64,000 nucleotides of DNA from Natrialba taiwanensis DSM 12281 (GTDB lineage: Archaea > Halobacteriota > Halobacteria > Halobacteriales > Natrialbaceae): the NCBI RefSeq assembly GCF_000337595.1, contig NZ_AOIL01000042.1:55903-119902 (forward strand), given 5' to 3'. Numbering within the stretch: the stretch's first letter is position 1; every line of letters starts with the position of its first letter. Under the pieces are notes generated by a model that worked only from the letters and a program-made list of their open reading frames with translations, ran no database searches and was not told where the DNA came from. Below, in pieces: positions 1 through 64,000 of the stretch. The position numbers and the translations under genes were made by a program.

Positions 1-1242
1 GAGCGTCACCTCAGCGGTGTCCTGAACCTCACCGTCGAGTTCAAGTGAGACCGTTTGGGTGAGTTCTTCATCGGTCGTGTTTTCGATGAGCGCGTCGACT
101 TCGAGGGGGTCGCCCGGTTCGACGGGCGCGTTGGTTCCTTCGATGGTAACACTGAACGCCGGTTCACTCGGTTCGTCTCCGATCGTGACTGTGGCGTCGT
201 CGGTGTTGTCGTCGCTTGAGACAGTGGCCGTGTACTCGCCGGGGTCGAGTCCGGCGGTGTCGGCGGTTAGCGTTACTGACTCGGATTCACCGGGCCCGAG
301 CGTGACCTCTGCCGTGTCCTGGACTGTGCCATCGAGTTCAAGCGTGACTTCCTGGGTTCCTTCTTCGGTTCCAGTGTTCTCGATCGTGGCGTTAACTTCG
401 AGCGGCTCTCCTGGGTCGACTGGATCGTTCGTGCTATCAACTGTTACGTCGAAGACAGGACCCTCGTCAGGACAGTCGATGCCGGTACCGAAGAGCCCCA
501 GACAAACGGTGGCTTGGGCTCCAAGGACCGGGTCTTCGACCGTAATTCTAGCAGTGGCCTCGAAATCACCAGTGATTATCGGGCAAAACGACGCTGACAC
601 CGATAAGACACTGTCGTCAAGTGACGCATCGACAGTGAACACGTCCGCGTCGCCGACAACATCGATGTTTACGAGTTCGAAGACATCAAGAGGGAGTCCA
701 AGGGTGCTGAGATCGGCTTCGAGACTTTCCTCGAGACAGTTTCCACCCGTGTCATCGACACACACTTCACCGAAATTCAGCGCGTTTAATTCCGCGTCAC
801 AGTCGTTTCCATCACAGTCGAGGCCAGTACCGAAGAGTCCCAGGCAAACAGTGGCCTGGATACCAAGGACCGGATCTTCGACCGTAATAATAGCAGTGGC
901 CTCGAAATCCCCGGTGATCGTCGGGCAAAACGACGCTGACACCGAGAGGACACTCTCATCAAGTGACGCATCGACAGCGAACACGTCCGCGTCACCGACA
1001 ATGTCGACATTTGCGAGCTCGAAGACATCGAGCGGGAGGCCGAGAGTGCTGAGATCGACTTCAACACTTTCATCGAGACAATTTTCACCCGTGTCATCAG
1101 CACACACTTCACCGAAATTCAGCGCGTCTAATTCTACGTCACATTCTTCTTGTGCGCCCACGGATTGAGACATGTAGATTGTCCCAATGGCACCTGTTCC
1201 ACCAATCGTTTTCAGTATTGTTCGGCGTGTTTGGTCGGTCAT
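1..1242 (-). CDS. Secreted surface protein with two Cys-rich repeats and CARDB-like domains (3' part cut by window)
   Basis: The start codon is at 1242 on the minus strand and the frame stays open to base 1, giving 414 residues without a stop. The N-terminus (MTDQTRRTILKTIGG) is a twin-arginine-type signal followed by a hydrophobic stretch, so export is likely. Residues 34-147 and 148-257 form two near-identical units of about 114 residues, each opening C-D-x-E-L-x-A-L-N-F-G-E-V, which resembles choice-of-anchor D / HYDIN-type beta domains. Each unit has six similarly placed cysteines, unusual for a halophile. From about residue 260 two CARDB/APHP-like modules follow (start GPVFDVTV, then EPAFSVTI). 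A distant AT box on the minus strand around 1318-1326 may be its promoter. The rest of the protein and any cell-surface anchor lie outside the window. The function is unknown; an adhesin or cell-surface role is inference. Confidence 0.8.
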   Translation of the reverse strand, partial: MTDQTRRTILKTIGGTGAIGTIYMSQSVGAQEECDVELDALNFGEVCADDTGENCLDESVEVDLSTLGLPLDVFELANVDIVGDADVFAVDASLDESVLSVSASFCPTITGDFEATAIITVEDPVLGIQATVCLGLFGTGLDCDGNDCDAELNALNFGEVCVDDTGGNCLEESLEADLSTLGLPLDVFELVNIDVVGDADVFTVDASLDDSVLSVSASFCPIITGDFEATARITVEDPVLGAQATVCLGLFGTGIDCPDEGPVFDVTVDSTNDPVDPGEPLEVNATIENTGTEEGTQEVTLELDGTVQDTAEVTLGPGESESVTLTADTAGLDPGEYTATVSSDDNTDDATVTIGDEPSEPAFSVTIEGTNAPVEPGDPLEVDALIENTTDEELTQTVSLELDGEVQDTAEVTL

Positions 1243-1870
1243 AGTCTCTGTTTCAGAAGCTTGACTCCGGTAGATAACCAGAAGCCAAACCTGTCAGAAA
1301 TCACTGTTGGTTGGGAATATTATAGGCTCGCATTGTTTATCTTGAAAGTAAACTGTAGGGGAATATATGCTGAAACAACGGGACGGTATCGTTCAGTATT
1401 GTCTCAATAGGAAATCGCTATGGAGTGTCTGATTCGTCTTCTCTCGACCGGCATACGTGTAATCCCATTTCCGTGAGTCTCGGCCACTGAACGAGTTATC
1501 TGTAAGCCATCACAGAAGTCTATCCGAATCGAAGTCACCTCGTCTCGGTTGTCACTGTCGTTCTACAATTCAATTCAGTTGATGGGTTATTTGCAGTACG
1601 TGATCACCGGTTGCTGATGGCCAGTGTTCACGAGACGTGGTGTATCCTCGATATCACTCACCCCACTATGTTGAGGTAAACGCACTCTCGCTGCGGTCTG
1701 TAGCGCTAAACACACTGGTTTCCAGCAGAAGATCAGATTCAGCGTTAATTGTGGCATACAGCTATGTCCGCTCCAGTCACGTCGGTCTGCGTTTCGTCGG
1801 GGTTCGCTACGAGTGTCGTCTGCAGTCACAGGGGCCACCTATTTACTCGTCCTCGAAGTGGGCTCTGTCT
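1243..1870. other. Intergenic region between divergent genes
   Basis: This stretch of 628 bases separates the minus-strand surface protein from the plus-strand nucleotidyltransferase. I see an AT-rich box (TATAATATT read on the minus strand, about 1318-1326) that could serve the surface protein. A box TATTTA at 1840-1845 lies 26-31 bases before the aglF start codon. An open frame extends upstream of aglF from 1637 but has no family resemblance and atypical composition, so I regard it as untranslated. Confidence 0.6.
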
Positions 1871-2644
1871 ATGCAAGCCGTCGTTCTCGCGGCCGGCAAG
1901 GGGACTCGCCTGCAGCCGCTCACGGATGACACGCCGAAGGCGCTCGTCGAGGTCGACGGTCGACCGATCATCGAAGACGTCTTCGACAACCTGCTCGCGG
2001 TCGGTGCCGAGGAACTGATCGTCGTCGTCGGTCACCTGAAAGAGCAACTCATCAACCGCTACGGCGACGCCTACCGCGACGTCCCGATCACCTACGCCCA
2101 CCAGCGCGAACAGCTCGGCCTCGCACACGCCATCCTCCAAGTCGAACCGCTCGTCGAGGACGAGTTCATGCTCATGCTCGGCGATAACGTCTTCCGGGCG
2201 AACCTCGGCGATGTCGTCGCTCGCCAGCACGAGGACCGCGCCGACGCGGCGTTTCTCGTCGAAACGGTGCCCGTTGAGGAGGCCTCGCGCTACGGCGTGC
2301 TCGATACGAACGAGTACGGCGAGATCGTCGAGGTCGTCGAAAAACCCGACGACCCGCCGTCGAATCTCGTCATGACCGGTTTCTACACGTTTACGCCGGC
2401 GATCTTCCACGCCTGCCGACTCGTCCAGCCGAGCGACCGCGGCGAGTACGAACTCTCGGATGCGATCGATCTCCTGATTCAATCGGGCCGGACGATCGAT
2501 GCGATCCGCATGGAAGGCTGGCGCATCGACGTTGGCTATCCAGCAGATCGGGACCGGGCGGAAGCGTTCTTGCAAGGCGAGGCCGTGCCGCCCGCCGAAG
2601 TCAGCGGACGCGCCGTTGACGCGCCGGAAGCGGAGATGAATTGA
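1871..2644 (+). CDS. aglF: Sugar nucleotidyltransferase, AglF-type UTP--glucose-1-phosphate uridylyltransferase
   Basis: A 257-residue nucleotidyltransferase with the N-terminal signature VVLAAGKGTRLQPLTDDTPK, the nucleotide-binding loop of the glucose-1-phosphate nucleotidylyltransferase family. Downstream are the GDNVF segment with the metal-binding Asp, the VVEKPDDPPS loop, and a terminal GWRIDVGYPAD segment typical of the fold. The family makes NDP-sugars such as UDP-glucose or dTDP-glucose from a sugar-1-phosphate and NTP. In Haloferax the close relative AglF serves N-glycosylation. The start at 1871 is preferred to the longer frame because homology begins exactly there and a TATTTA box lies 26-31 bases upstream. 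It sits immediately before the STT3-like gene in a surface-glycan locus. The exact sugar substrate cannot be read from the sequence, so the symbol rests on family and context. Confidence 0.85.
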   Translation: MQAVVLAAGKGTRLQPLTDDTPKALVEVDGRPIIEDVFDNLLAVGAEELIVVVGHLKEQLINRYGDAYRDVPITYAHQREQLGLAHAILQVEPLVEDEFMLMLGDNVFRANLGDVVARQHEDRADAAFLVETVPVEEASRYGVLDTNEYGEIVEVVEKPDDPPSNLVMTGFYTFTPAIFHACRLVQPSDRGEYELSDAIDLLIQSGRTIDAIRMEGWRIDVGYPADRDRAEAFLQGEAVPPAEVSGRAVDAPEAEMN

Positions 2645-2783
2645 AACTCACATCAAATCGGGGCATAACCTCACCGTTCTACCTACGCTTGGTCGATAGC
2701 TGTCTTCCGTCGATTCAGCTATCGTCGTCCCCCTGTTGGTCAGTCTCGCAGTCTTTATCCGCCCGCACATGGACGTACGCCCA

Positions 2784-5273
2784 ATGGCCGATGCCGACGA
2801 TCCGGCTTCCGGAACCCATCCCCAGGCGGTCGCTGATACGGCAGCGTCGTTCTGCGAGGAGTACGATGACGGGGAACAGATCCTCGAAACAGTCCTCGCA
2901 ATCGATGCCGATCACGACACTGAAACCTGGACATTTTCGGATCTACCGCTGGATTCGGGGACGTTTGGTGAACTCGTTTCGCGTAATATCGTCGTCAAGG
3001 ATGGCGGCGAGTATCGTGTCTCAAGCCGTAATGGAATTCGTGCAGCGCTAACTGACGAGGAGATCACCTCCGAATCCGAATCCGATTCTGACTCGAATTC
3101 AGGATATATTCGATCGAGGATCGTCGCCGTTGATATCCACACGGGTGCTGCGTTCGTGGGAGCACTCGCAATTCTGTTGGTGATGCGCCTGTTGAACTAC
3201 GGGGCGGTGTTTCGCGGCGACCGCGTCGTCTCGCCGGGCAACGATCCCTACTACTATCGGTACTGGATGACTGAGTTCCTCGCGTCATCCGATGGGCTGA
3301 CCGACTGGAGTGTGGTTACGTCGATGCCCGACGGAGCCGCCGAGCGGCGGCCGTTTACGCACGCTGCAAATTGGCTGCTCGCAGAGGTACTCGGTGGTGG
3401 CCAGGGGGCGGCAGACATCGTCACTGCATGGCTCCCTGTCGTCGCGACGCTTGCCTTGGGGATCGTCGTCTATTGGCTCGCCGTTGTCGTCACGGACGAC
3501 GTTCGTATCGGTATCGCATCGGTGGTTCTCCTCGCGTTAACACCGGTTCACGCCGTCTACTCTGGGGTTGGGTTCCTCGAACACAGATTGCACCAATACT
3601 TCTGGCTCGGCGTAACGCTGTTGGCACTGGCCTGGCTGGCCGTCGACCTTCGGCGGCGATCCCAAGACTCGTCGGACCGAACGCGGGACCCCCTCCTTGA
3701 GCACTGTCGCTCCCCCTGGACGTGGGTCGCTACTATCGTTTTTGGCATTGCACTCACCTTCTCGGCGTACGCCTGGGGCGGTTCAGTGCTGATGTTCCTC
3801 CCGGTCGCCATCTATATCGGGTTGAAGGTTCCACTTGATGTCCGTGCGGGGCTGTCACCGACGCTTGGAAACGTTCCATTGCTGACTGGACTAGGGATAA
3901 GCAGCGCGCTCAGCGTCTTCTTCTATCTCCGCTGGGGATGGCAGGAATCGTTTACGGCGGTCGTCTCGGTACTTCTCGTCGCCGGTAGTCTCGGCGTCAT
4001 TGTCCTCGGCGAGGCGTGGCATCGTCTCGAGTTCAGTGTTCCGACATCCGGACTGATTGGAATCGAAGCGGTGCTCACTGCGGTGGGGATCGGTGTGGTT
4101 CGCTCATTGCGTCCGACGGACTGGACACGATTGCAGACTCGGGCCGATGATCTGCTATTTCGAACTGGGGCAACGGAGACGGGATCGGTCTTCTCGACGG
4201 ACAACTCTATCATTCTCGAACCGATGGCACACCTCGGCATCAATTTCTATCTCGCGGTCATCGTTCTCGGTTGGGCGAGTTGGGTTGCGTCACGACGGTA
4301 CGAACCCGGCTGGCTCTTGCTGTCGGTCTACACCGTCTTCTGGCTCGTGATGGCGACACTGCAGGTCCGCTTTGCAGCACAACTCGCGATTCCACTCGCC
4401 GTGCTCGGCGGACTGGGACTCGTTGCTCTCCTCGCCTGGGTCGATCTAGCTCGGGTTCCACGCCCATTCCGAACGTCCACGACGGACGACGACCCGAGTG
4501 AGTCGTGGCGAACTCGTGACACCGTGACCGATGGCGGTGACTACAAGCCGGGAATCATCGTTCCGCGGGATGTCCGCAAACTCGCCACACTCGGATGGAT
4601 CGTGCTTCTCGTCTGTGGAATGAGCCTGATTTTCGTTCCATCACTGAGTGCACAGACGACCCACAGTGACGCACAACTAGAGGCAACGACCGCCATCGAG
4701 GACCACGCCCTCGAGACGGATCGCGAGTACCCGGCCACCTTCGTGTTGAGTCGTTGGGGAGACAACCGACTGTACAACTACTTCGTCAGTGGAGAGTCCC
4801 AGAGCTACAGCTATGCTCAGAACACGTTTGGTGACTTCCAAACTGGTACCGATCCGGACGGCTGGTACGACCAGTTCGGAGACCGTGTTGGCTACGTGGT
4901 TTTGACCGACCAGAGCAACGTATCCGCGGAGATGACTCAATCACGACTCCACGAGGAGTACGGTACGGGCGGATCCCAGACTGACCCGCTCACGCACTAC
5001 CAGGCGATCTACCTCGACGAGGAGGTAACAGCGTTTGCCGTCGTCCCCGGCGCGACGATTACCGGTTCGGGCGAGGCCGGCGAGAACGTTACCGTCGAAA
5101 CTGAGACCGACGTTTCCGGCGAAACACTCACGTACGAGCGATCAACGACCGTCGGCGATGACGGCACGTTCTCCGTCACCGTCCCGTACCCCGGAGAGTA
5201 CGATGTTGGCACGGCGTCGGTCGACGTTTCCCGGTCTGCAGTCGAGTCGGGGGAGTCGGTTCCGCTGGACTAA
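2784..5273 (+). CDS. STT3/AglB-like oligosaccharyltransferase with divergent catalytic motifs
   Basis: An 829-residue multi-span membrane protein. Residues 1 to about 110 are a soluble, acidic, possibly winged-helix-like region. A transmembrane stretch begins near 117, followed by many hydrophobic segments to about 625. The C-terminal extracellular region ends with a beta domain (from about 753) like that of haloarchaeal AglB. STT3 enzymes transfer a lipid-linked glycan to Asn of secreted proteins. The first-loop acidic motif is present (NDPYYYRYW, D154), but the usual DHH region reads FLEHRLHQYFW (E266-R268) and the WWDYG region reads RWGDNRLYNYF (657-667). Of three in-frame ATGs (2736, 2769, 2784), 2784 is chosen because TTTATC at 2753-2758 lies 26-31 bases before it. 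It could be an active diverged enzyme for a special acceptor, or an enzyme attaching glycans to something other than a sequon. Confidence 0.75.
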   Translation: MADADDPASGTHPQAVADTAASFCEEYDDGEQILETVLAIDADHDTETWTFSDLPLDSGTFGELVSRNIVVKDGGEYRVSSRNGIRAALTDEEITSESESDSDSNSGYIRSRIVAVDIHTGAAFVGALAILLVMRLLNYGAVFRGDRVVSPGNDPYYYRYWMTEFLASSDGLTDWSVVTSMPDGAAERRPFTHAANWLLAEVLGGGQGAADIVTAWLPVVATLALGIVVYWLAVVVTDDVRIGIASVVLLALTPVHAVYSGVGFLEHRLHQYFWLGVTLLALAWLAVDLRRRSQDSSDRTRDPLLEHCRSPWTWVATIVFGIALTFSAYAWGGSVLMFLPVAIYIGLKVPLDVRAGLSPTLGNVPLLTGLGISSALSVFFYLRWGWQESFTAVVSVLLVAGSLGVIVLGEAWHRLEFSVPTSGLIGIEAVLTAVGIGVVRSLRPTDWTRLQTRADDLLFRTGATETGSVFSTDNSIILEPMAHLGINFYLAVIVLGWASWVASRRYEPGWLLLSVYTVFWLVMATLQVRFAAQLAIPLAVLGGLGLVALLAWVDLARVPRPFRTSTTDDDPSESWRTRDTVTDGGDYKPGIIVPRDVRKLATLGWIVLLVCGMSLIFVPSLSAQTTHSDAQLEATTAIEDHALETDREYPATFVLSRWGDNRLYNYFVSGESQSYSYAQNTFGDFQTGTDPDGWYDQFGDRVGYVVLTDQSNVSAEMTQSRLHEEYGTGGSQTDPLTHYQAIYLDEEVTAFAVVPGATITGSGEAGENVTVETETDVSGETLTYERSTTVGDDGTFSVTVPYPGEYDVGTASVDVSRSAVESGESVPLD

Positions 5274-5513
5274 CGTCGCTGTTCGATGCGAATGCGTGCC
5301 GTCTCAACTCACCGTTTGAGAGCGACCACGGTGTTGACGGTTTAGAACCTGCAGCTATTCTCCGAACCTGATACTATCTCTCGGACTCCATGACGGTGCC
5401 AATCCGTGATAACACTGGGTGAGCGGAGTTCAACAGGCGAGTGAGTCTCTATGTTTCTATCTCAAATATACACTATCTAACATGAAATATGTTATACCAT
5501 CCGTAGGTGTGGC

Positions 5514-6971
5514 ATGGAACGAATGGTGACCGGCTGGCAGTATCGAATGGTAAGTGCTTTCGGTGCGATACTTGCCGTATTCGGCGCGCTGAGTGTTGCA
5601 AACCATCCGGTGGCGCAGTCGCTATTCACGACGCACGTGCCGCTTTTCAACCGACTGGAGGTCACCGTCTTGGGCGGCGACTCTCTCGTCTGGGCGCTTA
5701 CCCTCACCGTCCTCGCCATCACCACCAGCCTGTTCCCGCTTTATAGACCCCAACCGCGACGCGTTCTCGATACCGTCTTTCTCACGCAAAAGCGCGTCCT
5801 CGTCGGCGGCCTCGCGCTCGCCACACTCGGCTATTTCAAGTGGTCATACCGCCTTCCGCGTGCGACGCTCGTGATGACCGTCGGCGTGCTCGGACTCATC
5901 CTCCCAGCCTGGTTCGTCTGGATCCGACGCCGACCGACCGACGATTCCGATCGCCTCCTACTCGTCGGTGACGACCCCGAGCAGTTGGCCCAGATCCCGA
6001 CGACCATCTCGATGCCAATTCTCGGCTATCTCTGCCCGTCCGTTCTCTCCCCGCGCGACAACGCCGAGCCCGCGGCCGACGGCGGCCTCTCGATCTCTGC
6101 AACTGCCTCCTCCGAACTCGAGTCGGACTCGACGGCGGAGCAACCCGGGCTAGAGCGGATCGGCGGTCTCTCTCGGCTCGAAACCGTTCTGGTGGAGTAC
6201 GACATCGACACCGTCGTCCTCGCGTTCCGCCACGCCGACCGCGCCGAGTTCTTCGGCGCACTCGATGCCTGTCACGCACACGGTGTCGACGCGAAGGTCC
6301 ACCGCGAGTACGCCGATTGCGTACTGGCTGCAGAGGGGACCGTCGGAACGCTCGTCGACGTAGACATCGAACCCTGGGACCCGCTCGATCACCTGTTCAA
6401 GCGCGTTTTCGACATCGCCTTTGCGCTCACCGGGCTGGTCTTGGCCGTGCCGCTCGTGACCGGAATTGCGGTTGTAATCAAACTCGACAGTCCCGGCCCG
6501 GTGCTGTACAGTCAGGATCGAACCGCCGGCTTCGGCGACACGTTTTCCGTCTACAAGTTCCGAACGATGATTCCCAAAGGTGAGTCCGCGGCTCCTGCTT
6601 CGGATTCGGAAAACGACCGCATCACGCGCGTCGGTTGCCTGCTGCGGAAAACCCACCTGGACGAGTTACCCCAGCTGTGGTCGATTCTGATCGGGGATAT
6701 GAGCGTGGTCGGCCCCCGTGCCGCCTGGACCGAAGAGGAGGTCCTGCTCGAAGCGGACGCGCCTGCATGGCGAAAACGCTGGTTCGTCAAACCCGGGCTG
6801 ACCGGACTGGCGCAGATAAACGACGCGAAGAGTACCGATCCGCGGCTGAAATTGCGCTACGACCTCGCGTACATTCGCCGCCAGTCGTTCTGGATGGATG
6901 TGAAGATCGTGATTCGGCAGGTGTGGACCGTCCTCACCGATCTGTGGATCACGCTTCGTCGCGGCAACTGA
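5514..6971 (+). CDS. Polyprenyl glycosylphosphotransferase (sugar transferase initiating glycan assembly)
   Basis: A 485-residue membrane protein. The first ~145 residues carry about four or five transmembrane segments. A middle soluble region (about 150-290) resembles the nucleotide-binding-like domain of long WbaP/PssA-type enzymes. From about residue 292 the C-terminal bacterial sugar transferase domain follows: KRVFDIAFALTG, then DSPGPVLYSQDR, YKFRTM, RKTHLDELPQLW and GDMSVVGPRA. This family moves a sugar-1-phosphate from a nucleotide sugar to a polyprenyl phosphate at the cytoplasmic face, the first step of lipid-linked oligosaccharide or exopolysaccharide synthesis. Context agrees: aglF and the STT3-like gene lie before it, and a polymerase and flippase follow. 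AT-rich sequence (AAATATG near 5485-5491) lies just over 20 bases before the start. Confidence 0.9.
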   Translation: MERMVTGWQYRMVSAFGAILAVFGALSVANHPVAQSLFTTHVPLFNRLEVTVLGGDSLVWALTLTVLAITTSLFPLYRPQPRRVLDTVFLTQKRVLVGGLALATLGYFKWSYRLPRATLVMTVGVLGLILPAWFVWIRRRPTDDSDRLLLVGDDPEQLAQIPTTISMPILGYLCPSVLSPRDNAEPAADGGLSISATASSELESDSTAEQPGLERIGGLSRLETVLVEYDIDTVVLAFRHADRAEFFGALDACHAHGVDAKVHREYADCVLAAEGTVGTLVDVDIEPWDPLDHLFKRVFDIAFALTGLVLAVPLVTGIAVVIKLDSPGPVLYSQDRTAGFGDTFSVYKFRTMIPKGESAAPASDSENDRITRVGCLLRKTHLDELPQLWSILIGDMSVVGPRAAWTEEEVLLEADAPAWRKRWFVKPGLTGLAQINDAKSTDPRLKLRYDLAYIRRQSFWMDVKIVIRQVWTVLTDLWITLRRGN

Positions 6972-7012
6972 ACTCGTCCTGTGGCCCGTGGGCCGGTGTT
7001 TCGTCCGCCGGT

Positions 7013-7495
7013 TCACAGCCAGTATCGTTCGTAGAGGAACACGCTCCCGGCGATGATTCCTGTGATGACAAGCACGGTAGGGTCCGATGAGACGTAGAGA
7101 TTCGGTGTCGGATGGCGGTACCACGTGATCGGATAGAGCCACGTCCCAGCTGCGCCATCGGCGTATGCTTTGAGCCCGTCGATGACGAGGTGTGAGAACG
7201 CTCCCGCAAGCAGGAATCCGAATGCTCGTCGATGACGCTCTGTGAGGACGACGGCACCGACACCGGCGAGCAGGCAGACGCCACCGATCGTCTGCATCGC
7301 GTCGAGACTAAACGGCACTCCGAGCACCGACTCGAGCGTTGCATCGGTGACGAGCAGTCCGAGCCGGTTGAGGTCAGGAAGCAGTGCCCCGATCATCGCG
7401 ATCGCCACCCAGCGTTTCGTGAGCCACTCGAATCGCCAGCTCGCGACGGTGAAGAGCGCGTAGGCCGCAAGGACGTGGGTCAGGAGGTCAGCCAT
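7013..7495 (-). CDS. YdjM-type membrane-bound metal-dependent hydrolase family protein
   Basis: A 160-residue protein with four or five hydrophobic segments. It has the family pattern of an early His (MADLLTHVLAAYALF), an acidic LLPDLNR after the second helix, and a GAFSHLVIDGLKAY segment, which supply the His/Asp ligands expected of PF04307 (YdjM) proteins. Their substrate is not established. The longer open frame to 7663 has Arg/Ser-rich composition, so translation from the ATG at 7495 is chosen. The start overlaps the end of the preceding minus-strand gene (7488-8003) by eight bases, so the two are almost certainly co-transcribed. No link to the surrounding glycan genes is visible beyond position. 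Confidence 0.75.
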   Translation of the reverse strand: MADLLTHVLAAYALFTVASWRFEWLTKRWVAIAMIGALLPDLNRLGLLVTDATLESVLGVPFSLDAMQTIGGVCLLAGVGAVVLTERHRRAFGFLLAGAFSHLVIDGLKAYADGAAGTWLYPITWYRHPTPNLYVSSDPTVLVITGIIAGSVFLYERYWL

Positions 7496-8003
7496 CGTTC
7501 GGTCCTTCTGTATCGCGTTCTGTCCGGCCCGTTCGCGGCTCGAATCCGAGTTTCTGCGGAAGGGGTTGCCAGTGTTTGCAAAAATAACTGATTGCAAGGA
7601 GAGCTCCAGCGAGAGAGACGACGTATTTGTACGTCGATGCGCCGTCGCTTCGGTTGACGACAACTGTTTTCTCGGCCGTCATCGTCTGATCCGAGTCGAG
7701 CACACCGTACACCTGTACCATGCCACCTGGCTCGACTGATTTGTCGACGTTCGTCACCTCGAGTTCAGCCGCGATGTCGTCGGCGTCGTCGTGGACGTGG
7801 ATGACGATCGTGTCTTCGGCCGCGGTCTGGACCTCTCCGAACAGAAGGACCTGCTGGTCGGTGAACTGGCCGGGGTCGTCCTGCAGCTGATCTCCCGTCG
7901 GATGGGGCCAGCGCTCATCGTAGGTTGCGCCGTAGTGGACACAGAGCCCGGCGAGGGTTGTGAGGAGCAGTGTTCCAACGACGACTCTGACTGCCGGGCG
8001 CAT
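7488..8003 (-). CDS. Membrane-anchored OB-fold-like protein, function unknown
   Basis: A 171-residue protein with an N-terminal hydrophobic helix (about 5-23) and a second helix near 128-145 (YKYVVSLAGALLAISYF). The segment between them looks like a small beta-barrel: GQFTDQQVLLFGEVQ, then TIVIHVHD, then GGMVQVYGVLDSDQ, a spacing reminiscent of OB-fold proteins such as CcmE-like domains. The fold call is inference from strand pattern and no catalytic motif is visible. The gene overlaps the YdjM-family gene by eight bases and precedes it in transcription, suggesting a two-gene unit acting at the membrane. Confidence 0.65.
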   Translation of the reverse strand: MRPAVRVVVGTLLLTTLAGLCVHYGATYDERWPHPTGDQLQDDPGQFTDQQVLLFGEVQTAAEDTIVIHVHDDADDIAAELEVTNVDKSVEPGGMVQVYGVLDSDQTMTAEKTVVVNRSDGASTYKYVVSLAGALLAISYFCKHWQPLPQKLGFEPRTGRTERDTEGPNDG

Positions 8004-8158
8004 TCGTTTTCGTGCTCTCGGATTCGGTACTTGGTCGTTATGCTTCGGATTGGTGTGGGTTGTCTGTTTGGCTGCACTCGGGAATGAGGACCGATTCCAC
8101 CGGCAGTGATTGAGACGAACGATAACGCATTAGCCCCGTCGCTGTGAATGTCGGACGA

Positions 8159-9274
8159 ATGCGAATTCTTCGGGTCGCACAGAAGGTCTATCCCGACGTG
8201 AAAGGGGGCGGACCGTACCACGTCCACGCGATGAGTCGCGACCAGGCGGCGATGGGACACGACGTGACCGTCCTGACGGTGCGGTACGACGACTCCCTTC
8301 CTCACGTTGAAGAACGCGACGGATACACGGTGGTTCGGTACGATCCCGCAGTGACGCTCCTGGGGAACGATATCAGCCCCGGGCTCGCGCAGTATCTCTC
8401 CGCAGCCGAGGATTTCGACGTAATGCATGCCCACTCGCATCTGTACTTTGCGACGAATCTGGCTGCACTGAAGCGATTCCTCGGGGATATTCCGCTCGCG
8501 ATCACGAACCACGGACTGTACTCGCAGAACGCGCCGGAGTGGGTCTTCGATCTCTATCTGCGGTCGATCGGCCGATGGACGTTCAACCAGGCCGACGTCG
8601 TGTTTTGCTACACGGACACCGACAAGGAACGCGTGCGCGAGTTCGGCGTCTCGAGTCGGATCGAGGTGGTGTCGAACGGGATCGATACCGAACGGTTCAC
8701 GCCTAACGGTTCAGAGAGTGAGTTGATCGAGAGTGATGGGCCTGTCGTGTTGTTCGTCGGACGGTTAGTCGAGGGAAAACAGCCAACCGTTGCCATCGAT
8801 ATCGTTAGCCGTCTCCAGTCGAAGCATCCCGAACTAGCGCTGTATATCTGCGGCGATGGCGCATTACGCGGAGAGCTTGAGGATCTTATTGCTCATAACG
8901 AGCTAAACCAGTCTGTTTCGCTCCTCGGGCAAGTCCCCTACGATGAAATGCCAGCTATTTATCGAACTGCCGATGTACTCCTGCTTCCGAGTACTGCTGA
9001 GGGGCTCCCCCGTACCGTCCTTGAGGCATTTGCTTCGGAAACCCCCGTTGTAGCCTCGAATCTGGATCACATTCGGGAAACCGTTCGAAACGGCGGTAAA
9101 ACGGCACCACCAGAGAAGCCGGCAGCGTTCTCCGAACAAATTGATCACTTACTTTCGGAACCGGATACTCGAGAGCATCTCGCGAAACGCGGCCGTCAAC
9201 TTGCAACGAGGACTCATCAGTGGCGAACAACCGTTGAAGCGACTACAGCCACATTAGAGTCACTCCTAGCATAG
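8159..9274 (+). CDS. Glycosyltransferase family 4 (GT-B fold)
   Basis: A 371-residue retaining GT-B glycosyltransferase. The N-terminal half has the acceptor-domain pattern MRILRVAQKVYPDVKGGG...HVHAMSRDQAAMGHDVTVLT. The C-terminal half has VVLFVGRLVEGKQ, then YICGDGALRGELE, and the donor-binding E-x7-E region STAEGLPRTVLEAFASETPV. These enzymes transfer a hexose from a nucleotide sugar to a growing lipid-linked glycan in the cytoplasm. ATG 8159 is preferred to GTG 8144 because the family N-terminus begins there. Codon use becomes more AT-rich in the last third, marking the beginning of the compositional change in this locus. Confidence 0.9.
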   Translation: MRILRVAQKVYPDVKGGGPYHVHAMSRDQAAMGHDVTVLTVRYDDSLPHVEERDGYTVVRYDPAVTLLGNDISPGLAQYLSAAEDFDVMHAHSHLYFATNLAALKRFLGDIPLAITNHGLYSQNAPEWVFDLYLRSIGRWTFNQADVVFCYTDTDKERVREFGVSSRIEVVSNGIDTERFTPNGSESELIESDGPVVLFVGRLVEGKQPTVAIDIVSRLQSKHPELALYICGDGALRGELEDLIAHNELNQSVSLLGQVPYDEMPAIYRTADVLLLPSTAEGLPRTVLEAFASETPVVASNLDHIRETVRNGGKTAPPEKPAAFSEQIDHLLSEPDTREHLAKRGRQLATRTHQWRTTVEATTATLESLLA

Positions 9275-9323
9275 CTGCCCATCGATATCATTTTACGAAT
9301 TCATATAGAAACCGCTGGTACCA

Positions 9324-10718
9324 ATGGAGGCACCGAACGTTTTTTTCTTGTCAGTTGACTCTCTGCGATACGATTATTTCTCGGACTTTCAGGAAACGAT
9401 CGCAGATCGGACAACGGGAGTGAGTTTCACAAATGCGGTATCGACCGCCACACAGACGAGTTCATCAATGCCGATGCTTGCAACGGGATCGTATACTGAC
9501 GAACTCGAGACGTGGGGCTTACCCGAATCTGGAGAGCCTGCTCCGCTCGCTGAAGTTTTTCAGGATTGGGGCTATCGAACGGGGCTTTGGACGGATAACT
9601 TTCTGTTCGGTGCGGACTATAACTACGATCGCGGCTTCGACGGCGGAGACCTCGGGAAACCGACGTGGAAGAAAAAGCTCTCAACGACCCTCCAGAACGG
9701 GCCGATAGAACCGCTGTTCCCGGCAATTGAGTGGACGTATTTCAACATCTTCAAACGGTTTACGCAGTCGCTGGGCGCTGACGAGAATTTCTATCGACCT
9801 GCCAGCTCCCTCAATGAGTCGGCGATCGACTGGGTGACGGCCCAGACGGATCCCACGTTCTGTTGGATTCACTATATGGATCCGCATCATCCGTTTGAAC
9901 CACCGACGGATTATCTCGGTAAGTACAAGTTCAATACCACAGAAAATAGAAACGAATTAAGCCAACTTAGCCGGAACGCTATAAAGGCAAACGGAGAAGG
10001 CTATTCGAGCGCTGAACTTGACGACGTAAAACAGGTATACGAGGCTGCATGTGAGTATCAGGGCGATCAAATACTCGATTTTATTGAACAGCTAGAAGCA
10101 AGTGGACAGTACGATCCTAATCGAGATGTCTTTGTTCTGACCGCCGATCACGGAGAATGCCTGTCGCACGACCAGTACGGGATGATGGGCCACGTTCCAC
10201 CGGCGATCTGGGAAGAGTCCGTCCGGGTCCCCCTCGTCATCTCGATTCCGGAGTGGTCTCGCGAAACAGTCACTCGCCAAGCAACGCTTGCCAACCTCTA
10301 CGAGACAATCGTCACAGCAGTTGACTTCCGGGTAGACGGCGACTCCGAGGAGACTCTACCAACTCCTGCGGATATGACTGCTGAAACCGCCCACTTTGTA
10401 ACTGAATGGGAGGTCCCTGGAACAGATGAGACCCACACCTATCGCGGTGTCCGTCGAGCAGATGGAACGAAATTGTTCGGTGGACACCTCAATGCGCAGG
10501 ATCAAGTTGTACTGACGGAGTATACTGTCGACGAGATTTCAGATACCATTCGTTTTACGTCGACGGGTGAGGAGACTCCAGACGATTCAGACGAACTGGA
10601 ACTCTGGTCTGCACTCATGGAACTCGTCGAAGAACGCGGTTCGGCTATCGATGATGCGGCAGTTGTCACTGGTGAGCTAAACGAAGAACATCTTCGTGAT
10701 CTCGGGTACTTGGATTAG
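9324..10718 (+). CDS. Sulfatase-like / alkaline phosphatase superfamily protein
   Basis: A 464-residue protein of the alkaline phosphatase superfamily. Metal-site segments are clear: VFFLSVDSLRYDYF at the N-terminus, then HYMDPHHPFEPP (near 180), and LTADHGECLSHDQYGMMGH (near 273). The usual sulfatase nucleophile motif C/S-x-P-x-R is replaced by SSSMPMLATGSY. A Ser could still act, but the Arg is absent, so a sulfatase reaction is not assured; phosphoglycerol or phosphate transfer to the glycan is possible. No signal peptide is seen, so it is probably cytoplasmic. An AT box (TTTTACGAA, 9291-9299) lies 25-33 bases before the start. It shares its C-terminal ending (LRDLGYLD) with the next gene (LADLGYL), and the pair probably acts in the same glycan pathway. 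Confidence 0.8.
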   Translation: MEAPNVFFLSVDSLRYDYFSDFQETIADRTTGVSFTNAVSTATQTSSSMPMLATGSYTDELETWGLPESGEPAPLAEVFQDWGYRTGLWTDNFLFGADYNYDRGFDGGDLGKPTWKKKLSTTLQNGPIEPLFPAIEWTYFNIFKRFTQSLGADENFYRPASSLNESAIDWVTAQTDPTFCWIHYMDPHHPFEPPTDYLGKYKFNTTENRNELSQLSRNAIKANGEGYSSAELDDVKQVYEAACEYQGDQILDFIEQLEASGQYDPNRDVFVLTADHGECLSHDQYGMMGHVPPAIWEESVRVPLVISIPEWSRETVTRQATLANLYETIVTAVDFRVDGDSEETLPTPADMTAETAHFVTEWEVPGTDETHTYRGVRRADGTKLFGGHLNAQDQVVLTEYTVDEISDTIRFTSTGEETPDDSDELELWSALMELVEERGSAIDDAAVVTGELNEEHLRDLGYLD

Positions 10719-10894
10719 GCACCTAATGTTATCCCACTATGTCGTAGTGTTATCGAATGGAATGTATTGATTACTTTAGGACGTACTTCCCTTCGCGCAC
10801 CGTAATTCGTTGCAGATCTCCGATCTGACCATAATATGTTCACAGAACTAATACCGGATGGGCCGTAACAAGAGGTGTAGAGGAATAAATCGAC

Positions 10895-11794
10895 ATGTCA
10901 AAAATGCGGGCTGCAATCAATCATCCGTGGACTGCTATTAGAACGGTAAAGTCAAATGTAGCGCGACCTTTTATTGAACCACCATCTGAGCAATCAAACA
11001 TCCTTGAGATGGACTGGGATAATCTTATTATTCTGGATGCTTGTCGATATGATACGTTTAAGAAGCACAACTCTATTGACGGTAATCTTAGGAAAATCTA
11101 TTCTACATCAAGTCATACAGCAGAATTCGTTGAAAAAAACATCAATAAATACTTCCAAGACACTGTATATATAACAGCGAGCCCACAGTTGGCTGGGCAG
11201 GGAGACAAATTTCATCACCTAGAGCACCTTTGGCAGGATTTTTGGGATGATGATTTACGTACGATTCCACCTTGGGATGTCACTGATCAGGCCAAAAAGA
11301 TTGCGCGATTCTATCCGCATAAACGGCTTATAGTACATTATATGCAGCCCCATTATCCATTTATTGGTGGCAAAGGTAGTGAAATTGGCGAGCATGCAAC
11401 ATTCACAGGGAATGTTGAAGATAGAGAAGCGACTTCGGTTTGGGATTTACTAGCTGCGGGTAAGATTAATACCGATTTGGCACAAGCCGCTTATGAAGAA
11501 AACTTAGATATTGCTCTTGAATCCGTTTGTGATCTTGTAGATTCGTTAGTTGGCAAGACAGTTATATCCAGTGACCACGGTAACCTTTTTCGGAAGAAAA
11601 TCGGTTCTCTACCGGTTAGAATCAATGGTCATCCAAAATCATTCCCCGATCCAGAACTACTATCAGTTCCATGGTTAGAGGTCCAAGGAGAAACAAGAAA
11701 GGAAATCATTGAGGATACTAGTCCTACTAGTGATCCTCAATCATATGATGATAACATCGTCCAAGACCGATTGGCTGATCTAGGATATTTATGA
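10895..11794 (+). CDS. Alkaline phosphatase superfamily protein, shorter paralogue-like member
   Basis: A 299-residue protein with the haloarchaeal sulfatase-like pattern LIILDACRYDTF (about 44-55), HYMQPHYPFIGG (about 149-160) and VISSDHGNLF (about 226-235), corresponding to the two metal sites of the superfamily. The central domain is much shorter than in the preceding sulfatase-like protein, and the canonical nucleophile motif is not recognisable. The gene is clearly AT-rich compared with genes before 8.7 kb. Its stop overlaps the next gene by four bases (ATGA), so the two are translationally coupled. It may modify the glycan with a phosphate-type substituent, but the reaction is not deducible. 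Confidence 0.75.
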   Translation: MSKMRAAINHPWTAIRTVKSNVARPFIEPPSEQSNILEMDWDNLIILDACRYDTFKKHNSIDGNLRKIYSTSSHTAEFVEKNINKYFQDTVYITASPQLAGQGDKFHHLEHLWQDFWDDDLRTIPPWDVTDQAKKIARFYPHKRLIVHYMQPHYPFIGGKGSEIGEHATFTGNVEDREATSVWDLLAAGKINTDLAQAAYEENLDIALESVCDLVDSLVGKTVISSDHGNLFRKKIGSLPVRINGHPKSFPDPELLSVPWLEVQGETRKEIIEDTSPTSDPQSYDDNIVQDRLADLGYL

Positions 11795-12957
11795 CAACGA
11801 CTGTTTGCTTTGTCACAAGCGCCGATCTCTCGGGATCGTCTGGACGAAATATTGCTACACGAGAAATCGTGAAGGCATTCGCAGTTGATCCAGACATTCA
11901 GTTGCAACTTATTGTGCCACGTCCACAGCAATCTAGCGCCAATGCAGTCTTTAAGGCTACGTCACAGGTTCTTTTTCTCCCTCTAAAGGATGGGTCAAAG
12001 AAGTGGTATGTCTATTCACAACCCCAACTCCTACGTCACCTCTGGCAGTGTCGTAACTCAGATTTTCTCGTTACTCGTTCACATCCATCACATATTCTCC
12101 CACCACTTGCCTCGGATATCTTTGGAACAAAATATGTACTCTTGATCCGGGGTTTAGCTGCCTTAGATGATCGAAGTCAAGAACAATTTGGGAAACTCGC
12201 TCATCATGTTATTAAAAAGAATTCCAATTCAGCAGATAAAATTGTTATTGCCTATGAGGAGATTGAGCAGCGACTGCAAACTCTAGGGTGGGGCCTCTCA
12301 GAGAAAACTGAAGTATTCCCGAATGCCGTTGACACTTCACGCTTTCATGCGATACCCAAGAACTCTGCACGCGACAAACTTGATATCCAATTTTCTTCTC
12401 AAGACTTTGTTGTCGGATTTGTTGGTAGTGTACGACAACGACACCGCCTTCGATCACTCATTAAAGCGATCGCTATCTGCCAGAGGCAATTGGAGTCAAT
12501 AAAACTACTAATTATCGGTAATGGGCCACAAAAAGAGGCTCTTCAATCACTTTGTGATACAAAAGATATTGAATCGCGTGTTGTCTTCACCGGTCACGTA
12601 CCCCATGATTCTGTCCCAACCTACATTTCGGCTTGTGATGTTCTCTATGGAGTTTCTGACGATGATAGGCCTTCAAACCCCATTAAATGCTATGAGTATT
12701 TGGCTTGTGAACGCCCAATCATCACATCACGAACACCTGAACTGGAATTTGTTGAGGAACTTCCAGCCGGTGAGATGTTAGAGAAGGTCACTCCAGAGAG
12801 GGTTGCTGATGCAATAGTAGATTTGGAACATGCAGGCAGGAGTTTCCGTTCAGAGATGGGACAAAGAGGTAGGAAATACGTTGCCGAACATCATACTTGG
12901 GACCAAATTGTTGATATTTGTACTGCTCCTATAGTTGAAAGCAATGCAGAATATTGA
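11791..12957 (+). CDS. Glycosyltransferase family 4
   Basis: A 388-residue GT-B enzyme. The N-terminal domain starts TTTVCFVTSADLSGSSGRN. The C-terminal donor domain has VVGFVGSVRQRHRLRSLIKA, LLIIGNGPQKEALQSL and RVVFTGHVPHDSVPTYI. The donor loop lacks a clean E-x7-E but keeps SNPIKCYEYLACERPII, as seen in many haloarchaeal group 1 transferases. Start overlap of four bases with the preceding gene indicates an operon. The gene is in the AT-rich section. The sugar transferred cannot be told from sequence. Confidence 0.88.
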   Translation: MTTTVCFVTSADLSGSSGRNIATREIVKAFAVDPDIQLQLIVPRPQQSSANAVFKATSQVLFLPLKDGSKKWYVYSQPQLLRHLWQCRNSDFLVTRSHPSHILPPLASDIFGTKYVLLIRGLAALDDRSQEQFGKLAHHVIKKNSNSADKIVIAYEEIEQRLQTLGWGLSEKTEVFPNAVDTSRFHAIPKNSARDKLDIQFSSQDFVVGFVGSVRQRHRLRSLIKAIAICQRQLESIKLLIIGNGPQKEALQSLCDTKDIESRVVFTGHVPHDSVPTYISACDVLYGVSDDDRPSNPIKCYEYLACERPIITSRTPELEFVEELPAGEMLEKVTPERVADAIVDLEHAGRSFRSEMGQRGRKYVAEHHTWDQIVDICTAPIVESNAEY

Positions 12958-13008
12958 TAGTTGAATAACTCCGGAAGAATATTGTATTTGTGGTGTTGTA
13001 ACTACCTC

Positions 13009-13914
13009 ATGGGAAAAACTTGTGGTGCAGTATATATTGCCACAGGTGCACAATATGTTGACGAAGCAATGGGTTCTATCCGTAGTTTGAAAGAAGAGAC
13101 CTCTGATATCAATATAACCTTACATACCAACGATAAAGGTTTAGTTGGAAAAAACGAAGTGCGGTTGCTAGACTCTATAAATACCATTGAGAGCTATGAG
13201 GGCCACTATGGGGATTCAATCATAACTCCCAATCTACTTCCGTATGATAAAAACCTAGTCTTAGATACAGACACATATGTCAGTGGAGATATTACCCCTG
13301 TATTTTCTCTATTATCGGAATTCGATATTGCCGCTGCTCACAATCCTGGTAGCCGAGTATCAAGAGATATAGGCGGGAATGTAGCTCGAGATGTCCCTAA
13401 TGCATTCCCTCTCTATAATACTGGTGTCGTTGGCTTGAAACGCTGTCAATCTGTTTATGATTTTTTGGATAATTGGGAAACAAAATATGATGAGCTAATG
13501 AATAGAAGTGATAGTAGGCTTAACCAACCGGCTTTTCGGGAAGCACTTTATGAAAGTAATCTTCGAATCGCGACACTTCCTAGTGAATATAACTGCCGTA
13601 TAAGATATCGTGGATCGGTCGGATTTCTAACATCTGATGTCAAAATCATTCATGGTAGACATCCAGTGGGGATCTCGAATCTAGAGAGAAAATTGAACAA
13701 AGATTCTGGAATGAGGGTATTTACCACAAAAAGATATCCTCTACAGTTAATTAATAGGAGTCCTGGTCTGATTTTCTATCTTCGGTCAATTATGAAGGAA
13801 ATGAGAACAAATAGATTCTCTTCGTACTCCTTCATAGGTAGATTTCGCGATTCAATTAAAAAGAGAGGGACTTTGGAAACCATAGAGAAAACCACCAGAG
13901 ATTTACTAGATTGA
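13009..13914 (+). CDS. GT8-like glycosyltransferase (GT-A fold)
   Basis: A 301-residue GT-A type protein. The nucleotide-sugar/metal motif is LVLDTDTYVSGD (residues about 83-94), preceded by LLPYDKN, as in glycogenin/GT8-like and related families. The later NTGVVGLKRC and IHGRHPVG segments fit the fold's acceptor side and the final metal-binding His. I start at ATG 13009 rather than TTG 12961 because TTGTATTTG at 12982-12990 makes a suitable promoter box and the GT-A beta strand (GAVYIATGAQYV) begins right after. It is AT-rich and lies 51 bases after the previous gene. It probably adds a sugar to the same lipid-linked glycan. Confidence 0.75.
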   Translation: MGKTCGAVYIATGAQYVDEAMGSIRSLKEETSDINITLHTNDKGLVGKNEVRLLDSINTIESYEGHYGDSIITPNLLPYDKNLVLDTDTYVSGDITPVFSLLSEFDIAAAHNPGSRVSRDIGGNVARDVPNAFPLYNTGVVGLKRCQSVYDFLDNWETKYDELMNRSDSRLNQPAFREALYESNLRIATLPSEYNCRIRYRGSVGFLTSDVKIIHGRHPVGISNLERKLNKDSGMRVFTTKRYPLQLINRSPGLIFYLRSIMKEMRTNRFSSYSFIGRFRDSIKKRGTLETIEKTTRDLLD

Positions 13915-13933
13915 GAGACATCTAGTTAGAATC

Positions 13934-15187
13934 TTAGCATTGGTTCTTATTGAACGATATACGGTCTGAACTCTGATATAATTGTTCAACAGCTAAGCCC
14001 ATAATTAGCCAGATCGTGTATATTCTTGTCATACGACCCGAGAAGAATACATATACAGAAACAATAACTAGGGACAACAGAACAGCAATCCTTTCTTCTT
14101 CTCTGATTGATATAGACAACCGGAGTAGTGATGTGAAGATGTATGCATGTAGGACGGTATATGTGAGCGCTGCTGGTATTCCAAGATACAAGGCAAAACT
14201 CAACCAGATATTGTGAGGATCATAGATAATTGGCTCACCAATAGATAGTGGAACGTAATTGTGTACACCAACTCCGAATAGGGTGCTTACAGGATTTGAT
14301 ACTGCAATTGATATTGTTTCCAGATATCTGTTTCCCCGGTAAGCTAAGCTCCCTGCCAAATAATCAATTGATAGCAGCCGATTAGTTATCCCAGGTAGAT
14401 CAATAGCGACAAGCGAAATAAATAGTATTCCAAAACTTGCTGTCACAATGGTCCTTGCAAATCTAAAAATTGTATCCCGTTCTAGTAGAGCCATAAAAAT
14501 CACTACAGACATTCCAACTCCCAATAGAGCCGAACGAGATCCTGTTAAAATCAGTCCTGATAAAATTACTGTTAGACCGGCTATTCCGAATATATTGTTG
14601 CCATCTTGATAGTAGTAGCGGCAAACACCAACAACAAAAGCGACTGCCATGCCATGTGATAGATGATTAACTCCGATGGCTAGTTCTGTATTCCCAATCC
14701 GCCGTGCACCTCCAATAGTCAATGCAATGTATATAACTATAGCACTAAATACAACACCTGATAAAAAAATTGAGTATAAGATGTTTTTTGCCCTCACATA
14801 TTGGGATAGAATGATTGTGACTGCAAATAATGCTATGTTCGCCCAAAACTCTGTGAAGAATATAAACACTACACCATTCCGGCTAAATGCTGATATATTA
14901 TAAACAAATGATAATGAAGAACAACATATGAATAGAAACATCATATATATTGTTACATGATCAATACGAGTATTGTATTGCAGAGTAGTAAATAGCACAA
15001 AAACCGACGATAATGCTATGAGGATGGGTATGAAATAAGAAAGACTATCAATATATGGTAAGTTTAGTGGTACATCAAACCCACGCAAAAAGAAAGTATT
15101 TAGAGCTAATGAATACAATATCACATATGACACTACTCTCTTTGTGTTCTTCTTTTCATCTCTCAAATAGTATTTTATATTATTCAT
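13934..15187 (-). CDS. O-antigen ligase / Wzy-like polysaccharide polymerase
   Basis: A 417-residue integral membrane protein with about ten to twelve transmembrane segments. The segment LTGSRSALLGVGMSVVIF (about 211-228) is the hallmark of the O-antigen ligase/polymerase family (PF04932), and a large extracytoplasmic loop follows with YRGNRYLETI and YDPHNIWLSFALYLG. Family members join or polymerise lipid-linked glycan units on the outer side of the membrane. It is transcribed against its neighbours and converges on the GT8-like gene with only 19 bases between stops. With the flippase at 16255 and the glycosylphosphotransferase at 5514 it completes a Wzx/Wzy-type set. It is strongly AT-rich. 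Confidence 0.85.
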   Translation of the reverse strand: MNNIKYYLRDEKKNTKRVVSYVILYSLALNTFFLRGFDVPLNLPYIDSLSYFIPILIALSSVFVLFTTLQYNTRIDHVTIYMMFLFICCSSLSFVYNISAFSRNGVVFIFFTEFWANIALFAVTIILSQYVRAKNILYSIFLSGVVFSAIVIYIALTIGGARRIGNTELAIGVNHLSHGMAVAFVVGVCRYYYQDGNNIFGIAGLTVILSGLILTGSRSALLGVGMSVVIFMALLERDTIFRFARTIVTASFGILFISLVAIDLPGITNRLLSIDYLAGSLAYRGNRYLETISIAVSNPVSTLFGVGVHNYVPLSIGEPIIYDPHNIWLSFALYLGIPAALTYTVLHAYIFTSLLRLSISIREEERIAVLLSLVIVSVYVFFSGRMTRIYTIWLIMGLAVEQLYQSSDRISFNKNQC

Positions 15188-15204
15188 ATACTGGGTGTAT
15201 ACTG

Positions 15205-15217
15205 AGTTGACTCAACT
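15205..15217. promoter_or_regulatory. 13-bp palindrome upstream of the polymerase gene
   Basis: AGTTGA-C-TCAACT is a perfect inverted repeat located 18-30 bases upstream of the minus-strand start at 15187, where the core promoter should lie. An operator is possible but not shown; a single short palindrome in AT-rich DNA can arise by chance. Confidence 0.3.
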
Positions 15218-15408
15218 GCATGGTTCTCATTCTGGTTTGGATATAGGCAGACACATAGTTGTTTTGTAATAGCTGGCGGATGTAATATAATCCAGAAGAT
15301 CTACTCTGGAAATAGTCTCTACCATCAAATTATAGGGGCTAACAATTGATAACCTATGCCAAAAATAGCTAACCTAATACGGATGGAGAACGGCCATTAG
15401 AACACAAT

Positions 15409-16242
15409 ATGCCAGTGAGAAAACCCATCAATAACGGATTGCGATATTTGAGATGCTTATTTCATGGGAGCAATGTTGAAAAATACATCCGTCAGATCGG
15501 ACTTGACCAATATCTCTCTGGCCCCTATTGGTCTCTCGTTCATAGATTTTCCAATAATACTCAAACTCATACTATTGTTGATCAAAGCGTTGAATTTCGG
15601 ACCGAATCATTCACTGAATTCATGCGATTCCAGAACCTAAATCATGAACAACCAGTGATAAAGAATTTATTATGTTCAATAGATTCGGATGATGTATTCT
15701 ATGATATTGGAGCAAATGTGGGGACTTATACCTGTTTTGTAGCACCAAAAATAGACCGTGGACAAATCGTTTCATTCGAGCCAGAACCACATAATGCGAT
15801 GCGTCTACAAGATAATCTTGATTTAAACGATTTTGATAGTCAAATCATCAGAGTGGCATTAACAGACACTAACACAACTATTGACTTTGCGCTTTCTGGG
15901 AACGAAACTGGTGAAGGAGAACATGCAATCTCTCTGACCGATGGTGAAGATACAATCAAAGTTGAAGCTGCAAGAGGAGACTCAATAATTGATCAACGTA
16001 ATTTGGAGGTTCCAACAGTATTAAAGATAGATGTAGAAGGAGCAGAATTGTCAACCTTGCGTGGGTTTAAAAAAACGATCCATGAACACGCCCGACTAGT
16101 ATATGTTGAAGTGCATCCGGAGAAACTTCCCGAGTTTGGTGGTACTGTATCAGAAGTGCGCGCCTTCCTTGAAGGGGCCGGGTTTGATGTAGCTGAGATT
16201 CCTCAGAAGCGAAGCGAGGTTTTTTTACGAGCATCGAAATAG
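15409..16242 (+). CDS. FkbM family methyltransferase
   Basis: A 277-residue SAM-dependent methyltransferase. The SAM-binding motif I is DVFYDIGANVGTYTCFVA (about 96-113), followed by IVSFEPEPHNAMRLQDNL, where the acidic residues bind the ribose. The late VLKIDVEGAELSTLRGF (about 203-219) is the FkbM family signature, with YVEVHPE after it. FkbM proteins O-methylate sugars or related acceptors, and in halophilic glycan loci they commonly cap glycans. It lies 13 bases before the flippase, likely one transcript. It is AT-rich like its neighbours. Confidence 0.9.
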   Translation: MPVRKPINNGLRYLRCLFHGSNVEKYIRQIGLDQYLSGPYWSLVHRFSNNTQTHTIVDQSVEFRTESFTEFMRFQNLNHEQPVIKNLLCSIDSDDVFYDIGANVGTYTCFVAPKIDRGQIVSFEPEPHNAMRLQDNLDLNDFDSQIIRVALTDTNTTIDFALSGNETGEGEHAISLTDGEDTIKVEAARGDSIIDQRNLEVPTVLKIDVEGAELSTLRGFKKTIHEHARLVYVEVHPEKLPEFGGTVSEVRAFLEGAGFDVAEIPQKRSEVFLRASK

Positions 16243-16254
16243 CCATTAAGTAGA

Positions 16255-17772
16255 ATGCAGACTAGCCTATTTCGGCGATTTATATCAATCCTTGGAGCTA
16301 AAATCACAACTCTCCTACTTGGATTATTCATAACACCTATTCTCGTGCGTTTGCTTGGTAGTTCTCTGTATGGTGATTATGCATTTATTCTCTCTATTTT
16401 AGGAATTACGATGATTCTCGCCAATGCTGGTATCTTTGATGGTGCTCGAAAGTATATTGCAGAAGATAGAGAAGATTCTAATTGGGTTGAGCATGTTTTT
16501 GGATTTTATCTGCGCGTAGCTGCTCAATTGGCTGCTCTTGCAGCCTTTTTATTTATACTATTTTCCTGGTTTGGCCTATCTGATCGATTCTTCAATTCTA
16601 ATTTCTCTATTTATTTTTATTTGCTTGCTGCTCTGATCATTAGCCGACAAGCATATTCTGTCGCTCGAGGTGGATTAATGGGCCTTGGTTTTGAGGATCA
16701 GAGCGAACCACTCAGTATTCTCAAAAAAGTACTTTTCGGTATTTTTGGCCTTTCATTCGCTTATATTGGATATGATGTTGCTGGTATTCTTTTGGGACAC
16801 ATTCTTGCAAGTCTCATAACCTCTCTTCTCGCCTTTATGATATTATTCCGCCATCTAAATACCAGATATGTTTTCACCCGTGTTCCAGCAAAATTCCCAA
16901 AGAAAAGCTTACTTTCATTCAATTTCTTCAGCATTATACTGATATTTATGACATCTTCACTATATCATGTTGATATTCTTCTTCTTCGTCCAATAACTGG
17001 GAGCGAGGCAACTGGTTACTATCGGGCAGCGCTTGTTGTTGCTGAGTTTCTTTGGTTTGTTCCAAATGCAATTCAAATGTTCCTTCTCCATTCATCCTCT
17101 GAATTATGGTCAAAAAACAAGATTTCAGAGATAACAAATATTGTTTCTAAGGTGACTAGATACAATCTATTACTAGTACTTTTATTCTCAGTTGGCCTTG
17201 CAGCGCTTGCTAATGATTTTGTTACAGTGTACTTTGGTCCGGATTTCTCTCCAACTGTTCGACCCCTACTGTTACTATTACCTGGCACACTTGGATTTGC
17301 ACTTGCTAGACCAATATTTGCTGTTGGACAAGGTAAGGGTGAACTTCGTATTCTGATTTTAGCGACCGGTGCTGCAGCAGTCATGAATCTTTGTTTAAAC
17401 CTTTTATTGATACCATTATATGGGATATCTGGAGCTGCTGTTGCTACTAGTATTAGTTATGGGTCAATGGTTGTATTCCATGTTATAGCCGCCCGGAAAA
17501 TTGGGTTTGACCCAGTCAGTGATCTCCGACTCTCAAAGATTGTGTTTGTTGCTCTAACATCTTCAATCGTTATTTTTGGTATTTCTTCTATAATCTCTTC
17601 CTCTTACCTATCCCTATCTATCGTCCCTCCGATTGGGTTCATTGTATATATTATATTAACAGTGAAATTTGGAGTTCTATCTTCTGAGGAAATTGATGAC
17701 TTTGCACAACGGTTACCAAATCCAATTGATGAACATTTCAGAAGATTTGTAGTTGTATTACAAAATCATTAA
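16255..17772 (+). CDS. Wzx-like polysaccharide flippase (MOP superfamily)
   Basis: A 505-residue integral membrane protein with about 12-14 hydrophobic helices and the N-terminal pattern FISILGAKITTLLLGLFITP followed by LVRLLGSSLYGDYAF, typical of polysaccharide transporters of the MOP superfamily. The LLRPITGSEATGYYRAAL and IPLYGISGAAVATSISYG segments recur in the family. Such proteins flip lipid-linked oligosaccharides across the membrane. It follows the FkbM gene by 13 bases and is the last gene of the AT-rich glycan cassette. Confidence 0.9.
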   Translation: MQTSLFRRFISILGAKITTLLLGLFITPILVRLLGSSLYGDYAFILSILGITMILANAGIFDGARKYIAEDREDSNWVEHVFGFYLRVAAQLAALAAFLFILFSWFGLSDRFFNSNFSIYFYLLAALIISRQAYSVARGGLMGLGFEDQSEPLSILKKVLFGIFGLSFAYIGYDVAGILLGHILASLITSLLAFMILFRHLNTRYVFTRVPAKFPKKSLLSFNFFSIILIFMTSSLYHVDILLLRPITGSEATGYYRAALVVAEFLWFVPNAIQMFLLHSSSELWSKNKISEITNIVSKVTRYNLLLVLLFSVGLAALANDFVTVYFGPDFSPTVRPLLLLLPGTLGFALARPIFAVGQGKGELRILILATGAAAVMNLCLNLLLIPLYGISGAAVATSISYGSMVVFHVIAARKIGFDPVSDLRLSKIVFVALTSSIVIFGISSIISSSYLSLSIVPPIGFIVYIILTVKFGVLSSEEIDDFAQRLPNPIDEHFRRFVVVLQNH

Positions 17773-17847
17773 CTCAATAAGTTATTAGGGGACTGAGTCA
17801 TCAATGATCCATATCATCATCGTATTGTCTTGAGTCAAAATGTTTGG

Positions 17848-18153
17848 TTATCTATTTTCTTCAAGTTCACTTGCAGCAAGCTCACCACGAAGATAGGCAA
17901 GACCGCGATCTGTGATTCGATAGTAGCCGCGTTTTTCATCGATCTTTTCGAGCAAGTTAGCATCTGAGAGGACGTTCATCCGCCGAGAGACGGTATTTTG
18001 GCTTCGGTCGAGAACGCCGAGTTCTTCGACAAGATTGTACCAGACGGTTGTTGGTGGGAGTGCAATCCGATGGCCCGCATTGGTCTCTAGTTCTTGAAGA
18101 TACTCTAAAATTGCATCGTCAGCTTCGTTCATCCACGATACGCGGGCCCGCAT
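17848..18153 (-). CDS. Winged-helix regulator, PhiH1-repressor-like
   Basis: A 101-residue winged-helix protein. MRARVSWMNEADDAILEYL at the start, a recognition region NTVSRRMNVLSDANLLEKID (about 54-73) and the wing GYYRITDRGLAYL match the haloarchaeal family named for the phage PhiH repressor, whose members act as small dimeric DNA-binding repressors. GC-rich composition distinguishes it from the flippase gene. A box AATTAATC (minus strand, about 18177-18184) is placed 24-31 bases before its start. A palindrome at 18211-18234 lies between it and the divergently transcribed operon at 18378, a natural target for autoregulation. Regulatory target genes are inference. Confidence 0.85.
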   Translation of the reverse strand: MRARVSWMNEADDAILEYLQELETNAGHRIALPPTTVWYNLVEELGVLDRSQNTVSRRMNVLSDANLLEKIDEKRGYYRITDRGLAYLRGELAASELEENR

Positions 18154-18210
18154 GTCTCGGAGGTCATCTGTTTGGTGATTAATTGCACCGGATCGGACGC
18201 TTGTTGAGCT

Positions 18211-18234
18211 ATATGGTCCAAATATGGGCCATAT
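18211..18234. promoter_or_regulatory. Operator candidate: 9-bp inverted repeat
   Basis: ATATGGTCC-AAATAT-GGGCCATAT: nine-base arms with one mismatch around an AT spacer. It sits 58-81 bases upstream of the winged-helix start and about 80 bases before the divergent operon's possible starts. The size suits a small dimeric winged-helix protein. Binding is inference. Confidence 0.55.
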
Positions 18235-18291
18235 ACACTAGAAACTAAGTAACATGAATCTGTACGTCTTGGTAGGGACGCTATACGCGGA

Positions 18292-18313
18292 TTCGACTCT
18301 CTAGAAAGTCGAA
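18292..18313 (+). promoter_or_regulatory. Inverted repeat after a TATA-like box, head of coiled-coil operon
   Basis: TTCGACT and AGTCGAA flank an eight-base spacer, immediately after CTATAC (18281-18286), which resembles a promoter box. An in-frame ATG follows at 18315. The element is either an operator over the transcription start or the stem of a short leader hairpin. Confidence 0.35.
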
Positions 18314-18377
18314 AATGCGGATCGGTGCTGCAGACACCGAGTCCGCGAGAAGCTCCCGTAATTCCCCTACGGAAGCC

Positions 18378-18737
18378 ATGTCAAACGACGAGACACGGGG
18401 TAATGAAAGCCCCGACCGGCAGGACGCAATCGACCCGAACGACCCACTCGAGACCCACCTCGAAGCTATCGACCAGCTCACGAGGGCGCTCCTCGTCAAG
18501 ACGACGCCACCGGACGCGCCCGCCATCGACGACCTCGACGCGACACAGCGCCGGGAGGTCCGCAGGCGACTTCGCGAGATCAGAGCCGAGACCAGTCGGA
18601 TCGGCCTGCTCCTGATCGGCCCCGAGGCGGCGATTCCTTACCGCCCGGAGGGCGTCACGACCTACTCCGGTCCGGATCCGGAGACGTTCGAGGACGACTC
18701 GCTACAGACCGACGACCGGGGTGAGGACGATGACTGA
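18378..18737 (+). CDS. Small acidic helical protein, unknown function
   Basis: A 119-residue acidic protein starting MSNDETRGNESPDRQDAIDP. The middle is predicted helical (HLEAIDQLTRALLVK, TQRREVRRRLREIRAETSR) and the C-terminus is acidic and disordered. I do not recognise a family. An in-frame upstream ATG at 18315 would add 21 basic/Ser-rich residues and fits a TATA-like box at 18281-18286, so the start is uncertain. It overlaps the next gene by eight bases, and the pair faces the PhiH1-like repressor gene. That repressor-plus-operon arrangement is typical of virus or plasmid control regions, which suggests this pair came with an integrated element. Confidence 0.55.
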   Translation: MSNDETRGNESPDRQDAIDPNDPLETHLEAIDQLTRALLVKTTPPDAPAIDDLDATQRREVRRRLREIRAETSRIGLLLIGPEAAIPYRPEGVTTYSGPDPETFEDDSLQTDDRGEDDD

Positions 18738-19677
18738 CACGCTCCGCGAGCGCGTCGAAACACTAGAGGCTGAACTCCGGCGCAAGGACGATCGGATCGC
18801 CACCCTCGAAGCCCGACTCGAAACGGCGATAGACCGCCTCGACACCCTCGAGTCGCGTCTCGCTGACCACGACGACCGCCTGGAGACGCACGAGAACGCC
18901 TGCCACGATCACGCTACCCGCCTCGACGCCCACGACGACCGCCTCCAACAAATCGACGCGCTCGCCGACGCCACGCGCAACCGTACCGGCGCGAACAAGG
19001 CCCGCATCGAAGAACTCCAGGCGCGCGAACTCGAGAAGGGAGCCCACCTCGAAACCGCCACCGTCGACGAACACGAACTCGAGGTGCAGGGTGATCGGCT
19101 CGAACGGATCACCAAGGACGACGGCCGTTCATATTTTCGCGTTCCGGACAGCGCCGACCCGCTCGATTCGGGGCACGTCTCGCTCGCCTACGGTGACTTG
19201 CTGCCGATCCAGCAACTCGCCAGGATGGACACGGACAGACGCCGGGCAGCCGCCAACACGGTCCCGACCAGACTCGCGGCCGCACTCTGGCAGGCACGTA
19301 CCGACCCGAGCATCGGCGACGATCCCTGGGAGCCCGGCTGCAAGAACGTTCGCGCGTTCGTCACGGCGAGCGATCTGAAACACTGGATTCGACGACAGGA
19401 ACCCGGGACGAGCGAGACCTACGCGAAAAAACTCGTCTCGCGGACCATTGACGCCCTGCTCGATCTTTCGAAGCACCGACTCGCGGTTCGGCGGACGACC
19501 CAGCGCAAGAACGGCCTCGAGTACACCGAACGACGGCTGATCCTCCCCGCCGATGCCGCGATTCCGGGCGAAACCGGTCGAACACGGAGCGACCCAAACC
19601 GAGACCGGCAGTCGAACGGGATGGACGAAGACGCGTCACCCGAGTCGTCTCCACCGACAACTGATGTCCACGGATAA
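18730..19677 (+). CDS. Coiled-coil protein, unknown function
   Basis: A 315-residue protein. Residues about 1-100 form a heptad-rich coiled coil (ERVETLEAELRRKDDRIATL, then repeated RLDTLESRLADHDDRLETHE). A more globular region follows from about 125 (DGRSYFRVPDSADP, then HVSLAYGDLLPIQQLARMD), with a helical segment VRAFVTASDLKHWIRRQEPG and an Arg/Lys-rich end that could contact nucleic acid. The C-terminal 35 residues look disordered. The start at 18730 overlaps the previous stop by eight bases. No catalytic motif is visible. Position next to a PhiH1-like repressor suggests a mobile-element origin, but I cannot assign a function. Confidence 0.6.
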   Translation: MTDTLRERVETLEAELRRKDDRIATLEARLETAIDRLDTLESRLADHDDRLETHENACHDHATRLDAHDDRLQQIDALADATRNRTGANKARIEELQARELEKGAHLETATVDEHELEVQGDRLERITKDDGRSYFRVPDSADPLDSGHVSLAYGDLLPIQQLARMDTDRRRAAANTVPTRLAAALWQARTDPSIGDDPWEPGCKNVRAFVTASDLKHWIRRQEPGTSETYAKKLVSRTIDALLDLSKHRLAVRRTTQRKNGLEYTERRLILPADAAIPGETGRTRSDPNRDRQSNGMDEDASPESSPPTTDVHG

Positions 19678-19995
19678 CAGCGTCCATCCGCCGGTTTCGC
19701 TCCCGAGTTCACGCTGACTCGCTGGCGAGAGCCGTCATCTCTACACGACCCTCGACGCCGCGGTTCACGAGCGGCTGTCTGCACTGGCGGTAGCTGCGGG
19801 TCTCCCTGCGAGCAGTCCGCGGCAGTCTACACGGGAGACAACCGCCTGTGACGCTCCGAAGACGACGGCTGTCCACGGGATCGGTTGCTGTCGCCGCTCG
19901 AAATCGCACGCCGAGTCGTATCGACGACTCGTTCGAGGGTGGTATCCAAAGCCGCCGAGAAGACATCGAGTAATCGAGTGCAGCGAGCGGTGCGA
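19678..19995. other. Intergenic region, no supported gene
   Basis: About 320 bases between convergent genes. Open frames exist on both strands, but they are the by-product of high GC content, change frame without a plausible start, and show no recognisable domain. I see no RNA gene or repeat here. Confidence 0.5.
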
Positions 19996-20772
19996 TCACC
20001 GCTCGTGCTGTTCCGGTGGGGATTCCGTGCCGGACTGGTGGTCGTGCTCCCCTCGCTGTTGCGAGTTCGCTCGGGCCGGCGGCTCAGGTGGTTCGAACGC
20101 CGCGACGAGCACCTGCCCGGCGCGGGTATCCAGCAGGGCAGCCAGACTTCGCCGGGAGCGGGTGCCGACCGCTGCCAGGCCGGCGACGAGTAAGTGGCCG
20201 ATGATGACGGGCGTCGATACCGATCCCCCGCTCCCGACGGCGATCGACGCGAGCAACGACGCGGCAACCGCCGGAAGGACGACCAGACTCGTCACGCGAA
20301 TCGGCCGTGCACGAATTGCGTCCCGCAGGTCCCGTCCCCGTCGAGCAACGCCGGACGTTTCCAGTGCGGCCGCGAGTTCGCCCGCTACGCGATCAATACC
20401 CCGAATAATGGGGCCGACCGCTCGCGTCTCGCGGAGGTCGATGACGATGACCTCGGGCTCGGGTTCCGTCGTCAGCCAGCGATAGCAGTACGTCGACTTG
20501 AGGTATCCCGTCCAGGTCGCGCCGATGGCGGCTAGCCGCGAGTTCACGATAGCGCCGCGAATCCGGGCTCCGTATCGCGATAGCGACGATCCGCGGGCAG
20601 CGAGCCGCGAGTTCGCGATCCAGTTCCGGACCCGGGAACCGACCCGCGACAGCGACGAGCCGACGGCGGTGAGTCGCGAGTTCACGACGGCTGTCTCGAC
20701 GTAATCGCGGACGGGCGACTGCTCATCGTCTGCTCGGGAATCCGCTGACGGCTCGTCCGGTGACTCAGACAC
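19996..20772 (-). CDS. Membrane protein with 23-residue N-terminal tandem repeats
   Basis: A 258-residue protein. After an acidic leader (1-22) come tandem 23-residue units: NSRLTAVGSSLSRVGSRVRN (31-53), NSRLAARGSSLSRYGARIRG (54-76), then a partial NSRLAAIGATW from 77. Each unit looks like an amphipathic helix rich in Arg and Ser. A conserved middle region follows (EVIVIDLRETRAVGPIIRGI), then two hydrophobic segments (about 160-205). The C-terminus is Pro/Glu-rich. I do not recognise a named family. The gene lies 120 bases downstream of the DUF4330 gene on the same strand, and such proteins may work together at the membrane; that is inference. Confidence 0.65.
   Translation of the reverse strand: MSESPDEPSADSRADDEQSPVRDYVETAVVNSRLTAVGSSLSRVGSRVRNWIANSRLAARGSSLSRYGARIRGAIVNSRLAAIGATWTGYLKSTYCYRWLTTEPEPEVIVIDLRETRAVGPIIRGIDRVAGELAAALETSGVARRGRDLRDAIRARPIRVTSLVVLPAVAASLLASIAVGSGGSVSTPVIIGHLLVAGLAAVGTRSRRSLAALLDTRAGQVLVAAFEPPEPPARANSQQRGEHDHQSGTESPPEQHER
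20512..20682 (-). repeat. Tandem 69-bp coding repeats
   Basis: Two full units (20614-20682 and 20545-20613) and a partial third encode the NSRL-x3-GSSLSR-type 23-residue repeats of the membrane protein. The repeats are in frame, so copy number can change without breaking the protein. Confidence 0.75.
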
Positions 20773-20892
20773 GGATTTCCTCCCGCTTCCGACGAGGTGA
20801 ACTCGTCAGTGATCGGTGCGAGCGTTCGACTGGCTCCGGAGGACGGATTTCTGGATCGACCATAGACGACGGATGACGCGCAGACACCAGCG

Positions 20893-21738
20893 TCACTCGA
20901 TGTCCGTGACGGTTCCGCTGACAGTCGTCGTGTCGAGGTCCAGTGCAATAGTGGTTCCGGCCTCGAGTCGGTCACCCCGGAATCGGGTGCCGGTTTCGCG
21001 TTCGTGCGCAGTGGTTTGTAACTCGACCGTGAGGGTTACCCGCTCGTTCCGCGGGTGTTCGCGCTCGTAGATGTTCCCGTCGTCGCTTTCGATGATCACG
21101 GTCGCCGGTTCGCGCTCGACGGACTCGATGGTCGCGATCGTCTCGCCGCGGGCCGTTTCGCTCATATTTACCCCGAGTTCGTCCGCGACGTTGGGATCAA
21201 CGTTGTCGAGTTCGACATCGACGACGGTCGTCGTCGGTTCGATTGCGAGCGTTTCCCCTTCGGTACTGAGATCGGTGACGGTGCCGTTCGTGGCGTGCCA
21301 GCCCAGATCGAGGCGGAGGCTGTCACCGAGGCGGAGCGGGTCGCCGCCGACGCGGAAGCGATCGAGATCGTGAGTGTCGCCGCCGGCCACTCCGTCGACT
21401 GCTGCGCGGACGCGAACAGTCTGGCTCCCGTCGGCTGCGGGTGCGGTGACGAAGACATCAGTGAGAGACACGTTGTCGTCGCTACCGGCGATGGCGGCGG
21501 TTTCGTTCTCGTCGAGTCGGTCAGCGACGTAGTCCGGTTGGGAGCCCAACTCGAGCGTGACGTATCGCGTCTCCGGGTCACCGTTCGGCTCGGCGGCTGT
21601 GGCCGGTTCGCCGCCCGAATTTCCGGTCACGACGAGACCGACGCCGGCGGCGACGACCACGAGCAACAGTCCGACGACGAGTGCGTCGATGACGTTGATG
21701 ACGCCGAGGAGGCTGCCGTCGTCGTCGATTAGTGGCAT
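20893..21738 (-). CDS. DUF4330 family membrane-anchored protein
   Basis: A 281-residue protein starting MPLIDDDGSLLGVINVIDAL, the conserved DUF4330 N-terminus, with a transmembrane helix at about 13-41 (VIDALVVGLLLVVVAAGVGL). The rest is extracytoplasmic, acidic and beta-rich, with three repeating modules: VTLELGSQPDYVADRLDEN, VVDVELDNVDPNVADELGV and VTLTVELQTTAHERETGTR, each followed by a GD-x-L-containing strand. Family members are found in cyanobacteria and archaea and have been linked only by context to envelope polysaccharide. No enzyme motif is visible. It is upstream of the 23-residue-repeat membrane protein on the same strand. Confidence 0.8.
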   Translation of the reverse strand: MPLIDDDGSLLGVINVIDALVVGLLLVVVAAGVGLVVTGNSGGEPATAAEPNGDPETRYVTLELGSQPDYVADRLDENETAAIAGSDDNVSLTDVFVTAPAADGSQTVRVRAAVDGVAGGDTHDLDRFRVGGDPLRLGDSLRLDLGWHATNGTVTDLSTEGETLAIEPTTTVVDVELDNVDPNVADELGVNMSETARGETIATIESVEREPATVIIESDDGNIYEREHPRNERVTLTVELQTTAHERETGTRFRGDRLEAGTTIALDLDTTTVSGTVTDIE

Positions 21739-22057
21739 AGATCGGGTCCGCGTGTTGTGTGTCGTCGCCGGTCGCGACTCGCCGTCGTCTTTCCGTTCGA
21801 TTCCATGCTTCTCATCCCCGCGCAGATAAGCGAAACGTGCGGGTGAGAACCGCTTGTGACGGACGTGTGACTGTTCATAGCACAGGTCTGTGTGTAGATA
21901 CTAAATAAGTTCTCCTTTGAGGATAAGTGTCCGTAGCCAAGCGGTGTACGGTAGCCAGCGATACAGCCAGTGGAGGTACTGGCGTCCCACCGACATTCAA
22001 ATAGTCTGACTACTCAATCGAAGAACAATGGATGGGTATCCGCGAGACCGACCCGTT
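21739..22057. other. Intergenic region, nothing definite
   Basis: About 320 bases upstream of the DUF4330 gene and downstream of the lipoprotein gene. I see AT-rich patches (ACTAAATAAG near 21900) that could hold a promoter. No tRNA fold or open frame with credible composition is present. Confidence 0.45.
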
Positions 22058-22597
22058 TCAACACGAGACCGACGTGTCCGTTTCGATGCCACTGTCTCCA
22101 ATAGTTAGCTTCGTCGTCCCCTCCTCGCAATCGTTTGGCGACCAGGTGGTGGTCGTTTTGCTTTCCAGTCCGTCGGCTTCGATCGCCACGTCGTAGGTGC
22201 CGCCGTCGGACAGTTCGATCACGAGTTCACTTGTGGCCGGGATTGCAACTTCCCGATCGAGGACCGAGTCGCCGTCGTGGTCGAGTTGGATCGTGATCGG
22301 GAGTTCCTCGTCGGTCGTGTTTTCGATGCGAATGCCGTACGCGTCATCCGCGACGGTCCAATCGTCTCCGCTGGATCGGCGTTCGAATCGATCGATCACG
22401 TCGGAGTCGTCGGGGATCGAGTCGAGGTCGCCTGCCGTCTGGGAGTCTGACGGGGAGTCGGTGTCGGTCGACGAGTCATCGCCATCGGGCCATGTGGTGC
22501 CGCTGAGACAGCCGGCGAGAGCGGCGAGACCGCCCGTCGCGCTGAGCGTGATGAACGTGCGTCGGTCCGGTCCACGGTCATCGAGATTCAGATCCAT
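22058..22597 (-). CDS. Tat-exported lipoprotein, function unknown
   Basis: A 179-residue protein with a twin-arginine signal (PDRRTFITLSATGG) and a lipobox LAALAGC at about residues 21-27, so it is probably exported folded and lipid-anchored at the Cys. A disordered Ser/Asp/Thr linker follows. A small beta domain then begins near residue 80 (DDAYGIRIENTTDEELPITI) and ends with three cysteines near the C-terminus. The start at 22597 is chosen because the signal peptide then has normal length; the frame is open to 22636. No binding motif is recognisable. It lies beside other cell-surface genes. Confidence 0.75.
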   Translation of the reverse strand: MDLNLDDRGPDRRTFITLSATGGLAALAGCLSGTTWPDGDDSSTDTDSPSDSQTAGDLDSIPDDSDVIDRFERRSSGDDWTVADDAYGIRIENTTDEELPITIQLDHDGDSVLDREVAIPATSELVIELSDGGTYDVAIEADGLESKTTTTWSPNDCEEGTTKLTIGDSGIETDTSVSC

Positions 22598-22987
22598 ATC
22601 GACAGCACACGAGCGCGCGTAATGGCCTTTTTTCACGGATTGAGAACGGTCAGGATGGGGAGACTGTCAACCCGTGGCTTTCGTTCCGGGAGGGAGGGGA
22701 CTACTGACGATGGCCGGTCGCACGTCTCCCGCAGTCAGTGGTGCTGACTGCAAGCGTTCACCCGGCGTCGAGTAGGTGGGAATTACACCGTTGTAGTGGA
22801 TACAACGGGTCCGATACGACGGCGTGGCGGGCCTGGTGTCGACAGCGTGGCGGCGGACGGGAAGCTACCGACAGCCATCACAAATGGTCACCTATCGAGA
22901 TGCAAGTCCACACTGAGCGTGCAAACGCCACGGGAGGTTATTATCATCGACAGGGAGCCACGAGTGCCCGTAGGGCAGTATTACCTC
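22598..22987. other. Intergenic region between divergent genes
   Basis: About 390 bases. TTATTATC at about 22938-22945 is the best promoter-like box for the plus-strand gene at 22988 and would give a leader of roughly 18-20 bases. Open frames reach upstream of 22988 but lack family or composition support. Confidence 0.45.
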
Positions 22988-23326
22988 ATGAGCGGAACAC
23001 ACTGGTTCGATTCGCATTCGCGCACAGTTTCACTGGTAGTCATCGTCGGGCTTCTCGCGATGGTGATTGGTGGTGGATTCACTGCGGCGGTCTCAGCCCA
23101 GTCGTCCGACGACAATGTCGCCGTCAACGAAACGATTACCAACGAGAGTTCACAGGAGATACTCGCGGAATCGATCGTCAACGAAACGTCCGAGACGGGA
23201 TCGGATGTTTCCGAGACGCCTGATCCGACGCTCCCTGCGCTTCCGGAGTTGGGTGATGGACTGTTCGATGAGAGCGTCGGCGATGAAGCCGGTAATGTCG
23301 TCGCTGACGACTGGTCCCCGTTCTGA
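22988..23326 (+). CDS. Small secreted protein, unknown function
   Basis: A 112-residue protein. Residues about 17-38 are a hydrophobic signal segment (TVSLVVIVGLLAMVIGGGF) with a possible cleavage site after AVSA near 40. The mature part is acidic and repetitive in character (NETITNESSQEILAES, IVNETSETGSD), then Pro-rich (PDPTLPALPELG), ending VADDWSPF. The longer open frame from 22796 is rejected because the signal peptide would become internal. It shares secretion and location with the repeat proteins that follow, but does not contain their Gln/Asn repeat, so participation in the same structure is only a possibility. Confidence 0.6.
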   Translation: MSGTHWFDSHSRTVSLVVIVGLLAMVIGGGFTAAVSAQSSDDNVAVNETITNESSQEILAESIVNETSETGSDVSETPDPTLPALPELGDGLFDESVGDEAGNVVADDWSPF

Positions 23327-23744
23327 ACGGCCGTTACGCCACCAGTAGCGGTTCTTTCCTTCTGGTGTTGGTGCCGACCGACGGTACTGTCTGCCGGACC
23401 CGGGACCGAGATCGCGGTGACGTGCCGGCACCTTAGGCGCGGCATCGAAGGATAAGTTGATAGCGCCGCCGTCGGTACAAATTCGAGACGACTGGGGTCG
23501 CCGCTAGCGTCTGTGCTCACCGTGGACACGTGCTTTCAAACGAGCCAATTGCGACCCGGTACCAGTGGTCGTGAATACGGGTTCTGCGAGTTCGCAGTGT
23601 GGCGTCGATAGCACGACCGTTCGCGCGTGCGCATAGTTCCATTCTGTTGACAACAATGCTGCGACGAACGAGCGCTGGCAAGAAACAGAAGAAACGATAC
23701 TGTGAATAGTCGAGGTCGCGTTGAATGGGCGTTAACGTAGCGGA
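23327..23744. other. Intergenic region between convergent genes
   Basis: About 420 bases between the ends of a plus-strand and a minus-strand gene. I see no plausible gene, repeat or RNA. Pyrimidine runs after 23350 (TTCTTTCCTTCT) may help to end the plus-strand transcript. Confidence 0.45.
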
Positions 23745-25280
23745 TTACGCACCGACCCAGACGTTCGTTGAGGCGACAGCACCGAACTGAGCGTTTTCGT
23801 TCTCCTGAAGGGCCACCTGTGCGGAGTCAGCGGTGCCACCGTTTTCGGCGACGGCGATGGCGGCCTGCTGCTCGTTGATGTTCTCCTGGAGCACGTACTG
23901 GGACTGTTCGATCTGTGCGCTCGCTTCTTGCTCGACCTCGTTGGTCTGCTGTGCGTCGTAGTCGAACGCGATACCTGGTGCATCTTCGACGTCGCCGCCG
24001 CCGAGGGTCATGCTCGTCGTGTCGGAGTAGATGACACTGTCGTGCATGTAGCCCGGTCCGGCGTAGACGTTCAGCGCATCAGCGAACCCAATCTGCGTGT
24101 TGATGTTCTGCTGGTGGGCCAGCTGGATTGCGGTGGCTTCGCTGCCGTTAGTCGCGATTGCCATCGCAGTGCTCTGGAGGTTGACGTTCATCTGTTCGAC
24201 TTCCTGCGTCTGGCTGACGCTGGAGGTCGCCGTCTGAACGCCCTTGCCCTTCTTGTGATGGTCGTCGTCCTTCTTGTCCGACTCTTCACCGAGCGTCTCG
24301 GCCGCCTGTGCGGCTTCGTCCATCATCTCAGGGTTGTCGACACCCGCGGTGGCGATGGCCATGCCGGGCATCGACGAGAGGATGTTTTCGGCGTCCGCTT
24401 CGCCGATCTGCTCGTTGAAGTTGGTCTGTTCGGTGAGCTGGATCGCCGTCGCAGTGCTGTTGTTTCCGACAGCGATTGCGACTGCGCTGTCTTGCTCGTT
24501 GTAGTTCATCTGATCGGCGTTCTGGCCCTGCTCGACTGTGGCTTCGGCCGATTGATCGAGGAACTCGCCGCCACCCGCGTAGACGTTCGTGGCGTTTGCG
24601 ACTCCTTGCTGGAGGTTCTGGTTGGTCTGTTGGGACTGCTGGATCGAGAGCGCTTCGCTGTTGTTCGCCGCGAGGGCGAACGCGGTGCTTTGCTCGTTGT
24701 AGTTCAGTTGTCCAACGACCTGGCTCTGGGTGACTTCGGCTTCGGCAGCCTGGTCAGAGTCGACTTTACCCTTGTCACCTTTCTTGTCGGCAATACCCCA
24801 GCCGTCGAACTGCTTGCCGTCACCGTTCCCGATGACGACGTTGACAGTTCCGACATCCTCGAAGGAGGTCGATTCAGCCATCCCAGATCCGGCGAGCGCC
24901 TCACCGAACTGTTCGTTGTCGTTGTACTGGTTCGCCTCTTGGACAGCGGTTGCCTCGCCGCCGTCGATCGAGATGGACGTCGCGTTCGATTGTTGGTTGA
25001 TGTTAACCTGGTCGACGTCCTGGTACTGGCTTACTTCGGCATCGGTCTGTCCGGACGCCTGGGACTCGATGAACTCGTCGAGTGTTGTCCCGTTGAGGTC
25101 GGCCCCGAAGACCAGATACAGTTCTTCACCATTGTCGAGCGCGTGTACGCCGTTCGAACTCGGTGTGGTATCTTCACCGGCTGCGGCTGCGGGTGCCCCC
25201 GCAGCGAGCATCGATAAGGCGACGATACACGCCATCAGGACGGTCGTACATTGTGACCGTCTCGTCGTTGTGGTACTCAT
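23745..25280 (-). CDS. Secreted Gln/Asn-rich repeat protein, curlin-like pattern (fibre or amyloid subunit candidate)
   Basis: A 511-residue protein with a Sec-type signal peptide (MSTTTTRRSQCTTVLMACIV, then ALSMLAAGAPAAAA, cleavage near 34). Five units of about 50-58 residues lie at 81-131, 180-237, 246-302, 351-408 and 454-511. Each has a first half V-x-Q-x-Q-x-V-x-Q-x-N-x-N-x-Q, a middle A-x-A-I-A, and a second half Q-x3-Q-x-N-x-N-x-Q-x-G-x-A ending N-V-Y-A-G. Alternation of polar Q/N with other residues implies beta strands with stacked Q/N ladders, as in CsgA curlin repeats (S-x5-Q-x-G-x2-N-x-A-x3-Q), though I claim resemblance of pattern, not descent. Linkers between units are Lys/Asp/His-rich (DKKDDDHHKKGKG, about 335-347). 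The frame is open to 25382, but 25280 gives a proper signal peptide. Extracellular fibre formation is inference. Confidence 0.8.
   Translation of the reverse strand: MSTTTTRRSQCTTVLMACIVALSMLAAGAPAAAAGEDTTPSSNGVHALDNGEELYLVFGADLNGTTLDEFIESQASGQTDAEVSQYQDVDQVNINQQSNATSISIDGGEATAVQEANQYNDNEQFGEALAGSGMAESTSFEDVGTVNVVIGNGDGKQFDGWGIADKKGDKGKVDSDQAAEAEVTQSQVVGQLNYNEQSTAFALAANNSEALSIQQSQQTNQNLQQGVANATNVYAGGGEFLDQSAEATVEQGQNADQMNYNEQDSAVAIAVGNNSTATAIQLTEQTNFNEQIGEADAENILSSMPGMAIATAGVDNPEMMDEAAQAAETLGEESDKKDDDHHKKGKGVQTATSSVSQTQEVEQMNVNLQSTAMAIATNGSEATAIQLAHQQNINTQIGFADALNVYAGPGYMHDSVIYSDTTSMTLGGGDVEDAPGIAFDYDAQQTNEVEQEASAQIEQSQYVLQENINEQQAAIAVAENGGTADSAQVALQENENAQFGAVASTNVWVGA
23748..25040 (-). repeat. 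Five degenerate Q/N repeat units within the secreted protein
   Basis: Units by position: 24888-25040, 24570-24743, 24375-24545, 24057-24230 and 23748-23921. They keep the Q/N ladder and the Gly of Q-x-G-x-A but differ elsewhere, so the duplications are old and function appears to hold the ladder constant. Unit 5 ends exactly at the C-terminus. Confidence 0.75.
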
Positions 25281-25898
25281 GTTTCGTTTGATCCGTGCCG
25301 TGAGAGTCTTTTGTTTCTGCACCTCCACGGCGCAAATCGTCGTATCTTGATGACAGACTTTGTTATCTGGTAGTTGCCGCATCGATGGAAGGGCCTACCG
25401 CGCGGAAGCCGGTAGCTTATTTCGCGAAGGTAGTGACTATTCACGGCTGAGCGGCACAAACAGGCCAAATACACGTTGCAAACCGACAGAACGTATTATG
25501 ATAGTACCAGCCCTGAACAACGTATTATGATCGAAGAAACTGTTTCAGCGACCGAATCCTTCACTTACTCCCTGTAGAACTGGTCTTGTCGATCATCACG
25601 ATTCTGGCGGCTGACGAGGTAATCGCTGACCGAGAGTAAGAGTTAGCAACAGAAGCACTATGCCGATAGTACCATTTATAGGCTCTCGTTCAGCTCACTG
25701 TCTGGGTGTGCTCACTACTATAGTCTCGGTTTCAGGGCGACAAATCCGACTATTCGACGTGAAACCGTTGTCCGGGTTCAAGTACGACTCGGTGATGAGT
25801 AGCGACCGGGCACCGCGTCACACTAGCAGCAGGATCTATCCATCACAAGCCGCCGTCCCGTGTGGGACGTATGACGCGTGGCCTCAGAAAGCAACACT
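25281..25898. promoter_or_regulatory. 618-base divergent regulatory region between the two repeat-protein genes
   Basis: Long intergenic region separating the oppositely transcribed 511-residue and 178-residue repeat proteins. It holds a direct repeat of AACGTATTATGAT (25490-25502 and 25519-25531) and the decamer GATAGTACCA twice (near 25500 and 25665), the second followed by TTTATAG, a TATA-like box. No gene is supported. The length and repeats suggest controlled expression of the pair. Confidence 0.5.
25490..25531. repeat. 13-bp direct repeat AACGTATTATGAT, period 29 bp
   Basis: Two perfect copies start 29 bases apart, close to three helical turns, in the shared upstream region of the repeat-protein genes. 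This spacing suits two activator or repressor dimers on one DNA face. Function is inference. Confidence 0.55.
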
Positions 25899-26435
25899 AT
25901 GAAACGTACACTCACGCTCACACTGGCAGTAGCGCTAATTGGGAGCCTCATGTTCATGGGGTTCACAGGAATGGCTGCAGCACAGAACGACACTAACTTG
26001 GAGTCTGGCAATGCAACGACCACTGCTGAAGTCAATCAGGACAATACCAACTCTCAAACGGGTATTGCAACTGCAATGAGCGCCGGTGCAGATGACGGTG
26101 CTTCTGACCACCACGACCACCACAAGGCCGACGATTCTGCCTCGGCTGGAGGCGCTGAGGCTGGAGTCACTCAGGCCCAGGATGTCAGCCAGGTCAACAC
26201 CGCTGAAATCAACCAAAACGCTGAAACGGGCGATGTCACCAATGAGGAAACGGAAGCACCCGCAGATGACGGTGCCGAAGACGGTGCCGAAGACGGTGAC
26301 CTTGAGGAACGAGTGTCTGATCTTGAAGATGACGTGACGGAAATCGAGGACAGTCTCATTGACCTCGAGGCTACGGTCGGTGACCTCGAGGCTACGGTCG
26401 ATGACCTCGTCGGTGAGGTCGGACTCGACGTCTAA
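25899..26435 (+). CDS. Secreted minor repeat protein with one permuted Q/N unit and a coiled coil
   Basis: A 178-residue protein with a Sec signal (MKRTLTLTLAVALIGSLMFM, cleavage near AAAQ at 29). Residues 43-63 (AEVNQDNTNSQTGIATAMSA) match the second half of the 511-residue protein's repeat (Q-x-N-x-N-x-Q-x-G-x-A-x-A). A His/Asp segment follows (SDHHDHHKADDS, 69-80), and residues 88-108 (AGVTQAQDVSQVNTAEINQN) match the first half. This second-half, His-linker, first-half order equals the stretch from unit 3 to unit 4 of the larger protein. An acidic linker (112-134) leads to a heptad coiled coil (135-172: LEERVSDLEDDVTEIEDSL and on). It is divergently transcribed from the larger gene. It could nucleate, cap or anchor a fibre made by the larger protein. 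GTG 25878 is an alternative start. Confidence 0.78.
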   Translation: MKRTLTLTLAVALIGSLMFMGFTGMAAAQNDTNLESGNATTTAEVNQDNTNSQTGIATAMSAGADDGASDHHDHHKADDSASAGGAEAGVTQAQDVSQVNTAEINQNAETGDVTNEETEAPADDGAEDGAEDGDLEERVSDLEDDVTEIEDSLIDLEATVGDLEATVDDLVGEVGLDV

Positions 26436-26456
26436 TCGCAGATAACTCGCCAAGAA

Positions 26457-26479
26457 TTTTTGAATCGCTTTTTGCGTTT
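26457..26479 (+). terminator. Oligo-T terminator candidate
   Basis: Two runs of five T and one of three T within 23 bases, starting 22 bases after the stop of the 178-residue repeat protein. Archaeal RNA polymerase commonly stops at such T-rich stretches. Confidence 0.45.
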
Positions 26480-26704
26480 CTAGGTTCAGTTCTAATGGAC
26501 ACCGGCAGATAACGGTTACATCCATCTGTCCACAACAGTCCGCAGGGTTCCACGTTCAGTCTCGGTCGATGACCATTCTGTCGGTCAGCAGTCAGTACGA
26601 CGGTAGCCGCATGCACAATCGTCCCCCACGGCGACGGCCGCAGTAGCGCAACCACCGTCACACCAGTCCGGCCGACAGTGTACTTTCCCCTTCGGACACT
26701 ATAT

Positions 26705-28087
26705 TCAGTCAGCCTTGATGGCGGCCGCCTCTGCCCGCCGAATCACCTCTCGAATCGCAAACCCGCTTTTCCGAGCAACCGCGCTGGCATCGTCATACTC
26801 CGCACTCACGTCGTACACCTCGCCAGCACTGTCGCTTGCAACTTTCACCGTCACCTCGTAGGTGTCGCCCGCGAGTTCAACGGCGGCCGTTCTGAACTCG
26901 CGCTGGGCGATCCAGCGGTGGGTTGCGCCGGCATCGCGGACCCCCAGCGTTCCGGTCTCCTCGGCCAGTCGCCTGGCAACTCGCCGTCTGTCCTCGGGTT
27001 TGCAGATTACCTTCACGAGGTGGCCAGGGCGGGATTTCTTCATCGTGACCGGAAGGATTGAGACATCACGCGCGCCCGCATCGGCCAGGGTGTCCTGCAG
27101 ACCGCCCAGAACCTCGGGAGGAGCGTCGTCGAGGTTCGTCTCGAGGACGGCGATATCGTCTTTCACCAGTCCGCCGCCACCCTCGCCGACCAGGACGCGG
27201 AGCACGTTCGGGTGGGGGTCGAGGTCGTAGCCGCCGGCACCGTAGCCGGCGTTTGTGAGTTCGAGTTCGGGAAGCGAGTCGACGCCGTCGGCGACGTGGG
27301 CGAGGATGGCAGCGCCGGTGGGGGTGAGCAGTTCGGCGTCGACGGGGCCGCCTCGGAGTGCCCAGTCGGCGTCCGCCGCGAGTTCGGCGACGGCGGGTGT
27401 GGGGATGGGATACTCGCCGTGGGCCATTGAAGCGGAGCCGCCGCCGGTCGCGAGGGGTGTCGTCACGACGCGGTCCGGGTCCAGATCGTGGAGGAGGACA
27501 ACTGTGCCGACGATATCCGCGATGGCGTCGTCGGCACCGACCTCGTGGAAGTGGATGTCTTCGAGAGCCGTGCCGTGAACGCTGGCTTCGGCCTCGCCGA
27601 GGCGTTCGAAGATGGCGAGGGCATCGCGCTCGATGGGCTCAGGGAGCCCCATCGCGTCGACGATAGCACGGACTTCCTGATAGCTGCGATGAGGGCCGTG
27701 ACCTTCGGCGTGCGTGTGGTCGTCGTGGCTGGTGTGGTCGTCGTGGCGATGTTGTCCCTGCGTGTGCTCGTGTGCGTGTTCGTGTTCGCGCTTCTGGTTG
27801 TCCTCGGCTGCCTCCGCAGCCGTCTCCGCCGAATCCGCATCAGTATCGGCGTCTGCATCAGCATCCGCGTCCGCCCCACTGTCGGACTCGGACCGTTCGT
27901 CGGTGAGAACCACATCGACCGTCGTTCCCGTGATTCCGCACTTGTCCGCCTCGGCGATGCGGTATTCGACTGCGAGTTCGTCCGTGATGAACTCGAGGCG
28001 GTCGGGATCAGCGCCGGCATCGAGGAGGGCGGCGAGGAGCATGTCGCCGCTTGCACCCATGCGGCCGTCGAAGGCGAGTAGCGTCAT
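26705..28087 (-). CDS. larC: LarC: nickel insertion into the pincer cofactor
   Basis: A 460-residue protein starting MTLLAFDGRMGASGDMLLAA, the LarC family N-terminus. Later it has ALAIFERLGEAEASVHG, FHEVGADDAIADIVGT and the C-terminal domain from about 290 (VLETNLDDAPPEVLGGLQDT). LarC inserts nickel into pyridinium-3,5-bisthiocarboxylate mononucleotide using CTP, making the cofactor of lactate racemase-type enzymes. An Asp/Ala-rich stretch (about 70-95) and a His-rich stretch with twelve His (about 101-133) are inserted in the N-terminal half, fitting nickel storage or delivery. The longer frame to 28255 is rejected because homology starts at 28087. No larA, larB or larE lies in the window. 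The symbol is secure at family level. Confidence 0.9.
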   Translation of the reverse strand: MTLLAFDGRMGASGDMLLAALLDAGADPDRLEFITDELAVEYRIAEADKCGITGTTVDVVLTDERSESDSGADADADADADTDADSAETAAEAAEDNQKREHEHAHEHTQGQHRHDDHTSHDDHTHAEGHGPHRSYQEVRAIVDAMGLPEPIERDALAIFERLGEAEASVHGTALEDIHFHEVGADDAIADIVGTVVLLHDLDPDRVVTTPLATGGGSASMAHGEYPIPTPAVAELAADADWALRGGPVDAELLTPTGAAILAHVADGVDSLPELELTNAGYGAGGYDLDPHPNVLRVLVGEGGGGLVKDDIAVLETNLDDAPPEVLGGLQDTLADAGARDVSILPVTMKKSRPGHLVKVICKPEDRRRVARRLAEETGTLGVRDAGATHRWIAQREFRTAAVELAGDTYEVTVKVASDSAGEVYDVSAEYDDASAVARKSGFAIREVIRRAEAAAIKAD

Positions 28088-28232
28088 CGTGATATACGTA
28101 TGGAGTCGGTGCCGAGCGCAAAAAGCCATCTTCTCGAGACTGCCCGGTGACGACGAGCGCGAGTCCGTGACCGTGAGTCTTTCTCCGATTCTCTCAAAAC
28201 CCACCGCCGTCGACACTTCTATGTAGCTTCCA

Positions 28233-28250
28233 ACCAAACATAGATTTGGT
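28233..28250. promoter_or_regulatory. Perfect inverted repeat over the CDC48 promoter
   Basis: ACCAAA-CATAGA-TTTGGT, two six-base arms around a six-base spacer. The spacer lies 25-30 bases before the ATG at 28269, where the TATA box of a leaderless transcript should be. A protein bound here would cover the promoter. No regulator is known to me for it. Confidence 0.45.
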
Positions 28251-28268
28251 AGCACCTAGCAAACTCAG

Positions 28269-28334
28269 ATGAGCAAAAAACCTATCCGATCCGGAATCGG
28301 AGTCACAGACATTGCCGTGGATCCTGAATCATGA
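28269..28334 (+). CDS. 21-residue ORF overlapping the CDC48 start (leader peptide candidate)
   Basis: ATG at 28269 opens [20 protein letters not shown] followed by Ser and a TGA at 28332-28334. The stop overlaps the CDC48 start codon in an ATGA arrangement (28331-28334), the usual sign of translational coupling in archaea. An AT-rich, palindromic promoter candidate lies about 25 bases upstream of this ATG, whereas none lies that close to the CDC48 ATG, so a ribosome should meet this frame first. It may be a real microprotein or a regulatory leader. Too short to assign by homology. Confidence 0.5.
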
Positions 28335-30559
28335 ATGAAGTTCAACTGGAGGTTGCGAAGGCGTACCCGAACGACTCGGGTCGTGGTATCGCCCGGCTCG
28401 ACCCGGACACGCTGTTGCATTTGAAGCTGAGTCCGGGCGACATCATCGAAATCGAAGGCGCAGATACGACCGCTGCGAAGGTGTGGCGTGCGGACCGGCA
28501 GGACTGGAACACGGATACCGTCCGAATCGACGGGTTCACGCGACAGAACGCCGACGTGGGTATCGGCGAGCGAGTGACGATTCGCAAGGCGGAGGCGACC
28601 AAGGCCGATAGCCTCGTCCTCGCCCCGCCCGAGGAGGCGTCGGTGCAGTTCGGCTCCGACGCTGCGGGCATGGTCAAACGCCAGATTCTGAAACGGCCGG
28701 TCGTCGGTCGCGATATCGTCCCCGTCATGTCCTCGACGAACCACCCGTTTATGCGGTCGCCCGGCCAGGCGATCCCGCTGATCGCAGTCGAAACCGAACC
28801 CGAGGGGGTGGTCCTCATCACTGAAGACACCGACGTCGAACTCCGCGAAGAACCCATCTCTGGCTTCGAGAAGACCGGCGGCGGGATCACCTACGAGGAC
28901 ATCGGCGGACTCCAGAGCGAGATCCAGCGGGTCCGGGAGATGGTCGAACTCCCGATGAAACACCCCCAGATCTTCAAGAAATTGGGGATCGAACCCCCGC
29001 AGGGCGTCCTCCTGCACGGCCCGCCCGGAACCGGGAAAACCCTGCTCGCGAAGGCCGTCGCCAACGAAACCTCAGCGTCGTTCTTCTCGATCGCCGGCCC
29101 GGAGATCATCTCGAAGTACTACGGCGAGTCCGAACAGCAGTTACGCGAAATCTTCGAGGACGCGAGCGAGGAGTCACCCGCCATCATCTTCATCGATGAA
29201 CTCGACTCCATCGCACCCAAACGCGAGGACGTGACCGGCGAGGTCGAACGCCGCGTCGTCGCCCAACTGCTGACGATGATGGACGGCCTCGAAACGCGCG
29301 GCCAGGTCATCGTCATCGCGGCGACCAACCGCGTCGACAGCGTCGATCCCGCACTGCGCCGCCCCGGCCGCTTCGACCGCGAGATCGAAATCGGCGTCCC
29401 CGACGAAACCGGCCGCGAAGAGATCCTGCAGATTCACACGCGCGGCATGCCCCTCTCGGACGACGTCAACCTCTCGCACCTGGCCGACGAAACCCACGGC
29501 TTCGTCGGTGCGGACATCGAGAGCCTGACCAAAGAGGCCGCGATGAAGGCGCTGCGGCGCTACCTCCCGGAAATCGACTTAGACGAGGAGGACATCCCGC
29601 CCAGCCTGATCGACCGAATGATCGTCAAACGCGAGGACTTCCGCGGTGCGCTCAACGAAGTCGAACCCTCCGCGATGCGGGAAGTTCTCGTCGAACTTCC
29701 GAAGATCACCTGGGACGACGTCGGCGGCCTTCACAATGCCAAGGATCAAGTCAAAGAGTCCGTCGAGTGGCCGCTCAACAACCCCGAACGGTTCACCCGA
29801 CTCGGAATCGATCCGCCCGCCGGCGTCCTGCTGTACGGCCCACCCGGAACCGGGAAGACGCTCATGGCGAAAGCCGTCGCCAACGAAACCAACGCCAACT
29901 TCATCTCCGTGCGCGGGCCGCAACTACTCAGCAAATGGGTCGGCGAATCGGAGAAGGCCATCCGCCAGACCTTCCGGAAAGCCCGGCAGGTCTCGCCCAC
30001 GGTGATCTTCTTCGACGAACTCGACGCGCTCGCCCCCGGCCGCGGCGGCGAAACCGGGTCGAACGTCTCCGAACGCGTCGTCAACCAGCTCCTGACCGAA
30101 CTCGACGGACTGGAAGACATGGAGGACGTGATGGTCATCGGCGCGACGAACCGTCCGGACATGATCGATCCCGCGCTCTTGCGCTCGGGTCGCTTCGACC
30201 GCCTCGTCATGATCGGCGAACCCGATATCGAGGGCCGCGAACGCATCCTCGATATCCACACCCAGGAGACGCCGCTGGCCGCGGACGTAACCCTCCGTGA
30301 AATCGCCGAGATCACCGACGGCTACGTCGGGAGCGATCTCGAATCGATCGCCCGCGAGGCCGCGATCGAAGCCCTGCGCGAGGACCACGAGGCGAACGTC
30401 GTCGAGATGCGCCACTTCCGGCAGGCGATGGAGAACGTCCGCCCGACGATCACCGACGACATCCTCGACTACTACGAACAGATCGAAGACGAGTTCAAGG
30501 GTGGTTCGGCCGGCCCGGACCCGACGGGTCGTCGCGGCAGCCGGATCGGTTTCCAGTAA
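28331..30559 (+). CDS. CDC48-type AAA+ ATPase (VAT/p97 homologue)
   Basis: A 742-residue protein with the double-psi barrel N-domain (residues 1 to about 190: [33 protein letters not shown]) and two AAA modules. D1 has Walker A GPPGTGKT at about 230-237 and Walker [10 protein letters not shown] near 289. D2 has GPPGTGKT at about 503-510 and VIFFDELDA near 562. Arginine-finger regions [10 protein letters not shown] and RSGRFDRLV are intact. The protein forms a hexamer that unfolds or disassembles substrates with ATP, working with the proteasome in archaea. The start is the ATG overlapping the small upstream frame. The C-terminus is short, without a clear proteasome-binding tail beyond RIGFQ. 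Confidence 0.95.
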
Positions 30560-30967
30560 CGGTCTGCCGTTCTGGTCTGTTCCCTGTTCTCTCCCGCTCG
30601 AATTCTTCGGTCCACACCACCCGCGGTACCGCCGACCGGTCTCCGTCTCCCCTGCGTACTCCGTCCGATCCCGTTCGAGCGGCCGCTGGTGGTGTCCGCT
30701 ACTCGCGAGTTATCGTCCGTCTTCTTGGTCAATTGGTCCCGCGACCAGCGTCCCCACATCGACAGCACACGTCGGCAACAGCGACGTAATCACTGCTTAC
30801 TGCAACCACGGATCGCTTACGCAGATCTTACCGACCGACCACGACCAGTGGCGCTCACCTGAACTCGAGTGGGGAGACGGAGATTCGCATGAATTCCGAC
30901 CAACGATTCGAAACAGTCGCGCTGCTATATGCCGGCCGCAATCATGAATTGGACCAACGGTGTCTCG
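30560..30967. other. Intergenic region after CDC48
   Basis: About 410 bases. Pyrimidine-rich sequence follows the CDC48 stop and may end its transcript. No repeat or RNA gene is evident and the open frames here lack any domain pattern. The start of the next gene is uncertain, so a promoter cannot be placed. Confidence 0.4.
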
Positions 30968-31504
30968 ATGTCGGAATCTGCATCTCCCCGGGAGTTGGCC
31001 GCTGCATCGAACGAGATAACGTCCGGTTCGACGCCGTCGAACGAATCGGCGTCACCACCAGCCACAACGATGGACACACCAGCGACGATAGCGGACTCCA
31101 CAACAGCAACGACCGTCCGTGCGGACACGCCACCCGCCACCGACTCGGCTTCGTCCGCGTCGGCTCCTTCCTCAACTCGTTCGTCGTCCGCGTCCTCGTC
31201 GCTCTCTTCTTCCACTGGAGCGGCTTCCGGTTCACCATCTCCCTCATCCTCCCCCTCCTCCTCACCTTCCCCGGCCGACTCTACCCACCTACACACACTC
31301 ACCTCGTACCTCCGCATCACCGGCTTCTGGGCCGCAATCGTCCTCCCGTTCATCTACATCCCGATCCTGCTTACCGGACTCTCCACGCGCGTCCAGACGA
31401 CCGCGTTCCTCCTCCTGTTCCTCCTCAACCTCCTCGCCCTCTACGCCGGCCACACCCACCGGCAGGACGACAGGCAAAACGCCACTCCACCGCGGCATCG
31501 GTAG
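30968..31504 (+). CDS. Small two-helix membrane protein with Ser-rich N-terminus
   Basis: A 178-residue frame. The last ~65 residues are clearly protein-like: LHTLTSYLRITGFWAAIVLP, IYIPILLTGLSTRVQTTAF and LLLFLLNLLALYAGHTH give two transmembrane helices with a polar turn between, then an Arg-rich tail. The N-terminal ~110 residues are Ser/Pro/Thr/Ala-rich and probably disordered; the true start may be 30968 or a later ATG such as 31067. I do not know a named family or function. It ends four bases from the stop of the convergent EamA gene. Confidence 0.5.
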   Translation: MSESASPRELAAASNEITSGSTPSNESASPPATTMDTPATIADSTTATTVRADTPPATDSASSASAPSSTRSSSASSSLSSSTGAASGSPSPSSSPSSSPSPADSTHLHTLTSYLRITGFWAAIVLPFIYIPILLTGLSTRVQTTAFLLLFLLNLLALYAGHTHRQDDRQNATPPRHR

Positions 31505-31508
31505 CTCG

Positions 31509-32477
31509 CTACTCTCGACTCCGAGCCGCCAGCGACCACACGTGACTGAACTCGTCGCGGATCGCCTGGCGTTTGACGAGGACGAATCCGAGTGCGATGA
31601 GCCCGAATCCGGCGACCGTCGTAGCGTCGACGACCTGATCGAGGTAGAGCCAGCCGACGACGGCGGTGAAGATCGGCGCGACGTACGAGACCATGTTGAT
31701 CTCGACGGCTCCCAGGCGCTCGAGCAGGTCGAAGTAAAGCAGGAAGCCGAGCGCGCTCGCGATCAGTGAGAGGTACGCGAGCGCGCCGATCGCTTGCGGG
31801 TCGGTCCAGGCCGCCGGGTCGATCGGTTCTCGCAGGCCGAGGCTGACGAGATGCATCAGTACCGCCCCACCGAGCATCGACCAGGCTTCCATCGTTTCGA
31901 TCGGGAGCGTCGCCTCGATCCGACGGGTGAGAACGCTCCCCAGGGCGAAGGCGGTCGCCGCACAGAAGACGAGCGCCTTCGCGACGGCGTCCGTTGCGAA
32001 CAGGTTCGAGGGATCGGGCTGGACGATAACGGCGACGCCGACCAGTCCGAACACCACACCGACGATTCCGGCCCACGAGAGCGCATCGGATGGCAACAAG
32101 ACGCGGCTAAAGCCCGTCGTCAGGATCGGCGAGAGACTTACCAGAATCGCGGCCGCAGCGGCAGTCGTGTTCAGTTGCCCCATGAAGAGAAACACGTGGT
32201 AGGCTGCGATCAGCAGGGTCGCACCGACGGCGGCGACGGCCCACTCGCCACGAGTTCGTGGATACCAGTCGTCGACGGTACCGGCTGCGTACGCGAGCAT
32301 CACGAGGCCGGCGATATCGTAGCGAAATGCTGCGAAGAGAACTGGTGGGAAGTATTTGAGGCCGGCGCTGATTGCGACGAATGCCGTTCCCCAAGCCGCT
32401 GCAAGCGTCAGGAAGAGTCCGAAGTTCCGGTAGCGACTCACACTCGATTCACAGCAGTGCTCTCGATTCTGAGACAC
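31509..32477 (-). CDS. EamA/DMT family transporter
   Basis: A 322-residue membrane protein with about ten transmembrane helices in two EamA halves. The first has LTLAAAWGTAFVAISAGLKY and FAAFRYDIAGLVMLAY, and the second begins near 160 (ALVFCAATAFALGSVLTRRI). The conserved YVAPIFTAVVGWLYLDQVV near 262 marks the family. Members export metabolites such as amino acids or purines; the substrate here is unknown. The N-terminus has two adjacent Cys before the first helix. It is transcribed alone. Confidence 0.85.
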   Translation of the reverse strand: MSQNREHCCESSVSRYRNFGLFLTLAAAWGTAFVAISAGLKYFPPVLFAAFRYDIAGLVMLAYAAGTVDDWYPRTRGEWAVAAVGATLLIAAYHVFLFMGQLNTTAAAAAILVSLSPILTTGFSRVLLPSDALSWAGIVGVVFGLVGVAVIVQPDPSNLFATDAVAKALVFCAATAFALGSVLTRRIEATLPIETMEAWSMLGGAVLMHLVSLGLREPIDPAAWTDPQAIGALAYLSLIASALGFLLYFDLLERLGAVEINMVSYVAPIFTAVVGWLYLDQVVDATTVAGFGLIALGFVLVKRQAIRDEFSHVWSLAARSRE

Positions 32478-32620
32478 TATGTGTTTCGATTCGAATGGGA
32501 TAGCGCGAGTCGCTATGCCGCAGAAAGATCAGAACTGAGACGAGTAGCGAGTGGATAGTAGACGGCTATCGCGCGACCGACGGATGGTTTGAAAGCTGGC
32601 GTCTCCTGTTGTCTCGGCTG

Positions 32621-32995
32621 CTACAGCGTTGGCTGCTTGCGGAGTTCGGGGATCTCCTCGGTCTGTTTGAACTGCTCGAGGAGCGGTTTGATGTCTTCGA
32701 ACCCTTCACTGAGTACGATATCGCCGCTTCGAAGGTCGTATTCGATGATATCGTAGTCAGCGAGCCGTGGCAGGTGGTTGTGAACCAGTGAGACGTACAG
32801 CTGTCGGCGAGTGTCGCCGTCAACGGTGTCGACCGTTTCGCCGCGTTTCCAGGCGACGATCTGCGTGAGCAGGTCATCGAGCGTCGTCTGGTGGTCGTCC
32901 GCCAGCTGGTAGAGCAGGTAGCGACGTTCCGTTTTCGACAGCAGGTCGCAGGCTGCTTCCATCCGGGAGGCGGTCGCGCGGTCTGAGTAGGTCAT
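32621..32995 (-). CDS. DUF7344-type winged-helix protein
   Basis: A 124-residue acidic winged-helix protein: ASRMEAACDLLSKTERRYLL at the start, helix-turn-helix around DDLLTQIVAWKRGETV and RRQLYVSLVHNHLPRLADYD, and a wing IIEYDLRSGDIVLSEG. This is the common haloarchaeal DUF7344 arrangement, thought to regulate transcription. No operator is evident. It lies next to the transport operon on the same strand but 190 bases downstream of it, so a link is uncertain. Confidence 0.85.
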   Translation of the reverse strand: MTYSDRATASRMEAACDLLSKTERRYLLYQLADDHQTTLDDLLTQIVAWKRGETVDTVDGDTRRQLYVSLVHNHLPRLADYDIIEYDLRSGDIVLSEGFEDIKPLLEQFKQTEEIPELRKQPTL

Positions 32996-33184
32996 ATCTG
33001 TGTCAGGCCCCAGGCGGTATTACACCTGCTGCCAATACAAATTGGTTCTGCATGGTTCTGCATGTAACAGATACCGATAATGGTGACCAGACTCACTGTC
33101 CTGCCAATATTCACGCTAGATGATTGTTATAGCAGAGACATCAGCAGAACGGGTGAACCGTACCCTGTCCCTCCGGGAGCGAGT

Positions 33185-34579
33185 TCAGCCGCGCCACGAG
33201 TTCGGATCGACCGCGCCCTCGAAGTCGGCGGCCGTCCCGTAGAGGTGGCAGGCGACCGAATGTGTGTTGTTCCCGAGTCCTGGGTGATCGCGTTCGCAGA
33301 CGCTCTCGTATTCCGTCCGGAGGATGGCCGCAGCGTCCTCCCAGTTCGAGGCGGCCAGTTCGGTGAGGGCCGTTTCGACGATTTCGTCGTGGTGCGGCGG
33401 AAGGGGTTCGTCGAACAGGCGACGCTTCAGGGCCGCGACGAACGCCGGGATGTCGGCCTCTGGAACGGAACCGTCCTCGACGGTGAACTGATCGTCGTCA
33501 CCGACGGTCTCGAGCGAGATATCGCGGCTCTCGATGCGCTCTCGAACCGTCATGAGTTCGCGGTACGTGTCCTGGTCGATGTCGAGATCCTCGGGTGGAA
33601 TCACCATCGGACAGCGCGTCCGGAACCGACAACCACTCGGTGGGTCGCGCGGCGAGGGTACGTCACCCGCAAGCGTCTCCCGATCGCGCTCTCGTTCGTC
33701 CGTCGTCGCTCGGGGAACGCTCTCGAGCAGCGCCTTCGTGTAGGGGTGTTTCGGGTCCTCGAACAGTTCTTCGACGGGACCGATTTCGACGATTTCGCCC
33801 AGGTACATCACCGCAACACGGTCACAGATATGACGAATCACGGAGAGGTCGTGACTGATGAGCAGGTAGGTCAGATCGAACTCCGCCTGGAGATCTTCCA
33901 AGAGGTTCAGGACTTGCGCCTGCACCGATACGTCAAGCGCGCTCGTCGGCTCGTCTAACACTAGAAACTCCGGTTCGAGTGCGAGCGCTCGCGCGATCCC
34001 GATGCGCTGGCGCTGCCCGCCGGAGAACTCGTGTGGATACCGATCGAGCTGGTCGACCGAGAGGCCGACCCGTTCGAGGAGATCACGGACGCGTTCGCGG
34101 CGCTCTTCGTCCGCTCCGACGTCGTGAATGTCGAGCGGCTGCTGGACGATATCGCCGATCGTCATTCGGGGATCGAGACTCGAAAACGGGTCCTGGAAGA
34201 CGACCTGCGCTTCCCGTCGGAACGCGGTAAGGTCGCTGCCCTCCATTTCATAGACGTTTGTTCCGGCGAACTCGACGCGCCCGTCGGTTGGCTCCTGGAG
34301 TCGCAATAGCGTCTCACCCGTCGTCGACTTCCCACAGCCGGATTCGCCGACGAGACCGAGCGTCTCGCCTTCACGGATCTCAAAGCTCACGCCGTCGACG
34401 GCCTGCACGGCGACCGGTTCGTCACCGAGCAGGCGGTCGAGTAGCGAGTCGTTCTCCCAGAAGTACTTCTGGAGGTTTTCGACGCGGACGAGCGGTTCCC
34501 CGTCGGGGGTGTCCGTCCCGATTCCGGTAGCGAGTCCGGCGTCCACCGAACTCGTCGCACGGTTGTCGTCGGAACTCAT
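33185..34579 (-). CDS. Dipeptide/oligopeptide/nickel ABC transporter ATP-binding protein (OppF-type)
   Basis: A 464-residue ATPase. Walker [10 protein letters not shown] is near residue 77, Q-loop [11 protein letters not shown] near 131, signature [12 protein letters not shown] near 186 and Walker [13 protein letters not shown] near 206. The C-terminal oligopeptide-family cluster [10 protein letters not shown] (near 327) follows. About 130 extra residues after it extend past the usual end and finish with a fifth-Cys segment [10 protein letters not shown]. It forms a heterodimer with the OppD-type protein whose gene overlaps it by four bases. Last gene of a five-gene transport operon read from 39551. 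Confidence 0.92.
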
Positions 34580-35865
34580 CGTGACTCACCTCCCGAGTCA
34601 CTGATCGTCGTCCGTGTTCGCTCCGCCGGCTGTTCGCCGTCGGAATGCGCCGGCTCAGCGTGTTTATCCCCGGCCGGTCGCTCCGTGTCGCCGAAGTAGT
34701 TCGGCGGCAACGCCTCGCGTTCGGTATAGGACTGCGTCGCTAGCACACAGCGAACGGTGTGGGCCTCGCTGCCCGCCGCGTCGAACTCGGGCGGATGGTC
34801 GAGACAGTCCTCCATCGCCATCGGACACCGATCGGCGAAGTGACATCGGTCTTCCATCTCGTGATCGAGCAGGCTCGGCACGTTGCCGCCGATCGGTTCG
34901 AGTTGTCCGTTCGCCCCCCCGAGTTCGGGAATCGAGCCCAGCAGTCCCTCGGTGTAGGGGTGGACGTGATCGTCGAAGACGTCCTCGAGCGTGCCACGTT
35001 CGACGATCTCGCCGGCGTACATGACGCCGACGCGATCGCACATCCGCGCGACGACGCCCAAATTGTGCGTGATCAGCAGGATCGTCATCCCCGTTTCGGT
35101 CTGGAGATCGTCGAGCAGATCCAGAATCTGGGCCTGTATCGTCACGTCCAGGGCCGTCGTCGGCTCGTCCGCGATCAACACGTCCGGCTCGCCGGCGAGC
35201 GCCTGGGCGATCATCGCTCGCTGGAGCATCCCGCCGGAGTACTCGTGTGGGTACTCGTCGGCGCGTTCGACCGGGTCGGGAATACCGACGAGTTCGAGGA
35301 GTTCGATCGCGCGCTCGCGGCTCTCCTCGGTGACGAACTGCTGTGAGGGGAGCACCGTCGACAGCAGGAGGTTTCCGAAGGAATACTCGGCGGAGTCCGT
35401 TTTGGCCTTCGTTGAGCGCGGGTTCGCGCTGGCCCGCCGTTGGACCTCGACGGCCTCGGCGAGTTGTTCGCCGACCGTGAGACTCGGGTTGAAACTGCTC
35501 TCGGGGTCCTGAAAGATCATGCTGAAGGACGTGCCCCGAAGGGATTGGCGAACCGCGGGTGATACCGAGAGCAGGTCGACGAACGAGCCGTCGACGGCGT
35601 CGGGTGCATCCTCGCGAACCGTCTCGGCCAACTCGGCGTCGTCGAACCAGATCTCGCCGTCGATGATCTCGCCGGGAGCGTCGATCAGGTCGATCACCGA
35701 CCGGGCGGTGACGCTCTTGCCGCTGCCGCTCTCGCCGACGATGCCGAAGACCTCGCCGCGTTCGATCCGCAACTCGAGTTCGTCGACGGCGTTTACCTGT
35801 CCCTGTTCCGTGAAGAACCGCGTCGAAAGATCGTTGACTCGTAAGATATCGTCAGTGTCTGTCAT
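34576..35865 (-). CDS. Dipeptide/oligopeptide/nickel ABC transporter ATP-binding protein (OppD-type)
   Basis: A 429-residue ATPase with Walker [11 protein letters not shown] near 44, Q-loop [11 protein letters not shown] near 123, signature [12 protein letters not shown] near 213 and Walker [13 protein letters not shown] near 234. The C-terminal family cluster [12 protein letters not shown] follows near 343. A linker of about 30 residues (around 148-175, with [15 protein letters not shown]) is inserted before the helical subdomain. It pairs with the OppF-type protein. Start is six bases from the stop of the upstream permease gene. Confidence 0.93.
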
Positions 35866-35871
35866 GGTCGC

Positions 35872-36873
35872 TTAGGCACCTCCACCTTCGCCCTCGATGT
35901 TCGGATCCAGTGCGTCGCGAAGCCAGTCGCCGAGGAGGTTGACGGCGATGACCGCGAAGACGATGCCGAGTCCCGGCACCATCGAGATCCACCAGCTCGT
36001 TCGCTGGTAGCCCTGACCTCGCGAGATGTCGTAGCCCCACGAGAGTGTCGTCCCGGAGAACCCGAGGAACGACAGCGAACTCTCGAGGAGGATGACGGCG
36101 GCGACCTGAATCGTCGCCAGGACGATCACCGGGGTGAGGCTGTTCGGCAGAACGTGTTTGAACAGGATCGTCCAGTTGCTCGCGCCCATACTCCGCGCAG
36201 CCGTGACGTACTCTTCGTTGCGAACGCTCATCGCCTCGCCGCGGGCGACGCGGGCGAACCAGACCCACGTTACCAGCGCGACGACGACCGTGACCGTTCC
36301 AGGGAGCGTCGTACTTTCCGGCATACCATCGATGAGCCCGAATCGGGTGAGCGGATCAGGAATGCCGAACCCGGCCGAACCGAAGACGCCGATAAGCGCG
36401 AGCGCGAGGACGAGCGACGGAAACGCGAGCATGGTGTCGGCGATGCGCATCATCACGTCGTCGACCCGCCCGCCGTAGTAGCCGGAGACCAGTCCGAACG
36501 GAACGCCGATGAGGACGGCCAGTCCGGTTCCCAACAGCCCGACGAGCATCGACGTTCGTGCACCGTACACCAGTCGGGAGAACACGTCCTGACCGATGTC
36601 GTTCGTCCCGAGGAGGTGGTCGCTCGTCGACTCGACTTCGACCTCGACGAACTCGCCGTCCTGGCCGATCTCGGTGGTGTAACTCGTCCCGAGCGGCGGG
36701 TAGCTGTTCCCGTTCTCGTCGAGGTAACCGGTCCGAGTCGGATTGTGCGTCGCGAGCACCGGCGCAAAGATCGCCATAATGAGTATGCTCGCCAGGAGAA
36801 CGAGCCCCAGTTTCGGGAGTAAACTCTCGCGAAAACCTTGCCGCAGATTCGATTCGAGTCTGTCCGGAATCAT
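35872..36873 (-). CDS. ABC transporter permease (DppC/OppC-type)
   Basis: A 333-residue inner membrane permease: an N-terminal helix (LLPKLGLVLLASILIMAIFA), an extracytoplasmic loop, then five helices. The DppC landmark LLGTNDIGQDVFSRLVYGAR lies near 88-107, and the coupling segment EEYVTAARSMGASNWTILFK with the EAA-like pattern near 221-240. It forms the transmembrane channel with the DppB-type partner encoded just upstream, which overlaps it by four bases. Confidence 0.93.
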   Translation of the reverse strand: MIPDRLESNLRQGFRESLLPKLGLVLLASILIMAIFAPVLATHNPTRTGYLDENGNSYPPLGTSYTTEIGQDGEFVEVEVESTSDHLLGTNDIGQDVFSRLVYGARTSMLVGLLGTGLAVLIGVPFGLVSGYYGGRVDDVMMRIADTMLAFPSLVLALALIGVFGSAGFGIPDPLTRFGLIDGMPESTTLPGTVTVVVALVTWVWFARVARGEAMSVRNEEYVTAARSMGASNWTILFKHVLPNSLTPVIVLATIQVAAVILLESSLSFLGFSGTTLSWGYDISRGQGYQRTSWWISMVPGLGIVFAVIAVNLLGDWLRDALDPNIEGEGGGA

Positions 36874-37886
36874 TCGTTGGTCACCCGTGGATCAAGCGTC
36901 GCATAGAGCGCGTCGACCGCAATGTTGATCAGCACGAATCCGAGCGCGATAAAGACGATAATGCCCTGCATGAGCGGCCAGTCGCGTGCATTGAGCGCCT
37001 GAATTAACCGATCACCGAGCCCGGGCCAGTTGAAGACGGTCTCCGTGATCACCGCCCCGCCGATCAGCGTCCCCAGTTGGAGCCCGAGGACGGTGATGAT
37101 CGGGATCATCGTGTTCCGCAGGACGTGTTTGTACCGGATCAACACGTACGGAATTCCCTTCGCCTCGGTCGCGGTCACATAGGGTTTGCCGAACTCGTCG
37201 ATCATACCGCTTCGAGTCAATCGAGTGATCATCGCCGTGAAGTAGGTGCCGAGCGTGATCGCAGGCAGCATAATGTGGCGCACCCAGGTGAGTAAATCGC
37301 CTGCGTAGCCGGTCGTCACAAGCGTCATCACCGCTTCACCGAAACCGACCGGCCGTCGCCCCTGTGGGAAGGTAAATCCGAGGTAGGTTTCCATCGGGTC
37401 CTGCAGGAAAACGGCAAACAGCAGGATGAGCATCAATCCGAGCCAGAAGTTCGGCGTCGAGATGCCGAGCAACGAGAATAACGTTGCACCGTAATCGGCG
37501 GGCTCGTTCCGTCTCGAGGCGCTGATCACGCCGAGTGGCACCGCGATCACGATCGCGATGATCGTCGCCGCGATCGCCAACTCGAGGGTCGCCGGAACTC
37601 GTTCCAGAACCATCGCCGTCACCTCGCGACTCGACTGAAACGAGTAGCCGAAGTCGCCGGTGATCATTCCCTGCACGTAGTCTACATACTGGACGTAGAT
37701 CGGTTCGTTTAGTCCGTACTGTTCTCTGACCTGATCGCGGATCTCGGGATCGGCCGCCGGGCCGACGATCAGATTCGCCGGATCACCCGGCGAAACTGCC
37801 CGCAGCGCGAACATAATCGTAATCACTCCCCAGATGACGAGTACCCCCTGCAGGAGCCGTTTTACCAGAAACTTTCCAATAGACAT
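36870..37886 (-). CDS. ABC transporter permease (DppB/OppB-type)
   Basis: A 338-residue permease with six helices. The N-terminal helix (LVKRLLQGVLVIWGVITIMF) and the family segment REQYGLNEPIYVQYVDYVQG are diagnostic of DppB. The coupling segment EAKGIPYVLIRYKHVLRNTM is near 241-260 and VFNWPGLGDRLIQALNARD near 288-306. It lies 87 bases after the substrate-binding protein and is co-transcribed with the rest. Confidence 0.93.
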   Translation of the reverse strand: MSIGKFLVKRLLQGVLVIWGVITIMFALRAVSPGDPANLIVGPAADPEIRDQVREQYGLNEPIYVQYVDYVQGMITGDFGYSFQSSREVTAMVLERVPATLELAIAATIIAIVIAVPLGVISASRRNEPADYGATLFSLLGISTPNFWLGLMLILLFAVFLQDPMETYLGFTFPQGRRPVGFGEAVMTLVTTGYAGDLLTWVRHIMLPAITLGTYFTAMITRLTRSGMIDEFGKPYVTATEAKGIPYVLIRYKHVLRNTMIPIITVLGLQLGTLIGGAVITETVFNWPGLGDRLIQALNARDWPLMQGIIVFIALGFVLINIAVDALYATLDPRVTNE

Positions 37887-37973
37887 GTACCCTCGTATGC
37901 GAAATTTCGTCTGCTTAGTGTGCGTGCATGCGTTTTATTGTCGATTCTTGTTCTTCGGAACTGTTCCGGCGGA

Positions 37974-39551
37974 CTACGGATTCATCTCCCAGACCCAGAT
38001 ATTCTCGTCCTCGCGGGGCTCCCACTCGATGTCGTCGCGAATGCCGTAGATGCTCTCTTGCTGGTGGAGGAAAATCCACGGCGCTTTCTCGCGGGCCATC
38101 TCGTTGAGGTCCTGGAGCGCCTGTTCGCGCTCGTCCTGATCGTCGATGCCTTGACTCTCGGTTATCGCTGAATCCAGTTCCTCGTCTCGGAACGTCTGGA
38201 CACCGCCTCCCTCCTGGAAGAACCCGGAGACAGCGTAGTCGGTGTCACCCGTAATGACGCCCCACCCGATCAGGAAGAACGGAATCTCGTAGTTGTCCAT
38301 TCCTGCCGAGTTCGCGTCCGAGACGACGCCGAAGTCGACGATGTTCGGCTCGCAACTGACGTTCTCGAGTTGATCTATCTGGTCGGCTACCCGCTCGGCG
38401 ACGGCGGCATCGTTGAGGTACCGGCCCTGCGGGGCAGTCAGTTCGATTTCGACGCCCGCGTAGCCGCTGTCCTCGACGAGCTGTTCAGCCTGCTCGATGT
38501 CCTGCGAGTAGTGCTCTAAGTCCGGGTTATGCCCGTTGACACCCGGCGGTGACGGCTGACTCATTGGGCTTCCAAACGAACTGAGCGAGCCGTCGATGAT
38601 CGCCTGATTGTCGACCGCGTAGTTCATCGCCTGCCGGAACTCCTGGCTGTCGAAAGGTTCCGACTCGTTTTTCATCACGCAGAAGATGTTCCGGAAGCTG
38701 GTCACGCGCCGGACTTCGGTGCCGTCGTTGTCGTTTATCGTCTGTGTATCCTGCGGGAGGATGTTTATCGACATATCGCTCGACCCTGTCTCGACCGCGG
38801 TGGCACGGCCGTTTGACTCCGTGTCGGAGTTGAACGTCACGCGTTCGAACGGGGCTTCGTCTCCCCAGTAATCGTCGAATCGCTCGAGAACGATTTCGGT
38901 ATCGGGCGTGAAATCGACGACCTCGTAGGGCCCGGTTCCGTTGAAGATATCGGCCGAACTCCCCGCAATCGCCTCCTCCTCGCCGCCCTGCTCGCGGGTC
39001 CACTCCGCGTTCATCGCGCGGGCGTAGTTGCCGAACTCGTACTCGGCGAGCGCCGCCGCACCGCTGTACTGGAACTCGACCGTCGTCTCGTCGACCGCCT
39101 CCGCTCCTTCGATGGAACCGAGCCCTGCAACCTGCGAGGAGGCCGGACCGAACTCGGCGTCGATCTGGCGCTGGAGCGTAAACGCCACGTCTTCTGCGGT
39201 CAGATCTTGCCCGTCGTGGAACTGCACGTCATCACGGAGCGTCATCTCGACCGAGCCATCACCGTGGTTCCAGTCTTCAACGACGCGACTTTCCGGTGCC
39301 TCGCCAGGTTGGACGTTGAACAGCGGTTCGTAGATGTGATCGAACACGTCGAAGTAGTCGCCGGTAATGTGATCGATCGGATCGACCGTATCCGGGAACT
39401 CCGAGAGCGTGATCGTGATCTCGTCGATTTCTTCGTCCCCGCCGTCTCCGAGACAGCCAGCAACCGCACTGAGACCGACCGTCGTCCCGGCAACACCGGT
39501 CACTTTCAGCAGCGTTCGGCGATCCATACTCGTATTGTCAGCACCCTGCAT
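37974..39551 (-). CDS. ABC transporter substrate-binding lipoprotein (SBP family 5)
   Basis: A 525-residue extracytoplasmic binding protein. It has a twin-arginine signal (MDRRTLLKVTGVAGTTVG) and lipobox SAVAGC near 32-37, so it is exported folded and lipid-anchored. Family 5 landmarks follow: PDTVDPIDHITGDYFDVFDH, the segment DVQFHDGQDLTAEDVAFTLQ near 125-144, and GVEIELTAPQGRYLNDAAV near 375. Ligands of the family include oligopeptides, dipeptides and nickel; the ligand here cannot be told. An ATATAAAT box on the minus strand (about 39575-39584) lies 24-33 bases before ATG 39551, supporting that start and marking the operon promoter. Confidence 0.93.
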   Translation of the reverse strand: MQGADNTSMDRRTLLKVTGVAGTTVGLSAVAGCLGDGGDEEIDEITITLSEFPDTVDPIDHITGDYFDVFDHIYEPLFNVQPGEAPESRVVEDWNHGDGSVEMTLRDDVQFHDGQDLTAEDVAFTLQRQIDAEFGPASSQVAGLGSIEGAEAVDETTVEFQYSGAAALAEYEFGNYARAMNAEWTREQGGEEEAIAGSSADIFNGTGPYEVVDFTPDTEIVLERFDDYWGDEAPFERVTFNSDTESNGRATAVETGSSDMSINILPQDTQTINDNDGTEVRRVTSFRNIFCVMKNESEPFDSQEFRQAMNYAVDNQAIIDGSLSSFGSPMSQPSPPGVNGHNPDLEHYSQDIEQAEQLVEDSGYAGVEIELTAPQGRYLNDAAVAERVADQIDQLENVSCEPNIVDFGVVSDANSAGMDNYEIPFFLIGWGVITGDTDYAVSGFFQEGGGVQTFRDEELDSAITESQGIDDQDEREQALQDLNEMAREKAPWIFLHQQESIYGIRDDIEWEPREDENIWVWEMNP

Positions 39552-39760
39552 ACCCTGGACATAGCAGGACTGTTATTTATATATGTTGGTGGCCGGCCAC
39601 ACATCACACGGGTGACTGTCTTTCGCGCACGTGAACTGATGGACAAGCGTCCATTGCCAGCGACTCTTTTCGGTTGAAACGAACGTCTGATTTTCAACCA
39701 GCAGAACCAGTTTCTGAGTCGCGCCATAAGCTTAAGTTCCCTACAGTCCGTATCACAGAT

Positions 39761-40417
39761 ATGGCCGCTCACGGCCGGTCCGCACTGCGGGACCTGTTCG
39801 ACGAGTCGCCCACACCTCATATTGCACACCCTCCTCGGACGCATCATCGCGACTTCTACGTCGCGACCGACGGCTCGTTCCGGGAGTCCGGTGGTGGATT
39901 GGGCGCTGTTATCGAAACGCGCGACGGCACCCGCGTCGCACGCATCGCGACGACGGATACGCCGCCGGACAACAACGTTGCCGAGTATCGCGCACTTCAT
40001 CTCGGTCTCGATGTCCTCGCCGCACGAGCACCGCGCGATGCCTCCGTCGGCGTCCTCATCGACCACGACGCCCTCGCGAGCAACGTCAACAACACTATTC
40101 TGGCAACGAGCCACCCCGACGGCAAGCCGCCACGGCCCGTCTCGATTCCGGCCGCAACGCGCTATCACTGGCGCGGCATCCAGGCTCGCCTTACCGGCTT
40201 CGGTGCCGTCCGCGCCGCACGAATCGATAGCGACCAGAACCCCGCACACCCACTCGCCAACACGCCCGGCCGGTACCAGCACCTCTCTCACGAACCGGCA
40301 CGCTGTGTCCTGCCGGACCCGCCACAGTCTTCCGGTCCCGATCCCGGCGATCCGACGCCATCGGAGTTCCCGCCGCCATCGCGAGCCGACCGCAACAACA
40401 AGCAGGCGTCGGACTAA
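39761..40417 (+). CDS. rnhA: Ribonuclease HI-like protein
   Basis: A 218-residue protein with an RNase H fold in the middle. The strand-one motif RDFYVATDGSFRESGGGLGA carries the first catalytic Asp. The Glu is in NNVAEYRALHLGLDVL and the second Asp in VGVLIDHDALASN. This matches the haloarchaeal RNase HI group, which cleaves RNA in RNA-DNA hybrids during replication and repair. The N-terminal 28 residues and the Pro-rich C-terminal tail lie outside the fold. Start at 39761 is preferred over 39674 because CTTAAGTT at 39731-39738 makes a suitable promoter box. Read divergently from the transport operon. Confidence 0.85.
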   Translation: MAAHGRSALRDLFDESPTPHIAHPPRTHHRDFYVATDGSFRESGGGLGAVIETRDGTRVARIATTDTPPDNNVAEYRALHLGLDVLAARAPRDASVGVLIDHDALASNVNNTILATSHPDGKPPRPVSIPAATRYHWRGIQARLTGFGAVRAARIDSDQNPAHPLANTPGRYQHLSHEPARCVLPDPPQSSGPDPGDPTPSEFPPPSRADRNNKQASD

Positions 40418-40608
40418 CGCCTGATACGGTCTGCTGTCAGTCAGTTTCCTCGCCCCTGCGATCGGTCCTGCGAGTCGTCGAGAACTCGGTACAGCAGCCC
40501 GTCTGACACGGTCTTCGCGGCATCCGCGGTATCCAGACATCCGAACGACTCCTCATTCAACACCCGGAATCGCCATCGTTATTTCACCGCTCCAGAGAGT
40601 CGTCCCCG

Positions 40609-41175
40609 ATGAGCCTTCGCGTCGCCGCCGCCGCCCCCTTCGTTCAACACGGCACGAACCGCCTCGAGGAAAGCGAGTTCGTCGTCGCCCTCTCGCTCGA
40701 CCGCGACTGGTTCTCCCCCGACCAGTCGAAACGCCTGATCGACGTCGCCACCCAGGACGGCCTCCTCGAACCCGACGGCACCGAACTCGTCGCCACCTTC
40801 GATCCGTCGTCGATCACGATCCCCGAGGACTTCGTGCCGGACGACGACATTCTCACCGAACGGTCCGCGTTCGAACGCGTCCTCGGCGCCCTCGTCGCCG
40901 ACGGCGTGGCGAAACACGAGGCCGTCGGCGCGATTAACGCCCTCCAGAGCGACCTCGCCGTCACCATCGAAACCGCTGCCGTCGTCTACGCCCGCCGCGA
41001 AGGCATCGACGTCAGCGACCTCGTTCCCACCGCCCGCGCTGAACTCGTCAACGACGGTGGTGACGTCGATTCGGAACCGGAACCGGAACGCAAACCTGGT
41101 GCCGGAGCCGAAGCCGAAGCCACCTCCAACTCCAAAACTACATCTGAAGCCGGAGTAGAAGCCGAAGAGCGTTAA
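40609..41175 (+). CDS. DUF2240 family protein
   Basis: A 188-residue acidic protein matching the archaeal DUF2240 pattern: SLRVAAAAPFVQHGTNRLEE, SLDRDWFSPDQSKRLIDVAT, and the helical segment FERVLGALVADGVAKHEAVG. Mostly helical, possibly winged-helix, with a disordered Ala/Glu-rich tail after about 150. No function has been assigned to the family as far as I know. It lies 22 bases before the next gene and is probably co-transcribed with it. Confidence 0.8.
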   Translation: MSLRVAAAAPFVQHGTNRLEESEFVVALSLDRDWFSPDQSKRLIDVATQDGLLEPDGTELVATFDPSSITIPEDFVPDDDILTERSAFERVLGALVADGVAKHEAVGAINALQSDLAVTIETAAVVYARREGIDVSDLVPTARAELVNDGGDVDSEPEPERKPGAGAEAEATSNSKTTSEAGVEAEER

Positions 41176-41197
41176 CCCTCGCTATCCCACCACCAGC

Positions 41198-41644
41198 ATG
41201 GTCGAAGACCGGACAACCGACGGCACGCGAATCGCACAACTGCTCTCCTCCGAACTCGACGGCCGCGAGGACGGTGAACTCGCGGCTCTCGCCGTCACAA
41301 ATGCCGATCGAGATGTCGATCCGACGGTCGACGGTGTTCGCGCATACGACGTGACGATCACGGGCGACAGTGGAGACGATGACGGCGATGTCGCCACCGA
41401 CAACCCCGCCGGTGAGCGACTCGCACAGGTGTTCGTCCATCCCGACCGTTCCCACCTCGAGTTCACTGCGGGACAGGACGTTGCGGCCGAGGCCGCTGCG
41501 AACGAGGGGCTTCGCGTTCGACCGAAGGCGACCCAGCCGCCGCGAACGCTGGTGTTCGTCGAGAGCGGTGCCGAAGTCAAGCGCGCGACGGACGTCGTGC
41601 AGGCGGTCGTGCGCGAGGAAGGAGTGGACGGAGCGAGCACGTAG
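41198..41644 (+). CDS. Haloarchaeal conserved protein of unknown function
   Basis: A 148-residue acidic protein starting MVEDRTTDGTRIAQLLSSEL, with two beta strands (RAYDVTI, AQVFVHPDRSHLEF) and a C-terminal strand-helix TLVFVESGAEVKRATDVVQA. It has the look of a small conserved haloarchaeal protein but carries no catalytic motif I recognise. It follows the DUF2240 gene and converges on the Kef antiporter gene with a gap of 14 bases. Confidence 0.7.
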   Translation: MVEDRTTDGTRIAQLLSSELDGREDGELAALAVTNADRDVDPTVDGVRAYDVTITGDSGDDDGDVATDNPAGERLAQVFVHPDRSHLEFTAGQDVAAEAAANEGLRVRPKATQPPRTLVFVESGAEVKRATDVVQAVVREEGVDGAST

Positions 41645-41658
41645 CGGTCGGACGCTGG

Positions 41659-42960
41659 TCAATCGTCGCCCGGTTGCGGTATCCCGTCGCCGGCATTTTC
41701 GAGTCGCGGCACGACAATTGCCTCGATTCGGTCGGAGTGTTGCATGAGCGTCGTCCCGAGCACGCTCATGACGAGCACGTACCCGATAGCGAAGGCGTAG
41801 ATCGTGTCGGCAGTCCCCGCGGCGAGGCTGGTCCCGGCACCGCTGATGGCGAGACTCGCGATGATCAGCGAGAACTCGCCGCGGGTCGTCATTCCGAGCC
41901 CGACTCGGACCGACCGCTGAACATCGAGATCGTAGAGACGCCCCCCGAGATAGCCGCTGACGAGTTTCGTCGGGGCCGTCAGCACGACGCCCGCAGCGAT
42001 CGCCGCGAGGACGAACCCATCGGCGAACAGCATCGGGTCCGTCCGAATCCCGATCCAGACGAAAAACACCGCCGCGAAGGTATCCCGGAGCGGTTCGAGC
42101 AAGTTCTCGAGATCGTGAACGTGATCCGTCGAGGAGAACGCCATTCCAACGAAGAAGGCGGCGACCGCCTCGCTCACGCCGAGTGCCAGTGCCACACCGG
42201 ACACGAATATCGTGATGCCGAGCGCACGCAAGACGAAGAACTCGTGAGAGTCCGTTTCGAGACTGCGCTGGACCCAGTCGGTTCCGAACGAGACGGCAAG
42301 CAACAAGACCAGGAGAAATCCGACCGCGATGCCGATCTGACCGAGCGCCTCGCCGACATCGCCGCCACCGCCGACGAGCACCGACGCAATCGCCAGATAG
42401 ACGGCGATAACGAGGTCCTCGTAGACCAGCGTCCCGAGCAGCGGCTCCGATTCGTCGTTTGCGATCCAGCCCAGATCGATGATCGACTTCGTAATGATCG
42501 CACTCGAGGAAATGTAGACGATCCCCGCCGTGAGAAACGCGGGCAGTATCCCGTCGAAAAGAATCCAGCCGAGACCCAGTCCCGCACTGAAGTTGACGAC
42601 GAAATCGACAGTCCCCACCTTTCCGATCCGATCTCTCGCCTGGATTAGGCGGTCGAGATTGAACTCGAGGCCGAGAAAGAACAACAACAGAACGATCCCG
42701 ACCTCGGCACTGACGTGAACGAAGTCTGTGTCGGCGAGTGCACCGTCACTGAGCGACGCAACCAGATCGACGCCACGGACCGTCCACTCCACGCCGAGTG
42801 GACCCGGGAGTTCACCGAGGACGTGCGGACCCAGCAGTATCCCGATGAGGATATACCACGGAATCACCGATTGGTTGATCCGCTGGGCGACGAGTCCGGC
42901 GACTCCTGCCGCTCCGAATAGGACTCCCAAATCGATCAGTGCGGTCGATTCAGCCGCCAC
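41659..42960 (-). CDS. Kef-type monovalent cation/H+ antiporter (CPA2)
   Basis: A 433-residue membrane protein with about twelve helices. Characteristic segments are LLLFFLGLEFNLDRL near 91, SSSAIITKSIIDLG near 150, LVYEDLVIAVYL near 177 (the acidic ion-binding region), and FVWIGIRTDPMLF near 297. It exchanges K+ or Na+ for H+ and has no cytosolic TrkA-N domain. The RCK-C-only protein just upstream (gap 35 bases) is its likely regulatory subunit, as in KhtT/KhtU. Confidence 0.92.
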   Translation of the reverse strand: MAAESTALIDLGVLFGAAGVAGLVAQRINQSVIPWYILIGILLGPHVLGELPGPLGVEWTVRGVDLVASLSDGALADTDFVHVSAEVGIVLLLFFLGLEFNLDRLIQARDRIGKVGTVDFVVNFSAGLGLGWILFDGILPAFLTAGIVYISSSAIITKSIIDLGWIANDESEPLLGTLVYEDLVIAVYLAIASVLVGGGGDVGEALGQIGIAVGFLLVLLLAVSFGTDWVQRSLETDSHEFFVLRALGITIFVSGVALALGVSEAVAAFFVGMAFSSTDHVHDLENLLEPLRDTFAAVFFVWIGIRTDPMLFADGFVLAAIAAGVVLTAPTKLVSGYLGGRLYDLDVQRSVRVGLGMTTRGEFSLIIASLAISGAGTSLAAGTADTIYAFAIGYVLVMSVLGTTLMQHSDRIEAIVVPRLENAGDGIPQPGDD

Positions 42961-42995
42961 TCGAGCTCACCTCGGAAACTCCCGCCACCGGAGAC

Positions 42996-43496
42996 TCAAT
43001 CCTCGTCTCCAGTCTGGGATTCGAGCAACGTTTCGAACTCGCGACAGTCCTCTCGGTCCCCGACGACGACGAGCGTGTCGTCGGCTTTGATCACCGTCTC
43101 GGGATCAGGCGGCGCGATTACCTCGCCCGCACGCTGGATTGCGACGATGGAGACGCCGGTTCGTTCTCTGATCCGTGCATCGGCGAGACTCCGTCCGGCG
43201 AGTGCAGCGCCCTCGCTCACGCTGTACCATTCGAGAAACGTATCGTCGGAGAGAATCGTCTCTACGCGTTCGGTCTGAACCGGCTGGAAGTACGCCCCTT
43301 CGAGGATCGTGCCGATCTTCCGCGCGAGCCGATCCGACGCCTCGAATAATTTCTCGCTGTCGGCGTCCGGATCCGGTTTTCGATACACCTCCCGCTTTCC
43401 CGTATTGTGGGTGACGATAACGAGGCGTTCGTCGTTTTCGAGTTCGACCTCGAACTTCTTTCCAACCCCCGGGAGGTCGCTCTCGTAGATGGTCAT
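42996..43496 (-). CDS. RCK-C (TrkA-C) regulatory subunit of cation antiporter
   Basis: A 166-residue cytosolic protein. The N-terminal half (MTIYESDLPGVGKKFEVELE, then RLVIVTHNTGKREVYRKPDP) matches the KhtT-like regulator fold. The C-terminal half is a TrkA-C domain (SLADARIRERTGVSIVAIQR, then GEVIAPPDPETVIKADDTLV). Such subunits gate a partner antiporter, here the Kef-type protein encoded next. TTTTAATATC on the minus strand at about 43515-43525 is placed as the promoter of this two-gene operon. Confidence 0.88.
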   Translation of the reverse strand: MTIYESDLPGVGKKFEVELENDERLVIVTHNTGKREVYRKPDPDADSEKLFEASDRLARKIGTILEGAYFQPVQTERVETILSDDTFLEWYSVSEGAALAGRSLADARIRERTGVSIVAIQRAGEVIAPPDPETVIKADDTLVVVGDREDCREFETLLESQTGDED

Positions 43497-43687
43497 ACAC
43501 GAACCAGGCAGGCCGTGATATTAAAATCCGTGACACACCACGGACGAGTCGATGGCGGATGGGACAGTGGTTCATTGAGGTGTTGTCATCTCTGATTGGT
43601 GAACTGCTGTGATGCTGGGTGGGGAGGATGAGCGGACAGTCGAATACTGGTCTGATTGACACTTCTTCAGCGAGATATTGCACGCGG

Positions 43688-44062
43688 TCAGCCGGTCTCT
43701 GCAAGTCCCTCGATGAGAAACGTCGCAGACGCGAGGTTCGTCGCCAGGGCCGTGTCGTGAACGTCACAGATCCGTAACAGCGCCGAGATATCCGGCTCGT
43801 GGGGCTGGGCACGAAGCGGATCGCGCAGGAAGATGACGCCGTCGATCATCCCCGCTGCGACCTCCGCGCCGATCATCAGATCACCGCCGTACGGGCCCGA
43901 CTCCTTGCGTTCGACCTCGAGTTCAGTTTCCGTCTGGAGGCGCTTCCCAGTCGTTCCGGTCGCGACGAGATCGCAGGTCGCAAGGGCGTCCTCGTAGCGC
44001 TCGGCGAACTCGATCAAGGCCGGTTTCTCCTCGTCGTGGGCGATCAGTGCGAGGCGACTCAT
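43688..44062 (-). CDS. mgsA: Methylglyoxal synthase
   Basis: A 124-residue protein of the usual length for the family. Start MSRLALIAHDEEKPALIEFA supplies the phosphate-binding His and Lys. CDLVATGTTGKRL, then the GPYGGDLMIGAEVA segment with the catalytic Asp, follow, and FLRDPLRAQPHEPDISALLR is the conserved end. The enzyme converts dihydroxyacetone phosphate to methylglyoxal and phosphate. A promoter-like GATACTATTACAG stretch lies on the minus strand near 44085-44097. A VOC protein, the fold of glyoxalase I, is encoded divergently 275 bases away. Confidence 0.93.
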   Translation of the reverse strand: MSRLALIAHDEEKPALIEFAERYEDALATCDLVATGTTGKRLQTETELEVERKESGPYGGDLMIGAEVAAGMIDGVIFLRDPLRAQPHEPDISALLRICDVHDTALATNLASATFLIEGLAETG

Positions 44063-44336
44063 ATCGGATTGTCGAGTGCGGTGACTGTAATAGTATCCCC
44101 GCTGGTTGCTTCAGTTCGGATGATGCTGTCACCAGCTGCTGGGACGAACTCGCCGATCGACCCAATCGGGACGGACGGCTATCAGCCGGTTCCGGCGCAC
44201 CTGCGCCCGTCCTGCGGGCGCGCTGGGAACTCGGGGCAGCACCCGTTCGAGACGAGCGAGGGGGATCGAGGGAGCCAAGAGGATCGATCCAATCCAGAGC
44301 CGAACGTTTTTTCGGCCGGGCTTCCGGACGTTCGCT

Positions 44337-44789
44337 ATGCCACCGATCCACTCCGACACGGACACTCACCACGTTGGGATTACCGTCAGCGACCTCGATA
44401 CCGTCCTCCCGTTTTACCGCGATGTACTCGGCCTCTCGGTCGCTGACGAGTTCACCGTTGCCGGTCCTGAACTCGCCGACGCGATTGATGTCGACGGCGC
44501 GAGCGGGACGTTCGTGCATCTCGAGGGCGAGGGAGAGGGTGAGGGCCCCCGGAACTGCCGCGTCGAACTCGTCGAGTTCGAACCGGCGGTTCGCGAGGTG
44601 CCGGCCGCGGGACTCAATCAGCCGGGCGCGATGCACGTCGGCCTCGAAGTTGGTGATCTCGCGGCGTTCGACGAGGCGTTGCCGGCGGATGTGACGACGT
44701 TGAGCGGGCCGCAAACGACGGAAAGCGGGACGACGATCATGTTTTTGCGCGACCCGGAGGGGAATCTCGTCGAGGTGCTCGAACCGTAG
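44337..44789 (+). CDS. VOC superfamily protein (glyoxalase/methylmalonyl-CoA epimerase-like)
   Basis: A 150-residue VOC protein with the first beta-alpha module THHVGITVSDLDTVLPFYRD and the second GAMHVGLEVGDLAAFDEALP. Metal ligands fit His near 12, Glu in VELVEFEP, His in MHVGLEV, and Glu in NLVEVLEP at the end. Substrates vary across the superfamily. Position next to methylglyoxal synthase suggests aldehyde or methylglyoxal handling, but this is inference. The repeat GEGEGEG near 62 forms a Glu/Gly loop. Confidence 0.85.
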   Translation: MPPIHSDTDTHHVGITVSDLDTVLPFYRDVLGLSVADEFTVAGPELADAIDVDGASGTFVHLEGEGEGEGPRNCRVELVEFEPAVREVPAAGLNQPGAMHVGLEVGDLAAFDEALPADVTTLSGPQTTESGTTIMFLRDPEGNLVEVLEP

Positions 44790-44916
44790 CGAACCGACGA
44801 GTCGCCGTCCCGATGCCGTGTTGGCTCCGGTTCCGGACGGCCGTGAGAACCATGCACTTGCTTCCGACGCCCTCCGCGATTTCGATCGTTGACGGTCGAT
44901 TTGCTACCGTGGCTGC

Positions 44917-45456
44917 TCAGTCGAGAAACCGTTCTGTCCCGGGGATTTCGTCCGCCTCGGCCGGAAGGTCATCGAACCAGCCCGCATCCTCGACCGGGTC
45001 GCCCTCGGGGGTAGCCGCCTCGAGGTCGTAGCTACCGGAAACCGGCGAGGCGCTGAAGATGACGAACCCTCGAGATGCCGTTTTCGTCCCGTCTTCCGTC
45101 CGGACGCGGATATCCCAGACGCCTTCGATCGCATCGAGTGTGACGGTGAAACCGATGGTCTCCTGAATGTGCGTCGTAATTCTCGCGGCGAAGTCCTCCT
45201 CGGGGGCGACCGTTGCGACGGGAATTTTCCACGCGCACGTGTCGGTGAGCCGCCGGAAGAGCAGGTCGCCATCGGAGTTCGTGATCCCTGCTCCGGCGAG
45301 ATCAGCGAGGGCTGCGACTTGCTCGACGAGTTCATCATCGACAACATCCGTCTGTTCGTGAAACGGGATGTCATCGCGATTGCGCAGCGCTTCGTGGTCG
45401 ATAACTGGTCCGGTGGCCGTCGGTGGAGATTCGTCCCCAGTGTGGTGACGTGGCAT
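44917..45456 (-). CDS. NUDIX-fold-like protein with degenerate Nudix box
   Basis: A 179-residue protein. From about residue 50 it looks like a Nudix fold: AGAGITNSDGDLLFRRLTDT, then VWDIRVRTEDGTKTASRGFV, and the C-terminal EDAGWFDDLPAEADEIPGTE common in Nudix proteins. The region where G-x5-E-x7-R-E-x2-E-E-x-G should lie reads PVATVAPEEDFAARITTHIQ and lacks the Glu/Arg set, so hydrolase activity is doubtful. The start at 45456 is chosen over 45600 because the extra segment is unlike the family. It may bind a nucleotide or have lost activity. Confidence 0.6.
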   Translation of the reverse strand: MPRHHTGDESPPTATGPVIDHEALRNRDDIPFHEQTDVVDDELVEQVAALADLAGAGITNSDGDLLFRRLTDTCAWKIPVATVAPEEDFAARITTHIQETIGFTVTLDAIEGVWDIRVRTEDGTKTASRGFVIFSASPVSGSYDLEAATPEGDPVEDAGWFDDLPAEADEIPGTERFLD

Positions 45457-45745
45457 TGTGCAGGTGACTGCAATCGGTGTAGTTGCTGGCTCTCGTGCCG
45501 TCGATGGCTCTGTCTCCGTGGATCGTGAACTCGTCCGCTGAACAACGGCAGTATGAACACCGTAATTCCTCTCTACAGGTAGGAATAAAAATGATTTCAT
45601 CGAGCGCCGCAGTGGTTCCCTGTCAGTATCGAAACCAGCAGGCCGTGTGATCTCGACTTGGTCGTCGAACTGATACGGACTGCTGTAAATGCGAGTCTCG
45701 CGACTGTTGGTGAACGAGGAGACTGCGCGTAGCTACTACCGCGCC

Positions 45746-46096
45746 CTATCGCGAAAACGTCGATCGAACCTGTTCGACCTCGGTATTGCACGAGGGACAG
45801 GTTTCCTTTTCGTCGTCAATGTAGACCGCATTGCAGGTCGAACACTGGAAGAGATTACCGGCGGCGTCCGACTGTGCCGCCGTCGAGTTCGTTACCGCCT
45901 CGGGTTCATGGTCGCCGCTGTAGTCGGGGCCGTTCTCCTGGCCGCGACCGTCGGTCGGTTTCGGACCGCGAACGGACGGTTGGCCGGGTTCCGTCGCTCC
46001 CCCGCTTGCCTGGGCCGTCCCCCGAAGTGTCGACTGGATCTGGTTGCGAACACGTCCGAACTGCAATAGCGGCTTCACCTTCCCTCGGATATCCAT
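45746..46096 (-). CDS. Zinc-ribbon protein, unknown function
   Basis: A 116-residue protein. The N-terminus (MDIRGKVKPLLQFGRVRNQI) is basic and helical, a long Gly/Pro/Ser-rich linker follows, and the end holds a zinc ribbon: C-S-T-C-N-A-V-Y...C-P-S-C-N (residues about 89-108). The start at 46096 is supported by a GTATTTAC box on the minus strand about 26-33 bases upstream. Function unknown; small zinc ribbons of this kind often bind proteins or nucleic acids. Confidence 0.75.
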   Translation of the reverse strand: MDIRGKVKPLLQFGRVRNQIQSTLRGTAQASGGATEPGQPSVRGPKPTDGRGQENGPDYSGDHEPEAVTNSTAAQSDAAGNLFQCSTCNAVYIDDEKETCPSCNTEVEQVRSTFSR

Positions 46097-46365
46097 ACAA
46101 TGCCTATACCCATTACCCCGAAGTAAATACCATCTAATATGTTTGGTATTGTCATCTGGTACCGTTCCGTACACTTGGAACGCACGCGACACACCTCGTC
46201 CGTGTTCGCAGCGAAACGGAGGGCTACCGTGTCGATTCGTTGCCGGCCTGCCGCGTTGCTATCGACACCTTCCGGACGACAGCCTGCAATTTGTTCCCAA
46301 CTGCTCACTGAGTGCTGTCCAGCGGTATAGGAACCTTTTCGACCGTCCGGCGGTCACTCGCGTGC

Positions 46366-47166
46366 ATGAACTTCTTCGATCGACTGCACGACCGCATCCG
46401 AACGGTCGACAGCGTCGTGAGCGTCGGCCTCGATCCCGATCCGTCTCGCATTCCCAAACACCTCCGCGAGTACGACCTCCCTCGGTGGGCGTTCAACCGC
46501 CGCATCATCGACGCAACCCACGAGCACGCCGCCGCCTACAAACCGAACGCCGCCTTCTACGAGGACCCCGACGGCTGGCGCGCACTCGAGGAGACGATCG
46601 CCTACGCCCACGGCAAGGACGTGCCGGTCCTGCTCGACGCGAAGCGAGCGGACATCGGCAACACGACCCGCCAGTACGCCCAACTGCTCGACCGCGCCGA
46701 CGCGATCACCGTCAATCCCTACATGGGCCGGGACTCCCTCCAGCCGTTCCTCTCGAACGAGGCGGCCGGCGTCTTCGTCCTCTGTCGCACCTCGAACCCC
46801 GGCGGCGCGGACATCCAGGATCTCGAACTCGATTCCGGCGAACCCGTCTACGAACGCGTCGCCGCCCTCGCCGATCTCTGGAACGAAAACGACAACGTCG
46901 GCCTCGTCGTCGGCGCAACCAAGCCCGAAGAACTCGAGGACCTCCGGGAGCAGGTCCCCGACCTCCCGTTTCTCGTCCCCGGCATCGGCGCACAGGGCGG
47001 CGACGCCGAAGCCGCCGTCGAGTTCGGCCTGGCCGACGGCGTCGGCCTGGTGAACTCGTCGCGCGGGATCATCTTCGCGGGGGAAAACGATGGCGAGGAG
47101 TTCGCCAACGCGAGCGGCCAGGCGGCAAAACGGTTGCAGCGGCGACTCAATCAGTATCGGGACTGA
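46366..47166 (+). CDS. pyrF: Orotidine 5'-phosphate decarboxylase
   Basis: A 266-residue enzyme. The N-terminal VVSVGLDPDPSRIPKHLREY, KPNAAFYED, and the catalytic Lys/Asp segment VPVLLDAKRADIGNTTRQYA (near 82-101) are typical of the long OMP decarboxylase subgroup. FLVPGIGAQGGDAEAAVEFG supplies the phosphate-binding loop. It makes UMP from OMP in pyrimidine synthesis. The start at 46366 is preferred to 46312 because homology starts there and CCTTTTCGA lies about 28 bases upstream. Confidence 0.95.
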   Translation: MNFFDRLHDRIRTVDSVVSVGLDPDPSRIPKHLREYDLPRWAFNRRIIDATHEHAAAYKPNAAFYEDPDGWRALEETIAYAHGKDVPVLLDAKRADIGNTTRQYAQLLDRADAITVNPYMGRDSLQPFLSNEAAGVFVLCRTSNPGGADIQDLELDSGEPVYERVAALADLWNENDNVGLVVGATKPEELEDLREQVPDLPFLVPGIGAQGGDAEAAVEFGLADGVGLVNSSRGIIFAGENDGEEFANASGQAAKRLQRRLNQYRD

Positions 47167-47348
47167 AACGAACGACCCGACCCAGGGTGCGAGATCGCCG
47201 ACGATTCTGCTACGTACAGCAGGCTTGTGAAGTCGGCCGAGACAGTTGAATTCGGTCTCGTGCTTGAGACGGGTCAGTACGGTCCGAGGACACAACGGTG
47301 AATTGAGAAGGTGACAACTTTTATCTACATATGCGTTTTATTGAGAAT

Positions 47349-47870
47349 ATGCGTCGTCGTGTCCTCCTTACCGGTTTTGCGGTCGGATCCGCTGCTATCG
47401 CAGGGTGGATGACTCGTGGAGCTAGCACTATACCGGACTCCGTCGGAAGGATGGACGTTGGAGCCAGCACTGGGGCAGATTCCAGCAATACGGAACCCGA
47501 GTTCGAGGTGAATGAAGCCGAACCCGGTGCGTTCATCCTCCTGCGGAACCAGCCACAGGTCCCAAATGGCATTACCGTGGGAGACGAATTTGAAATCGGT
47601 ATTCATCTTGGGAACCCTGGTGGTGAGCCAGCTACTGGTGAAGTAAGTGTCGAACTCACGCCACCGAACGAGGAGGAGCCCGTGCAAACGGCCTCCACCA
47701 GTATTGACGGTGATGCGGAAATCCCGCCAGGAGAAGCGAGATTTTTCACGCTCGGTCGGTTCGATGCGACGGTAGCTGGCGACTGGGAACTCACCGCCGC
47801 TTCCGGAATTGAGCGGGTGAGCGATACATACGACAAAACAATCACAGTTGGAGAGCGACCTGACGACTAA
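47349..47870 (+). CDS. Exported beta-domain protein, unknown function
   Basis: A 173-residue protein with an Arg-rich N-terminus and hydrophobic stretch (MRRRVLLTGFAVGSAAIAGW), a likely Tat or Sec signal. The mature part from about 55 resembles a single CARDB/immunoglobulin-like domain (FEIGIHLGNPGGEPATGEVS, then GDWELTAASGIERVSDTYDK). ATG 47349 is chosen over 47331 because TTTTATC at 47318-47324 is centred 28 bases before it. No partner gene is obvious. Confidence 0.65.
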   Translation: MRRRVLLTGFAVGSAAIAGWMTRGASTIPDSVGRMDVGASTGADSSNTEPEFEVNEAEPGAFILLRNQPQVPNGITVGDEFEIGIHLGNPGGEPATGEVSVELTPPNEEEPVQTASTSIDGDAEIPPGEARFFTLGRFDATVAGDWELTAASGIERVSDTYDKTITVGERPDD

Positions 47871-48159
47871 CAGCTGACGCTTGGCATCGAAGTAAATCGT
47901 CAGTCAGCCTCATTTCTGAAACCGGTCACAAAATCGGTGCTCAGTATTTACACACTTGTGGCGGGTCTTTCACTAGAGTGTGACCGAAACCGTCGCTCTC
48001 AGCCTAGTAACCAACCCAGCCGAACTGTCTGGTGGCCGTAATCTCCGACGTTTGGAACTCAACCTTTCTTGTTTTCCCTTCTCGTGGACAGACACCGGCA
48101 ATAACTCGATAGAGATACGGATGTACGGACGCCTGGTGACCACAAATCTGCTCGAAGGC

Positions 48160-48423
48160 TTACGGGGGGTCGGCCGTCGAACAGGCGGCTGCGACGAGTC
48201 GCCCGACGACGTAGTCCTCGACGATTCGGGGCTCGATTTCGACTTCGACCGGGGTAGCGGGGACCGCCTCGAGTTGGTCGATGCCCTCGACGACGGCGAT
48301 GTCCAGCGGACTTCCCTCGCGCGGGTGCGCGGCGACGAGCATTCCCTCGCGTTGCGCTACCTCGACACAAAACCGGTCACCGACGCCGACGGCGATCGCG
48401 AGTTCATCGCGAATGGTGGTCAT
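48160..48423 (-). CDS. Small conserved haloarchaeal protein, unknown function
   Basis: An 87-residue acidic protein (MTTIRDELAIAVGVGDRFCV start) with alternating strands EGMLVAAHPREGSPLDIAVV and PVEVEIEPRIVEDYVVGRLV. No motif suggests an enzyme. It is 35 bases downstream of the zinc-finger microprotein gene and probably co-transcribed with it. Confidence 0.65.
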   Translation of the reverse strand: MTTIRDELAIAVGVGDRFCVEVAQREGMLVAAHPREGSPLDIAVVEGIDQLEAVPATPVEVEIEPRIVEDYVVGRLVAAACSTADPP

Positions 48424-48458
48424 TTGGTGGAGTGGATGCGAGGGGGGGGAGATAGCGA

Positions 48459-48644
48459 TCAGAACCGGTGTACGTCGACGTCGTCCGAGTTCGGATCACG
48501 CCCAGGTTCGACCTGGGCTGCACAGTCGGCACAGAGCCCTTTTTCGCGGTCGTAGTGTTGCTCGCAGGCGAGCGTGCCGCAGTTGTCACAGCGCTCCTGG
48601 GCCGGCCGGGATTCACAGATCTGACAGAGGCCACTGACGCTCAT
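48459..48644 (-). CDS. Small double-CxxC zinc-finger protein
   Basis: A 61-residue protein with C-Q-I-C-E, C-D-N-C-G, C-E-Q-H-Y and C-A-D-C, enough ligands for two zinc ions in a cross-brace-like arrangement. Short zinc-finger proteins of this size are common in haloarchaea and some affect biofilm or stress. The acidic C-terminal tail ends VHRF. Role unknown. Same strand as the 87-residue protein. Confidence 0.75.
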   Translation of the reverse strand: MSVSGLCQICESRPAQERCDNCGTLACEQHYDREKGLCADCAAQVEPGRDPNSDDVDVHRF

Positions 48645-48759
48645 ACTGCATACAGGGGCTCGAGACCCTTGAAACCGGCCCCAGTATCTTCCGCCGATCT
48701 ATGGTAATTGATACCCATAGACGGGAAGGCTTTTGCCGTGTGGCGCGCTATCAGTTGCT

Positions 48760-50367
48760 ATGAGCCGTGACCGGGCTCTTCTCGAGCGAGCCCTGGACCG
48801 TGGCGAACAGGACGGTGGCAACGTCGAGTTCAAGGAACGGCTTTCACGCGATGTTCACCTCGAGAGTGGACGACGCGAGAGTCTGGCGGCCCAACTCCGT
48901 CACCGACTCCTTTCTGGCGACGGCGAGGCGACGTACGTCGTCGGCGTGACGGACGACGGCGGCCTCGCCGGTGTCGATCCCGATACCTTCTCGGAGACGA
49001 TGGACGTGCTCTCGCTACTGGCCGAGGAAGCTGACGCACACATCGACGACGTACAGACCTGGGGAATCAACCAGGGGCTCGTCGGCGTCGCGACAATCAA
49101 CGAGGGAAGCGTCCTTGAGACGGACGACGAACACGTCGTCGTCGGCACGGCGGGTCACGTCGACCACGGCAAGAGCACGCTCGTCGGCTCGCTTGTCACC
49201 GGCAACCCGGACGACGGCGACGGCGCGACCCGGTCGTACCTCGACGTCCAACCCCACGAGGTCGAACGCGGTCTCTCGGCGGATCTCTCCTACGCCGTTT
49301 ACGGCTTCGACGACGACGGCCCAGTCCGCGTTCGTAACCCGAATCGCAAGGCGGACCGCGCCCAGGTCGTCGAGGAGGCCGATCGACTGGTCTCCTTCGT
49401 CGACACCGTCGGCCACGAGCCGTGGCTCCGCACGACGATCCGCGGGCTCGTCGGACAGAAACTCGACTACGGCCTGCTCGTCGTCGCCGCCGACGACGGC
49501 CCCACGCGAACGACCCGCGAACATCTCGGCGTCCTCCTCGCGACCGACCTGCCGACCATCGTCGCGATCACGAAAACCGACGCCGTCGACGACGACCGCG
49601 TCGAGGAAGTCGAACGCGAGGTCGAACGCCTCCTCAGAGAGGTCGACAAATCGCCGCTTCGCGTCTCCCGCCACGGCATCGACACTGCAATCGACGAAAT
49701 CGGCGAGCGCGTCGTCCCCATCGTCGAAACCAGCGCCATCACGATGGACGGGCTCGAGACGCTCGATGAACTCTTCGACAGACTCCCGAAGACGTCCCAG
49801 GATACCGGCGAGTTCAGGATGTACGTCGACCGCAGCTACTCGGTGACCGGCGTCGGCGCGGTCGCCTCGGGGACCGTCAAATCCGGCGAGGTCGAGGCCG
49901 GCGACGAACTCCTCATCGGGCCGATGCCCGACGGACGATTTCAGGAGGTCGAGGTTCGATCGATTGAGATGCACTACCATCGGGTCGATACGGCCCAGGC
50001 CGGCCGGATCGTCGGAATCGCCCTGAAGGGGATCAAGGAGAGCGCGATCGAGCGCGGCATGGTCCTGCTCCCGCGGGACGCCGATCCGGAACCGATTCGC
50101 GAGTTCGAGGCCGAGGTGATGGTACTCAACCATCCGACCCGGATCGGCGACGGCTACGAGCCGGTCGTCCACCTCGAGACGATCGGCGAGGCGGCGGCGT
50201 TTCACCCCGACGAGGGTCGCCTCCTCCCGGGCGACACGGGCAAGACAACCGTCCGGTTCAAGTTCCGCCCGTACCTCGTCGAGGAAGGCCAGAAGTTCGT
50301 CTTCCGCGAGGGTCGCAGCAAGGGCGTCGGCACGGTGACGGCCGTTCACCCCGCGAACGCGGAGTGA
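48760..50367 (+). CDS. GTPBP1-like translational-type GTPase
   Basis: A 535-residue protein. An N-terminal domain (about 1-130: RALLERALDRGEQDGGNVEF, then YVVGVTDDGGLAGVDPDTF) precedes a G domain. P-loop GHVDHGKSTLV lies near 132-142, the switch II DTVGHE near 217, and TKTD near 274. EF-Tu-like domains II and III follow (YVDRSYSVTGVGAVASGTVK near 357). This is the archaeal relative of eukaryotic GTPBP1/2, which act on elongating or stalled ribosomes. The start at 48760 is preferred to 48733; CTTTTG lies about 28 bases before it. Confidence 0.9.
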   Translation: MSRDRALLERALDRGEQDGGNVEFKERLSRDVHLESGRRESLAAQLRHRLLSGDGEATYVVGVTDDGGLAGVDPDTFSETMDVLSLLAEEADAHIDDVQTWGINQGLVGVATINEGSVLETDDEHVVVGTAGHVDHGKSTLVGSLVTGNPDDGDGATRSYLDVQPHEVERGLSADLSYAVYGFDDDGPVRVRNPNRKADRAQVVEEADRLVSFVDTVGHEPWLRTTIRGLVGQKLDYGLLVVAADDGPTRTTREHLGVLLATDLPTIVAITKTDAVDDDRVEEVEREVERLLREVDKSPLRVSRHGIDTAIDEIGERVVPIVETSAITMDGLETLDELFDRLPKTSQDTGEFRMYVDRSYSVTGVGAVASGTVKSGEVEAGDELLIGPMPDGRFQEVEVRSIEMHYHRVDTAQAGRIVGIALKGIKESAIERGMVLLPRDADPEPIREFEAEVMVLNHPTRIGDGYEPVVHLETIGEAAAFHPDEGRLLPGDTGKTTVRFKFRPYLVEEGQKFVFREGRSKGVGTVTAVHPANAE

Positions 50368-50457
50368 GTCGTGTCCATCGTCGACCTCTCGACCCATTCG
50401 TCGATACATCGATGTGACACTCCGGCACATTTTTATTGAGATAAATCAGTTATTCTA

Positions 50458-50757
50458 TTGATATTTCCGCGCTCCCCGGCCGGCCGCCTCCGATGGGCGA
50501 TCCGCGAAGCGCTCGTCTTCGCCGGCATCCTGCTGTTCTGGATCGCTCTCGCCGCGGTCATTACGATCGTCTTGCAACTCCTCGTCCTGCCGTTCGATCT
50601 TCTCGGACTCCGACCTGGGCCGATGAGTGAACTCGTTTCGCTGGCGCGAGGATTTCAAGACCTGGTCGTTCCGATGACGGTGCTCACCTCGGGACTCTAC
50701 ACGCTCGTCCGCGCTGGAACGGTGCTCATCGATCACTACCGCCGGACGAGTTCGTAA
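50458..50757 (+). CDS. Small membrane protein, TTG start
   Basis: A 99-residue protein with a long hydrophobic stretch split in two (ALVFAGILLFWIALAAVITI, VLQLLVLPFDLL) and a shorter one near 72-85, suggesting two or three helices. The frame opens at TTG 50458, and TTTTTATTG lies 20-27 bases upstream, consistent with a leaderless TTG start. The 3' end overlaps the convergent gene at 50726 by 32 bases. Function unknown. Confidence 0.55.
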   Translation: MIFPRSPAGRLRWAIREALVFAGILLFWIALAAVITIVLQLLVLPFDLLGLRPGPMSELVSLARGFQDLVVPMTVLTSGLYTLVRAGTVLIDHYRRTSS

Positions 50758-51169
50758 TCGCGACCGTCCCCAGCCCCACAGGGTGCTCGCCGGTCACCGT
50801 CCCACCGAGGGTCACCGCATCCGGGTGCATGAACAGAACCACGTCGTCGGGCATCGACACGTCCGTCCAGAGCTGCCGCTCCAGAAACGGCATCGATTCG
50901 ACCGCGAGTTCGTCCGCGAGCAATCGCTGCTCGAGTGCCCGCCGATTGTTCGGATGCAGGTAGAACTCGCAAGTCGTCGGCTCGGTTCGCTCGGCGAGCG
51001 CACCGAAGAGTTGCTGGCAGACGTCGATCACGTCGTCGCCGTCGACCGTGACCAGCGGTGCGTCGGCGGCCGTGCCAGTAGCAGGCCTGTCGTCGCCAGC
51101 GCCGTGCGAGCCTGCGGTTCGTCGAATCTCCGCGACGATCGACTGAAAGTTGATCGCGTGGTCGGTCAT
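50726..51169 (-). CDS. Conserved haloarchaeal protein, unknown function
   Basis: A 147-residue protein starting MTDHAINFQSIVAEIRRTAG. The later half has CEFYLHPNNRRALEQRLLAD and MPDDVVLFMHPDAVTLGGTV, suggesting an alpha/beta fold. I do not recognise a family. The start at 51169 is chosen because the extra N-terminal residues to 51226 are atypical. It overlaps the small membrane protein gene tail to tail by 32 bases. Confidence 0.55.
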   Translation of the reverse strand: MTDHAINFQSIVAEIRRTAGSHGAGDDRPATGTAADAPLVTVDGDDVIDVCQQLFGALAERTEPTTCEFYLHPNNRRALEQRLLADELAVESMPFLERQLWTDVSMPDDVVLFMHPDAVTLGGTVTGEHPVGLGTVAITNSSGGSDR

Positions 51170-51266
51170 CGACTCGCACGGACGACTGTCGCACAGTAAA
51201 AGCGGCCGGTCTTGGTCTGTGCACACTCACAGCCACACCGGCACGTGCTCACTCTCATCATCACCA

Positions 51267-51947
51267 TCACCAGGGCGGCGTCACCAGTTCCTCGAGCGAC
51301 TCGAGCGTGTGCTCGGGCGCGGGAGTCGGTTTCTCGGGGACCGAATCCGTCGCGGGAATCCATACCGACCGGAGGCCGGCCGCGCTGGCACCCGCGACGT
51401 CCGCTCCGAGCGAGTTCCCGACATAGACCGCTCGGTCCGGCGTCGATTCGAGCCGCTCCAGCGCGAGGTCGAACGGTTCGGCCGCCGGCTTCGCCGCCGC
51501 GTCGTAGCCGGCGCAGACGACCGTCTCGAATCGGTCCGCGAGGCCGATCGCCTCGAGTTTCGTCCGCTGCATTCCCGGCGGCCCGTTCGTGATGAGTCCG
51601 AGTCGGTACTCCTCGCCGAGTTGGTCGACGACCCGCCGTGCCCCCGGGAGTGGCTCGACGCTTTCCTGCGCTCGAACCTCGGCGAAGGCGTCCGCGACCG
51701 CCTCGCCGATCGAGCGGTCTTCGCCCGCGGCGACGGTCAGGTCGCCAAAACACCGCCGTCGAAGGTCTCGAATATCCGTGCTGTCCTCGAGATAGTCGCG
51801 GTAGCGGTCGTAGTACGCGTCGATATCCCAGCACTGCGAGACGCCGGCGCGGTCGAACGCGCTCGCGAGGACCTCGTCACCGCCACGACTATAGGTACAC
51901 AGGGTATCGTCGAGGTCGAAACAGACGGTATCGATCGTCACAGTCAC
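51267..51947 (-). CDS. HAD superfamily hydrolase
   Basis: A 226-residue HAD phosphatase with motif I DTVCFDLDDTLCTYSRG (D-x-D near 10), motif II LGLITNGPP near 117, motif III Lys around AAKPAAEPFDLAL near 152, and motif IV YVGNSLGADVAGASAAG near 173. The helical cap between motifs I and II places it in the class I group near phosphoglycolate or 2-haloacid phosphatases. The typical DxxxD of motif IV reads NSLGAD, a variant. Substrate unknown. Confidence 0.88.
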   Translation of the reverse strand: MTVTIDTVCFDLDDTLCTYSRGGDEVLASAFDRAGVSQCWDIDAYYDRYRDYLEDSTDIRDLRRRCFGDLTVAAGEDRSIGEAVADAFAEVRAQESVEPLPGARRVVDQLGEEYRLGLITNGPPGMQRTKLEAIGLADRFETVVCAGYDAAAKPAAEPFDLALERLESTPDRAVYVGNSLGADVAGASAAGLRSVWIPATDSVPEKPTPAPEHTLESLEELVTPPW

Positions 51948-51997
51948 GGCCGCAAAACGGGATCACGAGCCAATAAAACGACCGTTTCGGTTACGGG

Positions 51998-52552
51998 CTA
52001 CGATGACGTAGCGATTGCTCGATACCTGGTCTCGTTCGCCCGCTCATGGCGCTCGGCGAGTCCGAGCAGGACGGCCCACTCGAGTAGCCGCTCGATTCGG
52101 TCCGGTTGCACTCGCCGGCGGGACGACGACTGGGACTGGGACCGGGACTGGGGCTGAGGCTGAGACTGCACTCGGTCGGCGACGGCTGTAGCAGAAAGCG
52201 GTTCTGCGGCGGCGTCCAGCGCCTCGAGTATCGACCCCACGCCGTAGACTCGCTTGCGAAATGCAGCCCGTACCGCTTCCCGCTCGAGTTCACGATCCGT
52301 CCGCCGATAGCCATCCTCGCCGTCGGTCGCGAGTTCGAGCGCGCGGAGGAATGTCAGCCAGGTTGCGGCGTCGTCGCGGTCCCGGATCAGTTCGGTTCCG
52401 TCCGCGCCCCTCCCGGTTCGCTCGAGAACTCGCACGCAGCAGTCGGCGGTCTCCGCGGCGGCGGCCTTCGTCGCCGGAACTGCGTTCCGAACAGCGGCGA
52501 GGGTGTCAAAATCGGCTGGTGGCTCCGGGACCGGCTTGAAGGTGAGAGACAT
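51998..52552 (-). CDS. Conserved haloarchaeal helical protein, unknown function
   Basis: A 184-residue mostly helical protein: FDTLAAVRNAVPATKAAAAE at the start, WLTFLRALELATDGEDG centrally, then ERLLEWAVLLGLAERHERAN at the end, which looks like a winged-helix tail. A low-complexity Gln/Ser/Arg linker (QSQPQPQSRSQSQSSSRRR, about 128-147) is encoded by a hexanucleotide-like repeat near 52110-52170. No function can be assigned. Confidence 0.6.
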   Translation of the reverse strand: MSLTFKPVPEPPADFDTLAAVRNAVPATKAAAAETADCCVRVLERTGRGADGTELIRDRDDAATWLTFLRALELATDGEDGYRRTDRELEREAVRAAFRKRVYGVGSILEALDAAAEPLSATAVADRVQSQPQPQSRSQSQSSSRRRVQPDRIERLLEWAVLLGLAERHERANETRYRAIATSS

Positions 52553-52591
52553 GTACTGTGTGGCGATTACGGGGTGCAGTTACGGGTGTCG

Positions 52592-53524
52592 TTACAGGTC
52601 GAACGACTGTGCGACTAGCTCCTCGTCCGTCTCACCGTGGACGTACGTCGGCCCGCCGAGCACGTCGATCGTGACCGACGCAGGCGCGAACAGATCCGAG
52701 GGAACCTCCTCGAAGTCCCAGTCGAGTTCGTCGAAGATGTCGCCGAACGGGCGGCCGTGGTCCTCGGCGGCGACCGATGGCACCGAATCGAAGACGTCCG
52801 CATCCTCACGAACCGTGAGGTGAGCCGTGCCGCCGTAAGCGATCGCATCGTTCGTGCGCGCAATCGCCGTCTGTTCGTCTGCGGCGACCGGCGCGACCGG
52901 TGCCCGGCCCGTCGCCGAGACGATATCGTGCAGGTCGTAACCCAGTTCAGCGAGGCGGAACGTCGCGAGTTCAGCCGCCCGCGCGGCGTTCGTAATGCTT
53001 CCGGCGAGACTCGCCGTCCGGTAGGCGAGCAGGAAGACGCTACTCGGCTCGACCTCCGCAAGGTCGGCGACCTGTGCGGCCGCGCTCTCGGTCGGGATGG
53101 CCTCCGTCTCGACGGCGAGTGCCGTCAGATCGAACGCGTCCGTGTACCCGACGCGCCTGAACTCTTCCTCCTCGGCGACGAGCGCCCTGGCGGGACCGCT
53201 TCCGAGCCCCTCGAAGTCCTCGGTGACGAGTTCCCAGCCGGCTTTCTGGGAGCAAAGCAGAGAGAGTGCGGGCTGGTCAGTCGAGAGTTCGACGTAGGGA
53301 AGCGATGCCCCGTCGAGGTCGCCGAGTTCGTAGCTCGGCGTCGCGAGCCCGGCGGTTTGGATCTCGGTCAGCAACAGTCCAGCTTCGATGCCGCCGTCGA
53401 ACTCGACGCCGAAGTCGAGGACGGTCGCCTCGTTTTCGAGGTCGTAGCCGCCGACGTTCAACTCCTCGGCGTAGTCGAGGGCCTCGTCGACGAGCTCGAT
53501 CGCCATGCGATTGAGACTTTCCAT
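52592..53524 (-). CDS. mch: Methenyltetrahydromethanopterin cyclohydrolase homologue
   Basis: A 310-residue protein of the family's usual length. The start MESLNRMAIELVDEALDYAE, the pattern VLDFGVEFDGGIEAGLLLTE, and RAPVAPVAADEQTAIARTND with INDEV-like YGGTAHLTV are Mch hallmarks. In methanogens it interconverts methenyl- and formyl-tetrahydromethanopterin. Haloarchaea are not methanogens, so it may act in one-carbon transfer with a folate-type carrier. It is a single gene without other C1 genes nearby. Confidence 0.9.
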   Translation of the reverse strand: MESLNRMAIELVDEALDYAEELNVGGYDLENEATVLDFGVEFDGGIEAGLLLTEIQTAGLATPSYELGDLDGASLPYVELSTDQPALSLLCSQKAGWELVTEDFEGLGSGPARALVAEEEEFRRVGYTDAFDLTALAVETEAIPTESAAAQVADLAEVEPSSVFLLAYRTASLAGSITNAARAAELATFRLAELGYDLHDIVSATGRAPVAPVAADEQTAIARTNDAIAYGGTAHLTVREDADVFDSVPSVAAEDHGRPFGDIFDELDWDFEEVPSDLFAPASVTIDVLGGPTYVHGETDEELVAQSFDL

Positions 53525-53638
53525 AGGCTACGCTTCAGGCTCCGCCATAAAACAGTTTGCCAGATTCAGTCTGACCTGCGTCTGACACAAGGGTCGAGCA
53601 CGCCGAACGTAGCGTTCGACGCGGATCGCTGATAGCGG

Positions 53639-53854
53639 TTAGGCCGCTGTCTCGTAGCCGGCGTTTTCGATCGTCTCGGCGAGCGTCGCCTCGCCGACGG
53701 TTGTACCGTCGTGTTCGACGCGGACTTCGTTGGCTTCGTGATTCGCCGTCGCGGAGGCGACGCCGTCGAGCGCCTCGACGGCCTCGATGACGGTCGCTTC
53801 ACAGCCGTTACAGGACATGCCAGTAACCTCGAGTGTGGTCTGGGTCTGCGCCAT
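53639..53854 (-). CDS. HMA-domain heavy-metal chaperone (CopZ-like)
   Basis: A 71-residue single HMA domain: TLEVTGMSCNGCEATVIEAV carries the metal-binding C-x2-C, and LAETIENAGYETAA the conserved end. Such proteins carry Cu(I) to P1B ATPases. No copper ATPase is in the window. The start at 53854 removes an Arg/Ser-rich stretch that is not part of the domain. Confidence 0.9.
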   Translation of the reverse strand: MAQTQTTLEVTGMSCNGCEATVIEAVEALDGVASATANHEANEVRVEHDGTTVGEATLAETIENAGYETAA

Positions 53855-53924
53855 GGGCGTTGTAGTCGCGTCGAGCGGTTGAGTGTTCCGCTCAGCGGTC
53901 GGCGATTGTCTCGGCCGGTAGTGG

Positions 53925-54236
53925 TCAGCGCTGGCTCGTCGGCTCTCGGCCGAGTTCGTCCGCAACTGACTCGACTTTCGTCGTTGCGCTCGTCTCGCGC
54001 GTGCGTTTGTCATCTATTTTGAGAACCGTACTGACTCGATCGCCGTCGACTGCGTCGTGGGCGGCCTGTGCGGCCGCGAACAGTTCGTCCGTGCTTTCGG
54101 CCTCGATCACGGTGCCCATCGAATTCGTTTCGTACTCGACATCGTAGTTCTCGAGTTCGTCGACGGCCGCCGCAACCTCGCCGGCCATGCTGTCTTCGAT
54201 CACGGGTGCGACACTCAGGAGTGCGAGTACCGTCAT
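53925..54236 (-). CDS. MTH1187-family thiamine-binding protein
   Basis: A 103-residue protein: TVLALLSVAPVIEDSMAGEV, then VDELENYDVEYETNSMGTVI, matching the YkoF/MTH1187 (formerly DUF77) family, which forms ferredoxin-like tetramers and binds thiamine-like ligands in known members. Length is normal. The C-terminal TSATTKVESVADELGREPT extends a little past the fold. It lies 70 bases upstream of the HMA gene on the same strand. Confidence 0.88.
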   Translation of the reverse strand: MTVLALLSVAPVIEDSMAGEVAAAVDELENYDVEYETNSMGTVIEAESTDELFAAAQAAHDAVDGDRVSTVLKIDDKRTRETSATTKVESVADELGREPTSQR

Positions 54237-54397
54237 ACAGGTCCCGAGGACGCCAGCGGTGGTAAATCCGTCCCCTTCGAGGTACTGTTGAGTTACCGGA
54301 AATCCGTGCCGCCGATCCCGTTGTGTCTACGGGTATCCGTGGATTTCGGTGTCGGCTTCTGTTTCCTGTCCGGTTGTAGACGGCCCGTTCGTGCGTG

Positions 54398-54778
54398 TTA
54401 CCGTTGCTGAGAGTTCGGGTGTGGACGCGGCTGCTCCACGCCGGGGTCCGTCTCTGTTGGTGGATGGATGATCACGTCCCCGTTCGCATACACGTAGACC
54501 GTGTGTTCTACTGCCGTGAAGGCGACGTGGCCACCGCTGCGTTCGGAACCGTCTGCCGTCGATCGGAACAGCCGATTGAGGGCGTCCGGATCGACGCTAT
54601 CGTACAGGGAGAACTCGCCCTGAGAAACGTCGATATCCGTGACCGATGCCAGCGCGTGGACGATCGTCGTCGTCACCAGCGCGCTGCTCTCGGTATCGTG
54701 GTGGAAAACGTAGCGGTCGTTCGATTGGTCGTACTGGCGGTCAGCCGCGTCATCTGCGGGTGAACAGTCCGTTTGCAT
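54398..54778 (-). CDS. HalOD1 output domain protein
   Basis: A 126-residue protein with the HalOD1 pattern SALVTTTIVHALASVTDIDV, YDSVDPDALNRLFRST, then HVAFTAVEHTVYVYANGDVI. This haloarchaeal domain is found alone or attached to sensor modules and is thought to be an output domain of signalling pathways. Tail is Pro/Gln-rich. It is transcribed alone. Confidence 0.88.
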   Translation of the reverse strand: MQTDCSPADDAADRQYDQSNDRYVFHHDTESSALVTTTIVHALASVTDIDVSQGEFSLYDSVDPDALNRLFRSTADGSERSGGHVAFTAVEHTVYVYANGDVIIHPPTETDPGVEQPRPHPNSQQR

Positions 54779-55033
54779 AGGAGACGTGATGCGATCGTCT
54801 ACACCTCCATATCCTGTTCCAGCATAAAACTCACTCGGTCGTGATATCGGTTATCGCTTGTGATGGACTCCCGCACTAACCAGTCGATCGCCTGTGAACT
54901 CGGCGGACCAACAAGCGACGAGTTACCCGGGATCCGGCGCGTACTCACGCTCTATACTACAGGTACGGGCGGTGAGTATGCACTACGCGGTGCGTATCAA
55001 CAGTGATCGCCATAGAATTACAGATCCGACCCC
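54779..55033. other. Intergenic region up to the tRNA-end repeat
   Basis: About 255 bases upstream of the HalOD1 gene. No gene, stable repeat or RNA fold is visible. The stretch 55034-55176 that follows holds the partial tRNA repeat. Together they make about 400 bases without a protein gene. Confidence 0.4.
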
Positions 55034-55085
55034 GTCGCTCACGAGTTCAGTCGTGATAGAAGTGCGCTGGCTGGGATTTGAACCA
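55034..55085 (-). repeat. Partial duplicate of the tRNA-Gly 3' end and its flank
   Basis: AAGTGCGCTGGCTGGGATTT plus GAACC (55060-55084) is an exact 25-base copy of 55174-55198, the T-loop side and acceptor 3' strand of the tRNA-Gly gene. The flanking GTCGCTCACGA (55034-55044) also matches 55148-55158, and the rest between is partly conserved. The copies are 114 bases apart. This is what is left when an element that integrates at a tRNA 3' end is lost, or a local tandem duplication. Confidence 0.7.
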
Positions 55086-55176
55086 CGCCCAGACGTGCTC
55101 GCTTCGCTGTGCGCGACTGGTCTGATTCAAATCCAGATACGATTTCTGTCGCTCACGAATTTGTTCGCGACAAAAG

Positions 55177-55247
55177 TGCGCTGGCTGGGATTTGAACCCA
55201 GGTTGTGACCATGGCAAGGTCACGTGATACCACTACACTACCAGCGC
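55177..55247 (-). tRNA. tRNA-Gly (anticodon GCC)
   Basis: Read on the minus strand the 71 bases start GCGCTGGTAGTGTAGTGGTA, with a seven-base acceptor stem GCGCTGG/CCAGCGC, an anticodon stem TGACC/GGTCA around loop TTGCCAT, and a T-arm CTGGG-TTCAAAT-CCCAG. The discriminator is A and CCA is not encoded. TTATA lies about 34-38 bases upstream (55281-55285). A partial copy of its 3' end lies about 90 bases downstream of the tRNA. Confidence 0.93.
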
Positions 55248-55522
55248 CCTGCTGCACTTACACCTACTGTCGGAGGGATGTATAAGGGTTGCGAATCGTT
55301 TTGTCTTCGCTATGTCTGCCCATGTCGGAATCTGTGCCCATACTCTTGTACACCGTATTTGATGCAGCAATACTTGCTCCGTTCGGCCGTTGACAGACGA
55401 ACAAATCACTCCAAACGACTGTGTGCCCGTTCGGCACGAATTACCGGGTGTGAGGCGTTCACAGCCGGAATCGAATCCGCTATTCTTTTAAGACCTTGTC
55501 CGCAACACATCGCTACAGTCTA
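55248..55522. other. Divergent promoter region for tRNA-Gly and the ribosomal operon
   Basis: Contains the minus-strand TTATA box of the tRNA gene near 55281 and a plus-strand TTTTAAG box at 55496-55502, about 25 bases before the expected transcription start of the ribosomal operon. An open frame at 55224-55523 crosses the tRNA gene and is not credible. Confidence 0.5.
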
Positions 55523-55545
55523 GTGACGCGGCGCCGAAGCGTCAC
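55523..55545 (+). promoter_or_regulatory. Leader hairpin of the ribosomal protein operon
   Basis: GTGACGC-GGCGCCGAA-GCGTCAC forms a perfect seven-base stem with a nine-base loop, ending three bases before the ATG at 55549. The promoter box at 55496-55502 places the transcript start near 55523, so the hairpin would be the 5' end of the mRNA. It could control translation of the operon, for example through a ribosomal protein. Binding partner unknown. Confidence 0.5.
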
Positions 55546-55548
55546 GGC

Positions 55549-56448
55549 ATGACCGTCAGCGTACTCGTGCCGTCGTCGCTCACTCGGGAGGCCGAGGACA
55601 AACGCGAGGCTACTCGCAAACTCGGATACGTCGCCCGCGCGGCGACGGTCTTCCGTGCTGACCGCCTCGTCGTCTATCCCGACCGGGATGGCGAAACGGG
55701 GCGATTCGACGGCGGGTTCGTAAGCACCGTCTTGCGATACGCCGCAACACCGCCATACCTCCGCAACGAGGTCTGGGGGATGCGCAACGAACTGGAGTAT
55801 GCGGGCGTCTTGCCGCCGCTCCGCGCCATGTCACAGACCGGCTCCGAATCTACCGGTTCGGGGTCGTTAAGACAAGGGATCGTGACCGAGGTCGGACCTG
55901 ATCAACGCGTGCGGGTCAATTGCGGCTTGCAACACCCGATCTCCCTCAACGTGCCGCCGAAAATGGCGCTCGACGAGGGCGAGCGCGTGACTATCAGGAT
56001 CTCTTCGCGACGACCGGTCCGGGCAAAGCTCGTCGACGACCCCCTTCCGGGGCTCTCCGTCGAGCGGACGGACCTACAGGCAGCACTCAGCCGTGAGGAC
56101 GCCGGCGTTCGAATCGCCGCCTCCCGATACGGTACCGAACTTACCGTCGGGCGGCTCGACACGCTGGCCGGACGCGTCGACCGCGACGGGATGACCGTCG
56201 CCTTCGGCGCGCCCGAGAGAGGGCTGCCGGACATCCTCGAGTTCGAATCCGAGGACGCCGTCGACACGTTGTCGTCCTGGCCGCCGCGGTCAGACGACGC
56301 TGACGGAGTCGAACCCACATCTGGCGATGTCGATCCAGGACGAGGGTTCGACCTCTGGCTGAACACGGTTCCGTACCAGGGAAGCGATGTCGTGCGAACG
56401 GAGGAGGCTCTGTTCGCGACGCTCGCTCCCCTCTCACTCAGAGAGTGA
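55549..56448 (+). CDS. SPOUT-class RNA methyltransferase (PF02598-type)
   Basis: A 299-residue protein. VSVLVPSSLTREAEDKREAT starts the fold, ATVFRADRLVVYPDRDGETG follows, and VDRDGMTVAFGAPERGLPDI near 206 has the SAM-binding knot loop. This archaeal protein is the relative of human SPOUT1/C9orf114 and usually sits before the L3 gene. It is expected to methylate rRNA, with the site not known to me. An OB-like insertion is present near 100-170. First gene of the operon, with a hairpin in its leader. Confidence 0.85.
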   Translation: MTVSVLVPSSLTREAEDKREATRKLGYVARAATVFRADRLVVYPDRDGETGRFDGGFVSTVLRYAATPPYLRNEVWGMRNELEYAGVLPPLRAMSQTGSESTGSGSLRQGIVTEVGPDQRVRVNCGLQHPISLNVPPKMALDEGERVTIRISSRRPVRAKLVDDPLPGLSVERTDLQAALSREDAGVRIAASRYGTELTVGRLDTLAGRVDRDGMTVAFGAPERGLPDILEFESEDAVDTLSSWPPRSDDADGVEPTSGDVDPGRGFDLWLNTVPYQGSDVVRTEEALFATLAPLSLRE

Positions 56449-56452
56449 TAGA

Positions 56453-57475
56453 ATGCCACAATCAAACGCACCACGCAAAGGCTCACTCGGGTTCGGCCCA
56501 CGAAAGCGGGCGACCAGCGAGGTCCCACGCTTTAATTCGTGGCCGGACGACGACGGACAGCCGACGCTCCAGGGCTTCGCGGGCTACAAGGCCGGCATGA
56601 CCCACGTCGTAATGGTCGACGACAAAGCGAACTCGCCGACCGAGGGAATGGAAGAGACCGTTCCCGTTACGATCGTGGAGACGCCGCCGATGCGCGCCGT
56701 CGCCCTGCGTGCGTACGAAGACACGCCGTACGGAAAGAAGCCGCTCACCGAGGTCTGGACCGACGAGTTCGTTCCTGAACTCGATCGCGTGCTGGACCTT
56801 CCCGGTGACGACTACGACACTGACGCTTCCGCGGACGAACTCCGTGGCTTCCTCGAGGAAGGACGCGTCGACGACGTTCGCGTCATCACGCACACGGTTC
56901 CGGGGGACATTCCCTCGATGCCGAAGAAGAAGCCGGACGTGATGGAGACGCGCGTCGGCGGCAGTTCCGTCGAGGACCGCGTCGACTACACCCTCGAACT
57001 GCTCGAGGACGGCGGCGGCGAACACGTCATGAACGACGTGTTCCGCGCCGGCGAGTACGTCGACGCAAGCGGCGTCACGAAAGGGAAGGGGACACAGGGT
57101 CCCGTCAAGCGATGGGGCGTCCAGAAACGCAAGGGCAAGCACGCCCGGCAGGGCTGGCGCCGCCGCATCGGGAACCTCGGTCCCTGGAATCCGTCCCGCG
57201 TCCGGTCGACGGTCCCACAGCAGGGACAGACCGGCTACCACCAGCGGACGGAACTGAACAAGCGCCTCGTCGATATCGGCGACGGCGCAGACGCGACGGT
57301 CGACGGCGGCTTCATCAACTACGGTGAAGTCGACGGACCGCACGTGCTGATCAAGGGCTCGCTCCCCGGACCGGAAAAGCGCCTCGTGCGCTTCCGCCCG
57401 GCGATCCGACCCGGAGACCAGCCGCGCCTCGATCCAGAGGTGCGCTACGTCTCCACCGCATCTAACCAGGGATAA
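56453..57475 (+). CDS. rpl3: Ribosomal protein uL3
   Basis: A 340-residue archaeal L3, with PRKGSLGFGPRKRATSEVPR at the start, FAGYKAGMTHVVMVDDKANS, the loop GTQGPVKRWGVQKRKGKHAR and QQGQTGYHQRTELNKRL near the peptidyl transferase centre. It binds 23S rRNA early in assembly. Start at 56453 because the frame upstream belongs to the SPOUT gene, whose stop is four bases before. Confidence 0.97.
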   Translation: MPQSNAPRKGSLGFGPRKRATSEVPRFNSWPDDDGQPTLQGFAGYKAGMTHVVMVDDKANSPTEGMEETVPVTIVETPPMRAVALRAYEDTPYGKKPLTEVWTDEFVPELDRVLDLPGDDYDTDASADELRGFLEEGRVDDVRVITHTVPGDIPSMPKKKPDVMETRVGGSSVEDRVDYTLELLEDGGGEHVMNDVFRAGEYVDASGVTKGKGTQGPVKRWGVQKRKGKHARQGWRRRIGNLGPWNPSRVRSTVPQQGQTGYHQRTELNKRLVDIGDGADATVDGGFINYGEVDGPHVLIKGSLPGPEKRLVRFRPAIRPGDQPRLDPEVRYVSTASNQG

Positions 57476-57478
57476 CAC

Positions 57479-58231
57479 ATGGACGCAACAGTACGCAACC
57501 TGGACGGCTCCGACGCGGGATCGGTCGACCTCCCGGCGGTCTTCGAGACGCAGTACCGCCCGGACCTGATCGCCCGCGCCGTCAACGTCGCCCAGGCAAA
57601 CCGCAAACAGGACTACGGTGCCGACGAGTTCGCCGGCATGCGGACGCCGGCCGAATCGTTCGGTAGCGGCCGCGGGATGGCCCACGTCCCCAAGCAGGAC
57701 GGACGCGGCCGCCGCGTTCCCCAGACTGTCAAGGGGCGCAAGGCCCACCCGCCGAAAGCCGAGAAGGACCAGTCCGAATCGATCAACACGAAAGCAAAGA
57801 AACTGGCCGTCCGCAGCGCCATCGCTGCGACGACCGACGCTGAACTCGTCGCCGAGCGCGGGCACGCGTTCGATGATGACGCCGAGATTCCGGTCGTCGT
57901 CGCCGACGAGTTCGAAGACCTCCAGAAGACGAAGGAAGTCGTCGAGTTCCTCGAGGCAGCGGGCCTCGCCGAGGACATCCAGCGTGCGGACGAGGGTCGA
58001 AACGTCCGATCGGGTCGCGGGAAGACCCGTGGGCGAAAGTACAAGACGCCGACGTCGATCCTCTTCGTTACGTCGAGCGAGACGGGGCCGTCGCGAGCGG
58101 CTCGAAACCTCGCCGGTGCCGATGTCGCGACGGCTGCGGAGGTCAACGCGGAAGATCTCGCACCCGGCGCACAGCCGGGTCGACTGACCGTTTGGACCGA
58201 AAGCGCACTCGAGGAGGTGGCAGACCGATGA
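57479..58231 (+). CDS. rpl4: Ribosomal protein uL4
   Basis: A 250-residue archaeal L4 with MDATVRNLDGSDAGSVDLPA, the extended loop QDYGADEFAGMRTPAESFGS to GRGRRVPQTVKGRKAHPPKA that reaches the exit tunnel, and SILFVTSSETGPSRAARNLA. Four-base overlap with uL23. In bacteria L4 represses its own operon; no such site is identified here apart from the leader hairpin. Confidence 0.97.
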   Translation: MDATVRNLDGSDAGSVDLPAVFETQYRPDLIARAVNVAQANRKQDYGADEFAGMRTPAESFGSGRGMAHVPKQDGRGRRVPQTVKGRKAHPPKAEKDQSESINTKAKKLAVRSAIAATTDAELVAERGHAFDDDAEIPVVVADEFEDLQKTKEVVEFLEAAGLAEDIQRADEGRNVRSGRGKTRGRKYKTPTSILFVTSSETGPSRAARNLAGADVATAAEVNAEDLAPGAQPGRLTVWTESALEEVADR

Positions 58232-58482
58232 GCTCGGTTATCGAGCACCCGCTCGTGACGGAGAAGGCGATGAACGACATGGACTTCGAGAACAAGCTCC
58301 AGTTCGTCGTCAACCCGGACGCTGCCAAACCCGAGATTCGCGACGAGGTCGAAGAGCGCTTCGAGGTCTCGGTCACTGACATCAACACGCAGGTAACGAT
58401 GAAGGGCAAGAAGAAAGCAACCGTCAAACTGTCCGAGGACAACGACGCACAGGAAGTTGCCTCGCGAATCGGGGTGTTCTGA
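58228..58482 (+). CDS. rpl23: Ribosomal protein uL23
   Basis: An 84-residue L23: SSVIEHPLVTEKAMNDMDFE, then LQFVVNPDAAKPEIRDEVEE and VTDINTQVTMKGKKKATVKL. Binds 23S rRNA near the tunnel exit and contacts the signal recognition particle. The start ATG overlaps the uL4 stop. Confidence 0.96.
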   Translation: MSSVIEHPLVTEKAMNDMDFENKLQFVVNPDAAKPEIRDEVEERFEVSVTDINTQVTMKGKKKATVKLSEDNDAQEVASRIGVF

Positions 58483-58484
58483 GG

Positions 58485-59207
58485 ATGGGACGACGAATTC
58501 TTGGACAGCGACGTGGACGCGGGACGCCCACGTTCCGCGCCCCGTCACACCGGTACAAGGCAAAGCTCGAGCACAAGAAGGAAGAAGACGACAACGTGAT
58601 CCGCGGGACGGTCGTGGATATCGAACACGACCCGGCCCGTTCGGCACCCGTTGCTGCCGTCGAGTTCGAAGACGGCGACCAGCGGCTCGTCCTCGCCCCC
58701 GAGGGTATCGGGGTCGGCGAGGAGTTGCAGGTCGGTGTCTCGGCCGAGATCAAGCCCGGAAACACGCTCCCGCTCGCGGAGATTCCGGAGGGCGTGCCGG
58801 TCTGTAACGTCGAGGCGAATCAGGGCGACGGCGGCAAGTTCGCTCGCGCCTCGGGGACCAACGCGGACCTGATCACCCACGACCGCAACGCGGCGGTTGT
58901 CCAACTCCCAAGCGGCGAGGTCAAGCGCCTCGATCCGCAGTGTCGCGCCACCATCGGCGTCGTCGCCGGTGGCGGTCGCACGGAAAAGCCGATGGTCAAG
59001 GCAGGGAACAAGTACCACAAGATGAAAGCGCGGGGCACGAAGTGGCCTCGCGTCCGCGGTGTGGCGATGAACGCCGTCGACCACCCGTTCGGTGGTGGCG
59101 GTCGCCAGCACCCCGGCAAACCGAAGTCCGTCTCGCGGGACGCCCCGCCGGGACGGAAGGTCGGTGACATTTCCTCGCGCCGCACTGGTCGAGGTGGAAA
59201 CAAATGA
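58485..59207 (+). CDS. rpl2: Ribosomal protein uL2
   Basis: A 240-residue archaeal L2 with [40 protein letters not shown], and the conserved [20 protein letters not shown] near the catalytic centre with its key His. Stop overlaps uS19 by four bases. Confidence 0.97.
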
Positions 59208-59629
59208 GTCAGGAGTACCGAACCGGCCGTGAGGGTGAGGAGTTCACCTACCGTGGCCACACGCTCGAGGAGCTGCAGGATCTGGAGCTCGACGAGGTTG
59301 CCGAACTGCTGCCCGCACGGAAGCGGCGAAGTATCGAACGCGGACTCTCCGTCGAGAAGCAGAAGCTCCTCGAGGAAGCCCGCGGGAAAGACGAGCAGGA
59401 GACGGCGAACGCGCCGATCCGAACGCACCTGCGCGACATGCCGGTGCTGCCGGAGTTCGTCGGACTGACCTTCGAGGTCTACAACGGACAGTCCTTCGAG
59501 CGCGTTCGCGTCGAGCCCGAGATGATCGGACACTATCTCGGCGAGTTCCAACTGACCCGAACGTCCGTCGAGCACGGACAGGCGGGGATCGGTGCGACTC
59601 GCTCGTCGAAGTTCGTCCCACTGAAGTGA
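59204..59629 (+). CDS. rps19: Ribosomal protein uS19
   Basis: A 141-residue archaeal S19 with an N-terminal extension ([20 protein letters not shown]) and the core [20 protein letters not shown] to [20 protein letters not shown]. Binds 16S rRNA in the small-subunit head. Confidence 0.97.
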
Positions 59630-59636
59630 TCCACGC

Positions 59637-60131
59637 ATGGGAATCAACTACTCAGTCGACGCGGATCCCGACTCCACCGCGAAAGCGATGCTTCGGGAGC
59701 GTCACATGAGCCACAAGCACAGCAAGGAGGTCGCCCGCGAGATCAAGGGCCGAACCGTCGCGAACGCCCAGGCGTATCTCCAGGACGTAATCGACGAAGA
59801 ACAGTCGGTCCCGTTTAAGTCCCACAACGCCGGTGCGGGTCACCGCTCCGACGTCGACGGCTGGGACGCCGGCAAGTACCCCGAGAAGGTTTCCGGGGAG
59901 TTCCTCGACCTGCTCGAGAACGTCACGGCGAACGCGGACCATCAGGGCTTCGACGGCGAGTCGATGGAGATCGTCCACGTCGCCGCCCACAAGGTCGGCG
60001 AATCGGTCGGTCGCAAGCCCCGCGCGATGGGGCGTGCCTCGTCGTGGAATACGCCGCAGGTCGACGTCGAGATCGTCGTCGAAGAAGTCGACGAGGAGAC
60101 AGCAACCGAGGACGCGGAGGGTGACAACTAA
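59637..60131 (+). CDS. rpl22: Ribosomal protein uL22
   Basis: A 164-residue archaeal L22: MGINYSVDADPDSTAKAMLR, LQDVIDEEQSVPFKSHNAGA, then KVGESVGRKPRAMGRASSWN, the tunnel loop. The C-terminus is acidic. Its last base is the first base of the next start codon. Confidence 0.96.
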   Translation: MGINYSVDADPDSTAKAMLRERHMSHKHSKEVAREIKGRTVANAQAYLQDVIDEEQSVPFKSHNAGAGHRSDVDGWDAGKYPEKVSGEFLDLLENVTANADHQGFDGESMEIVHVAAHKVGESVGRKPRAMGRASSWNTPQVDVEIVVEEVDEETATEDAEGDN

Positions 60132-61117
60132 TGGCTGACGAACAACAGTTCATCGAAAACGGCCTGCAGCGGTCCCAGATCGACGAGTTCTTCCAGGAAG
60201 AACTCGGCCGCGCGGGCTACGGTGGCATGGACGTCGCCAAGACGCCGATGGGAACCCAAATCGTCCTCAAGGCCGAAAAGCCAGGGATGGTCATCGGCAA
60301 AGGCGGCGAGAACATCCGGAAGGTCACGACGGCGCTCGAAGAGCGCTTCGACCTCGATGACCCGCAGATCGACGTGCAGGAGGTCGACGAACCCGACCTG
60401 AACGCACGCATCGTCGCGGATCGCCTCGCCAACGCCCTAGAGCGCGGGTGGTACTTCCGCAAGGCCGGTCACACGACGATCGACCGGATCATGGAAGCCG
60501 GCGCACTCGGTGCCGAGATCGTCCTCTCCGGGAAAGTCACGGGTGCACGCTCACGCGTGGAGAAGTTCAACCGTGGCTACATCAAGCACAACGGCGAACC
60601 CGCCGCCGAAATCGTCGACGAGGGCCAGGGTGTCGCCGTCATGAAGCTCGGGACGATCGGCGTCACGGTCAAGATCATCCCGCCGAACGCTGAACTTCCC
60701 GACGACTTCGAGATCCACGAGGACGCCGATCCGGAAGAACTCGTCCCCGAGGCCGTCGAGGCCAACGAGGCCGAAGGTGTCGAGGAACTTCTCGAAGGCG
60801 AACCCGAAGAGCCCGCGGATGCCGAGGCCGCTGACTCCGGCGTCGAAGCGGGAGCCGACGAGACGCTCGAAACCGCAGCCGACGACGACGCCGAACTCGA
60901 CGAAGAGGTCGTCGAGGAAGTTATCGAAGCGGAAGTCGAAGTTGAAGACGAGTCCGAGACGGACGCTGACGCCGACGATGACACTGACACCGACGACACC
61001 GAGGACGATGATGACCTCGATGAACTCGAAGAAGACGTCGAGGCCGAAGCCGAAGAACTCGTCGAGGAGATGGAAGCCGACGCGGACGAAGACGAAGACG
61101 AGGGAGGTGACGCCTGA
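60131..61117 (+). CDS. rps3: Ribosomal protein uS3 with long acidic C-terminal tail
   Basis: A 328-residue protein. The KH domain is near 40-110 ([20 protein letters not shown] with the GKGG loop) and the S3 C-terminal domain follows ([20 protein letters not shown], then [20 protein letters not shown]). Residues from about 195 to the end are an almost uninterrupted run of Glu, Asp and Ala, longer than the folded C-domain. Acidic tails are common in halophile S3 proteins; the length here is notable. It is part of the small-subunit mRNA entrance. Confidence 0.96.
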
Positions 61118-61329
61118 TGGCAATCCTCCACGTCAAAGAGATCCGCGACATGACGCCCGCCGAACGCGCGGAAGAACTCGATGAACTCGAGACGGAACTG
61201 CTGAACCAGAAGTCCGTTCTCGCCGCCGGTGGTGCCCCGGAGAATCCGGGCCGCATCGGTGAACTCAGTCGCACGATTGCGCGGATCAAGACGATCCAGC
61301 GTGAGGAAGGCGACCTGGACGAGGAATAA
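61117..61329 (+). CDS. rpl29: Ribosomal protein uL29
   Basis: A 70-residue helical-hairpin protein: [20 protein letters not shown], then [20 protein letters not shown]. Start overlaps the uS3 stop by one base. Binds 23S rRNA at the exit tunnel. Confidence 0.95.
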
Positions 61330-61341
61330 TCGATTACAACG

Positions 61342-61746
61342 ATGGCACTGACACCCGAGACGCTCCCACGACACGAACTCAACGGACTTCCCGTCCGCAT
61401 CGTCGAGAGTGACGACGCCGAACGGGTTGGCCTCGAGGGCCGCGTCGTCATCGAGACGACCAATACGCTCTCGATCGAGGTTCGAGACGACGGGGAGTCT
61501 CGGGTCGTCATGGTGCCAAAATCGGGCTCGGTGTTCGAGTTCACGATCACAGATGACGCCGCCGACGCCGCGAAGGAGTCGGGGACCGCGTCCAAACTGG
61601 CCGACACTCAACCTGGTGGAGTCGAGCAATCGGAGACACCAGACGGCGCTGGCGAGGATGTGGCCTACGTTACGGTCGATGGATCACGACTGCTCTCACG
61701 ACCCGCCCGACGCACGGAAACGAATGGTGACTCACCATGGCAATAG
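61342..61746 (+). CDS. rnp1: Ribonuclease P protein component 1 (Rpp29)
   Basis: A 134-residue Sm-like barrel protein: LTPETLPRHELNGLPVRIVE, GLEGRVVIETTNTLSIEVRD, then VVMVPKSGSVFEFTI. Archaeal Rpp29 joins Rpp21 and the RNase P RNA to mature tRNA 5' ends. Its gene between uL29 and uS17 is a known archaeal arrangement. About 50 residues after the fold are unusual in length and Ser/Asp-rich. It overlaps uS17 by ten bases. Confidence 0.9.
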   Translation: MALTPETLPRHELNGLPVRIVESDDAERVGLEGRVVIETTNTLSIEVRDDGESRVVMVPKSGSVFEFTITDDAADAAKESGTASKLADTQPGGVEQSETPDGAGEDVAYVTVDGSRLLSRPARRTETNGDSPWQ

Positions 61747-62186
61747 GACTAGACGTTGAAACCCCTCCGGAACCAGAAAACCCGGAGGAATACGACTACG
61801 AGAAGTGTCCGTTCTACGGCGAGCTTTCCGTTCGAGGACAGATCCTCGAGGGGACCGTCGTCTCGACGGACATGGACAAGACCGTAGTCGTCGAACGAGA
61901 GTATGACGTAGCGGTTCCGAAATACGACCGCTCTATGAAACGTCGCTCGCGCATTCCGGCACACGTGCCGGGCGTGCTCGAGCCGCTCTCGGTCGGTGAC
62001 ACGGTCAAGATCGCAGAGACCCGACCACTGTCGAAGACCAAATCGCACGTGGTCGTCGAAGTAACCGAAGAAGCGACTGCGACAGATATCGCCGAGTTGA
62101 CCCGCCAGGCAGAGCCTGATCGGGAACTCTCGAGTGGCGATGTCACGCAGGGCGCAGAACCCGAGGCAACCGAGGGTGAGCAGTGA
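61737..62186 (+). CDS. rps17: Ribosomal protein uS17
   Basis: A 149-residue archaeal S17: [20 protein letters not shown], then [20 protein letters not shown] and [20 protein letters not shown]. An OB-fold binding 16S rRNA. The N- and C-terminal acidic extensions add about 40 residues. It overlaps the Rnp1 gene, so translation is coupled. Confidence 0.96.
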
Positions 62187-62584
62187 TGGAGGCGCTCAAA
62201 GCCGACGTCACGCAAGGCCTGAAGAAGGGCTCGCTGATCACGTGTGCCGACAACTCCGGCGCACGCGAACTCAAAGTCATTAGCGTCTCGGGCTACCACG
62301 GCACCAAGAACCGCCAGCCGAAGGCGGGTCTCGGTGACAAGGTAACCGTCTCCGTCACGAAGGGGACCCCCGAGATGCGCCGCCAGGTTCTTGAGGCCGT
62401 CATCGTCCGCCAGCGGAAGTCGATCCGCCGACCGGACGGTACGCGGCTGAAGTTCGAGGACAATGCGGCGGTCATCATCGACGAGAACGAAGAGCCCCGC
62501 GGGACGGAGATCAAGGGACCGATCGCCCGCGAGGTCGCAGAACGCTTCGGAGCAATCGCGTCCACCGCGACGATGATCGTATAG
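62186..62584 (+). CDS. rpl14: Ribosomal protein uL14
   Basis: A 132-residue L14: [40 protein letters not shown], and [23 protein letters not shown] at 62186 is preferred over the GTG at 62183; its first base is the last base of the uS17 stop. Confidence 0.97.
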
Positions 62585-62588
62585 AACC

Positions 62589-62957
62589 ATGAGCAAGCAA
62601 CCACACAAACAGCGAACGCAGACCGAGCGTGCACCGCTGCACAAGCGACAGAAGCAGCTTCACGCGACGCTCTCCGAGGACCTCCGCGAGGAGTATGACA
62701 CCCGTCGCACCCGCGTCAACGCGGGTGACACCGTCGAGGTCATGCGCGGTGACTACGCCGGCGACGAAGGCGACGTCATCCGTGCAATCCTCGAAGACGG
62801 CGTCATCCACGTCGAGGACGTGACGGTCGAGACGGCAGACGGCGAGGAAGTTCCGCGCCCACTTGACCCCTCGAACGTTCGTATCACTGAACTCGATCTG
62901 GAGGACGAGCGTCGCGAGGCACGCCTCGAAGGCGATACAGAAGGTGATAGTGAATGA
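62589..62957 (+). CDS. rpl24: Ribosomal protein uL24
   Basis: A 122-residue L24 with a KOW motif ([20 protein letters not shown]) and a basic N-terminus ([20 protein letters not shown]). One of the early binders of 23S rRNA. Overlaps eS4 by four bases. Confidence 0.96.
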
Positions 62958-63700
62958 CGAAACACCAGAAGCGACTGTCAGTACCGAAGTCCTGGCCGGT
63001 CGAGCGCAAGACCGAGGTCTTCACGGTCAAGGCTGACGCGGGTCCGCATGGCGAGGAGGGTGTTCCCCTCGTCGTTCTCCTGCGGGACGTGCTCGGCTAC
63101 GTGGACTCGGCGAAGGAAGCGCGGTACGCCCTGTCGGAGGACTCGATCATCGTCAACGGCGAACCGATCAACGACGAGCAGCGACCGATCGGAATCTTCG
63201 ACATTCTCGCGTTCCCCGGTCGTGGCGAGTTCTACCGCGTCTTCCCCGACGAGGGTGGCCGTCTCGCCCTTACCGAAATCGACGAGGAGTCGGCGGATAG
63301 CCGCCTCGGCAAAATCGACGGGAAACAGCAGGTTCCGGGCGGCGACACGCAGCTGACGCTGCACGACGGGACGACCGTCCTCGTCGATGACGAGTTCAGT
63401 GCGAAGGACTCGGTCATCGTCGATAACGAAGACAAGTCGATCGTGGCCCACTTCCCCTACGAAGAGGGCGCGCTCGTGACGGCTATCCGTGGCAACCACG
63501 GTGGCAAGATCGGCGAGGTCGAATCGATCGACGTCACGCCCGGAAGCGGCTCGAACACCGTTACCGTCTCGACGGACGACGGTGCGTTCGAGACCGTCGA
63601 GGAGTACGTTGTCGTCATCGACGAGAACTTCACGGGTGAGGACTCCGACGCGGAGTCCGAGGAACGTCAGGCCGCGTCTGACGGCGGTGATGACGAATGA
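62954..63700 (+). CDS. rps4e: Ribosomal protein eS4
   Basis: A 248-residue archaeal S4e: [20 protein letters not shown], then the S4 RNA-binding part ([40 protein letters not shown]), and a KOW-like part ([20 protein letters not shown]). Not found in bacteria, which supports archaeal origin. Its stop overlaps the uL5 start by four bases. Confidence 0.96.
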
Positions 63701-64000
63701 GCGACGCTGAGACCGGCGAGTTCCACGAGATGCGCGAACCCACCGTCGAGAAGGTCGTCGTCCACATGGGCGTCGGACAGGGTGGTCGCGAACTCGGTCG
63801 AGCGGAGGACATCATCGAGGAAGTCACCGAACAGGAGAGCGTCCGCACGCAGGCAAAGCGGACCGAACCTGACTTCGGGATTCGACAGGGCGATCCGATC
63901 GGTACGAAGGTCACCCTTCGTGGCGACGACGCCTACGAGTTCCTCGAGAAGTCGCTGCCGCTTGCGGATCTGTCGGCGACGCAGTTCGACGATACGGGCA
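63697..64000 (+). CDS. rpl5: Ribosomal protein uL5 (5' part, cut by window)
   Basis: The frame opens at ATG 63697 and runs to the end of the window: [40 protein letters not shown], then [21 protein letters not shown]5 binds 5S rRNA. About 100 residues are visible and the rest lies beyond 64000. Confidence 0.94.

Follow-up and report, generated by a model that had tools for sequence, protein, structure and literature searches.

The described systems closest to the genes reported here are bacterial. In curli (PDB 8c50, 8enq) the major subunit CsgA and the minor subunit CsgB are encoded in one operon, five repeats of about 22 residues carry Gln/Asn ladders, and the last repeat is C-terminal; the inner repeats of CsgA carry gatekeeper residues, and repeats 1 and 5 aggregate (PMC12822426). 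FapC and FapB of Pseudomonas (PDB 9u4u, 9nqd) form another major/minor pair, in which FapC has three repeats, a Greek-key rung with polar and hydrophobic cores, and long linkers (PMC12822426). An archaeal amyloid-like precedent is the secreted sheath protein SH of Methanospirillum hungatei, an envelope polymer of amyloid-like beta-arches (PMC10593813). The biofilm matrix of Haloferax volcanii binds amyloid dyes (PMC4180959), and the literature that we searched contained no identified haloarchaeal fibre subunit.

Here we describe a pair of genes that is conserved in Natrialbaceae and so far without a name. We propose that they encode a two-component secreted beta-solenoid system, whose subunits would stack end to end into an amyloid-like fibre or layer together with a one-rung partner, a reading to which we give roughly even odds (about 0.5). 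Our literature searches returned no paper on this protein family; a member may have been glimpsed before, as curli-like repeats have been mentioned in a single archaeal protein, left unnamed (PMC3521004), which cannot be matched to it. New here are the turn sequons for N-glycosylation in units 2-4, the variants with a PGF-CTERM anchor or a Tat-type signal, an upstream element of 19 bp that is conserved, and a distant likeness between two non-repeat segments of the large protein.

The gene pair

The window analysed is a stretch of 64,000 nucleotides from the 4.6-Mb haloarchaeal genome of Natrialba taiwanensis, and all coordinates refer to it. The gene of the large protein, P0001 (511 amino acids), lies at 23745-25280 on the minus strand and that of the small protein, P0002 (178 amino acids), at 25899-26435 on the plus strand; the two diverge from a common intergenic region of 618 bp between their start codons (25281-25898). 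An earlier note on this DNA had reported this arrangement, with signal peptides on both proteins, and the re-checked coordinates are correct; read by eye, both N-termini are of Sec type (approximately residues 1-34 in P0001). A twin-arginine reading of the P0001 N-terminus is unlikely because its first arginine is not conserved. P0001 and P0002 are very probably a secreted pair. P0001 is 94-95% identical to the large proteins of Natrialba asiatica and N. aegyptia, and sequence searches against Pfam, NCBIfam, PHROGs and the PDB yielded no family for it. Near the two genes we recognised neither a chaperone nor an exporter dedicated to them. Two more exported-looking small proteins adjoin the pair (22058-22636 and 22796-23326), one with a lipobox-like LAGC and one with a signal peptide.

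Repeat anatomy of the large protein

Behind its signal peptide, P0001 is made of a conserved N-terminal segment and five 53-residue units with Gln/Asn/Ala ladders, with which it ends. The five Q/N-ladder repeats that the earlier note had read from the sequence are borne out by the strict motif Q-x3-Q-x-N-x-[NL]-x-Q, which occurs 10 times in the protein (at residues 87, 114, 187, 214, 253, 281, 359, 386, 461 and 488), against a mean of 0.006 copies, and never more than one, in 20,000 composition-preserving shuffles. Each unit consists of two homologous halves of 27 residues, A and B, in identical register and nearly free of indels. All on the minus strand, the units occupy residues 81-133 (unit 1, 24882-25040), 181-233 (unit 2, 24582-24740), 247-299 (unit 3, 24384-24542), 353-405 (unit 4, 24066-24224) and 455-507 (unit 5, 23760-23918). 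Unit 2 has an N-glycosylation sequon at the turn between halves A and B, units 3 and 4 also carry a turn sequon, a variable loop rich in K, D and H precedes unit 4, and the protein stops four residues after unit 5, without a C-terminal cap.

Two conserved non-repeat segments flank unit 1. The first, at residues 45-77 (25050-25148, minus strand), has the pattern HALxNGEELYLVFGADL...LxExI and is a possible N-cap; the second is an insert at residues 138-172 (24765-24869, minus strand) with the pattern FEDVGxVxxVxGNGDGxxFDGWG. The two are distantly alike (hhalign E 2e-4, probability 46%).

Over 202 units from 42 relatives, Gln makes up 32%, Ala 29% and Asn 21% of the residues at the positions predicted to point inward, where the mean entropy is 0.48 bits, against 2.63 bits at other positions. 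Since the inward positions were picked from conservation, this contrast is a description of the pattern and no test of it. Hydrophobic residues account for at least 93% at each of the outward positions 14, 21 and 23, which gives every unit one polar face and one hydrophobic one. Indels sit between units, in inserts that are either rich in K, D and H or conserved, and almost never within units, as in-register stacking would require.

Predicted structure

The regular beta architecture that had been expected of the repeats is what AlphaFold2 predicts from a 42-sequence alignment: all ten half-repeats are beta, and most unit blocks have pLDDT values of 80-89. The mean pLDDT of the P0001 model is 61, with low values in the inserts, termini and loops, and the overall arrangement of the units is uncertain. 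Foldseek found no significant match in the PDB for the whole model, the non-significant top ranks being FapC (E 0.74, the best), SufB/SufD and P. korlensis CsgA. VIA gave Z values of 8.1 for SufD, 8.0 for a chain of the M. jannaschii SMS complex, 6.7 for CsgA (8c50) and 2.7 for FapC, none of them above what the tool reports for common arrangements; a fold that it does not list is not thereby shown to be absent. SufB and SufD share a beta-helix core with the model and gave the best Z, but they are cytosolic Fe-S assembly proteins without a ladder repeat. For a fragment comprising units 2-3, two FapC structures headed the Foldseek ranking (E 0.079 and 0.69) and E. coli CsgA came in eleventh place, again without significance, and VIA returned no match with Z of 2 or more; because the fragment also folds less confidently than the same region within the whole chain, it contributes hardly more than the rank of FapC. 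Going by these models, the large protein is likely to be a beta-solenoid; the FapC and CsgA ranks hint at an amyloid-type rung but do not prove one.

The acidity of P0001 (pI 4.05), its low-confidence loops and the great variability of the small proteins would also suit low-complexity acidic secreted proteins without a regular fold, which owe their Gln and Asn to halophilic composition. Against such an origin stand the exact 27-residue register, the Gln and Asn residues that are invariant across families, the nearly indel-free units, the five-fold entropy contrast and the confident beta prediction, and we regard it as improbable.

Comparison with curli, Fap and archaeal proteins

The earlier note had likened the repeats to curlin. 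Points of resemblance are the Gln/Asn ladders, five units, a C-terminal last repeat and a major/minor layout; the half-repeats are predicted to be beta, and CsgA is among the non-significant top folds. Kinship in sequence is not seen. The curlin profile PF07012 (repeat S-x5-Q-x-G-x2-N-x-A-x3-Q), which the note had named for comparison, matches nothing in 97 genomes of the class, that of the window included. A profile of the CsgA/CsgB repeats gives P0001 3.3 bits, against 6.7 at the 95th percentile of shuffles and 176 for CsgA itself, and hhalign produced no alignment with curlin. CsgG (PF03783) is absent from 21 genomes, again including this one; archaea have no outer membrane, so that CsgG may not be an applicable marker. 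Moreover, the archaeal rung has 53 residues, compared with about 22 in curli, and another motif, the large protein carries N-glycosylation sequons, and the genes are divergent, whereas those of curli form one operon. Curli membership was rejected on PF07012, hhalign and the CsgA/CsgB profile, CsgG being absent as well. A diverged haloarchaeal CsgA/CsgB pair, in favour of which the archaeal protein of PMC3521004 could also be counted, is thus refuted at the sequence level and so improbable that we give it hardly any weight. In its way of working the pair may resemble curli or Fap, without being curli itself.

In its layout of few constant units, long linkers and a Gln/Asn core, the large protein is closest to FapC. 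Both have a small, constant number of imperfect repeats and a minor partner and, going by the predicted fold of the archaeal protein, one rung per repeat and an Asn/Gln hydrogen-bond core with a hydrophobic patch. FapC is the top-ranked PDB fold for both models, in matches that are non-significant, and has three units, compared with five of 53 residues. The archaeal protein also differs in having no cysteine when mature and no outer membrane to cross. Two of our profiles (A3 and A6), searched against PDB chain sequences on the assumption that 9u4u and 9nqd were among them, did not list FapC at E values up to 10, and no partner genes of a fap operon (FapF, FapD) are annotated in four plasmid neighbourhoods. 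Compared by description only, SH resembles the large protein in being archaeal and secreted but builds rings of antiparallel arches, has no Gln/Asn ladder repeat described and comes from a methanogen. The Haloferax volcanii matrix is likewise haloarchaeal and extracellular, but the large-protein family was found only in Natrialbaceae, Haladaptatus, Halomicrococcus and Halocatena.

Distribution and co-occurrence

Relatives bearing the units were found in 55 of 74 sampled Natrialbaceae genomes and in 3 of 218 other Halobacteria, nearly always with exactly five units per gene, and a phylum-wide genome sample yielded units only in Natrialbaceae. Plasmid records add members from Haladaptatus and Halomicrococcus, and Halocatena has a distant one; in the searches run, the family is found only in these three genera and Natrialbaceae. 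IMG/VR yielded no sign of a viral origin. In Natronorubrum bangense two loci of equal length and match score (L060 and L061), one of them chromosomal and the other on an 828-kb plasmid, reflect either a recent duplication or an assembly effect.

That the pair would co-occur in other genomes, as the earlier note had anticipated, is what we observe. Among the 35 main-branch loci with enough flanking sequence, counted by hand, small ladder genes with a signal peptide, one to three of them, diverge from the large gene within 2 kb of it in 32; the exceptions are L058, L069, whose partner is 3.8 kb away, and L082. A small partner also adjoins the large gene in a second family, Haladaptataceae, and every genome with a match in one small-protein search has the large gene. 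Functional coupling of the two genes is likely. Common to 22-25 Natrialbaceae loci is a neighbourhood with two genes that, from recognition of their sequences, we take to encode a LarC-like protein and a CDC48-type AAA ATPase, which suggests vertical inheritance. The LarC-like gene of the window (26705-28255) carries an inserted low-complexity stretch rich in Asp, Ala and Glu and in His, and adjoins the small gene in many relatives.

The small protein

P0002 contains one B-like and one A-like half-repeat, a His-rich linker and a C-terminal coiled-coil-like segment (approximately residues 131-174). The earlier note had credited it with a copy of both half-repeats, which holds in part: with profiles built from large proteins only, the mature protein scores 11.9 bits for the half-repeat, against at most 8.6 in 2,000 shuffles, and 15.3 bits for the whole unit, against 8.2 in shuffles, but its halves are weak, truncated and in the order B then A, and the strict motif is absent. 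Its weak library matches fall mostly in the signal peptide or the coiled coil. The small proteins of relatives are highly variable in sequence and differ in the order and number of halves; those of Haladaptatus, and the copies adjoining the large gene of Haloterrigena salina (L063), are one complete canonical unit next to a large gene.

Probable glycosylation, anchoring and a putative assembly mechanism

Among 35 Sec-type members, the turns of units 2, 3 and 4 carry an N-x-S/T sequon in 27, 24 and 32 cases, compared with 0 and 5 for units 1 and 5, and about 0.08 expected per segment. The turns of the middle three units are probably N-glycosylated, judging from these sequons, and by analogy the glycans could act as the gatekeeper residues of CsgA do. 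A branch of the large protein with Tat-like signals (L083-L088 and L090), in which several members have Lys-rich tails, is almost without turn sequons and has no upstream small partner. A PGF-CTERM tail, absent from P0001, occurs in 3 of 42 aligned relatives and is also annotated in Natrononativus and Halomicrococcus.

In a Halomicrococcus member (L107, 6001-7800) the PGF-CTERM tail is preceded by a long HEHPHD repeat, rich in His. Loops of P0001 and P0002 have His clusters too, which suggests that metal is bound. Since His/Lys/Asp-rich loops recur in large and small proteins, the solenoid might be a scaffold that displays them to metal ions or polysaccharide; the sequence and length of these loops vary, however, some members lack them, and we hold this to be a slim possibility.

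The main rival to polymerisation is a discrete cell-surface beta-solenoid, such as an adhesin, a spacer or an S-layer-associated glycoprotein, for which the small proteins would be separate secreted ligands or co-factors sharing the repeat by descent. The PGF-CTERM-anchored members, the conserved non-repeat segments on either side of unit 1, the constant number of five units and the sequons at three turns would suit a non-polymerising surface protein equally well. Against it, main-branch proteins stop right after unit 5 without tail, anchor or cap, and a partner gene with a single rung of its own is hard to explain without rung-to-rung contact. We consider such a discrete solenoid a real, if less than probable, alternative.

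The two-component polymerising system that we prefer would work as follows. Both proteins would leave the cell by Sec. In the large one, five rungs of 53 residues would be stacked with little but Gln, Asn and Ala facing inward, and the polar side chains would thereby line up as in-register ladders. The long loops between rungs would carry the K/D/H-rich or small conserved inserts, and glycans would probably occupy the turns of the middle three. With the C-terminal rung uncapped and sequons rare at the turns in rungs 1 and 5, free edges would be left on which subunits could stack end to end into an amyloid-like fibre or layer, at the surface or in the matrix; we put the chance of such stacking at even or slightly below. 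The divergently encoded one-rung protein may start, cap or co-assemble with this polymer, a role as nucleator or cap being rather doubtful. In some lineages a PGF-CTERM tail would anchor the solenoid, or Tat would export the large protein. Only tentatively do we extend this to an independently evolved archaeal functional amyloid, with a major subunit of five Gln/Asn-ladder rungs that Sec would export across a single membrane, N-glycans keeping the middle rungs apart, bare polymerising ends and a divergently transcribed one-rung nucleator or cap.

If the large protein polymerises, a Gln/Asn-ladder amyloid solution would have arisen with no curli or Fap ancestry that can be detected, and glycans would replace the acidic gatekeeper residues reported for CsgA. 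The family thus offers a specific candidate fibre subunit for the amyloid-dye-positive biofilms of haloarchaea (PMC4180959), with the merits of being conserved in one large clade, of having a genetically coupled one-rung partner and of including anchored variants as natural controls. For one carrier species, Natrinema gari, whose type strain JCM 14663 has the pair (L067), CRISPR-based genome editing has been published (PMC10433800).

Upstream DNA

The intergenic region holds a 19-bp imperfect palindrome, GATAACAAAGTCTGTCATC as read towards the large gene (25349-25367), 87 bp before the start codon of that gene. Of 23 related upstream regions that were compared, most have it at -86/-87, and it is conserved across many genera; with up to 2 mismatches allowed, it is a single copy in the genome. 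A reading frame conserved ahead of the start codon was considered as an N-terminal extension of the protein and rejected: in translated alignments it is conserved only in patches and does not persist in every lineage, which suggests regulatory DNA instead. A stretch resembling GTGTGNTGCGTGCC recurs upstream of many of the small genes of relatives and is possibly a second control element; the copy in the window (25860-25898) is degenerate.
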